45,839 bases of DNA from a virus (IMGVR_UViG_3300012931_000032:1-45839), one strand, 5' to 3'. Shown: positions 1-45,839, counted from the first letter of the stretch. Program-made: numbers and translations. The notes: a model not told the origin generated them from the letters alone.

Positions 1-429
1 GACCACGAGTCAGATGTGTTTGTTGTCGCCACTTGCAATGACCTGAGTAATCTTCCGACTGAATATACTAGGGCCGGTCGCTGGGATGGCATTTTCTTTA
101 TTGACTTGCCTCAAGCTCCAGAAAGAAAAGCCATCTTGGATATGTATGTCAAGAAATTCCTCAAGAGAGAACTTGATCCAAAAGAGAAAATTCCAAACAT
201 TGAGGGATTTACCGGTGCTGAAATTCGTCAGTTGGTGATTGAGGCCGCTTATTGCGGTGGGAATTTAGAGGAAGCAGCCAAGTTTGTTATTCCTCTGAGC
301 AAGTCTGCTCCTGACCGCATTGATAAATTAAGGGCAGATGCAAAGGGCTATGTGCCTGCATCTTCTATTGTAAGTCGTCCTCTTGAACTGAGTGAATTGA
401 AAGATTACTGTCGGGTGGTTCAACTGTAA
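1..429 (+). CDS. AAA+ ATPase, FtsH/VCP-like, C-terminal part (5' end outside window)
   Basis: The reading frame is open from base 1, so only the C-terminal 142 residues are seen. The sensor-1 stretch VVATCNDLSNLP and the second region of homology with EYTRAGRWDGIFFIDLP match classical AAA ATPases, with the arginine finger in TRAGRWD. A helical lid containing GFTGAEIRQLVIEAA follows. The Walker A and B motifs must lie upstream of the window. The two genes that follow encode DUF1257 and DUF2997 proteins, the usual partners of this ATPase type in cyanobacteria and some other bacteria. Domain assignment is firm. The substrate is unknown; protein remodelling is the family expectation. Confidence 0.85.
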   Translation, partial: DHESDVFVVATCNDLSNLPTEYTRAGRWDGIFFIDLPQAPERKAILDMYVKKFLKRELDPKEKIPNIEGFTGAEIRQLVIEAAYCGGNLEEAAKFVIPLSKSAPDRIDKLRADAKGYVPASSIVSRPLELSELKDYCRVVQL

Positions 430-450
430 ATTCTTACAAAAGGAGGGTAA

Positions 451-702
451 ATGGGAAAAACATCACCACAAAAACCAGTGATTCGTTCATTGGAGAGAAA
501 TGAAATGACCAATCAACTGGAAGTAAGAGAAGTAGAACTGGCGGTCCCAAAATGGGGTTGGGAGTATCTACAAGAAAGGGCTGCTGCTTTGCATGATGGA
601 GATTTAAACTCAGCAATAAATGAGGTTTTCTCCGCAGGCTTGCAAGCCTATGTTGATTTATCTACCATCAATATGGAACCAGCAAACAAACTACCTTGTT
701 AA
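451..702 (+). CDS. Hypothetical protein, 83 aa
   Basis: A short soluble protein behind a strong AAAGGAGGG ribosome binding site, placed between the AAA ATPase and the DUF1257 gene. Residues 30-60 (PKWGWEYLQERAAALHDGDL) look helical and the protein may be a small adaptor of the ATPase module. No family is recognised. The membership is inferred only from position in the operon. Confidence 0.75.
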   Translation: MGKTSPQKPVIRSLERNEMTNQLEVREVELAVPKWGWEYLQERAAALHDGDLNSAINEVFSAGLQAYVDLSTINMEPANKLPC

Positions 703-714
703 AGGAGGAAGAAA

Positions 715-1119
715 ATGTCCCGATACAGTGAGACCGAAGTTGAATTTAATGACCGTGAATGTTTGATGGAATCACTTGAGGAGATGGGATTAACCTTCAA
801 AGAGTACGCAGAATTGACCGAGTTGGAAGACTATCAAGGGCGTAAACGTCCTAACACCAAAGCCCATCTGATTGTGTCTCGGAACAACTGGAATGAGCCT
901 GTCAATGATGTTGGCTTTGCCTGGAAAGAAGATGGCAAAGTTACAGCCTACATTGATGAATTTTTCAAGGGCCGAGATGCTAAAGGTAGATTCCTTCATC
1001 CCCTTTCTCAGAGATATGCGGAAAAGAAAGTCCGTAAAACTTCTGAGAGGATGCGCCTTCGAGTCTCTGGGGAAGAAACCCTTGAAGATGGAACTCGGCG
1101 CTTGCGCTTGAGAAGGTAG
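715..1119 (+). CDS. DUF1257 (Ycf35-like) protein
   Basis: A 134-residue protein. The N-terminus with EVEFNDRECLMESLEEMGL, the central VGFAWKEDGKVTAYIDEF block and the basic LSQRYAEKKVRK segment match the pattern of the DUF1257/Ycf35 family. That family is found in cyanobacteria, red-algal plastids and scattered bacteria next to an FtsH-like AAA ATPase and a DUF2997 protein. Here the same gene order is kept. The C-terminus is arginine-rich (RRLRLRR). Biochemical function of the family is not established. An AAAGGAGG site precedes the start. Confidence 0.7.
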   Translation: MSRYSETEVEFNDRECLMESLEEMGLTFKEYAELTELEDYQGRKRPNTKAHLIVSRNNWNEPVNDVGFAWKEDGKVTAYIDEFFKGRDAKGRFLHPLSQRYAEKKVRKTSERMRLRVSGEETLEDGTRRLRLRR

Positions 1120-1120
1120 T

Positions 1121-1393
1121 ATGTTCGGGGTAAATATAAAGCGTCAATGTGGTCATGAGGAACACGTCCAAATTTCAGTTGACCCAACCAAGCCATTGAA
1201 AGTGGCGATAGAGCAACAGGTCAAAGAACTGGAATTGGATGTTTGTTCTGACTGTGCGGCTCATTTGGAGCCTTCGGCTCATATTATCAAAAGACCAGAA
1301 ATAAAAAGGGGAAAAATGTTTCTTTGGATAATAATTTTATCCTTTTTAATCCCAATTATTCTTTCGATAATGGAAGGATTAAAAGGAAAATAA
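1121..1393 (+). CDS. Small Cys-containing protein with C-terminal membrane helix
   Basis: 90 residues. The N-terminal half carries C11-G-H and a CSDCAAHLEP motif that could bind a metal. The last 25 residues (FLWIIILSFLIPIILSIMEG) form one membrane-spanning helix. It may alternatively end earlier, with an independent 25-residue membrane peptide starting at base 1316, but the frame is continuous. It starts two bases after the DUF1257 stop, so it is translationally linked to the ATPase module and could anchor it to the membrane (inference). Confidence 0.65.
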   Translation: MFGVNIKRQCGHEEHVQISVDPTKPLKVAIEQQVKELELDVCSDCAAHLEPSAHIIKRPEIKRGKMFLWIIILSFLIPIILSIMEGLKGK

Positions 1394-1404
1394 CAGGAGG
1401 GAAA

Positions 1405-1596
1405 ATGACAGAAGAAATCTTGGTGGAAATTTCCCCCGAAGGGAAAGTCACAATGGATGCCAAGGGTTTTCATGGTAAACAATGTGAGGTGGTCATGAGT
1501 GAAATTGAACAAGCCCTTGGCGAGGTCTCAACTGTCAGGCTAAAACCTGAATATCATGAGAAGGTGGCCCATGGCGAACGGATTACGGGACGCTAA
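1405..1596 (+). CDS. DUF2997 domain protein
   Basis: 63 residues from an ATG behind AGGAGGG. The pattern ILVEISPEGKVTMDAKGFHG, then a Cys, a helix and ALGEVSTVRLKPEYHE is that of DUF2997, a small companion of DUF1257 and AAA ATPases. It completes the ATPase-DUF1257-DUF2997 set. Function of the family is unknown. Confidence 0.7.
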   Translation: MTEEILVEISPEGKVTMDAKGFHGKQCEVVMSEIEQALGEVSTVRLKPEYHEKVAHGERITGR

Positions 1597-1729
1597 CGAA
1601 GTCACCATTGACATTCACCCCGATGGAAAAGTTAGTACGCCTTGGCTGACCATCGAAGGAGAAAGAATTCTCAAATCTGTTGGGAAAGAACCAAAAGAAT
1701 TTGAGAAAATCTCTAATTATTGTGGGTAA
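1571..1729 (+). CDS. Second, short DUF2997-like protein, 52 aa
   Basis: A 52-residue frame that overlaps the upstream gene by 26 bases and has AAGGTGG just before its ATG. Its core VTIDIHPDGKVSTPWLTIEG repeats the first strands of the preceding DUF2997 protein (xVEISPEGKVTMDAKGFHG) but the second half is different and the conserved Cys region is absent. It ends just before a strong terminator and so closes the operon. Probably a partial duplicate; a real product is likely but not certain. Confidence 0.55.
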   Translation: MANGLRDANEVTIDIHPDGKVSTPWLTIEGERILKSVGKEPKEFEKISNYCG

Positions 1730-1744
1730 TCCCTGAACGCAGAG

Positions 1745-1774
1745 AGGGCAATCGTCTAGGCGGTTGCCCTTTTT
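1745..1774 (+). terminator. Intrinsic terminator of the AAA/DUF1257/DUF2997 operon
   Basis: Arms AGGGCAATCG (1745-1754) and CGGTTGCCCT (1761-1770) form a 10 bp stem with one wobble pair around a 6-base loop and run straight into TTTT. It separates the ATPase module from the small-gene array downstream. Confidence 0.85.
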
Positions 1775-1806
1775 GTATTGAAGGATTACTTATAAAGGAG
1801 GAAACC

Positions 1807-1989
1807 ATGATTGATAATTACCCAACTATATATGAAGGTTCTTACCGTAAATGGTGGTCTTTTTTAATAAGATTTCTTCCTTCAGTAATTAAAAAGAATT
1901 CGGACGGAACTTTTACTCGCTACAAAATTTTTGGGAGAAGATATTGGGTCTATGATGACCCTTATCCAAACACAAAAAGAAGAAAATAA
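1807..1989 (+). CDS. Hypothetical protein, 60 aa
   Basis: The first gene after the terminator, started at the ATG behind TAAAGGAGGAAACC. Basic and rich in Tyr and Trp (YRKWWSFLIRF, RRYWVYDDPYP). No family recognised. It may sit loosely on the membrane through its aromatic N-terminal helix (inference). Confidence 0.7.
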   Translation: MIDNYPTIYEGSYRKWWSFLIRFLPSVIKKNSDGTFTRYKIFGRRYWVYDDPYPNTKRRK

Positions 1990-2000
1990 AGGAGGATAAA

Positions 2001-2222
2001 ATGTCAAGAGGTTATAATTTGCCTGACAATGTTTCTCCAAATGACCCCGAGGCCCCTTGGAACAAAGAAGAAAGGGAGGAGGAACTTACTCAAGACCTGT
2101 CTCAAAAGAAAATCATTAAGAAAGGACTGGAAAAAGGAACTTACTATAAGGTTTACACTGGCGGAGAGTTCTTTGCTTGGATGACCAGAAAACAATTCAG
2201 GGAATTTTTAGCCAACCTATAA
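2001..2222 (+). CDS. Hypothetical protein, 73 aa
   Basis: Starts behind AAAGGAGGATAAA. The N-terminal half is acidic and probably unstructured (APWNKEEREEELTQD). The C-terminal half ends in a compact GGEFFAWMTRKQFREFLANL block typical of small phage proteins. Function unknown. It lies in a tightly spaced operon. Confidence 0.75.
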   Translation: MSRGYNLPDNVSPNDPEAPWNKEEREEELTQDLSQKKIIKKGLEKGTYYKVYTGGEFFAWMTRKQFREFLANL

Positions 2223-2235
2223 GGAGGAAATCAAG

Positions 2236-2625
2236 ATGGCGGATGACTTCCAAAAGAAATTTAATGACATGAAAGGGGAATTACTTCGGGACCTGGATGC
2301 ATTCTATGATGATTGGTATAACAGAGTTAAGCAAGAACTCCTTCCTCAGGAAGGTGAGGACCTTGATTCTGCTGACTTTGTTCAAAGGCTCATGAAAGAT
2401 TATGCACTAGGGAATATTGAAGAAATTCCTGGACTCCCTGTTATCCGCTTCTGTCCAAGATGCAAAGCAAGGCCAGTTGACCTTGAATGGATGGACTACG
2501 AGGAGGAACATTTCATTGAAAATGGTCAAGAATTTCTGAAACAAGGTGGTTCCTGCAAGTGTAAGGACCATGATGATTGGATTGTAACCTACAAACTTCT
2601 TCCAATTAAGATGGAGGAGAGATAA
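2236..2625 (+). CDS. Hypothetical protein with Cys pairs, 129 aa
   Basis: Residues 1-65 are predicted helical and acidic. Residues 70-110 hold FCPRCKARP and, about 30 residues later, CKCKDHDD, a spacing consistent with a zinc ribbon. It starts behind AAGGAGG. No family recognised. Confidence 0.8.
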   Translation: MADDFQKKFNDMKGELLRDLDAFYDDWYNRVKQELLPQEGEDLDSADFVQRLMKDYALGNIEEIPGLPVIRFCPRCKARPVDLEWMDYEEEHFIENGQEFLKQGGSCKCKDHDDWIVTYKLLPIKMEER

Positions 2626-2639
2626 AGGAGAAAAAATTA

Positions 2640-2834
2640 ATGAGTGAGGAATTCCCTACTATGGTAAAAAATAAAAAAGATGTCCTTTGCATGATGGAAT
2701 TTATTATAACTGTCCTCTACTTTAGAGGATTTATTAATCTTAAAACTTATGATGGTGAACGGAAAAAAGTTTTTCGTAAATGGAATTTGAAATCAACCCA
2801 AAAGGAGGGAACTCATGGCAATCAAACAGTTTAA
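2640..2834 (+). CDS. Hypothetical protein, 64 aa
   Basis: Preceded by AAAGGAG. A hydrophobic stretch at residues 17-32 (VLCMMEFIITVLYFRGF) could be a membrane or core helix and the C-terminal half is basic. The last 20 bases overlap the next gene, which has its own AAAGGAGG inside this one. No family recognised. Confidence 0.6.
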   Translation: MSEEFPTMVKNKKDVLCMMEFIITVLYFRGFINLKTYDGERKKVFRKWNLKSTQKEGTHGNQTV

Positions 2835-3213
2835 CCGTGCGTCTTGCAGAGAAGTGGCGGAGAAGGTTTTGGCAGTATTGACGCCGGTGGCGGCTTCCTT
2901 TGGTCTCCATGTCAAGAAAAGCCCTGGCTCCTATACTGACAATACCTATACCATGAAGATTGAATTTAGCACCATTGATGAGGAAGGTATACCTAAAACT
3001 GGAATCAGGCGGGACTATATGTTCCATTGTGATTACTTTGGCCTAAAGCCAGAATGGCTTGACAAAGTTTTTATTCTGGACTCTACTGGAGAATCCTATA
3101 AGATTATCGGTTTAAAACCGAAAAGCCATAAATATCCAATTCTGGCAGAAGATGTCATAACCAAAAAAGTTTTCAAATTTCCGGCCGCTACAATAAAAAG
3201 GTTGCTCAAATGA
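2815..3213 (+). CDS. Conserved-looking phage hypothetical protein, 132 aa
   Basis: Starts at the ATG behind AAAAGGAGGG, inside the end of the preceding gene. The MAIKQFNRASCREVAEKVL start and the repeated hydrophobic strand pattern suggest a compact alpha/beta protein. The C-terminus is basic (FPAATIKRLLK). I do not recognise a named family. It overlaps the next start by 4 bases, which indicates translational coupling. Confidence 0.75.
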   Translation: MAIKQFNRASCREVAEKVLAVLTPVAASFGLHVKKSPGSYTDNTYTMKIEFSTIDEEGIPKTGIRRDYMFHCDYFGLKPEWLDKVFILDSTGESYKIIGLKPKSHKYPILAEDVITKKVFKFPAATIKRLLK

Positions 3214-3563
3214 AAGAAAAGGCCCAACAAATCATCAGTTTGGTAGAGGATGCTTGCTCTGAGATAGGCTATATCAATTGGGAGGAATTCAAATTGTCTG
3301 GGACCTGTCTTGGAGATAAGAAACTTGATGATAAAATTAAAGAAATGAAGGCGTCAGGAGTACAGGATATCGGCGGTGCTCTGGCGGATGACTTCTACAA
3401 TGACCCAGATTTCTGTGAGGATATGCTGGGTGACCGAATCCATGATGAAGCTGAAGGTGAACCTAAGATTATTGTGGCTTTGGCAGAATCCATCAAGGAA
3501 TTGAGTAGTAATCAGGCGATGAAAAAAGCCTGCGATAACATTATCAAGAGGTGGAAAAAATGA
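3210..3563 (+). CDS. Hypothetical acidic protein, 117 aa
   Basis: Coupled to the previous gene by an ATGA overlap. Mostly helical, acidic in the middle (DDFYNDPDFCEDMLGDRIHDEAEGE), with a basic C-terminal tail (IIKRWKK). No family recognised. Confidence 0.75.
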   Translation: MKEKAQQIISLVEDACSEIGYINWEEFKLSGTCLGDKKLDDKIKEMKASGVQDIGGALADDFYNDPDFCEDMLGDRIHDEAEGEPKIIVALAESIKELSSNQAMKKACDNIIKRWKK

Positions 3564-3736
3564 AATCCTACAATGTTTATACTGTCACCAAGACAGGTTT
3601 TTTCTGTGGTCATTGTGATACTCCTCTAACAGAGGAAGAAGCAAAAAAAGAAGCCTGTCCACAATGCGGTTCACATGTGGGATATAAAGCTATCCCAAAA
3701 AACAAGTGGCCAAAAAAGGAGGAAAATCATGAGTGA
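3560..3736 (+). CDS. Zinc-ribbon protein, 58 aa
   Basis: CGHC at residues 14-17 and CPQCG at residues 32-36 form a classical two-knuckle zinc ribbon. The ATG at 3560 was chosen over an upstream GTG because it overlaps the previous stop as ATGA and has GAGGTGG upstream. Such ribbons in phages bind nucleic acid or protein; the partner is unknown. Confidence 0.8.
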   Translation: MKSYNVYTVTKTGFFCGHCDTPLTEEEAKKEACPQCGSHVGYKAIPKNKWPKKEENHE

Positions 3737-4001
3737 AAAAGACCAAATCTGTGATGATTGCAAGGATGTAATCCTTCTCCATCAAGGAGATGCTATCCGA
3801 ATCCAATATGGTTACTTCAATAAATTTAAAGAATTTGTCCCTCTGGGAAGGATTGAGGTCCTGCACGAAAACTGTTACAACAAAAAGAAAGCCTTAGCTT
3901 TGGTGATGGAAGAATGTATTAAACAAATCAGTAATTTTCCTTTAGTGGAAGCATCGGAGAAAATAATTCAACAAATAGCGGAAGCTGTAAGGAGAGTATG
4001 A
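3729..4001 (+). CDS. Hypothetical protein with CDDC motif, 90 aa
   Basis: Starts behind AAAAGGAGG within the tail of the zinc-ribbon gene. The motif ICDDCKD near the N-terminus plus HENC about 40 residues later could form one zinc site. The C-terminal third is one helix. No family recognised. Confidence 0.75.
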   Translation: MSEKDQICDDCKDVILLHQGDAIRIQYGYFNKFKEFVPLGRIEVLHENCYNKKKALALVMEECIKQISNFPLVEASEKIIQQIAEAVRRV

Positions 4002-4186
4002 TGAATACCAAAGTTAAGAGGTTGCTTTCTGCTTTGGCGGTAGTCATGAAAGACGAAAGTCCTGCCTTGATTGAGGAAGTTCATAAGGTCATCAATGATG
4101 AAAGGGATGGCTACAATTTCGATTTCAAAGCCGAAGTGGATTATTTCAAATCTTTTATCGAAGGAGGATATAATGACAGAGGATAA
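3998..4186 (+). CDS. Hypothetical protein, 62 aa
   Basis: A small helical protein with an ATGA junction to the preceding gene and AAGGAGAGT upstream. Features include a basic start (KVKRLLSALAVV) and an acidic C-terminal half. The next gene's AAGGAGG lies inside it. Function unknown. Confidence 0.65.
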   Translation: MMNTKVKRLLSALAVVMKDESPALIEEVHKVINDERDGYNFDFKAEVDYFKSFIEGGYNDRG

Positions 4187-4403
4187 AACTGAAGGGATAA
4201 GACGGTGCTTGGTTCAAGCAATCAACTCTGGTGAATTGCTGCCGGAAGGAAAAGAATGGTCAACCGATGAATTAACTCAAGAATTTGAAGTCCTCGGTTT
4301 TATGGCTCCTTTTGTAGTAGTCCGCCATCGGATTACAGGAAAGAAAGGTTCATTGATGTTTCGGCATTCACCAAGAACGTATTTTGGTTGGAAGGAAGAT
4401 TAA
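4173..4403 (+). CDS. Hypothetical protein, 76 aa
   Basis: Started at the ATG after AAGGAGGATATA. An N-terminal helix is followed by strands (APFVVVRHRITGKKGSLMF). Related in style to small phage proteins that bind nucleic acid, but no family is recognised. Confidence 0.75.
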   Translation: MTEDKTEGIRRCLVQAINSGELLPEGKEWSTDELTQEFEVLGFMAPFVVVRHRITGKKGSLMFRHSPRTYFGWKED

Positions 4404-4405
4404 CC

Positions 4406-4666
4406 ATGCTAAAACTAAGACTAAAATCCACATTCGGAAATGTAAAACTAACTCGGGTGGATGACTTTTATTTATGGATAATTGACCCCAAAGACCCTAA
4501 ACAAGAAGAAATTCCCATCCGTAAAACAGATGTGGAGTCCATTGGGGTAAACAAAAAGACACCTGAAGATAAAGCAAAAGGAGAAGTAGGAGATATTAAC
4601 AACTATATTGGTCAAGAAATGACCATCAATCTTCTTTATGAGATGGGGACAATAAAATATGACTGA
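4406..4666 (+). CDS. Hypothetical protein, 86 aa
   Basis: The ATG at 4406 was preferred to the upstream in-frame ATG at 4388 because GGAAGGA lies just before it. Strand-rich N-terminus (LKLRLKSTFGNVKLTRV) and a lysine/acid-rich centre. No family recognised. Its end overlaps the next gene by 8 bases. Confidence 0.7.
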   Translation: MLKLRLKSTFGNVKLTRVDDFYLWIIDPKDPKQEEIPIRKTDVESIGVNKKTPEDKAKGEVGDINNYIGQEMTINLLYEMGTIKYD

Positions 4667-4940
4667 AAAACAAGGAAAGCCAAAAAACGAGGTCATTGCC
4701 CAGGTAACTGTGAACGTTGAGAAAGTTCATCCTAATATTTTATATCTATGGCAGGAATGGGGCACAACTAAATTGGATGATGGAACCCTAATAGTATTGG
4801 GTTCGGTCATTCCAGATGGAAGCCTTTATATCTTTGCAAGAGATGAAAACAAAGAGAAGGAAAGGTATCATGTCTCTATGCTTGATTTGGCCCGGAAAGT
4901 TCTAGAAATGATTCAAGAAAAAAGAAAGGAGAAAAAATGA
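4659..4940 (+). CDS. Hypothetical protein, 93 aa
   Basis: Predicted beta-strands in residues 12-70 (VIAQVTVNVEKV, GTLIVLGSVIPDGSLYIF) followed by a charged C-terminal helix ending in KRKEKK. The next start overlaps its stop by four bases. No family recognised. Confidence 0.7.
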   Translation: MTEKQGKPKNEVIAQVTVNVEKVHPNILYLWQEWGTTKLDDGTLIVLGSVIPDGSLYIFARDENKEKERYHVSMLDLARKVLEMIQEKRKEKK

Positions 4941-5218
4941 CTAAAGAATACCGAGATAAATCAACCTCTGACCTAATCAAGATAAGAAATTCCTATCTTG
5001 AATGTGTCAATGATGTAACCAATCCCACCGGCGTCATGATTATCCGGGAGTTGTCAGATATTGATGCCGAGTTGGAGAGGCGGGCATTAATGGTGGCGGT
5101 TGAGTTTGAAAATATCCCCCAAGAAGAATTGGAGGCTGCCGCTGAGTTTTACGACAAGATAATGGTGGAAGGTAAAGATTTCTATAAAGGCAAGAAATTA
5201 ATGCCTGGCCAAGATTAG
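4937..5218 (+). CDS. Hypothetical helical protein, 93 aa
   Basis: An almost entirely helical acidic protein (LSDIDAELERRALMVAVEFEN, QEELEAAAEFYDKIM). It has AAAGGAG upstream and an ATGA overlap with the previous gene. No family recognised. Confidence 0.7.
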   Translation: MTKEYRDKSTSDLIKIRNSYLECVNDVTNPTGVMIIRELSDIDAELERRALMVAVEFENIPQEELEAAAEFYDKIMVEGKDFYKGKKLMPGQD

Positions 5219-5229
5219 GAGGGAAAGAT

Positions 5230-5403
5230 ATGCATGGATTTCCAGCCTTTCTAGTAATCTCAGAGGATGCTCGGCAATTATATAAAATCTTCCGTAGAAA
5301 GGATGAAAAGCAAACAGTGGAGGAATTGGAGGCAGAAGCTAAAGCCTATAAAGATAAGTTGAAGGAAGAAAATAATATTAATGCCGTAGTGGTTTGGATA
5401 TAG
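5230..5403 (+). CDS. Hypothetical protein, 57 aa
   Basis: A short frame behind AGGAGGG, with a hydrophobic start (MHGFPAFLVI) and a charged helix (TVEELEAEAKAYKDKLKEE). It ends in TAG and the next gene's AGGAGG overlaps that stop. Size and tight spacing match its neighbours. Confidence 0.6.
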   Translation: MHGFPAFLVISEDARQLYKIFRRKDEKQTVEELEAEAKAYKDKLKEENNINAVVVWI

Positions 5404-5411
5404 GAGGAATA

Positions 5412-5594
5412 ATGAATACCAAATACAACACCATCAGGCAAGTCAGGATAACCTCCCCCATGTCGGAGCGGGAAGAAGTCTTCAACTGGATATTGAAAAA
5501 TCGCTATTCCATAAGAATGGCGGGGCCAAAATCAATCGGGCCTGGAAGGGTAGATGTAACTAGGCTTGTAGTTGTTGCGGAGAAAAAAATATAA
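5412..5594 (+). CDS. Hypothetical protein, 60 aa
   Basis: ATG behind TAGGAGGAATA. Pattern strand, helix, strand (IRQVRITSP, SEREEVFNWILKN, GRVDVTRLVVVAEKK), a ferredoxin-like half or a small alpha/beta sandwich. No family recognised. Confidence 0.7.
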   Translation: MNTKYNTIRQVRITSPMSEREEVFNWILKNRYSIRMAGPKSIGPGRVDVTRLVVVAEKKI

Positions 5595-5606
5595 GGAGGA
5601 TGAGAA

Positions 5607-5840
5607 ATGGCTAAGCACCGATATGCAACTATTTGGTATGGTAGCGAGGACAGATGGTTTGTGTTCTTTTCAGATAGCAGAGAAAAGATGGATTCCTGCC
5701 ACCATGACCTCCGTTCTGAGTTCAAGACCGAACAGGAGGCAGTTGATTGTGCCTACAAATGGATTAAGCCAAAACAGGGTAAGATTAACTTACTTTCGGG
5801 TACCCACTTGAGGCCGGTATGGACTCCAATAAAAGGATAA
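5607..5840 (+). CDS. Hypothetical protein, 77 aa
   Basis: Behind AAGGAGGATGAGAA. Trp- and Tyr-rich strands (ATIWYGSEDRWFVFFSD) then a helix EQEAVDCAYKWIK. The same WW..F followed by a Q/E-EA helix is found at the N-terminus of the next protein, so the two may share a small strand-helix fold. Confidence 0.7.
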   Translation: MAKHRYATIWYGSEDRWFVFFSDSREKMDSCHHDLRSEFKTEQEAVDCAYKWIKPKQGKINLLSGTHLRPVWTPIKG

Positions 5841-5844
5841 AGCC

Positions 5845-6408
5845 ATGAAAGTTGTCTTTGACCCTGTAATAAATTCTTGGTGGGTAAAAAACTTTAAAAA
5901 CGAAATCATAAATGGCCCTTTCAATACCAGCCAAGAAGCTCAACTTTGCTTGGTCAAACTCCAACTCAGTAGGAAAAATAAAGAGGAAAGTCCTCCCACA
6001 AAACTAGAAATAGATCCAAATGAATCTACTTACCTACGACTCAGGATTTTGGTAAATGGCATCCTCAGTGGTGATGTAAAGCCCGGGTTGGTCTCTGAAA
6101 AGGCCGTGGAAGTGCTGACAAGCTTTGAAGCTTTCCTATCTGCAAAAGGAAGGATGACCGAAAAGCAATTAAAATGTTGTAAGGATTTGCTTTTCAAATA
6201 CAAGGACATCATCACTTCTCTTATTAAAGAAGGGAAAATCCCAATGCCAGATACCAGACCGGTGTCTGTGCAAAAAGCTGAAGCATTAAAGCCGGGATAT
6301 GGCAAACCAATTGAAGACCATCGCAAGTATGAAAGGATTGCAGATTTGGAAGAACCCAAAAAATCAACCCCACGTGAACGACTAATCAAAAAGGAGGAGG
6401 ACAAATGA
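5845..6408 (+). CDS. Hypothetical protein with C-terminal HRxYxRIxDL motif, 187 aa
   Basis: N-terminal residues 1-45 form a small strand-helix domain (FDPVINSWWVKNF, TSQEAQLCLVKLQ). Residues 55-135 are helical. The C-terminus carries EDHRKYERIADLEEP, which closely resembles the end of the ssDNA-binding-like protein encoded at 6896 (HRDYKRIVDLDEK). A shared terminal peptide suggests a common binding partner (inference). No family recognised. Confidence 0.75.
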   Translation: MKVVFDPVINSWWVKNFKNEIINGPFNTSQEAQLCLVKLQLSRKNKEESPPTKLEIDPNESTYLRLRILVNGILSGDVKPGLVSEKAVEVLTSFEAFLSAKGRMTEKQLKCCKDLLFKYKDIITSLIKEGKIPMPDTRPVSVQKAEALKPGYGKPIEDHRKYERIADLEEPKKSTPRERLIKKEEDK

Positions 6409-6623
6409 CAGAAAACTGGAATAATATTTTTAAAGTGGAAAATTATATAAAGAATTTCATCCCGAAGGGTTGGAAAGAACCAATAGGTAAAGTAATGTTT
6501 ATTCCAATAATATTAGCAACCGAAATTGAGGGAATCCTTCAAGGAAATTATCCAACAAGATTTAATAAACCCCCAATAAAATGGGCCTTGGATTCTTACA
6601 GAAAGAAAAAGGAGGAGGAATAA
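6405..6623 (+). CDS. Hypothetical protein, 72 aa
   Basis: Coupled to the preceding gene by an ATGA overlap, with AAGGAGG upstream. Contains a hydrophobic segment KVMFIPIILATEIEGIL that is probably a core helix, and ends in KKKEEE. No family recognised. Confidence 0.65.
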   Translation: MTENWNNIFKVENYIKNFIPKGWKEPIGKVMFIPIILATEIEGILQGNYPTRFNKPPIKWALDSYRKKKEEE

Positions 6624-6624
6624 T

Positions 6625-6891
6625 ATGAGAAGTTTGTATGAGGTTATTGACCAAATAATAAAAGAAATTCCTAAAAAGGAAGAAGGTTTCATCATCTCAT
6701 TAAAATCTAGGCGTGAATCTGCTCTTTATACTGCACCGGAAGTAATGTCATTAAGATGGGGTGAAGTCTCCACTATCCTGGGTATTTATCTTCCCAAAAA
6801 ATTAACTGAAGATTGGCATTTCAAAGTGGTATCAATCTTCTCTACCATTCCAGAGGAAGATTTAAGACAACAATCCAAAGGAGGAAAATAA
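6625..6891 (+). CDS. Hypothetical protein, 88 aa
   Basis: Starts directly after the previous stop, with GGAGGAATAAT upstream. Predicted helix, strand, helix arrangement with SLRWGEVSTILGIYLP in the middle. No family recognised. Confidence 0.7.
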   Translation: MRSLYEVIDQIIKEIPKKEEGFIISLKSRRESALYTAPEVMSLRWGEVSTILGIYLPKKLTEDWHFKVVSIFSTIPEEDLRQQSKGGK

Positions 6892-6895
6892 AAAT

Positions 6896-7540
6896 ATGCC
6901 AATCTTTAAAGAATTACCTAACAATAAACCATTCTTTCATCCGAAATGTGGGCATCATAGGATTGTAATCCTTCCATTTAATAATCAAGGTGATTATAGA
7001 ATTGAACTTTCCACCCATTTACTTTGGAAAGGGGCCACTTTAAATGAATTTCCTTGTTTAACAAATATCTTATCCCTTTGTCCCATTTGTACTGCTATTC
7101 TGACTATGGATGATTTTGATAAAAAAACCTATAAACCGAGAAGAAGGGTTATTTATAATGTAATTAATACATATAACCCCGTAAAGAAAGTCCAATTATG
7201 GGTTGCATCACACTTTTTTACCCAACGAAATTTTGAAAAACTTAATATAGACCTATCAGTACCAACCTTAATTTCTTTTTCTCTTATTAAAAAAGGTCCC
7301 GTAATAGACTACCTTGATTTTAAGGTAGAAAAAAGTAATATTGTTGTCCCAAAAAAGCTTTTACATCAAGTAATCAATCCGATAAACTATCTCCACTTTC
7401 CTACTTATGAAGAAATGGAGGAAGCTTTCAATTCAATATATCAGGCAGTTAAACCAATTGAAGATAACCCAACAAAAATTGAACCTATAATCTATCCTCA
7501 TCGAGATTACAAAAGAATTGTTGACCTTGATGAGAAATAA
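6896..7540 (+). CDS. Divergent ssDNA-binding (gp32-like) paralog, 214 aa
   Basis: The order of motifs parallels the gp32-like protein encoded at 38991: an opening strand region with HRIVILPF, a CPIC knuckle (residues 62-65), then RRRVIYNVI, later HFPTYEEMEEAFNSIY. The larger protein has CPIC, RRTLYNVVV and HVPTYQEVKDAFYAG in the same order. This version is shorter and lacks the long acidic linker and the C-terminal Cys cluster; instead it ends in HRDYKRIVDLDEK. ssDNA binding through an OB fold with a zinc subdomain is the likely role. It could be an inactive or regulatory homolog. Confidence 0.6.
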   Translation: MPIFKELPNNKPFFHPKCGHHRIVILPFNNQGDYRIELSTHLLWKGATLNEFPCLTNILSLCPICTAILTMDDFDKKTYKPRRRVIYNVINTYNPVKKVQLWVASHFFTQRNFEKLNIDLSVPTLISFSLIKKGPVIDYLDFKVEKSNIVVPKKLLHQVINPINYLHFPTYEEMEEAFNSIYQAVKPIEDNPTKIEPIIYPHRDYKRIVDLDEK

Positions 7541-7552
7541 AAAGGAGGAAAT

Positions 7553-7663
7553 ATGAAAAAGAAAATGATTGATTACATTCATCCGGTGATTACCCACCCT
7601 GGGGTAATTCTTGCTGTAGGTTCTTTCATAGCCCTAATTTTACTTGCATTGGATAAAGGATAA
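7553..7663 (+). CDS. Small membrane peptide, 36 aa
   Basis: ATG after AAAGGAGGAAAT. A basic start MKKKM is followed by a single hydrophobic helix (GVILAVGSFIALILLALD). A one-pass inner-membrane peptide, N-terminus in the cytoplasm by the positive-inside rule. Such peptides in early phage regions can target host envelope functions; no evidence here. Confidence 0.6.
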   Translation: MKKKMIDYIHPVITHPGVILAVGSFIALILLALDKG

Positions 7664-7666
7664 ATC

Positions 7667-8074
7667 ATGAGCCGACTAAAAAGGAGAGTGACTTTTCCCA
7701 CTTTTCAATCTTTATTAGAACAACAGACCACCCGGGAAGATAAAAAAGACACCTCCCGAATGGATTCTCAGTTGTCCTTCCGGATGGAAGAAAACGAATC
7801 CAAAATTCCTGAAAAGCCTACATTGGCGGTAGACCAGGAAAGACTGTCCTTGGCGGTCAGGAACATTTTGGTTCCAATGCGTTGGCCTGATTATGACACA
7901 ATCATTAAAGTTCCGGCCATAATAAATTGGGTTAGACCTATTAATGAATATGAATATGAAGCAGGAATAACCTTTCTTGGCAAATATCCTTATAGTCCAG
8001 ATTGTTCTTCAATTTGGAAAATGAGAAAGATAGGAGATAAGTTTATTCCTATCCATGATTTATTAAATCATTAA
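7667..8074 (+). CDS. Hypothetical protein, possibly PilZ-like C-terminal half, 135 aa
   Basis: Residues 1-55 are polar and probably disordered. The second half has KVPAIINWVRPINEYEYEAG followed by ITFLG, which resembles the end of PilZ domains (alternating strand, W, then G-I-x-F). The diagnostic RxxxR and D/NxSxxG motifs of c-di-GMP-binding PilZ proteins are not visible, so the resemblance may be accidental. Confidence 0.65.
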   Translation: MSRLKRRVTFPTFQSLLEQQTTREDKKDTSRMDSQLSFRMEENESKIPEKPTLAVDQERLSLAVRNILVPMRWPDYDTIIKVPAIINWVRPINEYEYEAGITFLGKYPYSPDCSSIWKMRKIGDKFIPIHDLLNH

Positions 8075-8086
8075 AGGAGGAAAATT

Positions 8087-8242
8087 ATGAGCAAAATCAG
8101 AGTACCATCCGATGAACAGGTTTTAAAAAATCCTGATTTACAAATGATTTATAAACTTCTGGAAATGGTCAGGAATTACATGAAACAAAATTATCCGGAC
8201 GTAACCCACATTGCTGGATTCCGACTTCCAAAGGAGGATTAA
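8087..8242 (+). CDS. Hypothetical protein, 51 aa
   Basis: A short frame with AAAGGAGGAAAATT before the ATG. Helical centre (QMIYKLLEMVRNYMKQ). Its last codons contain the next gene's AAAGGAGG. No family recognised. Confidence 0.6.
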   Translation: MSKIRVPSDEQVLKNPDLQMIYKLLEMVRNYMKQNYPDVTHIAGFRLPKED

Positions 8243-8245
8243 AAG

Positions 8246-8866
8246 ATGGAAAAGATTGATGGTCGTACCATCAAACAATCACTTGACGATTTAATGTCCT
8301 ATTATAAGAGTAGAAATACTCAATTAACAGAAAGGACTATCAAAAACAAGGAATTCCATTTTAAGTATCTATCTAAGTTTTTTCCTAATCCGATAAAGGA
8401 TATCACCACTCAACAAATTGAGGAATATGCTAAGGAAAAACTAAAAAAGGTCAATAGAAATACAGTCAAAATGGATTTACTGGCATTGGAAGATTGTTTC
8501 ATTGTCTTGAATCTAATAAAGAATTACAATGAAAGTCCTGTCTATCCTGTTCTTAATTCCCTCAGAGAACGGTCAAATCTTTTAAGAAGGGGATTTCCTC
8601 ACAACAGAAAGGTAAGTTCTGGTCATGTCTCCCCAAGAACTGGGTCATTCTTCCCCCCTCCGGGGGAATTGATTCCAGAGGAATCAAAGACAGGGAAAAT
8701 AAATTCTGTTATTTCAGAACCTGAACCCAAAAATCCAATTGACGATTACTTCACTGTGACTAGGGAATGGGCTGCATTGCTTGGAGCAACAGGCTTTTCT
8801 TTCTCTTGTCAAGGCAATACTCTGACAATAATCTTATCTGGAATTAAATGTGAAGGAATAGAATAA
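8246..8866 (+). CDS. Integrase SAM-like (core-binding) domain protein without catalytic domain, 206 aa
   Basis: Residues 8-105 (LDDLMSYYKSRN, RTIKNKEFHFKYLSKFF, ITTQQIEEYAKEKL, RNTVKMDLLALEDCF) follow the helical pattern of the N-terminal DNA-binding domain of tyrosine recombinases. The catalytic R-H-R-Y domain is absent: the rest is a Pro/Ser-rich linker and a short strand domain (ATGFSFSCQGNTLTIIL). It therefore cannot be a recombinase on its own. It may be a DNA-binding regulator or a domain relic. The fold call rests on pattern only. Confidence 0.55.
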   Translation: MEKIDGRTIKQSLDDLMSYYKSRNTQLTERTIKNKEFHFKYLSKFFPNPIKDITTQQIEEYAKEKLKKVNRNTVKMDLLALEDCFIVLNLIKNYNESPVYPVLNSLRERSNLLRRGFPHNRKVSSGHVSPRTGSFFPPPGELIPEESKTGKINSVISEPEPKNPIDDYFTVTREWAALLGATGFSFSCQGNTLTIILSGIKCEGIE

Positions 8867-8889
8867 AAAATTTAAAAGGAGGAAATTCA

Positions 8890-9225
8890 ATGACTTTACA
8901 AGACTTAATTGACCGAATAAATATGTACCGAAGTAAATTAAATTTACCTCCCATCTTTGTTCATTCTCGTCCTTCTTCTTTAGGAAGCGGGACTACTTTA
9001 GAAATAAGATGTGGAGAAAAATCTCAAATGGGATACCTTACCTCGAAAGAGATTGTTATGAACAGCCGCCTGCTGGCAAAATCAACTAATGGCGGTGCAT
9101 TAAATTGGTTCTTAAAAGGAATGCTTACTGCATTCCAATCGGAAGCTGTTCCTTCTATTAGCAATTTCAATTCTCAAATTGCTAATATTACTCGGAGCAA
9201 CTATACCCGAACTGTGGAGGATTAA
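8890..9225 (+). CDS. Hypothetical protein, 111 aa
   Basis: Behind AAAAGGAGGAAATTCA. Compact alpha/beta pattern with a basic middle and Ser/Asn-rich end. No family recognised. Confidence 0.75.
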   Translation: MTLQDLIDRINMYRSKLNLPPIFVHSRPSSLGSGTTLEIRCGEKSQMGYLTSKEIVMNSRLLAKSTNGGALNWFLKGMLTAFQSEAVPSISNFNSQIANITRSNYTRTVED

Positions 9226-9474
9226 ATGGAAAAAGAAAAAGATAAAACAAAACATTCAATTACTGAAGAGGATTTAGTAATGCTTGAGAAAGCAGCCTCC
9301 TTAAAAATATTAACCCCTTTTGAGGAGTCACTCATTAATGACAGAATTGGTTCCTTCAAACAATTTGGGTTCAAATGTGTCATAACTGAGTCACAAAGAA
9401 ATATAATAAAGGATTTGGCGGAGCGATATAACTCTGCCCATTTGAAAACATCGGGCGAGGGTGGTAACTACTAA
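9226..9474 (+). CDS. Hypothetical protein, 82 aa
   Basis: Begins directly after the previous stop with GGAGGATTAA upstream. The segment SLKILTPFEESLINDRIGSF and the following VITESQRNIIKDLAERY resemble short helical modules seen near zinc-finger tails of phage proteins. No family recognised. Its stop overlaps the next start. Confidence 0.7.
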   Translation: MEKEKDKTKHSITEEDLVMLEKAASLKILTPFEESLINDRIGSFKQFGFKCVITESQRNIIKDLAERYNSAHLKTSGEGGNY

Positions 9475-9665
9475 TGGAAGATATTCATTATGATATTCCA
9501 TTTTTCTATCACAAACCATGCCCAAATCATGAACCAACAAAGTGTTCTTACCATGGAGCAATAATGGAACCGCTCCACAAGAATTTCGACTCCCGAAAAC
9601 CAGTAATTGGTTTAAAATGTTGTGCTTGCCAAAAGGTTTGGCTATTAAAGGAGAAGAAAAAATGA
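9474..9665 (+). CDS. Small Cys/His-rich protein, 63 aa
   Basis: CPNHEPTKCSYHG near residues 14-26 and LKCCACQK near residues 49-56 give two Cys/His clusters suited to zinc binding. It begins with a one-base overlap of the upstream stop. Function unknown. Confidence 0.7.
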   Translation: MEDIHYDIPFFYHKPCPNHEPTKCSYHGAIMEPLHKNFDSRKPVIGLKCCACQKVWLLKEKKK

Positions 9666-10015
9666 GAACTATTATAGCGGGTTCAAGAAATGTGAATGCT
9701 TATGAGGCCGTGAAAGAAGCGATTAAGGAATCCGGCTTTGAAATCACTATGATTATCTCTGGCGGTGCTAAAGGTGTTGACCGTCTTGGGGAAAGGTTTG
9801 CTATCGAAAATAGTATTCCTTTTCAAAGATTCCTGCCTGATTGGTCAAAGTATGGAAAGGCAGCAGGTCCTGTTCGGAATGCCGAAATGGCTAAAAATGC
9901 TGATGCTTTAATTGCTATCTGGAACGGAAGCAGTAAAGGAACAAAGAACATGATTAAAACGGCCAGCAAATATGGGTTAAAAACCTATGTATATCAATTG
10001 AAGGATATTTTCTAA
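9662..10015 (+). CDS. DUF2493 / YspA-like SLOG-superfamily protein
   Basis: 117 residues from the ATG after GGAGAAGAAAAA. The signature IIAGSRN at the start, ISGGAKGVDRLGERFA in the middle and GPVRNAEMAKNADALIAIW later are the conserved motifs of the DUF2493 (YspA-like) family of the SLOG superfamily, a Rossmann-like fold that binds nucleotide-derived ligands. Family members occur often in phages and some SLOG proteins act in defence signalling or anti-defence. The ligand here is unknown. Confidence 0.8.
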   Translation: MRTIIAGSRNVNAYEAVKEAIKESGFEITMIISGGAKGVDRLGERFAIENSIPFQRFLPDWSKYGKAAGPVRNAEMAKNADALIAIWNGSSKGTKNMIKTASKYGLKTYVYQLKDIF

Positions 10016-10033
10016 TTAAAAGGAGGAGAAAAC

Positions 10034-10336
10034 ATGGAAATAACCGTCACCATAAATAATTGTCATGATTGCCGACATCTAGATCATTCAGGTTCTTACA
10101 CCCCCGGAGGAGCTAAGTGGATTTGTGGTCACCCATATGCAGTAAACGCTGTGACCAAAGCTAAAAAACTTCACATATATTCCAAAGAGGAAATGGTGAA
10201 GGTCAATGACCCAAAGACCCCGGAACAGGAAAGGGATAAACTGTTAGACAGATGGCACTGGAAGCACAGAGTCCTTCCTGATGAAGGAAAAACAATCCCG
10301 GATTGGTGCCCACTAAAACAAAGAAAGCCTTACTAA
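10034..10336 (+). CDS. Conserved phage Cys-rich protein, 100 aa
   Basis: The arrangement CHDCRHLDHSG, then CGHPYA, then IPDWCPLK is a recurring phage pattern with four Cys and one or more His that probably hold a metal. The function of this type is not known to me. Strong AAAAGGAGG upstream. Confidence 0.75.
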   Translation: MEITVTINNCHDCRHLDHSGSYTPGGAKWICGHPYAVNAVTKAKKLHIYSKEEMVKVNDPKTPEQERDKLLDRWHWKHRVLPDEGKTIPDWCPLKQRKPY

Positions 10337-10350
10337 AAGGAGGATTAATT

Positions 10351-10554
10351 ATGGAAATCTTTCTGAAAAAATGCCCAGTTTGTGGTAAAGATCATCGCAG
10401 TTTTAAACAGGTCATGCGTTGTTTCAACCCACTTAAACATCTTTTTGAATGGATATCAGAAAAACACCCAAATTCCCTCACTTTTAATAAGATAAATACT
10501 TCTTATCAAGAAATGAAAACCTATATGTACAATAGGTTTGGGTGCGAAAAATGA
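10351..10554 (+). CDS. Hypothetical protein with CPVCG knuckle, 67 aa
   Basis: ATG behind AAAAGGAGG. One CPVCGKDHRS zinc knuckle near the start and a later Cys near residue 23. No family recognised. It overlaps the next gene by an ATGA junction. Confidence 0.65.
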   Translation: MEIFLKKCPVCGKDHRSFKQVMRCFNPLKHLFEWISEKHPNSLTFNKINTSYQEMKTYMYNRFGCEK

Positions 10555-11333
10555 TGAACATTCTTAGTGTGGATTGGGACTTCTTTTTTCCTGATGTGAT
10601 TCCTCTTGATTGGGGACACAAGGAATCTCCTTTATTCATTGAAAGCCTCTGGCCGATAAGAGCAGGGAATAGAAACCTTCTTACCAAAGAAAAGGCTATT
10701 GATACTATTTTGCCAGATAAAAACCTACTCAATGGCTTTTGGGAAAGGGTAATATATCAGCCAGGATTAGTCTATTCTCTAATAATTACTGAATCTCATG
10801 CTGATATATCCATTATCTTGAAAGAGGATAAGAAAAATGTGGTGGTAAACTTTGACCAGCACCATGACATTCTCTATAGAGGAAGAACAATTCCTAAAGG
10901 AGATATACCTGATTGTGATTATTGGGCCGGCTGGGGAATAAAGTATGGTTATATCAAAGAACTTCATCAATTCTATCCTGAATGGAGAAAACAAAATCCA
11001 GAATCCTCTGACGTAAATAATCTTCTCCCGGAACTTAATACCAAAAGAAAACATAAAATCACTGTAAATTATGGCCTTTCTAGTAACTATCTCCCAAAGA
11101 TATTTGGAGTTGTTTTTATCTGCCGTAGTGGGGCATGGACTCCCTCTTGGTGTGATGATAAATGGTTAGAATTTATTTCTTGGTGGAAAAAGTTTCCCTC
11201 TATTTGGGACAACAAAATCATTTTGCCCTATGTCCTACAAGAAAGAAAACCTAACCTTGAAGAGGCTATCGAACTTTCTAAACAATGGGACAAACAATAT
11301 GAGGAGGTAATGAAATGGAACCAGAGGAGCTAA
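10551..11333 (+). CDS. UPF0489-like (arginase/deacetylase-fold) protein
   Basis: 260 residues. SVDWDFFFPD at residues 5-14 and VNFDQHHDILYRG near residues 98-110 are the two metal-ligand patterns of the UPF0489 family, which is related to the ureohydrolase (arginase) fold with DxHxD-type manganese sites. The C-terminus is tryptophan-rich. The start at 10551 gives an ATGA overlap with the previous gene. Substrate unknown; hydrolysis of a guanidino or amide group is only a fold-level guess. Confidence 0.55.
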   Translation: MMNILSVDWDFFFPDVIPLDWGHKESPLFIESLWPIRAGNRNLLTKEKAIDTILPDKNLLNGFWERVIYQPGLVYSLIITESHADISIILKEDKKNVVVNFDQHHDILYRGRTIPKGDIPDCDYWAGWGIKYGYIKELHQFYPEWRKQNPESSDVNNLLPELNTKRKHKITVNYGLSSNYLPKIFGVVFICRSGAWTPSWCDDKWLEFISWWKKFPSIWDNKIILPYVLQERKPNLEEAIELSKQWDKQYEEVMKWNQRS

Positions 11334-11650
11334 AAAAATTACCGAAATGGGCGCAAGAAAAGATTCAAAAACTTCTCCTTCATAATCGACACCTAAGGGT
11401 GTTGAACAATACCCTCAGAAAAGAGCATCCTGAAAGTAATACGGCGGCTCAAATTGAAGGTTACCCTAAATATCAGGTTATGTATCTCCCTGATTCAACA
11501 AGGGTACTTTTTAAAGGAAAAGGGGTTGAAGTGGAAGTATTCGTAGACCTGGATGGAATCGTCCGAGTTGCAATTGAAGATGGCATAATCTTGCCTTGGG
11601 CAAGAAATGTTATCTATGTAACTGACCGACATAATACTTCAAATAAATAA
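11315..11650 (+). CDS. Conserved phage hypothetical protein, 111 aa
   Basis: The opening EELKKLPKWAQEKIQKLL followed by a short coiled coil (HNRHLRVLNNTLRKE) is a familiar beginning of small phage proteins of unknown function. The second half is beta-rich (KYQVMYLPDSTRVLFKGK). It overlaps the preceding gene by 19 bases, with GAGGAGG inside that gene as its ribosome binding site. Confidence 0.75.
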   Translation: MEPEELKKLPKWAQEKIQKLLLHNRHLRVLNNTLRKEHPESNTAAQIEGYPKYQVMYLPDSTRVLFKGKGVEVEVFVDLDGIVRVAIEDGIILPWARNVIYVTDRHNTSNK

Positions 11651-11662
11651 GGAGGAACCTAA

Positions 11663-12085
11663 ATGATTCTATGTACCGATTGTTGTGAGGAAATTAACGG
11701 CAAAAATGCAATCCAATCCACTACAATTCATGGAAATTGTCAAGTTTGTGGAGATAGGTTTGGTAAATTAACCATCTATCTGGAAAAACTTCGCACCAGA
11801 AAAGTGGATACAGCCAGGACCATCATGGACAATATGAAACATTGGAATAAACATCTTTTATCTAAAGATGAAGAAGGGGAAGCAACTTTTTTATTTGAAG
11901 TTCCTGAGGATAAGTTAAAACCAGAAGTGAAAAAGGTTGTGCATTTAAGATTTGGACCCAAGAATGTTCGATGCCTCTATGCTATAAAGACTAGGAGAGG
12001 TATTGAATTTGTTCATGGATTTCACCATGATGAATTTTGTCCTGCGGTGCGGTCTACTCAACTAAAACGTCGGATAAAAAAGTGA
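11663..12085 (+). CDS. Zinc-knuckle protein, 140 aa
   Basis: CTDCCEEI near the start and CQVCGDRFG about 20 residues later form a two-knuckle zinc site. The remainder is helical then strand-rich (VVHLRFGPKNVRCLYAI) and ends in a basic tail (KRRIKK). Last gene of the small-gene array before a promoter-bearing gap. Nucleic-acid binding is plausible, not shown. Confidence 0.75.
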   Translation: MILCTDCCEEINGKNAIQSTTIHGNCQVCGDRFGKLTIYLEKLRTRKVDTARTIMDNMKHWNKHLLSKDEEGEATFLFEVPEDKLKPEVKKVVHLRFGPKNVRCLYAIKTRRGIEFVHGFHHDEFCPAVRSTQLKRRIKK

Positions 12086-12094
12086 AAATAATCA

Positions 12095-12124
12095 TTGACA
12101 TTTATCAAAAAAGAGAAGTAAAAT
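12095..12124 (+). promoter_or_regulatory. Host-type sigma70 promoter upstream of the sigma-like gene
   Basis: A perfect TTGACA (12095-12100), an 18-base spacer and TAAAAT (12119-12124) lie in the 67-base gap ahead of the gene at 12153. A transcript starting near 12131 would include the AAAGGAG site of that gene. It contrasts with the -35-less boxes in other gaps. Confidence 0.65.
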
Positions 12125-12152
12125 ATATTTAATCAGAAAGGAGACCGACGTT

Positions 12153-12674
12153 ATGAGCATAACTAAATATGATGCTTTTATTAATAAAATTATACAAAGG
12201 TTCTTAAATATCACTTATATTGACCCTTCTCTAACAATTGATGATTTATGGGGAGAGGCTTACGAAATCTATGCAAAACTATTAAACACCTCCCTTTCTT
12301 GTGAATTCATTACTGCCCTCGGAAGACAAATAGAACAGAGGTTTATGGATATGTACAGAATAGCTAAACGATTGGATTCTCACCTTGACCGAGACCAATT
12401 CATTGAAGACTTTGCTTCCAGAAAGGTTGTATTTTCCAGGATTCAATTCTCTGAACTTCCTCCACATTTAAAACAATTAGTTCAGAAAATCTATAGTAAT
12501 CCGGAAGAAATAGGCAGAGCAATTCCTGGGCCAGGGATTAATAAGACAGAATTGATTAAATATTTAACCAAAGAACTCGGATGGCAAAGAAAAACCGCTA
12601 TTAATTTTACTGCTCAGATTCATCACACGTCAAGAAAAACCGCCTCTAGAAACGCTCTCACCGCACAAATTTAG
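12153..12674 (+). CDS. Putative sigma-factor-like transcription protein, 173 aa
   Basis: Residues 28-75 (IDDLWGEAYEIYAKLL, then FITALGRQIEQRFMDMYR) resemble sigma-70 region 2, where an acidic DL..EA helix is followed by a helix ending in a basic D.YR segment. The C-terminal third (INKTELIKYLTKELGWQRKT) could be a helix-turn-helix replacing region 4. It has its own sigma70-type promoter and is followed by a gap with an ATCGTATAAT box. Without profile comparison this is a tentative call; a generic HTH regulator is the alternative. Confidence 0.4.
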   Translation: MSITKYDAFINKIIQRFLNITYIDPSLTIDDLWGEAYEIYAKLLNTSLSCEFITALGRQIEQRFMDMYRIAKRLDSHLDRDQFIEDFASRKVVFSRIQFSELPPHLKQLVQKIYSNPEEIGRAIPGPGINKTELIKYLTKELGWQRKTAINFTAQIHHTSRKTASRNALTAQI

Positions 12675-12694
12675 CACAATAAATCGCAAGTCTC

Positions 12695-12704
12695 ATCGTA
12701 TAAT
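12695..12704 (+). promoter_or_regulatory. ATCGTATAAT-box phage promoter, copy 1
   Basis: ATCGTATAAT sits in the 69-base gap ahead of the gene at 12744. The TATAAT part is a perfect -10, but no good -35 lies 16-18 bases upstream. The same 10-base box recurs at 18800, 21125 and 38440, each time in an intergenic gap. Confidence 0.65.
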
Positions 12705-12743
12705 AAAACAGACAGTCAATCTTTGTTCATGGAGGATTAAAAG

Positions 12744-12938
12744 ATGTTCCATGGTTTTACTTGGTTTGGTGTACCACTTGAGATTTATCTTCGAGTAGGT
12801 GAAGTTACCTTTATTCTTATCATTATAGGTTTATTGATTCGGTCAATGTGTCAATTAAGAAATGTATCCAAAAGTCTCAAAGAAATGTTAAAAGGAGGAA
12901 GAAGACATGACCGAAATGGTTCCGGTAATCTCAAGTAA
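12744..12938 (+). CDS. Small membrane protein, 64 aa
   Basis: ATG after GGAGGATTAAAAG. One clear membrane helix at residues 15-38 (RVGEVTFILIIIGLLIRSM) with a basic, cytoplasmic tail containing a short helix. No family recognised. It overlaps the next gene by 32 bases. Confidence 0.65.
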   Translation: MFHGFTWFGVPLEIYLRVGEVTFILIIIGLLIRSMCQLRNVSKSLKEMLKGGRRHDRNGSGNLK

Positions 12939-13122
12939 TATTGAATCTATTGGTTATGACCATGAGAAAGAAGAACTCCATATTAAATTCAAAGGAGGGA
13001 AGACCTATATGTATAAAAAGGTTCCCATTTCTCTCTACGAGGAACTTATCTCAGCAGCATCCATTGGAAAGTTTTTTGCTGCGAATATAAGAGACCACTT
13101 TAATTGGGAAATTCTCCTATAA
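12907..13122 (+). CDS. KTSC domain protein
   Basis: 71 residues. ISSNIESIGYDHEKEELHI, FKGGKTYMYKKVPISLYEEL and the A-S-I-GKFFAANIRDHF ending match the KTSC domain, a short domain found alone or fused to lysyl-tRNA synthetases and often encoded by phages. Its role is unknown. The start has AAAGGAGGAAG upstream within the preceding gene. Confidence 0.8.
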   Translation: MTEMVPVISSNIESIGYDHEKEELHIKFKGGKTYMYKKVPISLYEELISAASIGKFFAANIRDHFNWEILL

Positions 13123-13126
13123 AACC

Positions 13127-14485
13127 ATGAAAATTTATGTCGCTTCGCCAATAATCTCTAGAGTAACCTCTGGAGATTGGAGAATCTTAACTCCTATCCT
13201 TTCTTATAAAAAATCAGTTTGGTACCAAGGCCAATATCAAAAAAAGGAAAAGGTTGTTGATAAACCTGTCATTGACAAATCGGGAAGATTCTTAACTGGA
13301 TTCATTCCACGAATTAAAGAATTTTGTGAGAAGCATAAGATTCCTTTGGAAATAGAATATGGGTTTGAACAAGGTATTTTTCATCTTCCACCCTTCCTCC
13401 CTGGAATAGAACTCCATGACTATCAAAAAAATGCTATCAAACAAACACTTTATAAGGGGAGAGGGATAATTCATGCACCTACAGGTAGTGGAAAAACTAT
13501 AATAGCAGGGGCTTTAATTAACTGTCTAACTATATATAAAATAATTTTTATCGTCCATACCAAAGACCTTTTAAATCAAACCCAAGATGAATTTAATAAA
13601 TGGTTTCCAGGTAAAATAGGAATCATTGGTTCTGGAATACTAGAGCCTAATCAAATTACTATCGCCATGATTCAGACCTTAAATCGTCTTGGTCCTACTG
13701 AATTTGATTCTATTCCCCATGTAGTTATAGTGGATGAAGCCCATCATATATCCAAATTTGATGGAAGCTATGACAAAGTTTTATATAGATATATAAATGC
13801 CCCATGGAGATTTGGCTTGACAGCAACCCTTGGTTATCTTCCGGAAGCGCAACTTGCAGCCGAAGGACACCTGGGTCCTGTCATTGCAGAGGTCCAGATG
13901 GATGAATTAGTTGATTTAGGTTTCCTTGCTAAACCTAAATTGAGATTAATTAAAATCACTCGAAACCCCCATTTTAGAACCATCAAAAAATATCCCGACC
14001 TTTACCAAGCAGCTATTGTAGAGAATAAAATTCGGAATAAGAGAATCCTGGAATGTGCTAAAGAATTTTTTGACCAAGGGCTTTCCTCTTTAATTCTAGT
14101 TGTCCGAGTAGAGCATGGTCATATTCTTGAATCTATGGCTAATAACATGTTCCCGGAATTAAAATTAAAATATGTTCATGGCGGTTCGGAGGATGAAGAT
14201 AGAGAGGCTGTAAGAAAAGGATTAACCTCAGGGGAAATGAAAGTGGCGGTCGCCACCGTTATTTTTAATGAAGGGGTGAATATTCCTCCCCTCGGTGCAG
14301 TAATTAATGCTGCTGGCGGTAAGAGTGAAATTGCTGTCCTCCAAAAGATTGGAAGAGGATTAAGAGTTACAAACAATAAAAAAGAAGTAATTTTGGTTGA
14401 TTTCTTTGATAATTCACACAACTTTCTAATCTCTCACTTTGGTGAAAGATTGTGTCTTTATTTCGATCAAGGCTGGCTAAAGTAA
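13127..14485 (+). CDS. SF2 DNA helicase, UvsW-like
   Basis: 452 residues. Two RecA-like domains with APTGSGKT (motif I, about residue 117), VDEAHH (motif II, about 202), GLTATL (motif III, about 230) and QKIGRGLR (motif VI, about 405). A 95-residue N-terminal region precedes the helicase core, as in T4 UvsW. UvsW-type enzymes rewind and branch-migrate DNA in recombination-dependent replication, in keeping with the UvsX-, UvsY- and gp32-like proteins also encoded here. RadD/XPB-like helicases are the alternative. Confidence 0.85.
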   Translation: MKIYVASPIISRVTSGDWRILTPILSYKKSVWYQGQYQKKEKVVDKPVIDKSGRFLTGFIPRIKEFCEKHKIPLEIEYGFEQGIFHLPPFLPGIELHDYQKNAIKQTLYKGRGIIHAPTGSGKTIIAGALINCLTIYKIIFIVHTKDLLNQTQDEFNKWFPGKIGIIGSGILEPNQITIAMIQTLNRLGPTEFDSIPHVVIVDEAHHISKFDGSYDKVLYRYINAPWRFGLTATLGYLPEAQLAAEGHLGPVIAEVQMDELVDLGFLAKPKLRLIKITRNPHFRTIKKYPDLYQAAIVENKIRNKRILECAKEFFDQGLSSLILVVRVEHGHILESMANNMFPELKLKYVHGGSEDEDREAVRKGLTSGEMKVAVATVIFNEGVNIPPLGAVINAAGGKSEIAVLQKIGRGLRVTNNKKEVILVDFFDNSHNFLISHFGERLCLYFDQGWLK

Positions 14486-14532
14486 CATTAAATAAGGTTG
14501 TCTTTTTATTTCTTCCCCTTCTTAATTTTTAC

Positions 14533-14562
14533 TTGACTCATTACTATCGTCTAAAGTAATAT
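14533..14562 (+). promoter_or_regulatory. Probable promoter ahead of the primase gene
   Basis: Two overlapping readings are possible in this 124-base gap. A sigma70-type reading is TTGACT (14533-14538), 18 bases, TAATAT (14557-14562). The other is ATCGTCTAAA at 14546-14555, a variant of the ATCGTATAAT box. The gap otherwise holds only A+T-rich sequence with no strong hairpin. Confidence 0.5.
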
Positions 14563-14609
14563 CACAAATGTTTTCTTATAACATTAAGCTCATATAAGTA
14601 ACTTCATCT

Positions 14610-15530
14610 ATGATACCAATAGCATTTGATGTCATTTCTTATCTGAATAGTAAGAACATTATTTATCTTAATTCTGGTAAGAACATCTCTGAAGGATGGA
14701 TTGGGATAAATTGTCCTTATCCCATCTGTCCTGACCCCTCCTTCCATTGTGGTATAAATCTCCAAAGTAAAGCACATTATTGTTGGATTTGTGGGAATAA
14801 AGGAAACCCAATAAAACTTGTAAGGACAATAGAAAAATGTTCTTGGAATCAAGCAGGGGAAATTGTAGAACAATTCCAAGACTTTAATTTAATTCCGGAA
14901 CAAGAACAAGATTTAGTCATTTCAAGAAGGATGCAATGGCCTAAAGAATTTGAAAAAATAACTCCGGACAACATTCCAAAATTAGTCTCCGACTATTTGA
15001 TAGAACGCAATTTTGACCCGGAATTGTCAATTAAAAGACATTCTTTATTTTATCCGGGAATAAAAGGAGATTATAAATATCGTTTGATTATCCCGATAAC
15101 TTCACGAGGAAAGATAGTCAACTTCACAGCCAGGGCACTCTCCAATAGAAATCCTCTCCCTTATAAAAACTGTCCAAACGAAAAGGCCGAAATTGATATA
15201 AACGACCTTCTTTATGGTTATGATGACCTCCCTTCCGGGTCACCAATTGTCATAGTTGAAGGTGTCTTTGACCAGTGGCGGTTAGGAATAGGATCGGTTT
15301 CCATCTTTAAAAGTGAACTTACCCCTACCCAAACCAACCTCCTTAGAGAAAAGAACCCCACCAAGGTATTCATCCTTCTTGATGAAGATACTCTTGAAAA
15401 AGAAAAACCTGAAAAGGTCGCCAATAAAATCTGGTTTGCTCCCACTGAAATAATTGAAATAGGTATTCCCGACCCTGCTCTTCTTCCACCTTCTGATGCT
15501 TCTTATTTAATGAGGGAGTTATGCGGCTGA
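14610..15530 (+). CDS. DnaG-type primase, short form
   Basis: 306 residues. A zinc-binding N-terminus (NCPYPICPDPSFHC, then HYCWICGNKG) is followed by a TOPRIM domain with VIVEGVFDQW (about residue 212) carrying the catalytic Glu and FILLDED (about 254) carrying the metal-binding acids. Length and layout match phage primases of the T7/T4 kind without a helicase domain. It ends inside the start of the helicase gene, so primase and helicase are translationally coupled and should work as a primosome. Confidence 0.85.
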   Translation: MIPIAFDVISYLNSKNIIYLNSGKNISEGWIGINCPYPICPDPSFHCGINLQSKAHYCWICGNKGNPIKLVRTIEKCSWNQAGEIVEQFQDFNLIPEQEQDLVISRRMQWPKEFEKITPDNIPKLVSDYLIERNFDPELSIKRHSLFYPGIKGDYKYRLIIPITSRGKIVNFTARALSNRNPLPYKNCPNEKAEIDINDLLYGYDDLPSGSPIVIVEGVFDQWRLGIGSVSIFKSELTPTQTNLLREKNPTKVFILLDEDTLEKEKPEKVANKIWFAPTEIIEIGIPDPALLPPSDASYLMRELCG

Positions 15531-17041
15531 AAAGACGAGTGGTAAATAAAGATATTGAGAAGCAAGTCCTCATAGGACTGATAACCAGCGATAAAATAAA
15601 CCATTCATTAAAACTACTGCTTGAACCGAAACTCTTTCAATTAAATGTAGGGCAAACTGTCTCGAAATGGATAAAGGAATATTATGCCCTTTACAATCGT
15701 GCGCCGAAGAAAGACATTCAGGAAATATATCTATCAGAGAAAACCAATCTAAATGAGGAAGACTCCCAAGATATTTCTGAATTTTTACAAAGTCTTTCCC
15801 AACAATATCTGGATAACCCACCAAATGAAGATTACCTATTAAATCAAGCAAATCTCTATCTGAAAAAACAAAGTTTACTGGCAGGAATAAAGGAAGCTGA
15901 CTTCTTATTGACAAACTCTAACGGGGACCTTTCAGCCCTTAGTGCTGCTGAAGCGGCATTAGCCAAATACAAAAAAGCTACAGTTGAAACCCTTCAAGCC
16001 TTAAATCCTTTTGACTCAAAAAATATTATTTCTTCCATAGAAGAGGATGAAAGCCCCCTTCTTGTCTTAAGGGGAGTTCTTGGAAAATTTGTAGGCCCAA
16101 TACATAGAGGATATCTTATAGGATTAATGGGGAGAATGAAGATTGGAAAGACCTTTTATGTCCAACAAATAGTTACTGATACAGTGGAAAACAGGTTAAG
16201 AACAGTTTTTGTCTCTTTGGAAATGCCTTGGAAGAAAATGGTAAAAAGATATTGGCAGCAAATTGGTTGCTTTGGAAAAGTAGATGGTATCTATGAATTT
16301 CCAATATTTGATTGCCAAAGAAACCAAGCCAACAAGTGTGATAAATCAGAACGTAAATGTCATGTCAAAAAAGGAGAAGAAGGATATGAAGCTTGCTATT
16401 CATGCAGAGAGGGAAAAGATGGATTAGTTTTAATTACTGATTTAATAAAAGTAGAAAGACCAGGAATAACCTCTAAAAAAGTTCTCAAAGTTGCTAAAAA
16501 TTTTGCTTTACATTACGGAAAACACAATTTAAGATTTTTATCCTATCCTGCCTTTTCTGCCAACCTATCCCAAATAATGAATGATATTGATTCTTTGGAA
16601 TGGCGAGAGGGCTTTATTCCAGATGTTATTGTCATTGATTATCCAGGGATTTTAGCAGAAGAAAAAAATCAAGGTCTGAATAAAGAATATGTCACTATCG
16701 GAGAAACATGGAAGACACTCAAAAGGATTGCTGAAGAACGGCAAGTTGCAATGTTTTGTCCCATTCAAACAGATAGAAGTGGTACTGAAGCCACCCATTT
16801 GAGAATGAAAAACACGGCTGGATATATCCAGATTATTGCTCACCTTGATAAGTGTATAACACTCAATCAAACTGAATCTGACTATGACAAAAGAATAGTA
16901 AGAATAGGCAAAATCGCTGATAGATGGGACGATGCAAACCTATCAAGGGAAATAAAAGCTTTAACTCAATTACAATGTGGGCAGCCTCTAATTGATGGAA
17001 TCATAGTTAGAAGGGAGAAGGAAGAGAAAAAAAGAAGATAA
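15521..17041 (+). CDS. dnaB: DnaB-like replicative helicase with Cys-rich insertion
   Basis: 506 residues. An N-terminal helical domain (about 1-150) binds the primase in this family. The RecA-like core has Walker A GRMKIGKT (about residue 205) and Walker B VIVIDYPGIL (about 370). An insertion at about residues 263-301 contains CQRNQANKC, CHVKKG and CYSCREG, five or more Cys that could bind zinc and are not typical of DnaB. The C-terminus is very basic. It overlaps the primase gene by 10 bases and is followed by the largest non-coding gap of the window. Confidence 0.85.
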   Translation: MRLKRRVVNKDIEKQVLIGLITSDKINHSLKLLLEPKLFQLNVGQTVSKWIKEYYALYNRAPKKDIQEIYLSEKTNLNEEDSQDISEFLQSLSQQYLDNPPNEDYLLNQANLYLKKQSLLAGIKEADFLLTNSNGDLSALSAAEAALAKYKKATVETLQALNPFDSKNIISSIEEDESPLLVLRGVLGKFVGPIHRGYLIGLMGRMKIGKTFYVQQIVTDTVENRLRTVFVSLEMPWKKMVKRYWQQIGCFGKVDGIYEFPIFDCQRNQANKCDKSERKCHVKKGEEGYEACYSCREGKDGLVLITDLIKVERPGITSKKVLKVAKNFALHYGKHNLRFLSYPAFSANLSQIMNDIDSLEWREGFIPDVIVIDYPGILAEEKNQGLNKEYVTIGETWKTLKRIAEERQVAMFCPIQTDRSGTEATHLRMKNTAGYIQIIAHLDKCITLNQTESDYDKRIVRIGKIADRWDDANLSREIKALTQLQCGQPLIDGIIVRREKEEKKRR

Positions 17042-17206
17042 CCTCTTCCATAAAAAGTTTACAAGATAATTTTTAGGGTATCAGAAAAAGACAAAAAATT
17101 GAAAAGTGAATTTTCTAATAAAAAAGATAACAATTTCAATCAGTTAAATATCAACAATGTTAATTCAAAATAATTTTGGGTGTAAAAAACCATCCAAAAC
17201 CAATTA

Positions 17207-17224
17207 GATGACAAAGATGACAAA
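17207..17224 (+). repeat. Tandem direct repeat, 2 x GATGACAAA
   Basis: Two perfect adjacent copies of GATGACAAA (17207-17215 and 17216-17224) in an A+T-rich non-coding tract, flanked by AAAACC words on both sides. Could be a protein-binding iteron; two copies alone are weak evidence. Confidence 0.6.
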
Positions 17225-17305
17225 AACCATGATTAACTTTAATAATCCAATCCTTTTCCTTCAATTAGTTAAAAGTGTACTATTTTTATTGGAATGAACA
17301 TTAAA

Positions 17306-17346
17306 AAAATCGGTTAGGTATACAGAATTATAACCTAACCGATTTT
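17306..17346 (+). terminator. Long inverted repeat, probable bidirectional terminator
   Basis: AAAATCGGTTAGGT (17306-17319) pairs perfectly with ACCTAACCGATTTT (17333-17346) around a 13-base loop. A run of A precedes and a run of T ends the structure, as expected for a terminator working on both strands. It lies about 265 bases after the helicase stop. Confidence 0.6.
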
Positions 17347-17475
17347 AAATTGACACTAAAAAATGAAATTCACTATTCATCAATGTTTTCTATCGGTCGA
17401 TTAGGTTATGAGCAAAATCACAGTAATATATTCTAGTCAGTTTAATTATAGTTCAGTTCTGAATAGAAGTGGTCT

Positions 17476-17548
17476 CTTTTACTTCGTAAAAGAAGCCCAC
17501 AGCCAGGACTTTTGAGTCCTGGCATTAAAATCCCTTTAAAGGTTTTTT
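17476..17548 (+). promoter_or_regulatory. Three consecutive hairpins in the leader of the gene at 17561
   Basis: Hairpin 1 is CTTTTAC-TTC-GTAAAAG (17476-17492). Hairpin 2 is GCCAGGACT-TTTG-AGTCCTGGC (17502-17523), a perfect 9 bp stem with a four-base loop. Hairpin 3 is CCTTTAAAGG followed by TTTTTT near 17532-17548, which looks like a weak terminator. The series ends 13 bases before a GTG start. It may be a transcription attenuator or translation-control leader. Confidence 0.5.
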
Positions 17549-17560
17549 GGAGACAAAATA

Positions 17561-18706
17561 GTGCGAACAACCAATAAGCCGGAAATTCTTTTGTCATTCC
17601 TAATTCAGAATGAAGAAAAGGTTTTTTGCTATAAAGAACTATCAACGGTTTTTGCTTGTTCCACATGGACAATAATTCAAACCATAAAAAAGTTAAAGAA
17701 AAAAGGTTTGCTTGTTATTCCAGATAGTCTTGACAATAGAAAAAGGAAACTTATTGTTCCGGAGGAAATTAAAATGGCTCGTTTGCGTAAACGTGAAATC
17801 ATCACTCCAAAAATTGATAGGGAAGAATTAAATTCCAGTTTACGAAGGTCAATGTATCATAAAGACAGAAAAGAAAGAAGTAAGACAGACTATATCCGAA
17901 TAGATAATCCAATTATGGAAATTATCCAATTCTGGAATTCCCATGAATGCCTACAGAAAATCAGGGTTCCGGATGAAAAATTACCAGGAAATATCTATAA
18001 TAACCCAACTCAAACTTTGACTGAGACGGTTTTTACAATTAGGCGTTTATTAAGCGGAAAACTATTAACAGATTGCACAATCAAAGAGATAAGAAGGAAA
18101 AACCGAGAATTTACTGTGGAGGAAGTGAAAGAATCTATCAAGAACTATTTACTGGCTTCTTGTGATACCAACTATGAACCAATTGACAAACAATTCTTAA
18201 CAGTTCCAAGAACTCCCGCCAGATTCATTGAAAATTTCAAGTTTGCTAGAACCAATATGTATAGGAGTTTATTTCTTTACTTTCTGGAAAATCCACCAAA
18301 ACTTACACCGGCTGCCAGAGCCAGAGAACCGATGTCTGTAATTGAAGACGGAAAGGAACGTGAATGGGTTGAGGAAATAACCACATATCTAATTACCATG
18401 TATGAGAAAGCATTTGGGAAAGAGGAAAAACAAGGAATCCTGGAAAATGCTGCAATCAAACTATATGATTTTGCTGAAGAACATGGCGGAGTTTATGTTT
18501 CGCTTGAAAGCGGATTGGAAACATGGCCTTATTGGGTAATTAAGGCATTAGAATGGAAAAAAGAGACAAGCCAAGGCAAATTTAAAGTGAAATCTTGGAC
18601 CTTACTTCAGGATTGGTTCTATCAGGATATATTGATTCCTTATATACATTATATTCAAGCAGACCATACCATTGATTGGCCTGAGACTGAGAATGCATCA
18701 AGTTGA
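17561..18706 (+). CDS. Winged-helix DNA-binding protein, possible replication initiator, 381 aa
   Basis: GTG start with TTGGAG upstream. Residues 5-65 are a winged helix (LLSFLIQNEEKVFCYKELS, WTIIQTIKKLKKKGLLVIP). Residues 75-110 are basic. The rest is helical with no motif that I recognise. Its place directly after the repeat-rich gap and the primase and helicase genes suggests an initiator or helicase-loader role (inference). A transcription regulator is the alternative. A strong terminator follows, so this gene is the end of a transcription unit. Confidence 0.6.
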   Translation: MRTTNKPEILLSFLIQNEEKVFCYKELSTVFACSTWTIIQTIKKLKKKGLLVIPDSLDNRKRKLIVPEEIKMARLRKREIITPKIDREELNSSLRRSMYHKDRKERSKTDYIRIDNPIMEIIQFWNSHECLQKIRVPDEKLPGNIYNNPTQTLTETVFTIRRLLSGKLLTDCTIKEIRRKNREFTVEEVKESIKNYLLASCDTNYEPIDKQFLTVPRTPARFIENFKFARTNMYRSLFLYFLENPPKLTPAARAREPMSVIEDGKEREWVEEITTYLITMYEKAFGKEEKQGILENAAIKLYDFAEEHGGVYVSLESGLETWPYWVIKALEWKKETSQGKFKVKSWTLLQDWFYQDILIPYIHYIQADHTIDWPETENASS

Positions 18707-18720
18707 TAATTTCAGAGCGG

Positions 18721-18760
18721 CTACGGGGCTATAATTTGCTCTGAGCCCCGCAGATTTTTT
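18721..18760 (+). terminator. Intrinsic terminator after the winged-helix gene
   Basis: CGGGGCT (18724-18730) pairs with AGCCCCG (18744-18750), extended by CT/AG across one mismatch, with TTTTTT at 18755-18760. It is one of the few G+C-rich stems in the window and sits 15 bases after the stop. Confidence 0.85.
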
Positions 18761-18799
18761 CACTTGAAAGACAGTTTGAACTAAAAAATTGAGTTGTCT

Positions 18800-18809
18800 A
18801 TCGTATAAT
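18800..18809 (+). promoter_or_regulatory. ATCGTATAAT-box phage promoter, copy 2
   Basis: The identical ATCGTATAAT box lies 40 bases after the preceding terminator and 24 bases ahead of the next ATG. No good -35 at the usual distance. A new transcription unit (regulator, queD, queE) starts here. Confidence 0.75.
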
Positions 18810-18832
18810 GAGATAAGAGCATAGGTACAACA

Positions 18833-19321
18833 ATGTTGAGACTTGATAGAATCGTCCTTTCTCGTTTTTTATTTAATGGTGAGCCAATTTATTCTTATGA
18901 CCCAAAAGAGATATTGGAAACAATTCTTATCTCCTCTCCTAATATTCATTTTTGGTCTTATGAAGCTCTAAAAGATTACATAATTGGAACTTTTCAGATG
19001 ATTCATGAATTTGGGAAACAAGTAAAAGAGGAAATCAAATTATCTGGTTCCTCATCCTTTGGAGAAGTCTCAAGAAAATTCACCACATTCTCTTCCTGGT
19101 CATCTAAGGCTATTCGTTTTCTTCCTAAAAGTCGGGAAAGATTAATTTATTTTGTTTACGATATTATCATGTCTTGTGAAGGAAATGGTTTATTGCCGGG
19201 TTTCGGCATGAGCAATAAACACAAAGACACCATTCCTGGGAATCCAGAAAAGGTTTCTATCTATGATTTGCCTCATGAAATTCCGGTTAAAGGGGGAGGA
19301 GATGTCGATTCATTGGGATAA
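18833..19321 (+). CDS. Hypothetical protein, 162 aa
   Basis: First gene after the promoter at 18800, with a short leader and only a weak AGGT ribosome site. A mainly helical protein with a hydrophobic, aromatic centre (IHFWSYEALKDYIIGTF) and a Gly-rich end. No family recognised. Its last 20 bases overlap the next gene. Confidence 0.7.
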   Translation: MLRLDRIVLSRFLFNGEPIYSYDPKEILETILISSPNIHFWSYEALKDYIIGTFQMIHEFGKQVKEEIKLSGSSSFGEVSRKFTTFSSWSSKAIRFLPKSRERLIYFVYDIIMSCEGNGLLPGFGMSNKHKDTIPGNPEKVSIYDLPHEIPVKGGGDVDSLG

Positions 19322-19547
19322 ACTGTTACATAACGGATATGAAAGTGTAACTGAGATGTTAACCAAAATGCATTGGGAAGAAAATTTGACCATAGAAGAA
19401 ATGCACATGAAGCTTGGGGTAAGTCATTCTACTTTGAAGAAGAAAATTAAAGAACTTGATATAAAAATGAAGCCTCCAGGCGGAAAACCTTTCAGTAAAC
19501 AAGGAAAAAAAGGGAGAACAAACCATGTCAGTAATTACTGTTTGTAA
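19302..19547 (+). CDS. Small helix-turn-helix protein, 81 aa
   Basis: ATG after GGGGGAGGAG. Residues 25-55 (LTIEEMHMKLGVSHSTLKKK) form a clear helix-turn-helix, followed by a basic Gly-rich tail (PPGGKPFSKQGKKGR). Probably a DNA-binding regulator for the transcription unit. The C-terminus overlaps the start of queD by 23 bases. Confidence 0.7.
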   Translation: MSIHWDKLLHNGYESVTEMLTKMHWEENLTIEEMHMKLGVSHSTLKKKIKELDIKMKPPGGKPFSKQGKKGRTNHVSNYCL

Positions 19548-19920
19548 AAGATTTACTTTTGGGGCTTCCCATTTTCTTCCAGATTATGATGGTCCTTGCG
19601 CTAACATGCATGGTCATAATTTTGCCTTAGAAATAGAAGTTGGTTTAAAAGCATTGGGATGGGGTCAATCTCGCACAAAGCGTAATATGGTTATAGATTT
19701 TAAAGAATTAAAAAAAATAGTAGAGGCCAATATCATTGATAAAGTGGATCATACTGTGTTGAATGAGGTCTTCCCTGATATGGTTCCTACTGCCGAGAAT
19801 CTTATCTTTCGTTTCTTATCCATCTTAAAAGGAAAATTTCAAAAACACGGTTGTTGGATAATGAGAATGAAATTACATGAAACCGAAAGCTCTTTTGCAG
19901 AATGGAGGGAAATATCATGA
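19525..19920 (+). CDS. queD: QueD, 6-carboxy-tetrahydropterin synthase
   Basis: 131 residues. ASHFLPDYDGPCANMHGHNF supplies the zinc-binding His residues (ASH and HGH) and the catalytic Cys a few residues before HGH. VDHTVLNE carries the conserved Asp-His, and LHETESSFAEW the late Glu of the pterin site. QueD converts dihydroneopterin triphosphate to 6-carboxy-tetrahydropterin, step two of 7-deazaguanine synthesis. QueE follows at 20360 and FolE at 21964, so the first three steps are all encoded within about 3 kb. Confidence 0.9.
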   Translation: MSVITVCKRFTFGASHFLPDYDGPCANMHGHNFALEIEVGLKALGWGQSRTKRNMVIDFKELKKIVEANIIDKVDHTVLNEVFPDMVPTAENLIFRFLSILKGKFQKHGCWIMRMKLHETESSFAEWREIS

Positions 19921-20183
19921 GTAAGGTTCATGAACTTAAAACCGATCCAGAAGTATTTCAGGCAAATCTCGATGGAAGAAAGCCTTATGAAATTCGTTTT
20001 GACGACCGCGGTTACGAGGTTGGGGATATTTTAATTTTACGAGAAACAGAATTTACCGGTGAAGAAATGAATGAGACTGGCAAACCTTTAGTTTATACCG
20101 GTAGAAGAAAAGAATTGGATGTCCGTTATATCCTTCGTGGCCCCATTTATGGTTTGGCAGAAGGATGGGTAATAATGTCTTAA
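19917..20183 (+). CDS. DUF3850 (ASCH/PUA-like) protein
   Basis: 88 residues. VHELKTDPEVFQANLDGRKP, YEIRFDDRGYEVGDILILRE and DVRYILRGPIYGLAEGWVIM match DUF3850, a short ASCH/PUA-like domain common in phages that is expected to bind RNA or modified nucleic acid. It overlaps the queD stop by 4 bases and lies between queD and queE, so a link with the deazaguanine pathway is possible but unproven. Confidence 0.8.
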   Translation: MSKVHELKTDPEVFQANLDGRKPYEIRFDDRGYEVGDILILRETEFTGEEMNETGKPLVYTGRRKELDVRYILRGPIYGLAEGWVIMS

Positions 20184-20198
20184 AGAGAGGGGGAGAAA

Positions 20199-20363
20199 GT
20201 GAGAAGAAAGGCCCTTTATTTCCATGAGACTGACATGTTTAAGAAATGGATGGATAGTAAAGGATATATTTGGCCGTCGAAAATAATCGCTCAAGAGAAC
20301 ATGGTGGCCGAGTTTATGAAGGAAGGGCTTGAGAAGGCGACGATTGAAAAGGAGAAAGTATGA
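20199..20363 (+). CDS. Small protein, 54 aa, GTG start
   Basis: A GTG-initiated frame after AGAGGGGGAG that fills the gap between the DUF3850 gene and queE. It is helical and charged (LYFHETDMFKKWMDSKGY, then FMKEGLEKATIEKEK). Its last codons overlap the queE start by four bases, which supports real translation. Confidence 0.55.
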   Translation: MRRKALYFHETDMFKKWMDSKGYIWPSKIIAQENMVAEFMKEGLEKATIEKEKV

Positions 20364-21097
20364 GACTTGCAGAAATCTTTTTGGGTTTTGATGGTGAAGT
20401 GAATCATTGGGGACAAGGAATACCCTCTGTATTTATTCGATTTGCTGGATGTAATTTATCCTGTTCATACTGTGACACCAAACAATATCAACCCCTCCAA
20501 TCAGGCGAAAGCATTTCTGTTCAAGAGGTCTTCCGTAAGGTAAAATCAATCGAGAAAGCCCATCTTAATGAAGCCAGTTTTAAAAAAGTTACTATTACTG
20601 GCGGTGAACCTTTGCTACAATACTTTAAATTTTGGGAACTGGTAAAGTTACTTGACCAAGATAATTGGCATATTAGTGTTGAAACTAATGGTAGTATGCC
20701 TTTCCTCTCTCCAAATTGTGATTTAAGAGAAGAATCCTTAATTGATTGTTTTATTGTTGACTATAAACTGTCAAGTTCCGGCATGTCAGAACATACGATG
20801 CCATACGATTTTTATGGTTATCTTGGTCATACAGATTTTATAAAGTTTGTCATTTTGAGTAGAGAGGATATAGAAACTGCTATAAAAATCCAAAAAATTA
20901 TCCAAGAAGAAACCGGCTGTGAAGCCACATTTGCCTATTCTCCATGTTGGGATAGATTTGATGTAAAATATTTGGCAGAGGCATTGTTGGAATCTGACGG
21001 AGATATTTTAGGAAATTGTATTATTAATTATCAACTTCATAAGATTTGGGGAGACCCCGAAAAGATAAAAAAAGAAAAAAGTGTAAAATTAATGTGA
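20360..21097 (+). CDS. queE: QueE, 7-carboxy-7-deazaguanine synthase (radical SAM)
   Basis: 245 residues. CNLSCSYC at about residues 31-38 is the CxxxCxxC iron-sulfur motif, followed by the Asp-Thr typical of QueE. TITGGEPLL binds S-adenosylmethionine and SVETNGS is the second SAM motif. QueE contracts 6-carboxy-tetrahydropterin to CDG. The start overlaps the preceding small gene (ATGA). Confidence 0.9.
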   Translation: MRLAEIFLGFDGEVNHWGQGIPSVFIRFAGCNLSCSYCDTKQYQPLQSGESISVQEVFRKVKSIEKAHLNEASFKKVTITGGEPLLQYFKFWELVKLLDQDNWHISVETNGSMPFLSPNCDLREESLIDCFIVDYKLSSSGMSEHTMPYDFYGYLGHTDFIKFVILSREDIETAIKIQKIIQEETGCEATFAYSPCWDRFDVKYLAEALLESDGDILGNCIINYQLHKIWGDPEKIKKEKSVKLM

Positions 21098-21124
21098 TTT
21101 TCTGGATAAAAAACTGTCTCCTGT

Positions 21125-21134
21125 ATCGTATAAT
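21125..21134 (+). promoter_or_regulatory. ATCGTATAAT-box phage promoter, copy 3
   Basis: Identical ATCGTATAAT box in the gap between queE and the Lys-rich gene. An AATGTGATTTT block begins exactly 38 bases before the TATAAT, as it does at the copy at 38440, which hints at a shared upstream element. Confidence 0.75.
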
Positions 21135-21181
21135 GTGATAAGCGAGACATTCGCAGACTCACATTACAAAAGGAGGCTAAC

Positions 21182-21889
21182 ATGACAGAAGAAGAAAAGA
21201 AAGTAGAGGCGGCAATGGGAGAAGGGGCTACTCCAGCTCCCACAGGGACTTCAGTTTCTTGGGATGATTTTCTTGCAGCTTGCAAGGAAATGGGCATTGA
21301 ATTTGTAGAAGGGAAAACCGTTCTACAAATGAAGGAAGACTTCTTGGGTCTTCTGGACAAAATCGCTCCTGATTCTCCAGAAGAGGAAGCTCTTTCTGAA
21401 TTGGTTGTCAATGTCCAGGTAGCTCTGGCGGATGGGGCAGCCATCATCGGTTCTCCGGAGGACAAAGCTCCCGCGGGTAAAGGCAAGAAAAAGAAAGAAA
21501 AGAAAGCGAAGGAGCCCAAACCCAAGAAAGAACCTAAACCCAAGAAAGAGAAGGTCTTGAAACCGAAGTTGGGGGGCATTGGCATGAAGCCGATGTGCAG
21601 ACAACTTTTCGGGGAAAAGACCATGGAGCAGGTAGTGGCAGAGGAAGCCCAAATCAAAGAGAAACTTGCCCAGGTGTATGTCACGGAAAAAGGCAAGACT
21701 CATGAATATGGGCTAGAGAGGGCTGACCGGATTTACTATGACATTTATGTTGAGAAATTCGGTGTATCCCCCACTCCGAAGGCCCCGCCTGTCCCCAAAG
21801 AGAAGAAAGAAAAATCCAAGAAGGAAAAGAAGGAAAAGAAAGAAAAAGCTGCGACTGGCGAGGGGGAAGCTGCTCCTGGTACTGAGTAA
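21182..21889 (+). CDS. Lysine-rich, Ala/Pro-rich protein, 235 aa
   Basis: Two ordered segments (VSWDDFLAACKEMGIEF and MKPMCRQLFGEKTMEQV) are separated and followed by KKEK/PKKE low-complexity tails at about residues 100-125 and 200-225. It has its own promoter, an excellent AAAAGGAGG site and a hairpin after the stop, which suggests an abundant product. Third-codon bases are richer in G and C than in the neighbours. A histone-like or DNA-binding structural role is plausible. No family recognised. Confidence 0.7.
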   Translation: MTEEEKKVEAAMGEGATPAPTGTSVSWDDFLAACKEMGIEFVEGKTVLQMKEDFLGLLDKIAPDSPEEEALSELVVNVQVALADGAAIIGSPEDKAPAGKGKKKKEKKAKEPKPKKEPKPKKEKVLKPKLGGIGMKPMCRQLFGEKTMEQVVAEEAQIKEKLAQVYVTEKGKTHEYGLERADRIYYDIYVEKFGVSPTPKAPPVPKEKKEKSKKEKKEKKEKAATGEGEAAPGTE

Positions 21890-21904
21890 TATTAACCTTC
21901 ACCC

Positions 21905-21942
21905 CTAAGGGTACTTGTCCTATCTCCCACAAGTACCCTTAG
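21905..21942 (+). terminator. Perfect 13 bp hairpin after the Lys-rich gene, probable terminator
   Basis: CTAAGGGTACTTG (21905-21917) is perfectly complementary to CAAGTACCCTTAG (21930-21942), with a 12-base loop. No T-run follows, so it may be an mRNA-stabilising or factor-dependent element rather than an intrinsic terminator. Confidence 0.6.
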
Positions 21943-21963
21943 GATTCCTCCCTGGAGATTTGA

Positions 21964-22536
21964 ATGGATAAAATAATAAGAAGTATGCTTCTCAAACTTA
22001 ATATAGACCCGGAAGATGAAAATTTCAAAGATACTCCAGAACGTGTAGCTAGAGCTTTTCGGGATGAAATCTATATTGGTCTAACCAATATAGAAGAAAA
22101 AATTAATAATCTTTTCCTGAAATCTTTTCCTTCTAAAGGATTCAATTCTGTTGTCTTATTCTCAGAAATAAAAACCTTTTCAATGTGTCCTCATCATCTT
22201 CTCCCAATAGAATATGAAATAGACATAGCCTATCTTCCATCTAAGGCAGATGGAAAGGTAATTGGCCTATCTAAACCAATTAGATTAGCAAAGCTTTTGA
22301 GTTGTCGTCCAGTCCTGCAAGAAACCTTAACTGAAGAAATAGCGAACATCCTTCAGGAAAAACTCAATGCTGAAGGAGTGGCGGTAGTCATTAAAGCCCT
22401 TCACCTCTGTATGAGAATGAGGGGAATAAGAGAAACCACTTCTAAAGTCCTAATGTCAACAATGCTTGGAGCTTTCCGGGACAGTCCATCAGCTAGGCAA
22501 GAATTCTTTGAGCTTCTTGCTCATAGCCGAAGATAA
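21964..22536 (+). CDS. folE: FolE, GTP cyclohydrolase I
   Basis: 190 residues. TPERVARAF near the start, FSMCPHHLLP (about residue 71) with the zinc-binding Cys and His, and LHLCMRMRGI (about residue 147) with the second zinc-binding Cys are the family signature. It makes dihydroneopterin triphosphate from GTP, the first step towards 7-deazaguanine. QueD and QueE are encoded just upstream, so the likely purpose is modified-base synthesis, not folate. Confidence 0.92.
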   Translation: MDKIIRSMLLKLNIDPEDENFKDTPERVARAFRDEIYIGLTNIEEKINNLFLKSFPSKGFNSVVLFSEIKTFSMCPHHLLPIEYEIDIAYLPSKADGKVIGLSKPIRLAKLLSCRPVLQETLTEEIANILQEKLNAEGVAVVIKALHLCMRMRGIRETTSKVLMSTMLGAFRDSPSARQEFFELLAHSRR

Positions 22537-22550
22537 AAGGAGGAAATAAG

Positions 22551-22787
22551 ATGGGAGTATATGATATTTATAGAGAAAAAGATAGTGAATTCAATGTCCA
22601 AATTAAAGTTGGTGAGGTTTGTCTTAATCAATTTCTGGTCGGGGATGAAGTATCTATTCCAGACGGTATTTATTTTGGTAATGAAGGGGCAGTTGTAATT
22701 TATAAAGGAAAATTTGCTGCAATTATTTCACCTAACCAAATTTTTGATAAATGGGGATATCCTTTAACAGTTAGTTTAAAAGGATAG
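22551..22787 (+). CDS. Conserved phage hypothetical protein, 78 aa
   Basis: The sequence style GVYDIYREKDSEFNVQIKVG, GDEVSIPDGIYFGNEGAVVI and DKWGYPL is a small beta-rich protein that I have seen as a common phage type without known function. It starts behind AAAGGAGG just after folE. Confidence 0.7.
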   Translation: MGVYDIYREKDSEFNVQIKVGEVCLNQFLVGDEVSIPDGIYFGNEGAVVIYKGKFAAIISPNQIFDKWGYPLTVSLKG

Positions 22788-22789
22788 TC

Positions 22790-23146
22790 ATGACAGAACC
22801 AATAAAAACCATAATTTTTGTAAAGGCACAATTTGAAGCTATTCATTCTTGGCCTAATTGTCCTCATATTGATGTGGCTTTTTTGTGTTGTCCGCATAGA
22901 CATGTTTTCCATGTTAAATTAAAACTCCATGTTTCCCATGATGACCGTGAGCATGAATTTATTCGAGTTAAGCGTACTTTAGAAGGCCATTTACGTTTTA
23001 ATTATGAAGGTTCCGACCTTGGTTCTAAATCTTGTGAAATGATTGCCAAAGAAATAGGTATTTATTTTAATCAAAATGTTGGAAAAGTACATTCTGTTTC
23101 CGTTTCTGAAGATAACGAAAATGGGGCTGAAGTTTATTATGAATAA
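22790..23146 (+). CDS. QueD/PTPS-fold protein, divergent second copy
   Basis: 118 residues. AQFEAIHSWPNCP is followed by FLCCPHRHVFHVKLKLHV, reproducing the strand with F-x-A-x-H and the later C-x-H-x-H-x-F/Y strand of the 6-pyruvoyl-tetrahydropterin synthase fold. The order of His ligands fits a zinc site. Then HDDREHEFIRVKRTLEGHL and a SCEMIAKEI helix. It differs strongly from the QueD encoded at 19525 and from usual HGH. It lies in the deazaguanine locus and might act on a downstream intermediate. The fold call is by motif; function is inference. Confidence 0.55.
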   Translation: MTEPIKTIIFVKAQFEAIHSWPNCPHIDVAFLCCPHRHVFHVKLKLHVSHDDREHEFIRVKRTLEGHLRFNYEGSDLGSKSCEMIAKEIGIYFNQNVGKVHSVSVSEDNENGAEVYYE

Positions 23147-23163
23147 ATCACGTTTAAAAGGTA

Positions 23164-23376
23164 ATGAAAAACATGTCTTCCGAAACCCCGATAAAAACGG
23201 GAACAAAACAACAGGAGAATAACTGGTTGAAAAGAGTTGCTTTTGCTGCTATTGCTTATGTTGGAAGTCTAGCGGCGGATGATGAGGACAAGAGTGCTAA
23301 ATTGTTGGCAAAACTTATCAAAACCATAATTAATGAAAGACCAAACCTTTCAAAGATGAATAAGGAGAAAATATGA
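23164..23376 (+). CDS. Hypothetical protein, 70 aa
   Basis: An Ala-rich central helix (LKRVAFAAIAYVGSLAADDE) and charged ends. AAAGG lies very close to the ATG; a second ATG three codons on is an alternative start. Coupled to the next gene by an ATGA overlap. No family recognised. Confidence 0.65.
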   Translation: MKNMSSETPIKTGTKQQENNWLKRVAFAAIAYVGSLAADDEDKSAKLLAKLIKTIINERPNLSKMNKEKI

Positions 23377-23567
23377 CCGATACTGGACAAGGTATCTTTT
23401 TGGTTGGAGAAGCTGCTAAAAGTTGGGTTCAACTTGAATGGTTCAAAACATATATTGCCCTTGGCCTAACAACTATTTTTGTTATTATCATGGTTGCATG
23501 GTTCCTTTATAGTTTTGCAGAATTTCAAGGAAAAGAAGAAAGAAAAAAGATGGATGAGAATAAATAA
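23373..23567 (+). CDS. Small membrane protein, 64 aa
   Basis: AAGGAG precedes the ATG. A single membrane helix (YIALGLTTIFVIIMVAWFLYS) with a highly charged cytoplasmic tail (KEERKKMDENK). No family recognised. Confidence 0.7.
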   Translation: MTDTGQGIFLVGEAAKSWVQLEWFKTYIALGLTTIFVIIMVAWFLYSFAEFQGKEERKKMDENK

Positions 23568-24109
23568 TGTATCAAACCATCCTGATTGATCCCCCTTGGC
23601 CTGAATATGGCGGGGGAAGAATAAAAAGGGGAGCAGATAGACATTATCCCCTCATGGAACCTGAAGAGATTTTAGGGGCTATTTATGATTCAGGGGTTTT
23701 TCATCCAGCAGAAAAATGTCATTTGTATTTATGGGTAACAAACAATTATATTCCTGATGGTCTTTTATTAACAAAGATGTTAGGTTTCAAATACATTACA
23801 TTTATTACCTGGGTAAAAGATAAAATGGGATTGGGACAGTATTTTAGAGGACAAACAGAACACATAATTTTTAGTGTCAGAGGAAAACAACCAACTTTAG
23901 TCAATAATCAACCCACTTTCTTTTATGCTAAAAGGAGACTTCATTCAGAAAAGCCTGAAAAGGCAAGAAGAATTATTGAAAAATGCAGCCTTCCCCCAAG
24001 ACTTGAAATGTTTTCCCGCTATAATATCGAAGGCTGGGAAACTTGGGGAAATGAAAAAGATGCAATTGTCAGACCTGCTTGTAAAAAAGCAATTGAACCT
24101 TTCTTTTAA
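23567..24109 (+). CDS. MT-A70 family N6-adenine DNA methyltransferase
   Basis: 180 residues. IDPPWPEYGGG (DPPW at residues 8-11) is the catalytic motif, with HLYLWVTNNY and a late SRYNIEGWETWGNE, as in the MT-A70 (Ime4-like) class found in phages. It would transfer a methyl group from SAM to the N6 of adenine in DNA. No cognate restriction enzyme is visible, so it probably protects phage DNA. It overlaps the upstream stop by one base. Confidence 0.85.
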   Translation: MYQTILIDPPWPEYGGGRIKRGADRHYPLMEPEEILGAIYDSGVFHPAEKCHLYLWVTNNYIPDGLLLTKMLGFKYITFITWVKDKMGLGQYFRGQTEHIIFSVRGKQPTLVNNQPTFFYAKRRLHSEKPEKARRIIEKCSLPPRLEMFSRYNIEGWETWGNEKDAIVRPACKKAIEPFF

Positions 24110-24121
24110 AGGGGTAAAATA

Positions 24122-24379
24122 ATGGTAACATCTTTACTTAAAGATGATAAGACAATCGTTTATTTACGCCCTTTAAAAGTTACAATTTGCAAAGCAAATC
24201 CATTTTGGGAACATGAGGGTTACTACAATTGTCGGAAATGCAATAGGAGAATCTATCGAGGACAACTTTATGGTCGTTCCAGGGATGGGAGAACATTCTG
24301 TCTCAATTGTTGTGAAGGTGTAAGTAGAAAGGAAAGATATGAAAAAGTATCCAGGTCCATTCAAAGTAAAACTTCCTGA
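24122..24379 (+). CDS. Zinc-finger protein, 85 aa
   Basis: CRKCNRRIYRGQ and FCLNCCEGV form a two-knuckle zinc site in the middle of a basic protein. Its C-terminal 41 bases overlap the start of the radical SAM gene. Function unknown. Confidence 0.7.
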   Translation: MVTSLLKDDKTIVYLRPLKVTICKANPFWEHEGYYNCRKCNRRIYRGQLYGRSRDGRTFCLNCCEGVSRKERYEKVSRSIQSKTS

Positions 24380-25259
24380 AATCTATCAGATTGAAGCTTC
24401 AGCCGCCTGTGACCATGATTGTGTCATGTGCCCAAGGGGATATTATCATAGAGAAAACAAACAACCATTCTTTGACCTTGATTTACTCCAATGCATGATT
24501 AGTAGGGGGGATTTGAAGGGTTCTTATTTTGTAGAACTTCAGATGTCTGGAGAACCCTTATTGAATCCTGATATTGCAATTATGATTAATCTCCTCAAAA
24601 ATGAAGGAATGATAGTAGGATTAAGTACCCATGGAGATTTATTTCCAGACCTTCTTGAGGCTTGCCAAAGACTTGATTATATAACCATTTCTGTTGATTC
24701 TATTACCAAAAGAGAGAATATTCGTAAAGGAAGTAAATTTGGGAATCCAATAGAATATCTAGAGAACCTTCGTAATTCACTTTTTTTCTTTATTAACAAA
24801 GGGGTGCCAGTTGATTTGCAATTCATTGAACTTCCAGGATGGGAAGAAGAAAGGAATCTTTTATATAATTTCTTAATTAAGGAATTCGATTCTCCCCATC
24901 TTAAAACTGTCAATATCCGTTCTATTCCTGATTGCTGTATTACTCATCGGACAAGTACAAGATTAAAAAAAGAAGAAGATAAAGGGATTTGCCTTAATCC
25001 ATGGTTGTCGGTTTCTGTTCAATCCAATGGTAATGTCGTTCCTTGTTGCTTTGCATGGGGTGATGACCTTATCTATGGTAATCTTTATGATTCCTCATTG
25101 GAGGAAATCTGGAATAGTCCTAATGTGGAGCAACTACGTCGGAATCATAGTGGCGGCTACATTCATCTTCCTGACCTCTGTATGAAGTGCTATATGAGAA
25201 GTCCTGCTTTGCTACATTGGGAAATTTATCTGGATTCCATTAGAAAAAAGAAGGTGTAA
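24339..25259 (+). CDS. Radical SAM enzyme with SPASM domain
   Basis: 306 residues. CDHDCVMC (residues 24-31) is the CxxxCxxC cluster motif, LQMSGEPLL the SAM-binding GEP motif. The C-terminal third has GICLNPWLSVSVQSNGNVV, then CCFAWGDD, LYDSSLEEIWNS and PDLCMKC, the Cys-rich SPASM domain with auxiliary iron-sulfur clusters. SPASM enzymes modify peptides, proteins or small molecules. A role in base or glycan modification is conceivable given the methylase, glycosyltransferase and deazaguanine genes around it. Substrate unknown. Confidence 0.8.
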   Translation: MKKYPGPFKVKLPEIYQIEASAACDHDCVMCPRGYYHRENKQPFFDLDLLQCMISRGDLKGSYFVELQMSGEPLLNPDIAIMINLLKNEGMIVGLSTHGDLFPDLLEACQRLDYITISVDSITKRENIRKGSKFGNPIEYLENLRNSLFFFINKGVPVDLQFIELPGWEEERNLLYNFLIKEFDSPHLKTVNIRSIPDCCITHRTSTRLKKEEDKGICLNPWLSVSVQSNGNVVPCCFAWGDDLIYGNLYDSSLEEIWNSPNVEQLRRNHSGGYIHLPDLCMKCYMRSPALLHWEIYLDSIRKKKV

Positions 25260-25261
25260 GA

Positions 25262-25645
25262 ATGGGCATAGAAAGACCCCATTGGTGTTTTGGTAACTGT
25301 GAAGTTATTTTTAGCCGATATTCCAAAGAAGGTTTTGATAAAGGAGCAAGTTCATTCTGTTATGGTAAAATGGCTCAAGAGCATAAATTTATAGAGAAAG
25401 AAACCGAACATATCAATAATTTTAGTCATTGTCTTTATACTCCATTGAAAGGGATAATCCGTTTTTTCTTAAATGAGGATGATGCTTATACAGAATTTTT
25501 AGCTGTCTGTGCAGTATTGGATAAATATAAACCTCACATTTGCAAAAATTGTGGTCCTATTCCTTGGAGATATGGACCAATCCATGTTAATACCAAAGGT
25601 GAACCATTTTGTGGAAAATGTTGGATATTCCAATCTCAAAAATAA
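25262..25645 (+). CDS. Cys-rich hypothetical protein, 127 aa
   Basis: Two parts: an N-terminal region with WCFGNCEVIF and a later FCYGKM, and a C-terminal zinc ribbon HICKNCGPIPW followed by FCGKCWIF. It follows the radical SAM gene by two bases. No family recognised. Confidence 0.7.
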   Translation: MGIERPHWCFGNCEVIFSRYSKEGFDKGASSFCYGKMAQEHKFIEKETEHINNFSHCLYTPLKGIIRFFLNEDDAYTEFLAVCAVLDKYKPHICKNCGPIPWRYGPIHVNTKGEPFCGKCWIFQSQK

Positions 25646-25658
25646 AGGGGGACAAGAA

Positions 25659-25898
25659 ATGTTTTCCAATCGTCGAGTTAGGTTAGCTTTAGGGAGAACA
25701 ATCAATCTTGGCAATTTTGAATCAACAAGAGTGGATGTTGAAATCTCCGCTGATGTTGAGGATTCAGCTAACCTCTTAGATGCTCAAGAAGCATTATTTT
25801 CCGTTGTAAAAGAGGAACTTGATAAAAGGGTTGAAGAACTATCTCCTAAACCGAAAAATCTTCCCCGTGGCCGTTTGATAACTGAGGAAGGAGACTGA
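25659..25898 (+). CDS. Conserved phage hypothetical protein, 79 aa
   Basis: The pattern RVRLALGRTINLGNFESTRV followed by a D-V-E strand and an acidic helix is typical of a small phage protein of unknown function. ATG after AAAGGGGGACAAGAA. Ends at the glycosyltransferase start (one-base overlap). Confidence 0.7.
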   Translation: MFSNRRVRLALGRTINLGNFESTRVDVEISADVEDSANLLDAQEALFSVVKEELDKRVEELSPKPKNLPRGRLITEEGD

Positions 25899-26947
25899 TG
25901 CCTAAAATTTGGTGGTTACCTATTGAATCTCTTCCTGAGCGTTATTCAGCACAATGGAATGTTTGGTTCAAGCAGGAGTTTACCCGTCTGGGTATTGACC
26001 ACCAAATGATTTATGGGGATATCCTAACGGATGAAATCCGAGAGGGGTGTTTCCTGGATGTAACAGGTACTAATTACTTCAAAGCCAGTCAACTTCAAAT
26101 GCTCTGCCAATGCTTTGAGGATAAAGAAATTAAAGAAGGGGACATTATTTTCTTTCATGACCTTTGGTTCCCAGGTCTGGAAATGTTGGCTTATATTCGA
26201 GATGCCCTTGGGATTAACTTCAAAATTTATGGTATTCTACATGCCGGAACTTGGGATGAGTGGGATTTTCTTACCCAAAAAGGAATGGGACAGTGGGCAG
26301 AACCATTAGAACATTCATGGTTTAGGATAGTGGATGGGATTTTCGTTGCAACCCATTTTCATAAAAACCTAATTCTTAGAAATCGGCCTATGTCCACTCT
26401 TGATTCTAAAATTCATGTGACTGGACTATCTATCTACCCTGATTTTGTTGACAAAAATGTCCATAAGGAGAATATAATTGTCTTCCCTCATCGTCTTGAT
26501 ATAGAGAAACAGCCTGAAATGTTTGATAAAATGGCAAAAGAATTAAGAAATTGGGACTTTGGTTGGAACATTGTCAAAACTAAAGACCTATGCAAAACCA
26601 AACAAGAATATTATAATCTTCTCAATACGGCAAAAATCTCTGTATCTTGTGCTTTGCAAGAAACTTGGGGAATAGCCATGATTGAGTCCGTAATGTGTGG
26701 TTGTATTCCTATAGTTCCTGACCGATTGAGTTATTATGAACTTTATCCTGGTATTTGTAAATATGATGGTACTTTGCAAGGATTGATAAAAAAGATTCGT
26801 GAGATTACCACTTATTATGAATCAATAGCCAATTCCAAAAATTTTAAGTCCTTGAAATGCTTCTTTACTTCTTTTGGGGGAAAAGCTATTAAAAAGATGG
26901 TTAATATTATGTTGGGAGAGAAATGGAAATTTGCCCATATAAAGTAA
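25898..26947 (+). CDS. GT4-like glycosyltransferase (GT-B fold)
   Basis: 349 residues. The C-terminal domain has IIVFPHRLDIEKQPEMF, a nucleotide-binding strand, and ISVSCALQETWGIAMIESVM with GCIPIVPDRLSYYELYP, the E-x7-E style donor-binding region of retaining GT4 enzymes. The N-terminal domain has the GT-B acceptor Rossmann features (FFHDLWFPG, GILHAGTWDEWDF). It could glycosylate DNA bases, phage proteins or host surface molecules. Its place in the modification region favours DNA, without proof. Confidence 0.75.
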   Translation: MPKIWWLPIESLPERYSAQWNVWFKQEFTRLGIDHQMIYGDILTDEIREGCFLDVTGTNYFKASQLQMLCQCFEDKEIKEGDIIFFHDLWFPGLEMLAYIRDALGINFKIYGILHAGTWDEWDFLTQKGMGQWAEPLEHSWFRIVDGIFVATHFHKNLILRNRPMSTLDSKIHVTGLSIYPDFVDKNVHKENIIVFPHRLDIEKQPEMFDKMAKELRNWDFGWNIVKTKDLCKTKQEYYNLLNTAKISVSCALQETWGIAMIESVMCGCIPIVPDRLSYYELYPGICKYDGTLQGLIKKIREITTYYESIANSKNFKSLKCFFTSFGGKAIKKMVNIMLGEKWKFAHIK

Positions 26948-27150
26948 GTAGTCCTGATAATTTTAAGATTGCATGTACTAAATATTGTCCTTTATGGTTT
27001 GAACATCTTGAAATGTGTTCTCATAAAGCCCAGGCTTTGCTACTTTATGATATACACCACATAGTAGTAAAATTCGGAATTTCAAAAGGGATAATACCAT
27101 CTCCTGAAGAAAAGAAGGAAGAAAAAGAGAATGAGAAAGAAGGTAGTTGA
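26923..27150 (+). CDS. Small Cys-rich protein, 75 aa
   Basis: Starts inside the glycosyltransferase end with GGGAGAG upstream. Four Cys residues in the first 32 positions (ICPYKV, ACTKYCPLWF, MCSH) suggest a metal site. The end is highly charged and overlaps the DnaJ-like gene by 20 bases. No family recognised. Confidence 0.65.
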   Translation: MEICPYKVSSPDNFKIACTKYCPLWFEHLEMCSHKAQALLLYDIHHIVVKFGISKGIIPSPEEKKEEKENEKEGS

Positions 27151-27790
27151 TTTATATGCAATTTTACAGATTCACAAAGATGCTTCTCCAAGGGAGATAA
27201 AAGAGGCATTTCGTAAAGCTGTCAAGAAATGCCATCCTGATAATGGTGGGGATGCTCAAGAATTTCATAGGGTTCAATCCGCTTATGTGATTCTTTCTAA
27301 CCCTGAAAAACGGTCATTTTATAATAAAACCGGTTGTGTCAAGGAGTCTAAAAGTGAAACACATGCCATAGTTGCTAAAATACTCATGGAGATTATTGAC
27401 GGGGTTCTTATTAGTCTTAAACAAGATTTATTTACTGTAAACCTTATTAATTTAATAGTTGAAAAATTGGAGAAAGATGGTCAGGAAATTGAAGATAAAC
27501 GTAAAATAATAAGAAAAAATCTTGGAGTTGTAAATCAATTAAAAAAGAGGACAACCAGAAAGGAAGAAGATTCAAATTATCCACCAGTGATGCTTCAATA
27601 TTTAGAGCAGAAAAAAACAGAATTTCTTGGGGTTTTACGTCAACTAAACCAATCAATGTCATACAATAAAATAGCAATTCTTATGATAAAGGAGTATAAG
27701 TTTGATTATATAAAAATGCAACAGCATCCAATCTATGAATACCATTCTTTTTCTTTTGGAATGGATTCATCCACTACTTCTGGTAATTAA
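27131..27790 (+). CDS. J-domain (DnaJ-like) co-chaperone
   Basis: 219 residues. Residues 6-68 are a J domain (DLYAILQIHKDASPREIKEA) with the essential HPD at residues 35-37 and a DAQEFHRVQSAYVILSN third helix. The remaining 150 residues are helical and lack the Gly/Phe and zinc domains of full DnaJ. It could recruit host DnaK to phage proteins such as replication complexes. Confidence 0.85.
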   Translation: MRKKVVDLYAILQIHKDASPREIKEAFRKAVKKCHPDNGGDAQEFHRVQSAYVILSNPEKRSFYNKTGCVKESKSETHAIVAKILMEIIDGVLISLKQDLFTVNLINLIVEKLEKDGQEIEDKRKIIRKNLGVVNQLKKRTTRKEEDSNYPPVMLQYLEQKKTEFLGVLRQLNQSMSYNKIAILMIKEYKFDYIKMQQHPIYEYHSFSFGMDSSTTSGN

Positions 27791-27835
27791 CATTAATCTT
27801 TAACAAAAGGGGTTGGTCATGAGAATTAATTCAAG

Positions 27836-28264
27836 TTGATTTTCGAGGTACTCCTGCTTTCACTATTAACCCTTAACCCAGCTACTGACATAGACCTCCA
27901 ACCCCGACTGATAAAAGCAGTTACCGCTACTGCTTATTGTTTGCCGGGAAAAATGGCGAACGGTGAGATAACCTCAGAAGCGCATGGAAAGTTAGTAAAA
28001 AGAGGTTATCAAGGCTGCATAGCTTTAAGTCGGAAGCTGGCCAAAGATTTAGGATTGAAGTCTGGAAAAGGCCAATACGATTATGCATTTGGTAGCATAA
28101 TCGTAATTGATGGCGTGGGAAAATTTGTTTTCAAAGACCTGATGCCGAAAAAGTGGGACTATCACGACAATGGTTATCGTGTTGATATTTGGTTTCCCAC
28201 TTTGAAAGGATGCAGGGTCTTCGGTGTAAAAAGATGCAATGTTAGGGTAGAAAAGGAAAATTAA
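27836..28264 (+). CDS. Exported 3D-domain (double-psi beta-barrel) protein, start uncertain
   Basis: 142 residues from a TTG. A hydrophobic N-terminus (FEVLLLSLLTLNPA) looks like a signal peptide. The rest has KAVTATAYC, IALSRKLAKDLGLKSG, YDYAFGSIIVIDG and FVFKDLMPKKWDYHDNG followed by VDIWFPT, the pattern of the 3D/RlpA-like barrel with its conserved Asp residues, found in peptidoglycan lytic enzymes. A better ribosome site (AAAAGGGG) and an ATG lie at 27819 in another frame that stops after six codons. A -1 shift there would give MRINSK fused to the signal sequence. Likely acts on cell wall. Confidence 0.7.
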   Translation: MIFEVLLLSLLTLNPATDIDLQPRLIKAVTATAYCLPGKMANGEITSEAHGKLVKRGYQGCIALSRKLAKDLGLKSGKGQYDYAFGSIIVIDGVGKFVFKDLMPKKWDYHDNGYRVDIWFPTLKGCRVFGVKRCNVRVEKEN

Positions 28265-29211
28265 TGGCAAGGTTAAAATCTCGCAAGCCTCAGGAGATAG
28301 AGTGTTTTCTCGATTCTGGGGCGCATGGATTATATAATAAATTCATACGGTTAGCTTCTAATATTCGAGATTACAATATTACCACCACCTCAGAATTTAA
28401 AGAATACCTTGATTCGTATGCAAAATATTTAAAAGGGTTTGGACACCAATTTTCTACTTATGTTAATTTAGATGTAATCTTTAATCCTGCAAAAACTTGG
28501 GAAATGCAGAAATATCTTGAGAATGAGCATGGCCTAAAGCCCTTGCCAGTATTCCATTTCGGAGAAAATATAAATTGGCTTTACAAATACATGGATAATT
28601 ATGACTATCTTGGGATAGGTGGTCTTGGGCAAGAAGTCCCCAAGACAAAATTCATCCATTATGCTGATAGAATCTTTAAAGATATTTGTGATAAAAATGG
28701 TTTCCCTAAAGTGAAAATTCATGGTTTTGCCATGACCAGTATTGATTTGATTCTTAGGTATCCTTGGTTCTCCGTTGATTCCTCTTCATGGTTAGTAAGT
28801 GAAAGATATGCTTTAATGATAGTCCCTCGAATGAGAAACGGACAATTCTTTTATGGCATTCCACCGGAAATGATTTCCGTTAGTATGCGCCACAGTAAAA
28901 CTAAAAACCATATGAGTCATTTTTCGCCTATGGTTCAAAAAGCAATCCATCAATTCGCTGAAGAAGTTGGCGGATTCAAATACGGAAAATCAGAATTTTA
29001 TACAATGGCGGACGACCATAAAATTAATTTCAAAAACCAAGAATATTGGGCGAATAAAGAGGATAGATTAGTAGAGAAAATAATTGAACCAGGTTTTGGT
29101 AATAGTATGCAAATCCGCAATACCATCAATACTTATTATTTTAAGAAACTGGAAGAATTTGTCTTGCTTCATCCGAGACAATTCAGGCCAGAAATGAGGA
29201 GGATAATTTAA
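28264..29211 (+). CDS. dpdA: DpdA, TGT-like 7-deazapurine-in-DNA transglycosylase
   Basis: 315 residues. ECFLDSGAHGLYNKF, a YVNLDVIFNPAKTWEMQKYL segment, PLPVFHFGEN, YDYLGIGGLGQ, VKIHGFAMTS and YPWFSVDSSSW occur in the order seen in phage and bacterial DpdA proteins, relatives of tRNA-guanine transglycosylase with a TIM barrel. The Asp residues of LDSGA and VNLDVI fit the TGT-type active site. DpdA exchanges guanine in DNA for a 7-deazaguanine. FolE, QueD and QueE upstream supply the base. It starts at the overlap with the 3D-domain gene. Confidence 0.82.
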   Translation: MARLKSRKPQEIECFLDSGAHGLYNKFIRLASNIRDYNITTTSEFKEYLDSYAKYLKGFGHQFSTYVNLDVIFNPAKTWEMQKYLENEHGLKPLPVFHFGENINWLYKYMDNYDYLGIGGLGQEVPKTKFIHYADRIFKDICDKNGFPKVKIHGFAMTSIDLILRYPWFSVDSSSWLVSERYALMIVPRMRNGQFFYGIPPEMISVSMRHSKTKNHMSHFSPMVQKAIHQFAEEVGGFKYGKSEFYTMADDHKINFKNQEYWANKEDRLVEKIIEPGFGNSMQIRNTINTYYFKKLEEFVLLHPRQFRPEMRRII

Positions 29212-29561
29212 TGTTGCATCATATTAAATATGAAGAAGCCCCAAGGGTTTATCCGATAGATTGGATGCCTATTTCAAATATGCCAAATAATCCCAATGCT
29301 ATTAATGCTATTGGAACTAGATTTCCTTCTGGAACTTCCATTCTTTATAGTATTGCTCACATGAAGACTGGAACAAAATTTCACCACATTAGTTTTGCTC
29401 GCTTAGATGGACAATATCCCCATTGGGATGAAATGAGAAATGAATTGCGGAAGCTTCCATGGCTTGACCAAAACAAGGCAATCTTTATGGTCATTCCCCC
29501 GGAAAAAGAATATGTCAATGTCAATCCCACTTGTCTCCATTGGTGGCAGAAGATAGATTAA
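29211..29561 (+). CDS. Conserved phage hypothetical protein, 116 aa
   Basis: Translationally coupled to dpdA by a one-base overlap. Motifs HHISFARLDGQYPHWDEMRN and AIFMVIPPEKEYVNV are reminiscent of a small phage family of unknown function. Because of coupling it may assist the modification system, which is only positional evidence. Confidence 0.7.
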   Translation: MLHHIKYEEAPRVYPIDWMPISNMPNNPNAINAIGTRFPSGTSILYSIAHMKTGTKFHHISFARLDGQYPHWDEMRNELRKLPWLDQNKAIFMVIPPEKEYVNVNPTCLHWWQKID

Positions 29562-29845
29562 TGGCTAAAATCTATTATTTCCCATTTTGGAAACCTGTTG
29601 AAATGAGTAGAGAACCCTCCGAAGAAGAAAAGAAAATTATTATGGAACTAGTAACCAAGATAACTACAAATGAAGTTGTGGATAAGATTTTTTCTTGGAT
29701 TCAAACATTTTCTGATGAAATTCAAATTATCTTAATGGAATCTATAGATGTCATGATAAAAAATCTGGATTCCATTTCAAAGCATCCAAATAAAGATAGG
29801 ATAGTTTCTGAATTATTAAAACAAAAGGAGATGAATGATGCCTGA
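29561..29845 (+). CDS. Hypothetical helical protein, 94 aa
   Basis: Starts at ATG sharing a base with the upstream stop. After a short aromatic start (KIYYFPFWKP) the protein is almost all helix (EKKIIMELVTKITTNEVVDK onwards). No family recognised. Confidence 0.65.
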   Translation: MAKIYYFPFWKPVEMSREPSEEEKKIIMELVTKITTNEVVDKIFSWIQTFSDEIQIILMESIDVMIKNLDSISKHPNKDRIVSELLKQKEMNDA

Positions 29846-30071
29846 TTTAAGAACATTATTTATGGATTGTTTTGGTCTTGTGGATAGGTTGAGCCACTAC
29901 AATCGTACCAAAACCAATCCAATTTGTCCTTTCTGTGGAGCAGATTTTAATAATAATGACAATTTCCAACATGATGATGATTGTTTAGTTATTGAGGCCA
30001 TCCGTCTTTTTAGCCATATGAAAGAATATCTGACAAATAATCCTGCAACCGATGAGGAGGAAGAATCATGA
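29835..30071 (+). CDS. Small zinc-knuckle protein, 78 aa
   Basis: CPFCGADFNN followed by HDDDC forms a CCHC-type metal site in the middle. Acidic tail (TDEEEES) overlaps the next gene by four bases. Strong AAAGGAG upstream. No family recognised. Confidence 0.7.
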   Translation: MMPDLRTLFMDCFGLVDRLSHYNRTKTNPICPFCGADFNNNDNFQHDDDCLVIEAIRLFSHMKEYLTNNPATDEEEES

Positions 30072-30736
30072 ATATTTGTAAATCAATCTTGGATGCAGGG
30101 GTGTTAGAAATCAGGGATTTGGATGCCGGACAAGAACCTTTCCTATATAGTTCAGGGAATTGGGGTCCTGGGTATGTCATGATAAAAGGTTTGGTATCAA
30201 AACGTTCATTACTTGTTTCATTATGTAAAGAGTTATCCAATAAAATTATGAAGTTGACAAGTCCAGATTTAGTAGCAGGTAATGTTACTGGGGGAATGAT
30301 ACCTGGATGGCTCATCAGCACTTATTTATTTATCCCATTTGTATATGTCCGAGATACTCGAAAAAAGGGCGGACATAGAGAGCAGGTAACTGGTCTTAGC
30401 AAGGAATTAACTGGTTCTTGTTTAATAGTAGAGGAATTGGTTAATTTTGCTCAGACTACAATTAATAGTGCGGAAGTTCTCCGTAATCTTGGATTTGAAG
30501 TACCTTATGCTGCTACCATTCTTTCGTATGAGAATCCCAGAGCTATTAAATCCTTAGAAATTTTTAATTTAAACCTAATTTCCTTAATAACCCTTCCTGA
30601 ACTACTTAATGAAGCTGAGATAAGTGGGAAGTTCTCAAAGAAGGCTATAAGGGATTATCGTATGTTTTTATTAAATCCCATTGATTGGCAAAGGGATAAA
30701 GGATTGGAGCCGGTGCCAAACGGAGGAACCAAATGA
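30068..30736 (+). CDS. pyrE: Orotate phosphoribosyltransferase-like protein (PyrE-like), altered PRPP motif
   Basis: 222 residues. FLYSSGNWGPGYVMIKGLVS matches the N-terminal substrate region of PyrE, VAGNVTGGMIPGWLIS the early PRPP-fold strand, and VYVRDTRKKGGHREQVTG the flexible lysine-rich loop. The PRPP-binding motif, usually V-E-D-V-x-T-T-G, reads LIVEELVNFAQTTINSAE, so the second acidic residue is Glu and the TTG is not kept. The substrate may be orotate or another base. The next gene is PyrF-like and overlaps by 4 bases. Confidence 0.75.
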   Translation: MNICKSILDAGVLEIRDLDAGQEPFLYSSGNWGPGYVMIKGLVSKRSLLVSLCKELSNKIMKLTSPDLVAGNVTGGMIPGWLISTYLFIPFVYVRDTRKKGGHREQVTGLSKELTGSCLIVEELVNFAQTTINSAEVLRNLGFEVPYAATILSYENPRAIKSLEIFNLNLISLITLPELLNEAEISGKFSKKAIRDYRMFLLNPIDWQRDKGLEPVPNGGTK

Positions 30737-31410
30737 AACCGATGATAATGATTGCTTTAGATAATGACCCATTTTACTTTGTGGAAATTCTTGGCCGGTC
30801 GCTTACTAATATTGGTTTTAAAATCAATCTTGATTATATTTTGAAGGTTGGGATTAAACAGGCTAGTCGCTTAAAGGATTTTGGGAAACCTTTATTTGCT
30901 GATTTAAAAATGTGGAATGGAAAAAGAACAATGATGTCTATCCTTGAACAGTTGGGTGATGCTGGGTTTGAATATGCCAATGTTCATATTTTGGCTGGGC
31001 CAGAAATTCCTAAGATGAACTTTGTATATAAACAGAGGAATGACAGTTTAAAACTTCTCGGAGTAGCTTTACTTACTCATTATAATGAAAATTATGGAAT
31101 AGAATTTTTTGACCGAGATACCTCTATTGAAATAGTAGATTTAATTGAAAAAGGTAATAAAATGCCTTTAGATGGTATTGTTGCCGGAGCAAATTATATG
31201 CCTTATGTTTCAAATGAGAAAATAAAAGTTACTCCAGGAATTCGTCCTTCTTGGTATGAAGATAAAAGGCATTCTAATGCAGTAACTCCAAAAAAGGCAC
31301 TCGATTTAGGTTCAGATATTCTTGTGATTGGTTCTCCAATTACCAAAAATAAGAATCCACTTGAAGCTTTAAATAAAATCTGGGAGGAAATCAATGAAAC
31401 AGACAGTTAA
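30733..31410 (+). CDS. pyrF: OMP decarboxylase-like protein (PyrF-like) with Asp-to-Asn change in the active site
   Basis: 225 residues, about the size of bacterial PyrF. IALDND (Asp10), LKVGI (Lys38), FADLKMWNGKRT (Asp57, Lys59, Asn62), and VTPGIRPSWYEDKRHSNAVT with IGSPITK near the end follow the family order. The catalytic D-x-K-x-x-D tetrad residue usually contributed by the neighbouring subunit is Asn62 here. Either activity is reduced or the reaction differs. It is coupled to the PyrE-like gene. Confidence 0.75.
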   Translation: MKPMIMIALDNDPFYFVEILGRSLTNIGFKINLDYILKVGIKQASRLKDFGKPLFADLKMWNGKRTMMSILEQLGDAGFEYANVHILAGPEIPKMNFVYKQRNDSLKLLGVALLTHYNENYGIEFFDRDTSIEIVDLIEKGNKMPLDGIVAGANYMPYVSNEKIKVTPGIRPSWYEDKRHSNAVTPKKALDLGSDILVIGSPITKNKNPLEALNKIWEEINETDS

Positions 31411-32446
31411 AGTCTCTGATTTAAGGGTTAAATTGTCTTTAGCTCAAGCTGCTTTGGATGATAAGGGCTTGATGGATTTTACCGGCAATGTTGTTTTCCA
31501 CAATAAAAAACTCTTTACCGGAAACGATAAACTGGTGGTAATTGGACCAGCCCCTTTTGATTTTGATTTTTCAGTTAATGGTAAAGATTTAATCACAGTT
31601 CTTGAGGGTGCAGGAGAAAGTGCTGATTTTCACCTAAAAGATGGAAGTATTAAAATAAAATCAGGAAAGGTAAAAGCTAAACTGGCTTTAGCAGATGTAG
31701 AAGCTCCCCTTTCCTGGATGACTGAATCTGGTTTAGACCAATTTCCCTTTTGGTCTCCCCTTCCGAAAGACTTCATAACTGCTCTTGATTGGTGCAAATT
31801 TTCTGCCTCTAAAGACGTATCTATTAAACCCAATACCTGTTTGAAAGTAATGAATAATAAAGTTTTATCCACTGATGGTTTCAGAATCTCACGTTATATC
31901 ATGGAAGAAGGTATAGGCATTACCATTCTCATTCCAAAAGAAGCTGTACCAATCATTGAGTCTTTTCCTGATGCAACTGAATTTGGAATGATTGGGAGTT
32001 CTTGGTTTTGCATTCATAATCCAGAAACTAAAATGATGTGTGGAGTTCGATTAGTTGTTGGAGATTTGCCTGATGGGATTGAAACTCTTTTTGATAAAGA
32101 AGGACAGGAAATCAAACTTCCAGAAGGGATGAAGGAATTAATCAAACGTAGTGGTAAATTCGTTGAAGGAGTGGCGGAAGAAGCAAAAGTCATTGATATT
32201 TTCATAAAAGAAGGAGAAATAAGTTGTAAAGGTATAAAGGATACAGGTTATCTTGAACAGCGAAATGATTTAGAATATCATGGACCTGAGATGGGTTTTT
32301 TGGTAATTCCCGCTTTATTTGAACAAATCCTTGATAAGATACAGACCATTATTCTATGTGAAAATTTATTGTCTTTCAAGGTGGGACCATTTCAGCATTT
32401 AATGGTTATTAATATACCCTTAAAACATATCGAAGAGGAAGATTAA
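31394..32446 (+). CDS. Sliding clamp (DnaN/gp45-like)
   Basis: 350 residues, close to bacterial DnaN length. Repeated beta-rich domains, with SVNGKDLITVLEGAGESADF, LKVMNNKVLSTDGFRISRY and a final FKVGPFQHLMVINIPLKHIE that resembles the DnaN C-terminal strand ending. ALDWCKFSASKD resembles the start of domain II. A DNA polymerase and a clamp loader gene follow. It starts behind AGGAGG inside the PyrF-like gene. Confidence 0.7.
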   Translation: MKQTVKVSDLRVKLSLAQAALDDKGLMDFTGNVVFHNKKLFTGNDKLVVIGPAPFDFDFSVNGKDLITVLEGAGESADFHLKDGSIKIKSGKVKAKLALADVEAPLSWMTESGLDQFPFWSPLPKDFITALDWCKFSASKDVSIKPNTCLKVMNNKVLSTDGFRISRYIMEEGIGITILIPKEAVPIIESFPDATEFGMIGSSWFCIHNPETKMMCGVRLVVGDLPDGIETLFDKEGQEIKLPEGMKELIKRSGKFVEGVAEEAKVIDIFIKEGEISCKGIKDTGYLEQRNDLEYHGPEMGFLVIPALFEQILDKIQTIILCENLLSFKVGPFQHLMVINIPLKHIEEED

Positions 32447-32649
32447 TGAAAATATTTTTTGCTGGTGGAGAAGGGTTGCCACGAACAAGACAAAAACAGA
32501 TGTTTAGTGATGGGGTAAGATACCGTCTTGTAAGTTTTTTCACCGGACAAGGACCTTGCAATAAAGTTGTAGATTGTGCTAAGGAATGGGAGAAAGATAA
32601 TGTCAGGGCTTCTAATCCACCAAATGAAAATGAACCAATTCCGTCTTAA
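32446..32649 (+). CDS. Hypothetical protein, 67 aa
   Basis: Begins with a one-base overlap of the clamp stop. N-terminus KIFFAGGEGLPRTRQKQMF then VRYRLVSFF looks like a small alpha/beta nucleotide-like fold, but no family is recognised. The C-terminus is polar and overlaps the next gene. Confidence 0.6.
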   Translation: MKIFFAGGEGLPRTRQKQMFSDGVRYRLVSFFTGQGPCNKVVDCAKEWEKDNVRASNPPNENEPIPS

Positions 32650-32857
32650 TGAATTTCAACATGAAAATCTTGTTGAAATGGATATAAACACTCAGTTCCT
32701 TTTACCTGATGCCATTGAAGGTGAAATATCAGGCGAACAGGATTTAGGAATGTGGATTCTCAAGGTTTCTCTTTCTCCTAAAATAAGTTATAAAAAAGGA
32801 ACCAAATTACAAGATTTAATTAATCTCAGAGACTATGTAAGGAGAGTGGACTTATGA
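32600..32857 (+). CDS. Hypothetical protein, 85 aa
   Basis: The ATG at 32600 has GGGAGA upstream; an in-frame GTG at 32576 and ATG codons at 32624 and 32630 are alternatives. Strand-rich centre (NTQFLLPDAIEGEISG, MWILKVSLSPKISY) and a basic end. Overlaps its neighbours on both sides. No family recognised. Confidence 0.55.
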   Translation: MSGLLIHQMKMNQFRLNEFQHENLVEMDINTQFLLPDAIEGEISGEQDLGMWILKVSLSPKISYKKGTKLQDLINLRDYVRRVDL

Positions 32858-33072
32858 ATCTCGTAGCGTGGAAGACAGTTCAAAGCCGTGAAAATAGACC
32901 TGATGAATTTTTTATTTCATTTGGGGGAGAGACTTTAACAACCCCTTTCTTTTTGTTTCATTGTTCTGAAAAAGAGGCAAGAGAAACCTTTGGTGATGCA
33001 ATTGATAAAATCACCGGATTGAATACTATTCATCCTATTAAATTGACCTTATCTATGAGAGAGGAAGAATAA
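32854..33072 (+). CDS. Hypothetical protein, 72 aa
   Basis: ATGA overlap with the preceding gene and AAGGAGAGTGG upstream. Beta-rich with one helix (SEKEARETFGDAIDKI). Acidic end MREEE. No family recognised. Confidence 0.7.
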   Translation: MNLVAWKTVQSRENRPDEFFISFGGETLTTPFFLFHCSEKEARETFGDAIDKITGLNTIHPIKLTLSMREEE

Positions 33073-33596
33073 TGGATGAAATTCAAAGACCTATTTCTAA
33101 AAGACAACAGGAAATGTTGCCGAAAGAAGAAAAGAAGGAGGAGCCTAACTCTTTTTCTTTAGTGCATTCCAAAACAGGCCGACAAATGGGGAAAACATCC
33201 AATATAAGTTTCGGTATACAAGCCGAAATTTTTAATGAAGCAATGACAAATGTAGGAAAAGAAATGGAAAAAGCCTCCCTTTCAGTGGATAATTTGAGTA
33301 AAGCCATGAAAAAGCTGCACTATTCAGAGAATTATGGAATGAAAAAGAAAGTTCTATTTTGTTCTGATTTTGCAACGATGGAATCCAAAATATTAGCTAG
33401 AATGAATGAGTATGCTGAAATTGGAAGTTTTTTGTCATATCAACTTGATGAGAAAGAAACCAAAAATTGCATTGGCATTGACCTTGCAAAACCCGGAAGT
33501 GAAAAGACTGTAATTGGGATAGCAATTGAAGAACTAAAAGCAGGTGATATGGTTATTGTAGATGTCAAGACAGGTAGAGTAACTAAAAAGAAATAG
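33072..33596 (+). CDS. Hypothetical protein, 174 aa
   Basis: Polar N-terminal 60 residues, a helical middle (EIFNEAMTNVGKEMEKASLS) and a C-terminal part CIGIDLAKPGSEKTVIGIAI that loosely resembles an RNase H-like first strand with its Asp, but no second acidic motif is seen. It precedes the polymerase gene by a few bases. Function unknown. Confidence 0.7.
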   Translation: MDEIQRPISKRQQEMLPKEEKKEEPNSFSLVHSKTGRQMGKTSNISFGIQAEIFNEAMTNVGKEMEKASLSVDNLSKAMKKLHYSENYGMKKKVLFCSDFATMESKILARMNEYAEIGSFLSYQLDEKETKNCIGIDLAKPGSEKTVIGIAIEELKAGDMVIVDVKTGRVTKKK

Positions 33597-33604
33597 AGGT
33601 GGTA

Positions 33605-36130
33605 ATGAGGGAAGAATCTTTACAAGGAAATAGAATTATCAAGGGTTTCTTCAATCTGGGTAATCCTACTCCGGTAACTGGAGAACCTAATTGCGCTGCT
33701 TGCGGTCTATATAAGAAAGTTCAGCATCCGAAAATGAATTATACAGGTGAAGGTCGATTAGAAACTTTAGCTATTGCTGAAGCACCTGGTTCTAAAGAAG
33801 ATGAATTTGGAATCCAACTTATTGGTGAAACAGGACAATTTTTTCGTACCTCTTTAAATAAATTTGATATAGACCTTGACAAAGACCTTTGGAAAATCAA
33901 TGCTATCAATTGCCGGCCTACAGATTCAAAAGGAAGTAATCGTCCCCCATCCTCCAAAGAGATCGAATATTGTCGTCCCATTGTTAAAGCAATAATTCAG
34001 CAATTAAAACCTAAATTTATTATTCTTGCTGGCGGTTCTGCGGTTGAATCTTTTTATGGAGATAGAAAATGGAGCGAATTTAGACCATACACTATCGGTC
34101 GTTATCGCCGTTTATGTATTCCTGACCCCGACGTTAATGCCTGGATTCTACCAATTGTTCACCCCTCTTATTTTACAAGAAATCCTGATGCTAAAGAGAT
34201 ATTTGTTAATGATTTACGTTGGGCAGTAAGCTGTCTGAGCTTTAAACCGCCGGTTTTCGATGATGAAAATAGCAAGATTACTGTTGTGACAAGATTCGAT
34301 GATGCTGTGACCCTTCTAAAATCTTTCAAAGAAATTTCCTCCCCAAGAGCTATTGATTATGAAACAAATTCACTTAGACCTTATTGGCCTGAATGTCGTC
34401 TTTTTTCCAAAGCAGTTTCTTTTGATGGACAATCGGGATATGCTTTTCCCCATGAATATCCTGGATATTGGTCTTCAGAGCAACTTGAAACTTTGAAGCA
34501 ACTTTGGATTGAATGCGTTTTAACTGGTGGTCCTCTAGTTGCTCATTCTGTTCCGATGGAAGAATCTTGGAATAAAGCAAAATTTATAGATACCTCTGAT
34601 AGATGGCTTTGTGACACTCTCCTTCGTGCCCACACAATTGATACCAGAGATAATTATGTTAATTTGAATTTTCAAACCTATATCAATTTTGGTGTCTATG
34701 GATATGATACCGAAATTGCTCCTTATAAAAAAGCAAAAGGAAAATCTCATTTTAATTCCATGCACAAATTACCTTATCATAAAATAGGGAAATATAATGG
34801 CATGGATGTAATGTTCACTCGGCGGTTAGTTCCAGCCCAAAGAATGGTAGGACCATTGAAATCTGCTGATGCCTTTTTCCAAAGAGGCATAGTCAATATG
34901 GCTAAGTTAGAGAAAACAGGAATTAACATTAATATTCCATATTGTAAAGACCAACATCAAAAGTTAGAGGACAGATTAACTGGAATTGAAAAAACCATTA
35001 AAGAAATGCCTGAGTGCAAAGAATTTAAAACCAAGAAAGGCAAAGAAATTAATATTGAAGCACCGGATGATATCCGTTATGTTTTATTTGATATAATGAA
35101 ATTGAAAGGAACTAAGCAAACTGCGAAAGGAACCAGATTATCCGCAGATATAGAAGTTCTACAAGGGATTAATTCTCCTTTCACTAATTTAATTATTGAC
35201 CATCGTAGGGTAAAAAAGATTCAAGATTATCTCGGTAACTTTATTTTCTTGGCGGATGAAAATGGAAGGATTCATCCTTCTTTTAATTTGCACCGTGCTA
35301 AAACTTTACGTTCCTCTAGTGATACTCCTAACTTTCAAAATATTCCCAAACATGATGAGGAAGCCAAAAAAATCATCCGAACTGGTATTATTCCTTCATT
35401 AAATAGACAATTTCTTGCCACAGATTATGGTTCGATGGAAGTGAGAATCTGGTGTTGTTATACAAAAGACCCAGTTCTTACTAAATATCTTGAGAATAAT
35501 CAAGATATGCATGGGGAATGGGGAGAATTTTTTAAAGTTTCCCGTTATGATGCTAAAAATGCTTTTGTCTTTCCCCTTATTTATGGTTCATATTACAAAA
35601 GTATTTATAAAGAATTTGTCAAACGTGGATATTCCCATCTTACTGAATCCAAAGTAAAGCAAGGTGAGGAAAAATTTTGGAATAAGTATCATTATTCCAA
35701 GGATTGGTTGGAAAAAATAGTTCATCATTATAATAAGACCGGTGAAGTTGAGACCATGTTCGGATTTAAGTTCACAGGTTTAATGACCAGAAATATGATT
35801 GCTAATTATCCAATTCAAAGTGCAGCATTCCATCTTCTGCTTTGGAGTCTTGATGAAATCAATAAAATTCAAACAAAAGAGAAGTGGCAATCCGATATGT
35901 GCGCCCAGATTCATGACGAAATTCTTCAGGATGCTGTCCCAGATGAACGACATTATATTGCTCAAGTTACTGAAAAAATTATGACAAAGGATACTAGAGA
36001 AAGATTTGACTGGATTCATATTCCGCTTCTTTCTGAATTTTCTTTATCTGACATTGATGGTAATTGGGCTGAAATGAAAGAACAAAGTCTTGTGGATGGT
36101 TATCTACAAGAAATTAAAAAGGCTGCATAG
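33605..36130 (+). CDS. polA: Family A DNA polymerase with N-terminal uracil-DNA-glycosylase-like domain
   Basis: About 841 residues; the start could also be the GTG at 33599. Residues 20-215 resemble family-4 UDG: IAEAPGSKEDEFGIQLIGET, INAINCRPTD and IVHPSYF. Residues 215-430 are a 3'-5' exonuclease with AIDYETNSL, VAHSVPMEESW and YNGMDVMFTRRL. The polymerase part has FLATDYGSMEVRIW (motif A), YDAKNAFVFPLIYGS (motif B) and QIHDEIL (motif C). A UDG-like domain joined to PolA is known in SPO1-like phages. It is the replicative polymerase working with the clamp and loader encoded nearby. Confidence 0.92.
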   Translation: MREESLQGNRIIKGFFNLGNPTPVTGEPNCAACGLYKKVQHPKMNYTGEGRLETLAIAEAPGSKEDEFGIQLIGETGQFFRTSLNKFDIDLDKDLWKINAINCRPTDSKGSNRPPSSKEIEYCRPIVKAIIQQLKPKFIILAGGSAVESFYGDRKWSEFRPYTIGRYRRLCIPDPDVNAWILPIVHPSYFTRNPDAKEIFVNDLRWAVSCLSFKPPVFDDENSKITVVTRFDDAVTLLKSFKEISSPRAIDYETNSLRPYWPECRLFSKAVSFDGQSGYAFPHEYPGYWSSEQLETLKQLWIECVLTGGPLVAHSVPMEESWNKAKFIDTSDRWLCDTLLRAHTIDTRDNYVNLNFQTYINFGVYGYDTEIAPYKKAKGKSHFNSMHKLPYHKIGKYNGMDVMFTRRLVPAQRMVGPLKSADAFFQRGIVNMAKLEKTGININIPYCKDQHQKLEDRLTGIEKTIKEMPECKEFKTKKGKEINIEAPDDIRYVLFDIMKLKGTKQTAKGTRLSADIEVLQGINSPFTNLIIDHRRVKKIQDYLGNFIFLADENGRIHPSFNLHRAKTLRSSSDTPNFQNIPKHDEEAKKIIRTGIIPSLNRQFLATDYGSMEVRIWCCYTKDPVLTKYLENNQDMHGEWGEFFKVSRYDAKNAFVFPLIYGSYYKSIYKEFVKRGYSHLTESKVKQGEEKFWNKYHYSKDWLEKIVHHYNKTGEVETMFGFKFTGLMTRNMIANYPIQSAAFHLLLWSLDEINKIQTKEKWQSDMCAQIHDEILQDAVPDERHYIAQVTEKIMTKDTRERFDWIHIPLLSEFSLSDIDGNWAEMKEQSLVDGYLQEIKKAA

Positions 36131-36155
36131 GATTGTAAATTAAGGAGCTAAACCT

Positions 36156-36335
36156 ATGAGTGAGTTCTGTTGTCGCTGTGGGGATACCTTGACCATAAGT
36201 GAAGTTATCTCTGTCGGAATGTTGACTTTCTGTTCCTTATGCGCCCCCAATACAGAGGAAGAAAAAAAGAAAGTTCTGGATGATTATAACACTTTTTGCA
36301 AACGACTAACGGAATCCCAGAATATAGGAGAATAA
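36156..36335 (+). CDS. Zinc-ribbon protein, 59 aa
   Basis: FCCRCGDT at residues 4-11 and FCSLCAP about 20 residues later form two knuckles. ATG after AAGGAGCTAAACCT. The remainder is one charged helix. Probably binds nucleic acid or protein. Short but well supported by spacing and ribosome site. Confidence 0.65.
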   Translation: MSEFCCRCGDTLTISEVISVGMLTFCSLCAPNTEEEKKKVLDDYNTFCKRLTESQNIGE

Positions 36336-36336
36336 T

Positions 36337-36543
36337 ATGAGCCTGTCCATCAAAGAAATAGTATTAAAATATTTGAAAGAAAATAATTTTGATGGTTTAT
36401 TCCATTCTGATATGGATTGTGCCTGCGATATTGAAGATTTAATTCCTTGTGATGAACCTTCTGTAGCTTGTACCGCAGGTATAAAAGTACCGTGTGATTG
36501 TGAAGAAAAACATGATTATCACATTATAAGGAGGGAATCATGA
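36337..36543 (+). CDS. Conserved phage Cys-rich protein, 68 aa
   Basis: The pattern VLKYLKENNFDGLF, CACDIEDLIPCDEP, then CTAGIKVPCDCEEKH is shared by a small family that I associate with phage genomes, of unknown function. Five Cys in the second half suggest metal binding. Confidence 0.75.
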   Translation: MSLSIKEIVLKYLKENNFDGLFHSDMDCACDIEDLIPCDEPSVACTAGIKVPCDCEEKHDYHIIRRES

Positions 36544-36836
36544 GATTTTGTAAAGAAGACACATTTTATTTATTTGAAGAAGCTCCCGGAATAAAAGGGA
36601 AAGACCCTTGTAATATTCTGGCAGAATGGATAGCCATTGACACTTTAATCAATCTTTTTTCTCTCGAAATGAAAAAGAAAATGCTTAATAAATTCCGAGA
36701 AGGAAAGAAAGGTTGGGATAGTCCAGGTACCCATCCTGACGGAGGAATATTGGCATCCTTAAGAAAAGCAGTGGAAAAGAAAGATTGGATAAGTGTTGCC
36801 AATCATGCTGCAATTCTATGGAATCGCCAAGAATAA
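36540..36836 (+). CDS. Hypothetical protein, 98 aa
   Basis: ATGA overlap with the preceding gene and AAGGAGGGAATC upstream. A helical protein; the GKKGWDSPGTHPDGGILASL segment and a following LRKAVEKKDWISVANHAAIL helix are distinctive, resembling phage proteins linked to nucleotide metabolism regulation only in style. Function unknown. Confidence 0.7.
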   Translation: MRFCKEDTFYLFEEAPGIKGKDPCNILAEWIAIDTLINLFSLEMKKKMLNKFREGKKGWDSPGTHPDGGILASLRKAVEKKDWISVANHAAILWNRQE

Positions 36837-36838
36837 AA

Positions 36839-36976
36839 ATGATTGTAAAACGATTATTTATCTTGGTTTTTTGTATTGCTTTAGCAATTCTTATTGCTTG
36901 GATAAGTATTCTTTGTCAACCAGACCATCGTAAACAAATGAACCCAACTGTCTATTCCTCTCCTTTTAGAGGATAA
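36839..36976 (+). CDS. Small membrane or exported peptide, 45 aa
   Basis: A basic start MIVKRL then a hydrophobic helix (FILVFCIALAILIAWISILC) and a polar tail. The ATG two bases after the upstream stop was chosen; ribosome site is weak. One-pass membrane topology, or a lipoprotein-less signal anchor. Confidence 0.5.
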   Translation: MIVKRLFILVFCIALAILIAWISILCQPDHRKQMNPTVYSSPFRG

Positions 36977-36977
36977 A

Positions 36978-37289
36978 ATGGATGAGTTATGGAATGAATT
37001 ATATCAGGATTATTATAAGGTTTTTGACCAATTAAGAAAAGTCAAAATTGATTCCAGACAAATATATAAAGATTATGGAAAATATGCATCTTTTCAACTT
37101 AACTCAATATGCCCTATAGTAATTAAAAGGGGAGGTCTACCTCTTGATGTATTAGCGGAAAATTTAGGATTTGAAAGTGCTGACCTATTTTATCAGCATA
37201 TTGAATCCTATCAACCTAAATATAAAACAAAACGAAAATTAAAAGAAGAAAAGGAGGAATATTATGGCTGCCAGCAAGAAAACTATTGA
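36978..37289 (+). CDS. Hypothetical protein, 103 aa
   Basis: Mostly helical with KRGGLPLDVLAENLGFESAD in the middle, which has the look of a small helical DNA- or protein-binding module. Basic, charged C-terminal stretch. No family recognised. Overlaps the next gene by 26 bases. Confidence 0.65.
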   Translation: MDELWNELYQDYYKVFDQLRKVKIDSRQIYKDYGKYASFQLNSICPIVIKRGGLPLDVLAENLGFESADLFYQHIESYQPKYKTKRKLKEEKEEYYGCQQENY

Positions 37290-37449
37290 GGAGATGACTA
37301 AGGTTGTTGTTGATTGGTCAAGGGAGAGGGGAATCCATCTTAATCATGCAATAAAACTTATGAAAAGATTGGAGCAGGTACCAGGAAGTCGGTCAGTAAA
37401 GGAAACCATATCTGCTTTAAGGACGGGTTTGGAAAAAATTGCTTCCTAA
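37264..37449 (+). CDS. Hypothetical helical protein, 61 aa
   Basis: ATG behind AAAAGGAGGAATATT within the end of the previous gene. Entirely helical (TIEEMTKVVVDWSRERGIHL and onwards). No family recognised. It precedes the clamp-loader gene. Confidence 0.65.
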   Translation: MAASKKTIEEMTKVVVDWSRERGIHLNHAIKLMKRLEQVPGSRSVKETISALRTGLEKIAS

Positions 37450-37468
37450 ATATAATAAGGAGAATTTA

Positions 37469-38407
37469 ATGGGTAGACCTGATGGCCCTCTCCATATAAA
37501 ATATCGCCCACAATCCCTTGATGAATTTGTGGGTAATGATGAAATAATTATGTCTCTAAAATCCATTATTGCCAAACCACCTAAAGAAAGAGACCATGTC
37601 TTTCTCTTTACTGGTCCAAAAGGAAGTGGAAAAACCACTCTTGCCAGAATTCTTCGGAAAGAAATTGGCTGTCATGATATAGATTTTAAAGAACGTAATG
37701 CAGCCAATACTAGAGGAATTGATACTATTAGAGAAGATGTTTCCCAATGTGCTTATGGCCCAATGGGGAAAGGAGGAATTTCCAGAGTTTATTTTTACGA
37801 TGAAGCCCATCAAATAACTTCCGCTGCTGCTGAAGCTTTATTGAAAGTAACTGAAGATGGGGCTCCCCCTCATGTTTATTTTATCTTTTCTACAACTAAT
37901 CCAGAGAAATTAATTGGAACACTTAAATCCCGTTGTGCAAAATTCAATGTCAAAACCTTAAAACGAAATGAAATGATGGTTTTATTACGTTGGGTATTAA
38001 AAGAAGAACAAAAGGAAGTTTGGCCTGGTGTAGTAAGAGAGATAATCAGATATTCCGAGGGTATTCCAAGGGAAGCCTTGGTTCTTCTTAGTCAAGTTAT
38101 AAATCTTTCCTCAGAGGAAGATGCTTTAGATGTGGTACAGCGTTATATGGAAGAAGGAAATATTCTTGATTTATGTAGAGCTTTAGATGGTCCTGAACCT
38201 TGGGGAATTGTATGTAAATTACTCACTTCAATTGACGAGGATGTAGAAAAAATAAGACTTGCCATCCTTGGTTATTTCAGTAAAGCTTTACTTAGTAGTG
38301 GAAGTCAACGTCATGCCCAAATCATGTATGAATTTTCTCAACCCTTTGACCGAAATGGAAAGCCAGGATTAATTTTATCCTGTTTTGCGGCAAAAACAAT
38401 GAAATAA
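37469..38407 (+). CDS. dnaX: Clamp loader large subunit, DnaX/RFC-like AAA+ ATPase
   Basis: 312 residues. KYRPQSLDEFVGNDEI at the start is the classical DnaX/RFC box II. GPKGSGKTTLAR (about residue 50) is Walker A, VYFYDEAHQIT (about 110) Walker B, FIFSTTNPEKL sensor 1 and GTLKSRCAKF the arginine finger. It loads the sliding clamp encoded at 31394 onto primed DNA. A separate small subunit is not recognised in the window. ATG chosen behind AAGGAG at 37469. Confidence 0.88.
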   Translation: MGRPDGPLHIKYRPQSLDEFVGNDEIIMSLKSIIAKPPKERDHVFLFTGPKGSGKTTLARILRKEIGCHDIDFKERNAANTRGIDTIREDVSQCAYGPMGKGGISRVYFYDEAHQITSAAAEALLKVTEDGAPPHVYFIFSTTNPEKLIGTLKSRCAKFNVKTLKRNEMMVLLRWVLKEEQKEVWPGVVREIIRYSEGIPREALVLLSQVINLSSEEDALDVVQRYMEEGNILDLCRALDGPEPWGIVCKLLTSIDEDVEKIRLAILGYFSKALLSSGSQRHAQIMYEFSQPFDRNGKPGLILSCFAAKTMK

Positions 38408-38439
38408 TGTGATTTTTTATAACAAAAAATAGTCGTTTC

Positions 38440-38449
38440 ATCGTATAAT
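38440..38449 (+). promoter_or_regulatory. ATCGTATAAT-box phage promoter, copy 4
   Basis: Identical box in the 84-base gap after the clamp-loader gene. AATGTGATTTT begins 38 bases before TATAAT as at copy 3. It should drive the UvsY-like and gp32-like genes. Confidence 0.75.
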
Positions 38450-38491
38450 AATAGTGTAAAACATTAACTTTGTAAGAAGAAAGGAGAATAT

Positions 38492-38989
38492 ATGGGAGAA
38501 TATTTACAAGATTTGCAAATTGACCGTTTCAGGCTTGAGGAAGAATGTGTAGACCAACCTCGCCGTTTCATGAAATGGAGTGAGGAGTTTGCAGAGGCTA
38601 TCTTCAAGAGGGATAAAGCAAAACAAAACTTAAAAATTGTGTCAGCCCAAACACAACAAAAGGTTAGAATGGACCCAGAACAACATGGTTGTGTTGCAGG
38701 AGCACGAGGAGTAACTGAAGGTTCCATTCAAGCAGTTCTGGATACTCATCCTGAAATTCTTGCTGCCGAAGACAAATTGCTTGAAGCTGAAAAAAATCTG
38801 CAAATTCTTAAAGCCGCTAAAGAGGCTTTTGATGACCGGAAAAGACAATTAACTAATTTAGTTCATCTTATATTAGGCCAATATTATTCTGACCCAGGAA
38901 AATCTGCTGAATCCGAAGCAAAAAGGATTCAAGAAGAAGCCTTATCTGAAAATACAAGACTACAAAAATTAGGAGAAGGAGGAGATTAA
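38492..38989 (+). CDS. UvsY-like recombination mediator
   Basis: 165 residues, with AGAAAGGAG upstream. Helical: MKWSEEFAEAIFKRDKAKQN resembles the UvsY segment after its start, VTEGSIQAVLDTHPEILAAE the T-x-x-I region and a coiled-coil helix (LEAEKNLQILKAAKEAFDDR) follows. UvsY loads the UvsX recombinase onto gp32-covered DNA. The next gene is gp32-like and a RecA/UvsX-like gene lies at 43195, which supports the call. Confidence 0.6.
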   Translation: MGEYLQDLQIDRFRLEEECVDQPRRFMKWSEEFAEAIFKRDKAKQNLKIVSAQTQQKVRMDPEQHGCVAGARGVTEGSIQAVLDTHPEILAAEDKLLEAEKNLQILKAAKEAFDDRKRQLTNLVHLILGQYYSDPGKSAESEAKRIQEEALSENTRLQKLGEGGD

Positions 38990-38990
38990 A

Positions 38991-40067
38991 TTGACCATCG
39001 ACCGTTCCGCAATGAGAAGTTCCTTGGCAAAAAAGCAGGAGACTTCACATCAAACCAAAGATGACATGGGAAAATTTCGTGGAATCTTTCGGGAGGATAT
39101 TGAAGGTCTTCAATTGTGGAAACCTGGAGAAGGTGACCACGAATTTGACATTGTTCCTTACAAGGCAGGTAAAAATGACCCTGACAAAAAAATTAAGGAA
39201 GGGGATTTTACCTATGTCTTAATCCTTTGGGTTCATCGTGGTGTTGGTCCTTCGGAAGATTCCTATGTTTGTCTGGCCAGGTCTTATGGGGAGAAATGCC
39301 CTATCTGTGAATATCAGGCCAGTTTGAAGGATACCGAAGTTGATGATGATGAAATTAAAAAACACAATCCGACTCGGCGTACCCTTTACAATGTCGTTGT
39401 TTATGACAACGAGAAAGAACGGGCAAAAGGGGTGCAGGTTTTGGATATTGCCCATTACTATTTAGAACAGGAATTACAAGTTCTGAGTAGGCCCCGGGCC
39501 AGGGGGGGAGCAGCTACCGGAGAAAAGGTTTTCTTTGCCTCTCCTGATAAAGATGGAAAATCCGTCGGTATGACTCGGGAAGGAACTCGGCGCAATACTA
39601 AATATGTGGGAATCAAATTCCTTGACCGTGATTATGTATTGGAGGATGATATTATCGAGGCTGCACGTTGCTTGGATGAAATCATTCATGTACCAACTTA
39701 TCAAGAAGTTAAGGATGCTTTCTATGCAGGTATGCCTGAAGAAGCCAATTCTCCCAAAGGAGAAGGGGACATCCCTTCTGAAGATGTTCGGGGGAGGGGA
39801 CGCCCCGTAACATCAGAAAAAGAAGTGTCCCCAGCCACAGAAGCACCTAAAGAAGAAGTTAAGCCTGAAGTTAAGCCTGAAGAAATTAAGCCTGCTACTG
39901 AAGGAACTCTTGTCTGTCCGGCGGGTGGAAAATTTGGCGAAGACATTGAAAAACTTGGTGCTTGCGCCAAATGTGAAAGTTGGGATGCTTGCTCTGTAGA
40001 AAATACCCGGCTTTTACAAGAGAAGCGTGCTGCCCGTACTGGTGAAGGAGGCAGGCTTCGCAGGTAA
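38991..40067 (+). CDS. gp32-like ssDNA-binding protein
   Basis: 358 residues, TTG start behind AAGGAGGAG. Core: HEFDIVPYKAGKNDP, VCLARSYGEKCPICEYQASL with a zinc-type CPIC, RRTLYNVVVYDNEKERAKGV and FLDRDYVLEDDIIEAARCLD, then PTYQEVKDAFYAG. A Pro/Glu/Lys-rich acidic linker follows and the end has LVCPAGGKFGEDIEKLGACA with KCESWDAC, a second Cys cluster. T4 gp32-like proteins coat ssDNA and coordinate replication and recombination. A shorter paralog is encoded at 6896. Confidence 0.8.
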   Translation: MTIDRSAMRSSLAKKQETSHQTKDDMGKFRGIFREDIEGLQLWKPGEGDHEFDIVPYKAGKNDPDKKIKEGDFTYVLILWVHRGVGPSEDSYVCLARSYGEKCPICEYQASLKDTEVDDDEIKKHNPTRRTLYNVVVYDNEKERAKGVQVLDIAHYYLEQELQVLSRPRARGGAATGEKVFFASPDKDGKSVGMTREGTRRNTKYVGIKFLDRDYVLEDDIIEAARCLDEIIHVPTYQEVKDAFYAGMPEEANSPKGEGDIPSEDVRGRGRPVTSEKEVSPATEAPKEEVKPEVKPEEIKPATEGTLVCPAGGKFGEDIEKLGACAKCESWDACSVENTRLLQEKRAARTGEGGRLRR

Positions 40068-40073
40068 ACGAAT

Positions 40074-40084
40074 ATCGGTAGAAT
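40074..40084 (+). promoter_or_regulatory. Variant ATCG-TAGAAT promoter ahead of the structured RNA
   Basis: ATCGGTAGAAT at 40074-40084 is the same box with one inserted G and one changed base. Its TAGAAT end is a -10-like hexamer and a start about 7 bases later would fall just before the outer stem of the RNA at 40095. Confidence 0.4.
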
Positions 40085-40090
40085 GATTTT

Positions 40091-40243
40091 ATTCTTGGAG
40101 GGACTTGGTTAGACAGGTCATGACTAGAACAACATCAGGAGCGGTACGGTCGAGCAGGCCTGTGGCTTAGTGAGTGTAACGTATCGCATACCACTCCGGC
40201 CAATCCTGGTCTTAGTTCCTTGTGTCCCTCCAAGGGTTTTTTG
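40091..40243 (+). ncRNA. Structured RNA 1 with long closing stem and terminator tail
   Basis: In the 286-base gap after the gp32-like gene. TTGGAGGGAC (40095-40104) pairs perfectly with GTCCCTCCAA (40224-40233), immediately followed by GGGTTTTTTG. Inside, GACAGG can pair with CCTGGTC with one bulge, and GTAT-CGC-ATAC forms a small hairpin. The sequence is far richer in G and C than surrounding DNA and has no reading frame with a ribosome site. I do not recognise the family. A rod-like regulatory RNA, for example a 6S-like or antisense RNA, is possible. Confidence 0.65.
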
Positions 40244-40251
40244 ATAACATG

Positions 40252-40334
40252 CGCTGAAGGGTGGCGAGATCCAGGCATGGGAACACTCGGACCCTTAAGG
40301 TCAGTCGGGTAACCGGCCCACCCTTTCTTTAGCG
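40252..40334 (+). ncRNA. Structured RNA 2, multibranched
   Basis: CGCT (40252-40255) and AAGGGTGG (40257-40264) pair with AGCG (40331-40334) and CCACCCTT (40318-40325). Inside lie three hairpins: CCA-GGCA-TGG, GACC-CTTAA-GGTC and GTCGG-GTAA-CCGGC, the last with a GNRA tetraloop. It resembles a cloverleaf but lacks T-arm and anticodon features of a tRNA. It ends 19 bases ahead of the next gene, so it could be a riboswitch-like leader or an independent RNA. Confidence 0.6.
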
Positions 40335-40353
40335 AATATTAAGAGGTTAATTA

Positions 40354-40584
40354 ATGTTTGAAATTGAAAAGGGGATTCCTATTCCAAGAAGAAAATATCC
40401 TTTAGATGAACTGGAAATAGGTGATTCCTTTTTTATTCCATTCAATGAAGAAAAACCAATAAATGTTCGAGCCCGCCTTTCTCCAACCATGGCTAGAATA
40501 AAAAATGCAACTGGAAAAGTTTTTGTATCTAAAAAAGCAACCAAAGATGGAAAAGAAGGTCTTCGAGTATGGAGGTCAAAATGA
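40354..40584 (+). CDS. Conserved phage hypothetical protein, 76 aa
   Basis: IEKGIPIPRRKYPLDELEIG, DSFFIPF and GKVFVSKKATKDGKEGLRVW form a small beta-rich protein of a type common in phages, function unknown. It follows the structured RNA and might be controlled by it. Confidence 0.75.
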   Translation: MFEIEKGIPIPRRKYPLDELEIGDSFFIPFNEEKPINVRARLSPTMARIKNATGKVFVSKKATKDGKEGLRVWRSK

Positions 40585-40733
40585 CCACAGTCTGGTGGTT
40601 AGGAATAGGATTGGCATTGGTAATAATTGCTATTTATCAATTATTTGATGTTAAAATCCGGTATGATGGATTAGAAGATTATACAGAACAATGGAAACGA
40701 TTTAAACGTGCATATCTAAGAGAAGATTCATAA
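40581..40733 (+). CDS. Small membrane protein, 50 aa
   Basis: ATG overlaps the upstream stop; GGAGG is upstream. One membrane helix (VWWLGIGLALVIIAIYQLF) followed by a charged tail. No family recognised. Confidence 0.6.
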   Translation: MTTVWWLGIGLALVIIAIYQLFDVKIRYDGLEDYTEQWKRFKRAYLREDS

Positions 40734-40744
40734 AAGGAGGAAAA

Positions 40745-41605
40745 ATGACAGAACGCTATATAATCTTAGATTGTAATTATCTTTGCCACCGAGCTTTTCA
40801 TCGTCTTCAGGATTTAAGTTATGAAGAAATGAAGACTGGGGTGATTTTTGGTTTTTTCAATACCATTTTGCATGTAGCCCTTAAACTGAAAGGAAAGAAT
40901 TTTATCTTTTGTTGGGATAGCAAAGAATCTTTCCGTAAGAAAGAAAATACTGCTTATAAAGCATCACGAACTGAAAGAGAAATTACACCAGAAGATAAAG
41001 AAGCCTATGACATGGCCTTCGCCCAATTTGATGAAATAAGAAATGAAATCCTACCGAAAATTGGTTTTCACAATGTTTTCATGCAAGATGGTTTAGAAGC
41101 TGATGATTTAATTGCTTGGTTGGTAAAAAACCTTGATATATCTGATAGTTACATTGTCTCCGCTGATAATGACCTCTGGCAACTTCTTGATAAAGTAAGA
41201 GGAATCTATCAAATAGACAAAAAGAAAACCCTCACAGAAATGGATTTTATTACTGAATATGGAATTTTTCCCCATCAATGGCCTGAAGTTAAAGCTATTG
41301 CTGGTGATAAAAGTGATAATATTGTCGGAGTTGAAGGGGTTGGGATAAAAACAGCTATTAAATTCCTAAAGAAGGAAAGAATTTCAAAAAAACAATTTAC
41401 TTCTATTTGGGGAAATCAAAAGCTCAAAGAAGAAAATTTAAAATTAATCCTGCTCCCCCATCCAAAAACCCAAGAAATGAGTTTTAATGGTAATGATAAA
41501 TTGGACATCTTCCAATTTGAAAATGTTTGTTTTCATTATGGCTTTAGGTCTTTCTTGCAAAAAGACAAATACAATGAATGGCGCAGAGCCTTTGGATTAT
41601 TATGA
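40745..41605 (+). CDS. 5'-3' exonuclease (FEN/PolI N-terminal type)
   Basis: 286 residues. ILDCNYLCHRAFHRL, FCWDSKESFRKKENTAYKAS, GLEADDLIAWL, VSADNDLWQLL and AIAGDKSDNIVGVEGVGIKT are the metal-binding and helix-hairpin-helix motifs of 5' nucleases. This matches T4 RNase H or the PolI 5' nuclease domain absent from the PolA protein encoded here. It removes RNA primers and flaps. AAAAGGAGG precedes the start. Confidence 0.9.
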   Translation: MTERYIILDCNYLCHRAFHRLQDLSYEEMKTGVIFGFFNTILHVALKLKGKNFIFCWDSKESFRKKENTAYKASRTEREITPEDKEAYDMAFAQFDEIRNEILPKIGFHNVFMQDGLEADDLIAWLVKNLDISDSYIVSADNDLWQLLDKVRGIYQIDKKKTLTEMDFITEYGIFPHQWPEVKAIAGDKSDNIVGVEGVGIKTAIKFLKKERISKKQFTSIWGNQKLKEENLKLILLPHPKTQEMSFNGNDKLDIFQFENVCFHYGFRSFLQKDKYNEWRRAFGLL

Positions 41606-41913
41606 AAAAAGAACAGGAAGTTATAAGAATTACAAAATTTAATCAACATCTTCTTGAAGAAAAGGGAATTAATATTGGAGAATGTCAATTAATTGGTATG
41701 GCCCATAAAAGGCTTCCAGCCCAATATCATTTTCGAGAAGTAACATTAACTTTTTCTACCTCTATTCATAGAGATAATGAAAAATGTTATGAGGAACATA
41801 ATGGTCTTGACATTAAACGTCTACAAGAAATGGTTGATGAAAATATGCCAGGTTTATATGCCATTCCAAGAATTTATGATTTAATTCTTGTACCAAAGGA
41901 GGATAAAAAATGA
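41602..41913 (+). CDS. Hypothetical protein, 103 aa
   Basis: Starts with an ATGA overlap of the exonuclease stop. The middle has a beta-rich segment (YHFREVTLTFSTSIHRD) and a helix. No family recognised. Its stop overlaps the next start. Confidence 0.7.
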   Translation: MKKEQEVIRITKFNQHLLEEKGINIGECQLIGMAHKRLPAQYHFREVTLTFSTSIHRDNEKCYEEHNGLDIKRLQEMVDENMPGLYAIPRIYDLILVPKEDKK

Positions 41914-42176
41914 AAAAGTTCATTTTATCAATTTTTATCATTGTCTTCCTGGTTTCTCCTATCCATGCCGGTAAAGGTGGCAGAGGCGGGAAACATCATG
42001 GAAAAGACGGTGAACGAGTTAAAATTTATGATGAAAATAGCAGATGGGTTGGAACTGTAGAAAATGGACGAATTTATGACCAAAATTATAGATTCAAAGG
42101 AACAATCCAAAAGGACAAATTCTATGATGAAAAATCCAACTTCAAAGGTTACATCGAAAAACAAAAGGGAAAGTAA
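41910..42176 (+). CDS. Secreted protein with three short repeats, 88 aa
   Basis: A textbook signal peptide (KKFILSIFIIVFLVSPIHA) with a likely cleavage after IHA, then a Gly/Lys/His linker. The mature part has three tandem repeats of about 17 residues around IYDENSRWVGTV, IYDQNYRFKGTI and FYDEKSNFKGYI, a short beta-strand repeat type seen in bacterial exported proteins. It should act in the periplasm or outside the cell. Receptor masking or envelope protection are possible roles. Confidence 0.8.
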   Translation: MKKFILSIFIIVFLVSPIHAGKGGRGGKHHGKDGERVKIYDENSRWVGTVENGRIYDQNYRFKGTIQKDKFYDEKSNFKGYIEKQKGK

Positions 42177-42179
42177 TTA

Positions 42180-42368
42180 ATGCCCAAAGTCAATCATTTA
42201 ACCCATATTTTTCAATGGGGATTCTTTCATGGAATGGCTATTGTATTTTTCACAGTAGCCGCCTATATTAAACTTTGGGACCATTATTATTTCTGGATTG
42301 GTTTTGATGCTTTTTTTGTACTTTCCACTGTTAAACTCTATCTTGTACTCAGGAAGGCCGCAATATGA
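42180..42368 (+). CDS. Two-helix membrane protein, 62 aa
   Basis: Two hydrophobic stretches (GFFHGMAIVFFTVAAYI and YYFWIGFDAFFVLSTVKLYL) span the membrane. The gene follows the secreted repeat protein directly and could be a partner. No family recognised. Confidence 0.7.
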   Translation: MPKVNHLTHIFQWGFFHGMAIVFFTVAAYIKLWDHYYFWIGFDAFFVLSTVKLYLVLRKAAI

Positions 42369-43210
42369 GTACAAAAATTTATAATGGATACAAAATAGAA
42401 AAACTTATGTCTGCTCATGAACTTTTGAGTTTTTGCCTTGATGTGGGTAAACAGGTTCAAAATAAAATAAAAATGGAATATAAAAAAGAAAGTGCTATTT
42501 TAGCAACTCATTATATTGATGCTTTTATGTGTGGTTTTTTCCATGAAAGACCAGAACATCACTTAACCAAAAATTCACCAGTCTTAATGATGGCTCAAGA
42601 TATTATTCAAGAAGAACATGAAAAAGCCCGAAAAGACCAACTGAGAGGGCATCTTTGGGATTTTTCTTTTTCTTTCTCTCTATTTCCGAAAAAAAATAAA
42701 ATTTTAATTTTACTTTATACTGAAAGGGATTATCTTATTAAATTTTGGAAGGAACTCCCAAATATCCAATATTATGGATATTGGGATAATTCAGACCCTG
42801 ATGAAAATATTTCAAAAAAGGAATGGAAACAAAGAGAAAAAGATTGGGAAAGTGTTTGGAAATTGGGATTTACACCAATGTGTAATTCCTTTCATTATGA
42901 CCCTATAGATTATAGTGTATTATTTTATACACCTTATGATGAGATAAAAGAATATATTCCTTCATTTGAATATAGGGTTAAAAAAGAAGCTAAAAATCTT
43001 TTCTGGCAAGATACTCCCATTAAAGAAGGAAAAAGTGATGATATTTTCCGCTATATTTTTGAAATGGAACGCTATTTGAAAACTGAAGAAGGACAGAAGG
43101 AATTGGAAAAATATAAAGAAGCTGTTTCACTTTCTATTCCAAAAGAAATGACTAAAGAACTATTTGTAAATTCTTTAACAGGAGAGAGAATGAAATGGGC
43201 AGACTTATAA
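42365..43210 (+). CDS. Hypothetical protein, 281 aa
   Basis: ATGA overlap with the preceding gene. A helical, Trp- and Tyr-rich acidic protein (LLYTERDYLIKFWKELP, HYDPIDYSVLFYTPYDE). Its C-terminal 16 bases overlap the RecA-like gene. No family recognised. Position suggests replication or recombination, without sequence support. Confidence 0.75.
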   Translation: MSTKIYNGYKIEKLMSAHELLSFCLDVGKQVQNKIKMEYKKESAILATHYIDAFMCGFFHERPEHHLTKNSPVLMMAQDIIQEEHEKARKDQLRGHLWDFSFSFSLFPKKNKILILLYTERDYLIKFWKELPNIQYYGYWDNSDPDENISKKEWKQREKDWESVWKLGFTPMCNSFHYDPIDYSVLFYTPYDEIKEYIPSFEYRVKKEAKNLFWQDTPIKEGKSDDIFRYIFEMERYLKTEEGQKELEKYKEAVSLSIPKEMTKELFVNSLTGERMKWADL

Positions 43211-44280
43211 CCCGTGACCCAGCAGAAGTAGCTAAAGAAGTAGCCGAAGCTGCTACCGGTCCTGATATTGAATTTATTAAATCCATTGCCAAATCCATCC
43301 GTTTTGATAAAGTCATAAGTACAGGTTCAACTCTCCTTGATTGTGCTATTTCGGGCAATCGAGTTTATGGAGGGGGAATCCCTGGTGGTATAGTGGTCGA
43401 AATTTTTGGCCCTTCATCACACGGTAAGACCCTCCTTGTGGTTGAAATTTGTTCTTCAGCAGAAGCAAAAGGTGGTTTAATAGAATTTGACGATCCAGAA
43501 GGACGTCTTGATAAAGAATATGCAAGACTTACCAATAATCTTGACCTATCAACAAAAAACAAATACCGACGTAGTAAGACCGTCGAAGATATTTTTGAAC
43601 GTGTTGAAGAATGGGAGGAAGAAGAAGGTTCTGGGGAGATTGATGTATTGGCGGTTGATTCTCTTGCAGCCCTTTCTACTAATATAGAAATGGAAGATGA
43701 AGATAAAAGGGGACAGATGAAGGCTAAAAAAATGTCTGAATCCCTTCGTAAAAATGCCTTGAGACTTGCTGAAAAAAGAAGGTTGCTTGTTTGCACCAAT
43801 CAAATAAGACAAGGTTCTACTCCACAAGGATTGCCTAAAGAAGTGGTCCCTGGCGGTGAAGCATTTCCTTTCTATGCTTCTTTACGCATTAGAATTGGTC
43901 CCCCAGGTCCTGGAAGAGGAAAATTTAAACTTGAAGAGGAAATTAAACTTGAAAGAGGGAAAGCCCAGAAAGTTGTGGGCATTCATCCTTATGCTTATAT
44001 CTTGAAAAATTCTTGTGATGACCCTTATCGGGAAGTTCCTCTTTATATTATCTTCGGATACGGAATTGATGACGTCCGGGCTAACCTTCAATGGACAAAA
44101 GATATTAAAGGGGAGACAACTTATGATTGCATAAATAAAGATATTGTTTCCATAAAGAAAGCTATTGAATATATTGAGGAAAATAAGCTCCAGGCAGAAC
44201 TTCGGAAAAGAACCATAGATTTATGGATGGAAATTGAGGCAAAATTCAAACAAACAAGGGTTCCTAAGGTACGATTCTAA
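43195..44280 (+). CDS. RecA/UvsX-like recombinase
   Basis: 361 residues. The core has DKVISTGSTLLDCAISGN, then Walker A IFGPSSHGKTLL (about residue 74), a FDDPEGRLDKEYA segment as in RecA (F-D-x-E-x-x-x-D), Walker B VLAVDSLAAL (about 153) and VCTNQIRQ with the sensor Gln. It promotes strand invasion with the UvsY-like, UvsW-like and gp32-like proteins. It starts behind AGGAGAGAATGAA inside the upstream gene. Confidence 0.88.
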   Translation: MGRLITRDPAEVAKEVAEAATGPDIEFIKSIAKSIRFDKVISTGSTLLDCAISGNRVYGGGIPGGIVVEIFGPSSHGKTLLVVEICSSAEAKGGLIEFDDPEGRLDKEYARLTNNLDLSTKNKYRRSKTVEDIFERVEEWEEEEGSGEIDVLAVDSLAALSTNIEMEDEDKRGQMKAKKMSESLRKNALRLAEKRRLLVCTNQIRQGSTPQGLPKEVVPGGEAFPFYASLRIRIGPPGPGRGKFKLEEEIKLERGKAQKVVGIHPYAYILKNSCDDPYREVPLYIIFGYGIDDVRANLQWTKDIKGETTYDCINKDIVSIKKAIEYIEENKLQAELRKRTIDLWMEIEAKFKQTRVPKVRF

Positions 44281-44531
44281 TGCGTAAACATTTTCTCGGT
44301 CTTTCTTTTTGGAAATATGGTCAAAAACCAGAAAATAAACCAATTTCCAAAGGACATATTATAGAAGGAAAGCTTTCTGCTTGTGTTTTTAAGGGTAATC
44401 TTGCCCAACTTTCCCTCTATAGAAAACTTGGGGATTTCGGGGAACGCCAATTTTCTACTGTTATCCTCTCTAAAGATGAGTTGGCGGATTATATCAGAAT
44501 GCTTCAATATACCCATGCCAAAATGGAGTAA
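44280..44531 (+). CDS. Hypothetical protein, 83 aa
   Basis: Begins with a one-base overlap of the recombinase stop. Basic N-terminus, beta-rich middle (KLSACVFKGNLAQLSLYRK), then a helix. No family recognised. Confidence 0.65.
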   Translation: MRKHFLGLSFWKYGQKPENKPISKGHIIEGKLSACVFKGNLAQLSLYRKLGDFGERQFSTVILSKDELADYIRMLQYTHAKME

Positions 44532-44534
44532 ATT

Positions 44535-44876
44535 ATGAAATTCTATTGTGGAAGTATTTTACAATTAAAAGAGAAACCTTTCCCAAAAGCATATCAAGAA
44601 GAACTTGATTTTATCCAGTTTTGGCCTACTCATGACCTTGAGAGAAATCCAACTTTGAAACAAACATGGGAAGAAAAAGGAATTAATCATAGACAAGTGA
44701 AGATTGATGGAAAATCATTTTCCTCCAGAGTAATGAAAATTACTGGTTGGTTCATTGATTTTAATACTCTGGATGAATTACTTGCCTTTTGTAATGGGAG
44801 ACCCCATAAGAAAATTGTTATTGAGCAAAGTAATAATTTAAGTGGCGGTTATGCCATTTATCAAACTAAGGATTAA
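44535..44876 (+). CDS. Hypothetical protein, 113 aa
   Basis: Small alpha/beta protein with ITGWFIDFNTLDELLAFCNG. It lies between the recombinase and the nuclease genes. No family recognised. Ribosome site weak (GGAGTAAATT). Confidence 0.65.
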   Translation: MKFYCGSILQLKEKPFPKAYQEELDFIQFWPTHDLERNPTLKQTWEEKGINHRQVKIDGKSFSSRVMKITGWFIDFNTLDELLAFCNGRPHKKIVIEQSNNLSGGYAIYQTKD

Positions 44877-44879
44877 ATC

Positions 44880-45551
44880 ATGGGAAGATTAAGACGTAAT
44901 ATCCATCAAATAAATGCTGAACCAAAAGAAGAAGGGCCAAAAAGAAAAAGCCATGGGCCAAGGAAAGGCGGAAGTTTTGAACGTGAAATTTGCAAATCCC
45001 TATCCTATTGGTGGTCTAATGAAGAAAGAGATGATATATTTTGGAGAACTGCTGGCTCTGGAGCTAGAGCCACAGTAAGAAGTAAAAAAGGCAAAGATAC
45101 TGCTAATTCTTCCGGAGATATATCAGCACTTGACCCAATTGGCGAGCCCTTTATCCAATTCTTTTTCTCAGAAATAAAGAGAGGGTATCCTAAGGGTTTT
45201 GATTTAATTGGAATGTTGGATAGGCACAAATCCTATAATACTCCACAACAAAAGAAAAATACTATCTACGGTTGGTGGGAGAAACTATTAAAAGAATCAA
45301 AAGAAACGAAAAGACGCCCTTTATTAATTTTCAAACGGGATAAAGGAGCAGATTGTATTTGCATTGATGGTTTTTTATTCTTTGAGTTTCAAGCTCATTT
45401 TGGTTTTTTTCCTACTGAGAAAGTTATCCACTACAAATTTGGAATATATGATTTTGTTATGATAACCTTATCTGCTTTTTATAATTGGATTCATCCCGAT
45501 GGGATAAAGGAGTTAATAGCTAATGGGCAGAATCAGGTCCCAGAATTATGA
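44880..45551 (+). CDS. Putative PD-(D/E)xK nuclease, resolvase-like
   Basis: 223 residues. A basic N-terminus leads into GGSFEREICKSLSYWWS, an early helix with conserved Glu, then TANSSGDISALD and FFSEIKRGYPKGFDL. The order E ... GD(I) ... ExK fits a PD-(D/E)xK nuclease such as phage Holliday-junction resolvases. It lies between the recombinase and the SbcD-like gene, which supports a recombination role. Confidence 0.65.
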   Translation: MGRLRRNIHQINAEPKEEGPKRKSHGPRKGGSFEREICKSLSYWWSNEERDDIFWRTAGSGARATVRSKKGKDTANSSGDISALDPIGEPFIQFFFSEIKRGYPKGFDLIGMLDRHKSYNTPQQKKNTIYGWWEKLLKESKETKRRPLLIFKRDKGADCICIDGFLFFEFQAHFGFFPTEKVIHYKFGIYDFVMITLSAFYNWIHPDGIKELIANGQNQVPEL

Positions 45552-45839
45552 TTTTTTATATCTAGCGGATTTGCAGTTGGGAGAACGTAAAGAATTTAAT
45601 GTTCCAACTGATAAAGGATTAAACTCCCGACTTTTAGAAGGAATTGATATTATTGACCAAGTGGGGGAAATAGCAAGAAAATATAATATAAAAATGGTCT
45701 TTCTATTTGGTGATGTCTTTGAACTTAAAGACAGAATTCCAGCTAGAATCATGATACTTTTTGCCGAAGCTATCGCAAAATATCCTTGTCCTTTGACTAT
45801 TTTGAAAGGAAACCATGATTTTGCTGAAGATGATTATCC
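45523..45839 (+). CDS. sbcD: SbcD/Mre11/gp47-like nuclease subunit, N-terminal part (runs off window)
   Basis: 105 residues are visible, in frame to the last base. LYLADLQLGERKEFN, MVFLFGDVFELKDRI and LKGNHDFAEDDY are the D-x-H-like (DLQ here), GD and GNHD metal motifs of the calcineurin-like phosphoesterase family. With SbcC/gp46 (expected downstream) it would process DNA ends for recombination. It overlaps the nuclease gene by 29 bases and has AAAGGAG upstream. The first metal motif reads D-L-Q instead of D-x-H, so its His is replaced by Gln. Confidence 0.85.
   Translation, partial: MGRIRSQNYDFLYLADLQLGERKEFNVPTDKGLNSRLLEGIDIIDQVGEIARKYNIKMVFLFGDVFELKDRIPARIMILFAEAIAKYPCPLTILKGNHDFAEDDY

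Follow-up and report, generated by a model that had tools for sequence, protein, structure and literature searches.

The window analysed here, a 45.8-kb virus record (IMGVR_UViG_3300012931_000032; GC 0.366) that represents a genome fragment, encodes a phage pathway whose product is probably a DNA base derived from 7-carboxy-7-deazaguanine (CDG) and probably a 7-deazaguanine that bears a sugar. The locus includes three enzymes of CDG synthesis and a DNA guanine transglycosylase (DpdA). QueC is absent from the record, and the genes for CDG synthesis are accompanied by a QueD-fold protein of PHROG 17812 and by a predicted glycosyltransferase, both of which recur with deazaguanine genes in many other phages.

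The genes for CDG synthesis are identified by their family membership together with their active-site residues. QueD (6-carboxytetrahydropterin synthase; 19525..19920, + strand) matches PF01242 at 1.8e-28 and scores 84.5 bits against TIGR03367, which is slightly below the cut-off of 89.25. The catalytic Cys, the HGH zinc motif, and the DH and PTAEN motifs can all be read in its sequence. QueE (7-carboxy-7-deazaguanine synthase, a radical SAM enzyme; 20360..21097, +) matches phrog_2076 (1.6e-30) and TIGR03963 (4.3e-37) and exhibits CxxxCxxC and GGEP motifs, and FolE (GTP cyclohydrolase I; 21964..22536, +) matches PF01227 at 8.1e-51. The family matches are firm, and the usual catalytic motifs are kept in all three proteins. 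Published evidence indicates that enzymes of phage 9g complement E. coli mutants of the pathway leading from GTP to CDG (PMC6884629).

The protein encoded at 28264..29211 (+) is predicted by homology to be a DNA guanine transglycosylase of the 9g type that inserts a deazaguanine into DNA. It matches phrog_887 at 1.8e-38; a Pfam search of this protein returned no match, TGT included, and PDB sequence searches with it yielded nothing useful. It can be aligned with DpdA of phage 9g and of phage CAjan, and residues D17, D70, H153 and D172, which correspond in the alignment to D72, D114, H196 and D215 of 9g DpdA, are invariant, H196 being the conserved DpdA histidine (PMC6884629). The protein therefore groups with the 9g/CAjan DpdA family and not with the tRNA TGTs. 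A tblastn search with the window DpdA retrieved 233 phage records. The sequence-only reading had described QueD, QueE, FolE and DpdA without a visible QueC, and this combination is confirmed by the family matches and by the intact catalytic residues of DpdA.

Given that the window is only a fragment of a genome, the absence of QueC from this record proves little when taken alone. However, one close relative, IMGVR_UViG_3300038679_000131 (hereafter G001), is syntenic with nearly the whole window, and its DpdA and QueD proteins are 73% and 62% identical, respectively, to those of the window. The end of its 98.8-kb record repeats the start exactly over 28 bp, and terminase, portal and major head genes are present, which together indicate that G001 is probably complete. 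The profile search for QueC and QueF beyond the window, which had been recommended as a check, was run on this relative and found neither gene, QueC giving no hit at a threshold as loose as E<=10; QueF was likewise absent from the window. Neither QueC nor Gat-QueC, as expected for a preQ0-type deazaguanine pathway, was found in the window, in G001 or in the fetched loci that carry PHROG 17812. Weak matches to QueF in phages with PHROG 17812 fell mostly on FolE genes, and none reached the cut-off.

The QueD-fold protein is encoded at 22790..23146 (+) and is a candidate CDG-processing enzyme. It matches phrog_17812 at 1.5e-23, a family that is annotated as ‘unknown function’ and is represented at no fewer than 592 viral loci. 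An AlphaFold2 model based on 56 sequences has a pLDDT of 96.6, and a Foldseek search matches this model to E. coli QueD (4ntk; TM 0.82, 22% identity) and to further PTPS-fold enzymes. Residues H19, L32, H36, H38, F40, R53, S81, C82, E83, E107 and D108 are invariant in 56/56 sequences of the family. Among these, H19, H36 and H38 align with the zinc ligands of QueD, and E107 aligns with the Glu that anchors the pterin or purine. Thus, the T-fold, the three zinc histidines and the anchoring Glu of QueD are present, but the position of the catalytic Cys is occupied by Leu32 in all 56 sequences, and the Asp-His pair of QueD is missing from the alignment. Lacking both of these features, the protein is not a QueD. 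Its retained zinc site and ring-binding Glu would be fitting for an enzyme that processes CDG. Both dCDG and dDG reportedly occur in phage DNA, and a CDG decarboxylase named DpdL has reportedly been predicted. The 22790 protein is an obvious candidate for DpdL.

There is strong evidence that the 22790 protein belongs to the deazaguanine pathway, and this comes from the distribution of its relatives. We compared 22 phage records, comprising 13 with PHROG 17812 and nine DpdA phages without it. In GenBank phages, members of the family are located within or close to the FolE/QueD/QueE cluster; QueE is present in 22/22 of the records compared, and a normal QueD in 12 of the 13 PHROG 17812 carriers. 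None of these 13 carries a full-length QueC, and candidate matches in D479 and X1 were rejected as weak, partial and distant from the cluster (that in X1 also being sub-threshold). QueC is found in eight of the nine DpdA phages that lack PHROG 17812, and the ninth, Hilltopfarm, has neither gene. In IMG/VR, QueC is absent from the 80 best PHROG 17812 loci and from the 80 best loci for the glycosyltransferase described below. Loci centred on DpdA contain QueC in 39 of 79 cases, never together with PHROG 17812 (p=3e-5 by a Fisher test, which here and below takes no account of shared ancestry). Among all 268 fetched loci, which are best matches with near duplicates included, have flanks of at most 10 kb and were scored at an HMM threshold of E<=1e-4, the two genes co-occur in 0, PHROG 17812 occurs without QueC in 193, QueC occurs without PHROG 17812 in 39, and 36 have neither. 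This mutual exclusion indicates that the missing QueC is a property of the pathway, and not an effect of contig edges or of the host.

A tree of 130 DpdA proteins places the window in a clade of 46 rows (SH-aLRT 98), of which 39 carry PHROG 17812 and 0 carry QueC. PHROG 17812 is also found in further parts of the tree, outside of this clade. Its distribution takes 11 label changes, compared with 43 in shuffles, and the starred branches force at least seven. Its association with DpdA therefore arose, or was exchanged, several times.

The gene at 25898..26947 (+) encodes a predicted GT4-type glycosyltransferase with a GT-B fold (AlphaFold2 pLDDT 95.6). A Foldseek search with the model retrieves the GT4 enzymes BshA, MshA and glycogen synthase at ~1e-10, and the E255-x7-E263 motif that accompanies this fold is conserved. 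The protein was also considered as a relative of the queuosine-tRNA mannosyltransferase on the basis of motifs, but Pfam and PDB matches support only a generic GT1/GT4 assignment. Strong relatives are encoded beside or near PHROG 17812 in Pseudomonas phage PA5oct, Acidovorax phage ACP17, Synechococcus phage BUCT-ZZ01 and phages X1 and Phosso, whereas the cultured phages phiST and MA9V-3 carry PHROG 17812 and no glycosyltransferase. In the 22 phage records, the glycosyltransferase is confined to PHROG 17812 carriers, where it is present in 7 of 13 and missing from the other six. In IMG/VR, it is found in 54 of the 80 best PHROG 17812 loci, leaving 26 without it, and PHROG 17812 is found in 70 of the 80 best glycosyltransferase loci. 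The linkage is on the same strand and extends over unrelated phage lineages and bacterial contigs. In the DpdA-centred loci, the joint counts are 14/0/1/64 (both genes in 14, one without the other in a single locus and neither in 64; p=1.2e-14, shared ancestry ignored). The glycosyltransferase accompanies QueC in one of the 39 QueC-bearing DpdA loci (L262), and five loci (L137, L139, L144, L145 and L146) combine it with DpdA where PHROG 17812 was not detected. In a T4-like lineage, genes of the sugar-nucleotide type are located near the pair. On the basis of this linkage and the predicted fold, we infer that the 25898 enzyme would transfer a sugar, with the deazaguanine base as its putative acceptor.

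A further, optional partner is a radical SAM/SPASM enzyme (24339..25259, +; PF13186 2e-15, PF04055 6.9e-11). Radical-SAM enzymes of two families are present in 45 of 72 loci that combine PHROG 17812 and the glycosyltransferase with DpdA of the window's type (DpdA1), versus 0 of 39 QueC-bearing DpdA loci, although most T4-like loci do not carry this partner. A typical DpdA1 locus has the order QueD-QueE-FolE-17812-(radical SAM)-GT-DpdA on one strand. Other neighbouring genes, namely PyrE/PyrF (30068-31410), MT-A70 (23567), DnaJ (27131), the 27836 protein and the DUF7694 gene at 29211, were considered as parts of the pathway and set aside because they are not conserved in related loci with PHROG 17812, the glycosyltransferase or DpdA.

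Other phages with PHROG 17812 encode proteins with TGT-like motifs, represented by p10773 (DSGGLQ...YDSTTH), p20335 (DNGA...STDS) and c11 (GDSGGFQ), and one c11 protein matches the Pfam TGT family weakly (0.026). From these motifs and the gene context, we read all three as putative DpdA-type transglycosylases. Thus four transglycosylase types accompany PHROG 17812, none of them a tRNA TGT at the Pfam cut-off, and among the PHROG 17812 loci that span 15 kb or more, 34 of 35 carry one of them. The pair formed by PHROG 17812 and the glycosyltransferase occurs with three types: DpdA1, p10773 and c11. The glycosyltransferase is present in 0 of 20 PHROG 17812 loci of the p20335 (phiST) type versus 54 of the other 60 (p=6.5e-14, shared ancestry ignored).

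We propose that FolE, QueD and QueE would convert GTP into CDG, and that the 22790 protein would take the place of QueC by binding the deazaguanine ring at its zinc site and processing the 7-position of CDG, possibly through decarboxylation, with preQ0 never being formed. DpdA would then exchange guanine in the phage DNA for the processed base. The GT4 enzyme, often together with the radical-SAM enzyme in relatives, would add a sugar to the 7-position or close to it, either before or after insertion, and the resulting bulky, hypermodified 7-deazaguanine may shield the phage DNA from host nucleases. We consider this explanation as a whole to be modestly probable. Several points count against the full scheme: simple decarboxylation of CDG by the 22790 protein would provide no obvious hydroxyl for the GT4 enzyme, some PHROG 17812 phages lack the glycosyltransferase, most T4-like loci lack the radical-SAM partner, and a few loci, noted above, have the glycosyltransferase with QueC or where PHROG 17812 was not detected. 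It is a more tentative suggestion, judged slightly short of evenly balanced, that a widespread branch of glycosylated 7-deazaguanines exists in which the GT4 enzyme glycosylates an acceptor that the 22790 protein makes from CDG, or C-glycosylates the product of CDG decarboxylation by that protein. The sequence-only reading had proposed a phage locus for 7-deazaguanine DNA modification with, as one alternative, CDG or a CDG derivative as the base, and the CDG enzymes and the 9g/CAjan-family DpdA support this as probable. Its gene list was correct for these enzymes and missed the conserved 22790 and 25898 proteins, as well as the less constant 24339 enzyme. With these additional enzymes in the locus, plain CDG becomes less likely than a base that is processed further and possibly glycosylated.

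Plain dDG or dCDG in the DNA, with the 22790 protein serving as DpdL and the glycosyltransferase acting on another base, on a protein or on the cell surface, is a possible but not a likely account. Both nucleosides have reportedly been detected in phage DNA, along with a predicted DpdL, and the phiST-type loci, all 20 of which lack the glycosyltransferase, reveal that PHROG 17812 can work without it. However, the tight two-way linkage of the glycosyltransferase with PHROG 17812 and DpdA, maintained on one strand across unrelated lineages, and its near absence from QueC-bearing DpdA loci are poorly accommodated by an unrelated acceptor.

We regard as improbable the earlier suggestion that QueC lies beyond the window edge or is supplied by the host, which would make dPreQ0, or a derivative of preQ0, the modified base. 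The window is indeed a fragment, and host genes can provide the substrate for DpdA, as in E. coli, where the DpdA of 9g incorporates preQ0 made by the host (PMC6884629). Yet the syntenic and probably complete G001 has no QueC, nor does any PHROG 17812 locus among those fetched, and DpdA phages often bring their own QueC (the 39 of 79 loci noted above). Moreover, the presence of the 22790 protein would then be unexplained. Still less probable, to the point of being hardly credible, is a role for these genes in queuosine-type modification of host tRNA or in folate metabolism. FolE is common to folate synthesis and DpdA is a relative of TGT, but the family match and the DpdA histidine place the window's transglycosylase among the DpdA proteins, and none of the four types that accompany the pathway is a tRNA TGT at the Pfam cut-off.

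The proposed pathway, with a CDG-derived and probably glycosylated base, resembles several known systems. As in the dPreQ0/dG+ phages CAjan, 9g and Rosebush (PMC6884629), the window encodes FolE, QueD, QueE and a phrog_887 DpdA, but it lacks QueC or Gat-QueC and has the QueD-fold protein, the glycosyltransferase and the radical-SAM enzyme that is frequent in relatives. Mycobacterium phage Bipper, which has been discussed as a QueC-free deazaguanine phage (PMC6884629), and the Hilltopfarm type (L025) share DpdA, FolE, QueD and QueE without QueC, although Hilltopfarm has neither PHROG 17812 nor the glycosyltransferase. In T4, a GT-B enzyme glycosylates a modified DNA base, hydroxymethylcytosine, and this offers an analogy. 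The T4 base, however, is a pyrimidine that enters DNA as a polymerase-incorporated nucleotide, whereas in the window a deazaguanine would be introduced by base exchange through a transglycosylase.

QueC-free deazaguanine bases in DNA are reportedly known in outline. The dCDG/dDG phages reported by Cui 2023 reportedly resemble the window in using CDG without QueC and insertion by DpdA, and the window adds the glycosyltransferase and radical-SAM partners. Within the limited set of papers that we searched, no text ties a glycosyltransferase to the deazaguanine pathway, and a search for DpdL or dCDG yielded no usable text. The link to a glycosyltransferase is therefore probably, but not certainly, new, and a sugar-decorated deazaguanine base in DNA is, as far as we found, undescribed.

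The identity of the base is directly testable in the DNA of the cultured phages ACP17, PA5oct and BUCT-ZZ01. If the proposal is correct, phages would possess, in addition to the routes to preQ0/G+ and to plain CDG/dDG, another way of making deazaguanine bases for their DNA, and the large unannotated PHROG 17812 family would gain a likely function. The sugar would serve as a DNA shield similar to that of T4, but carried by a purine. No deazaguanine with a sugar attached is known from DNA so far, and this first case would be used with three different kinds of transglycosylase and would extend to some bacterial chromosomes (Magnetospirillum).

Approximately 514 amino acids in length and unannotated, the proteins of the c11 family carry a DSGGFQ motif and look like DNA transglycosylases of T4-like phages. 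Members are encoded at L176 (4396-5940), L018 (3227-4849) and about 50 further IMG/VR loci. In T4-like loci with PHROG 17812, the QueD-fold family proposed to process CDG, genes for an NDP-sugar epimerase, a cytidylyltransferase or a phosphoribosyltransferase often lie near that for the GT4-type glycosyltransferase (L039, L064, L071, L076, L279 and L280). The BFVD collection also includes a predicted viral protein (A0A6J5LEZ6) wherein the 17812 fold is fused to a segment labelled 'Alcohol dehydrogenase, N-terminal', and this fusion may hint at the chemistry involved. The locus of Mycobacterium phage Hilltopfarm (L025) is another QueC-free type, with FolE, QueD, QueE and DpdA present, and QueC, 17812 and the glycosyltransferase absent. 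An unassigned 141-amino-acid gene separates its DpdA and QueD genes.

Within the modification locus of the window, an MT-A70-type adenine methyltransferase gene (23567-24109) that is not conserved among relatives may provide a second DNA modification. In the window, the DpdA gene is followed by two neighbouring genes (30068-31410), one for a PyrE-like protein (orotate phosphoribosyltransferase) and one for a PyrF-like protein (OMP decarboxylase), and this pair occurs neither in the syntenic relative G001 nor in any other related locus compared. Two proteins of G001 carry large in-frame insertions, probably inteins, relative to their window counterparts: the DnaB-like helicase (L005, 5584-8334; 916 versus 506 amino acids) and the clamp loader (L004, 5821-7809; 662 versus 322 amino acids).

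The glycosyltransferase, 17812 and a c11-type transglycosylase are also encoded together on bacterial contigs, accompanied by QueD in Magnetospirillum (L288, L291, L292 and L293), and the same three are found in Aurantimonas (L285). No clear phage genes were evident among the ORFs viewed on these contigs, and the group is possibly a bacterial DNA-modification island.
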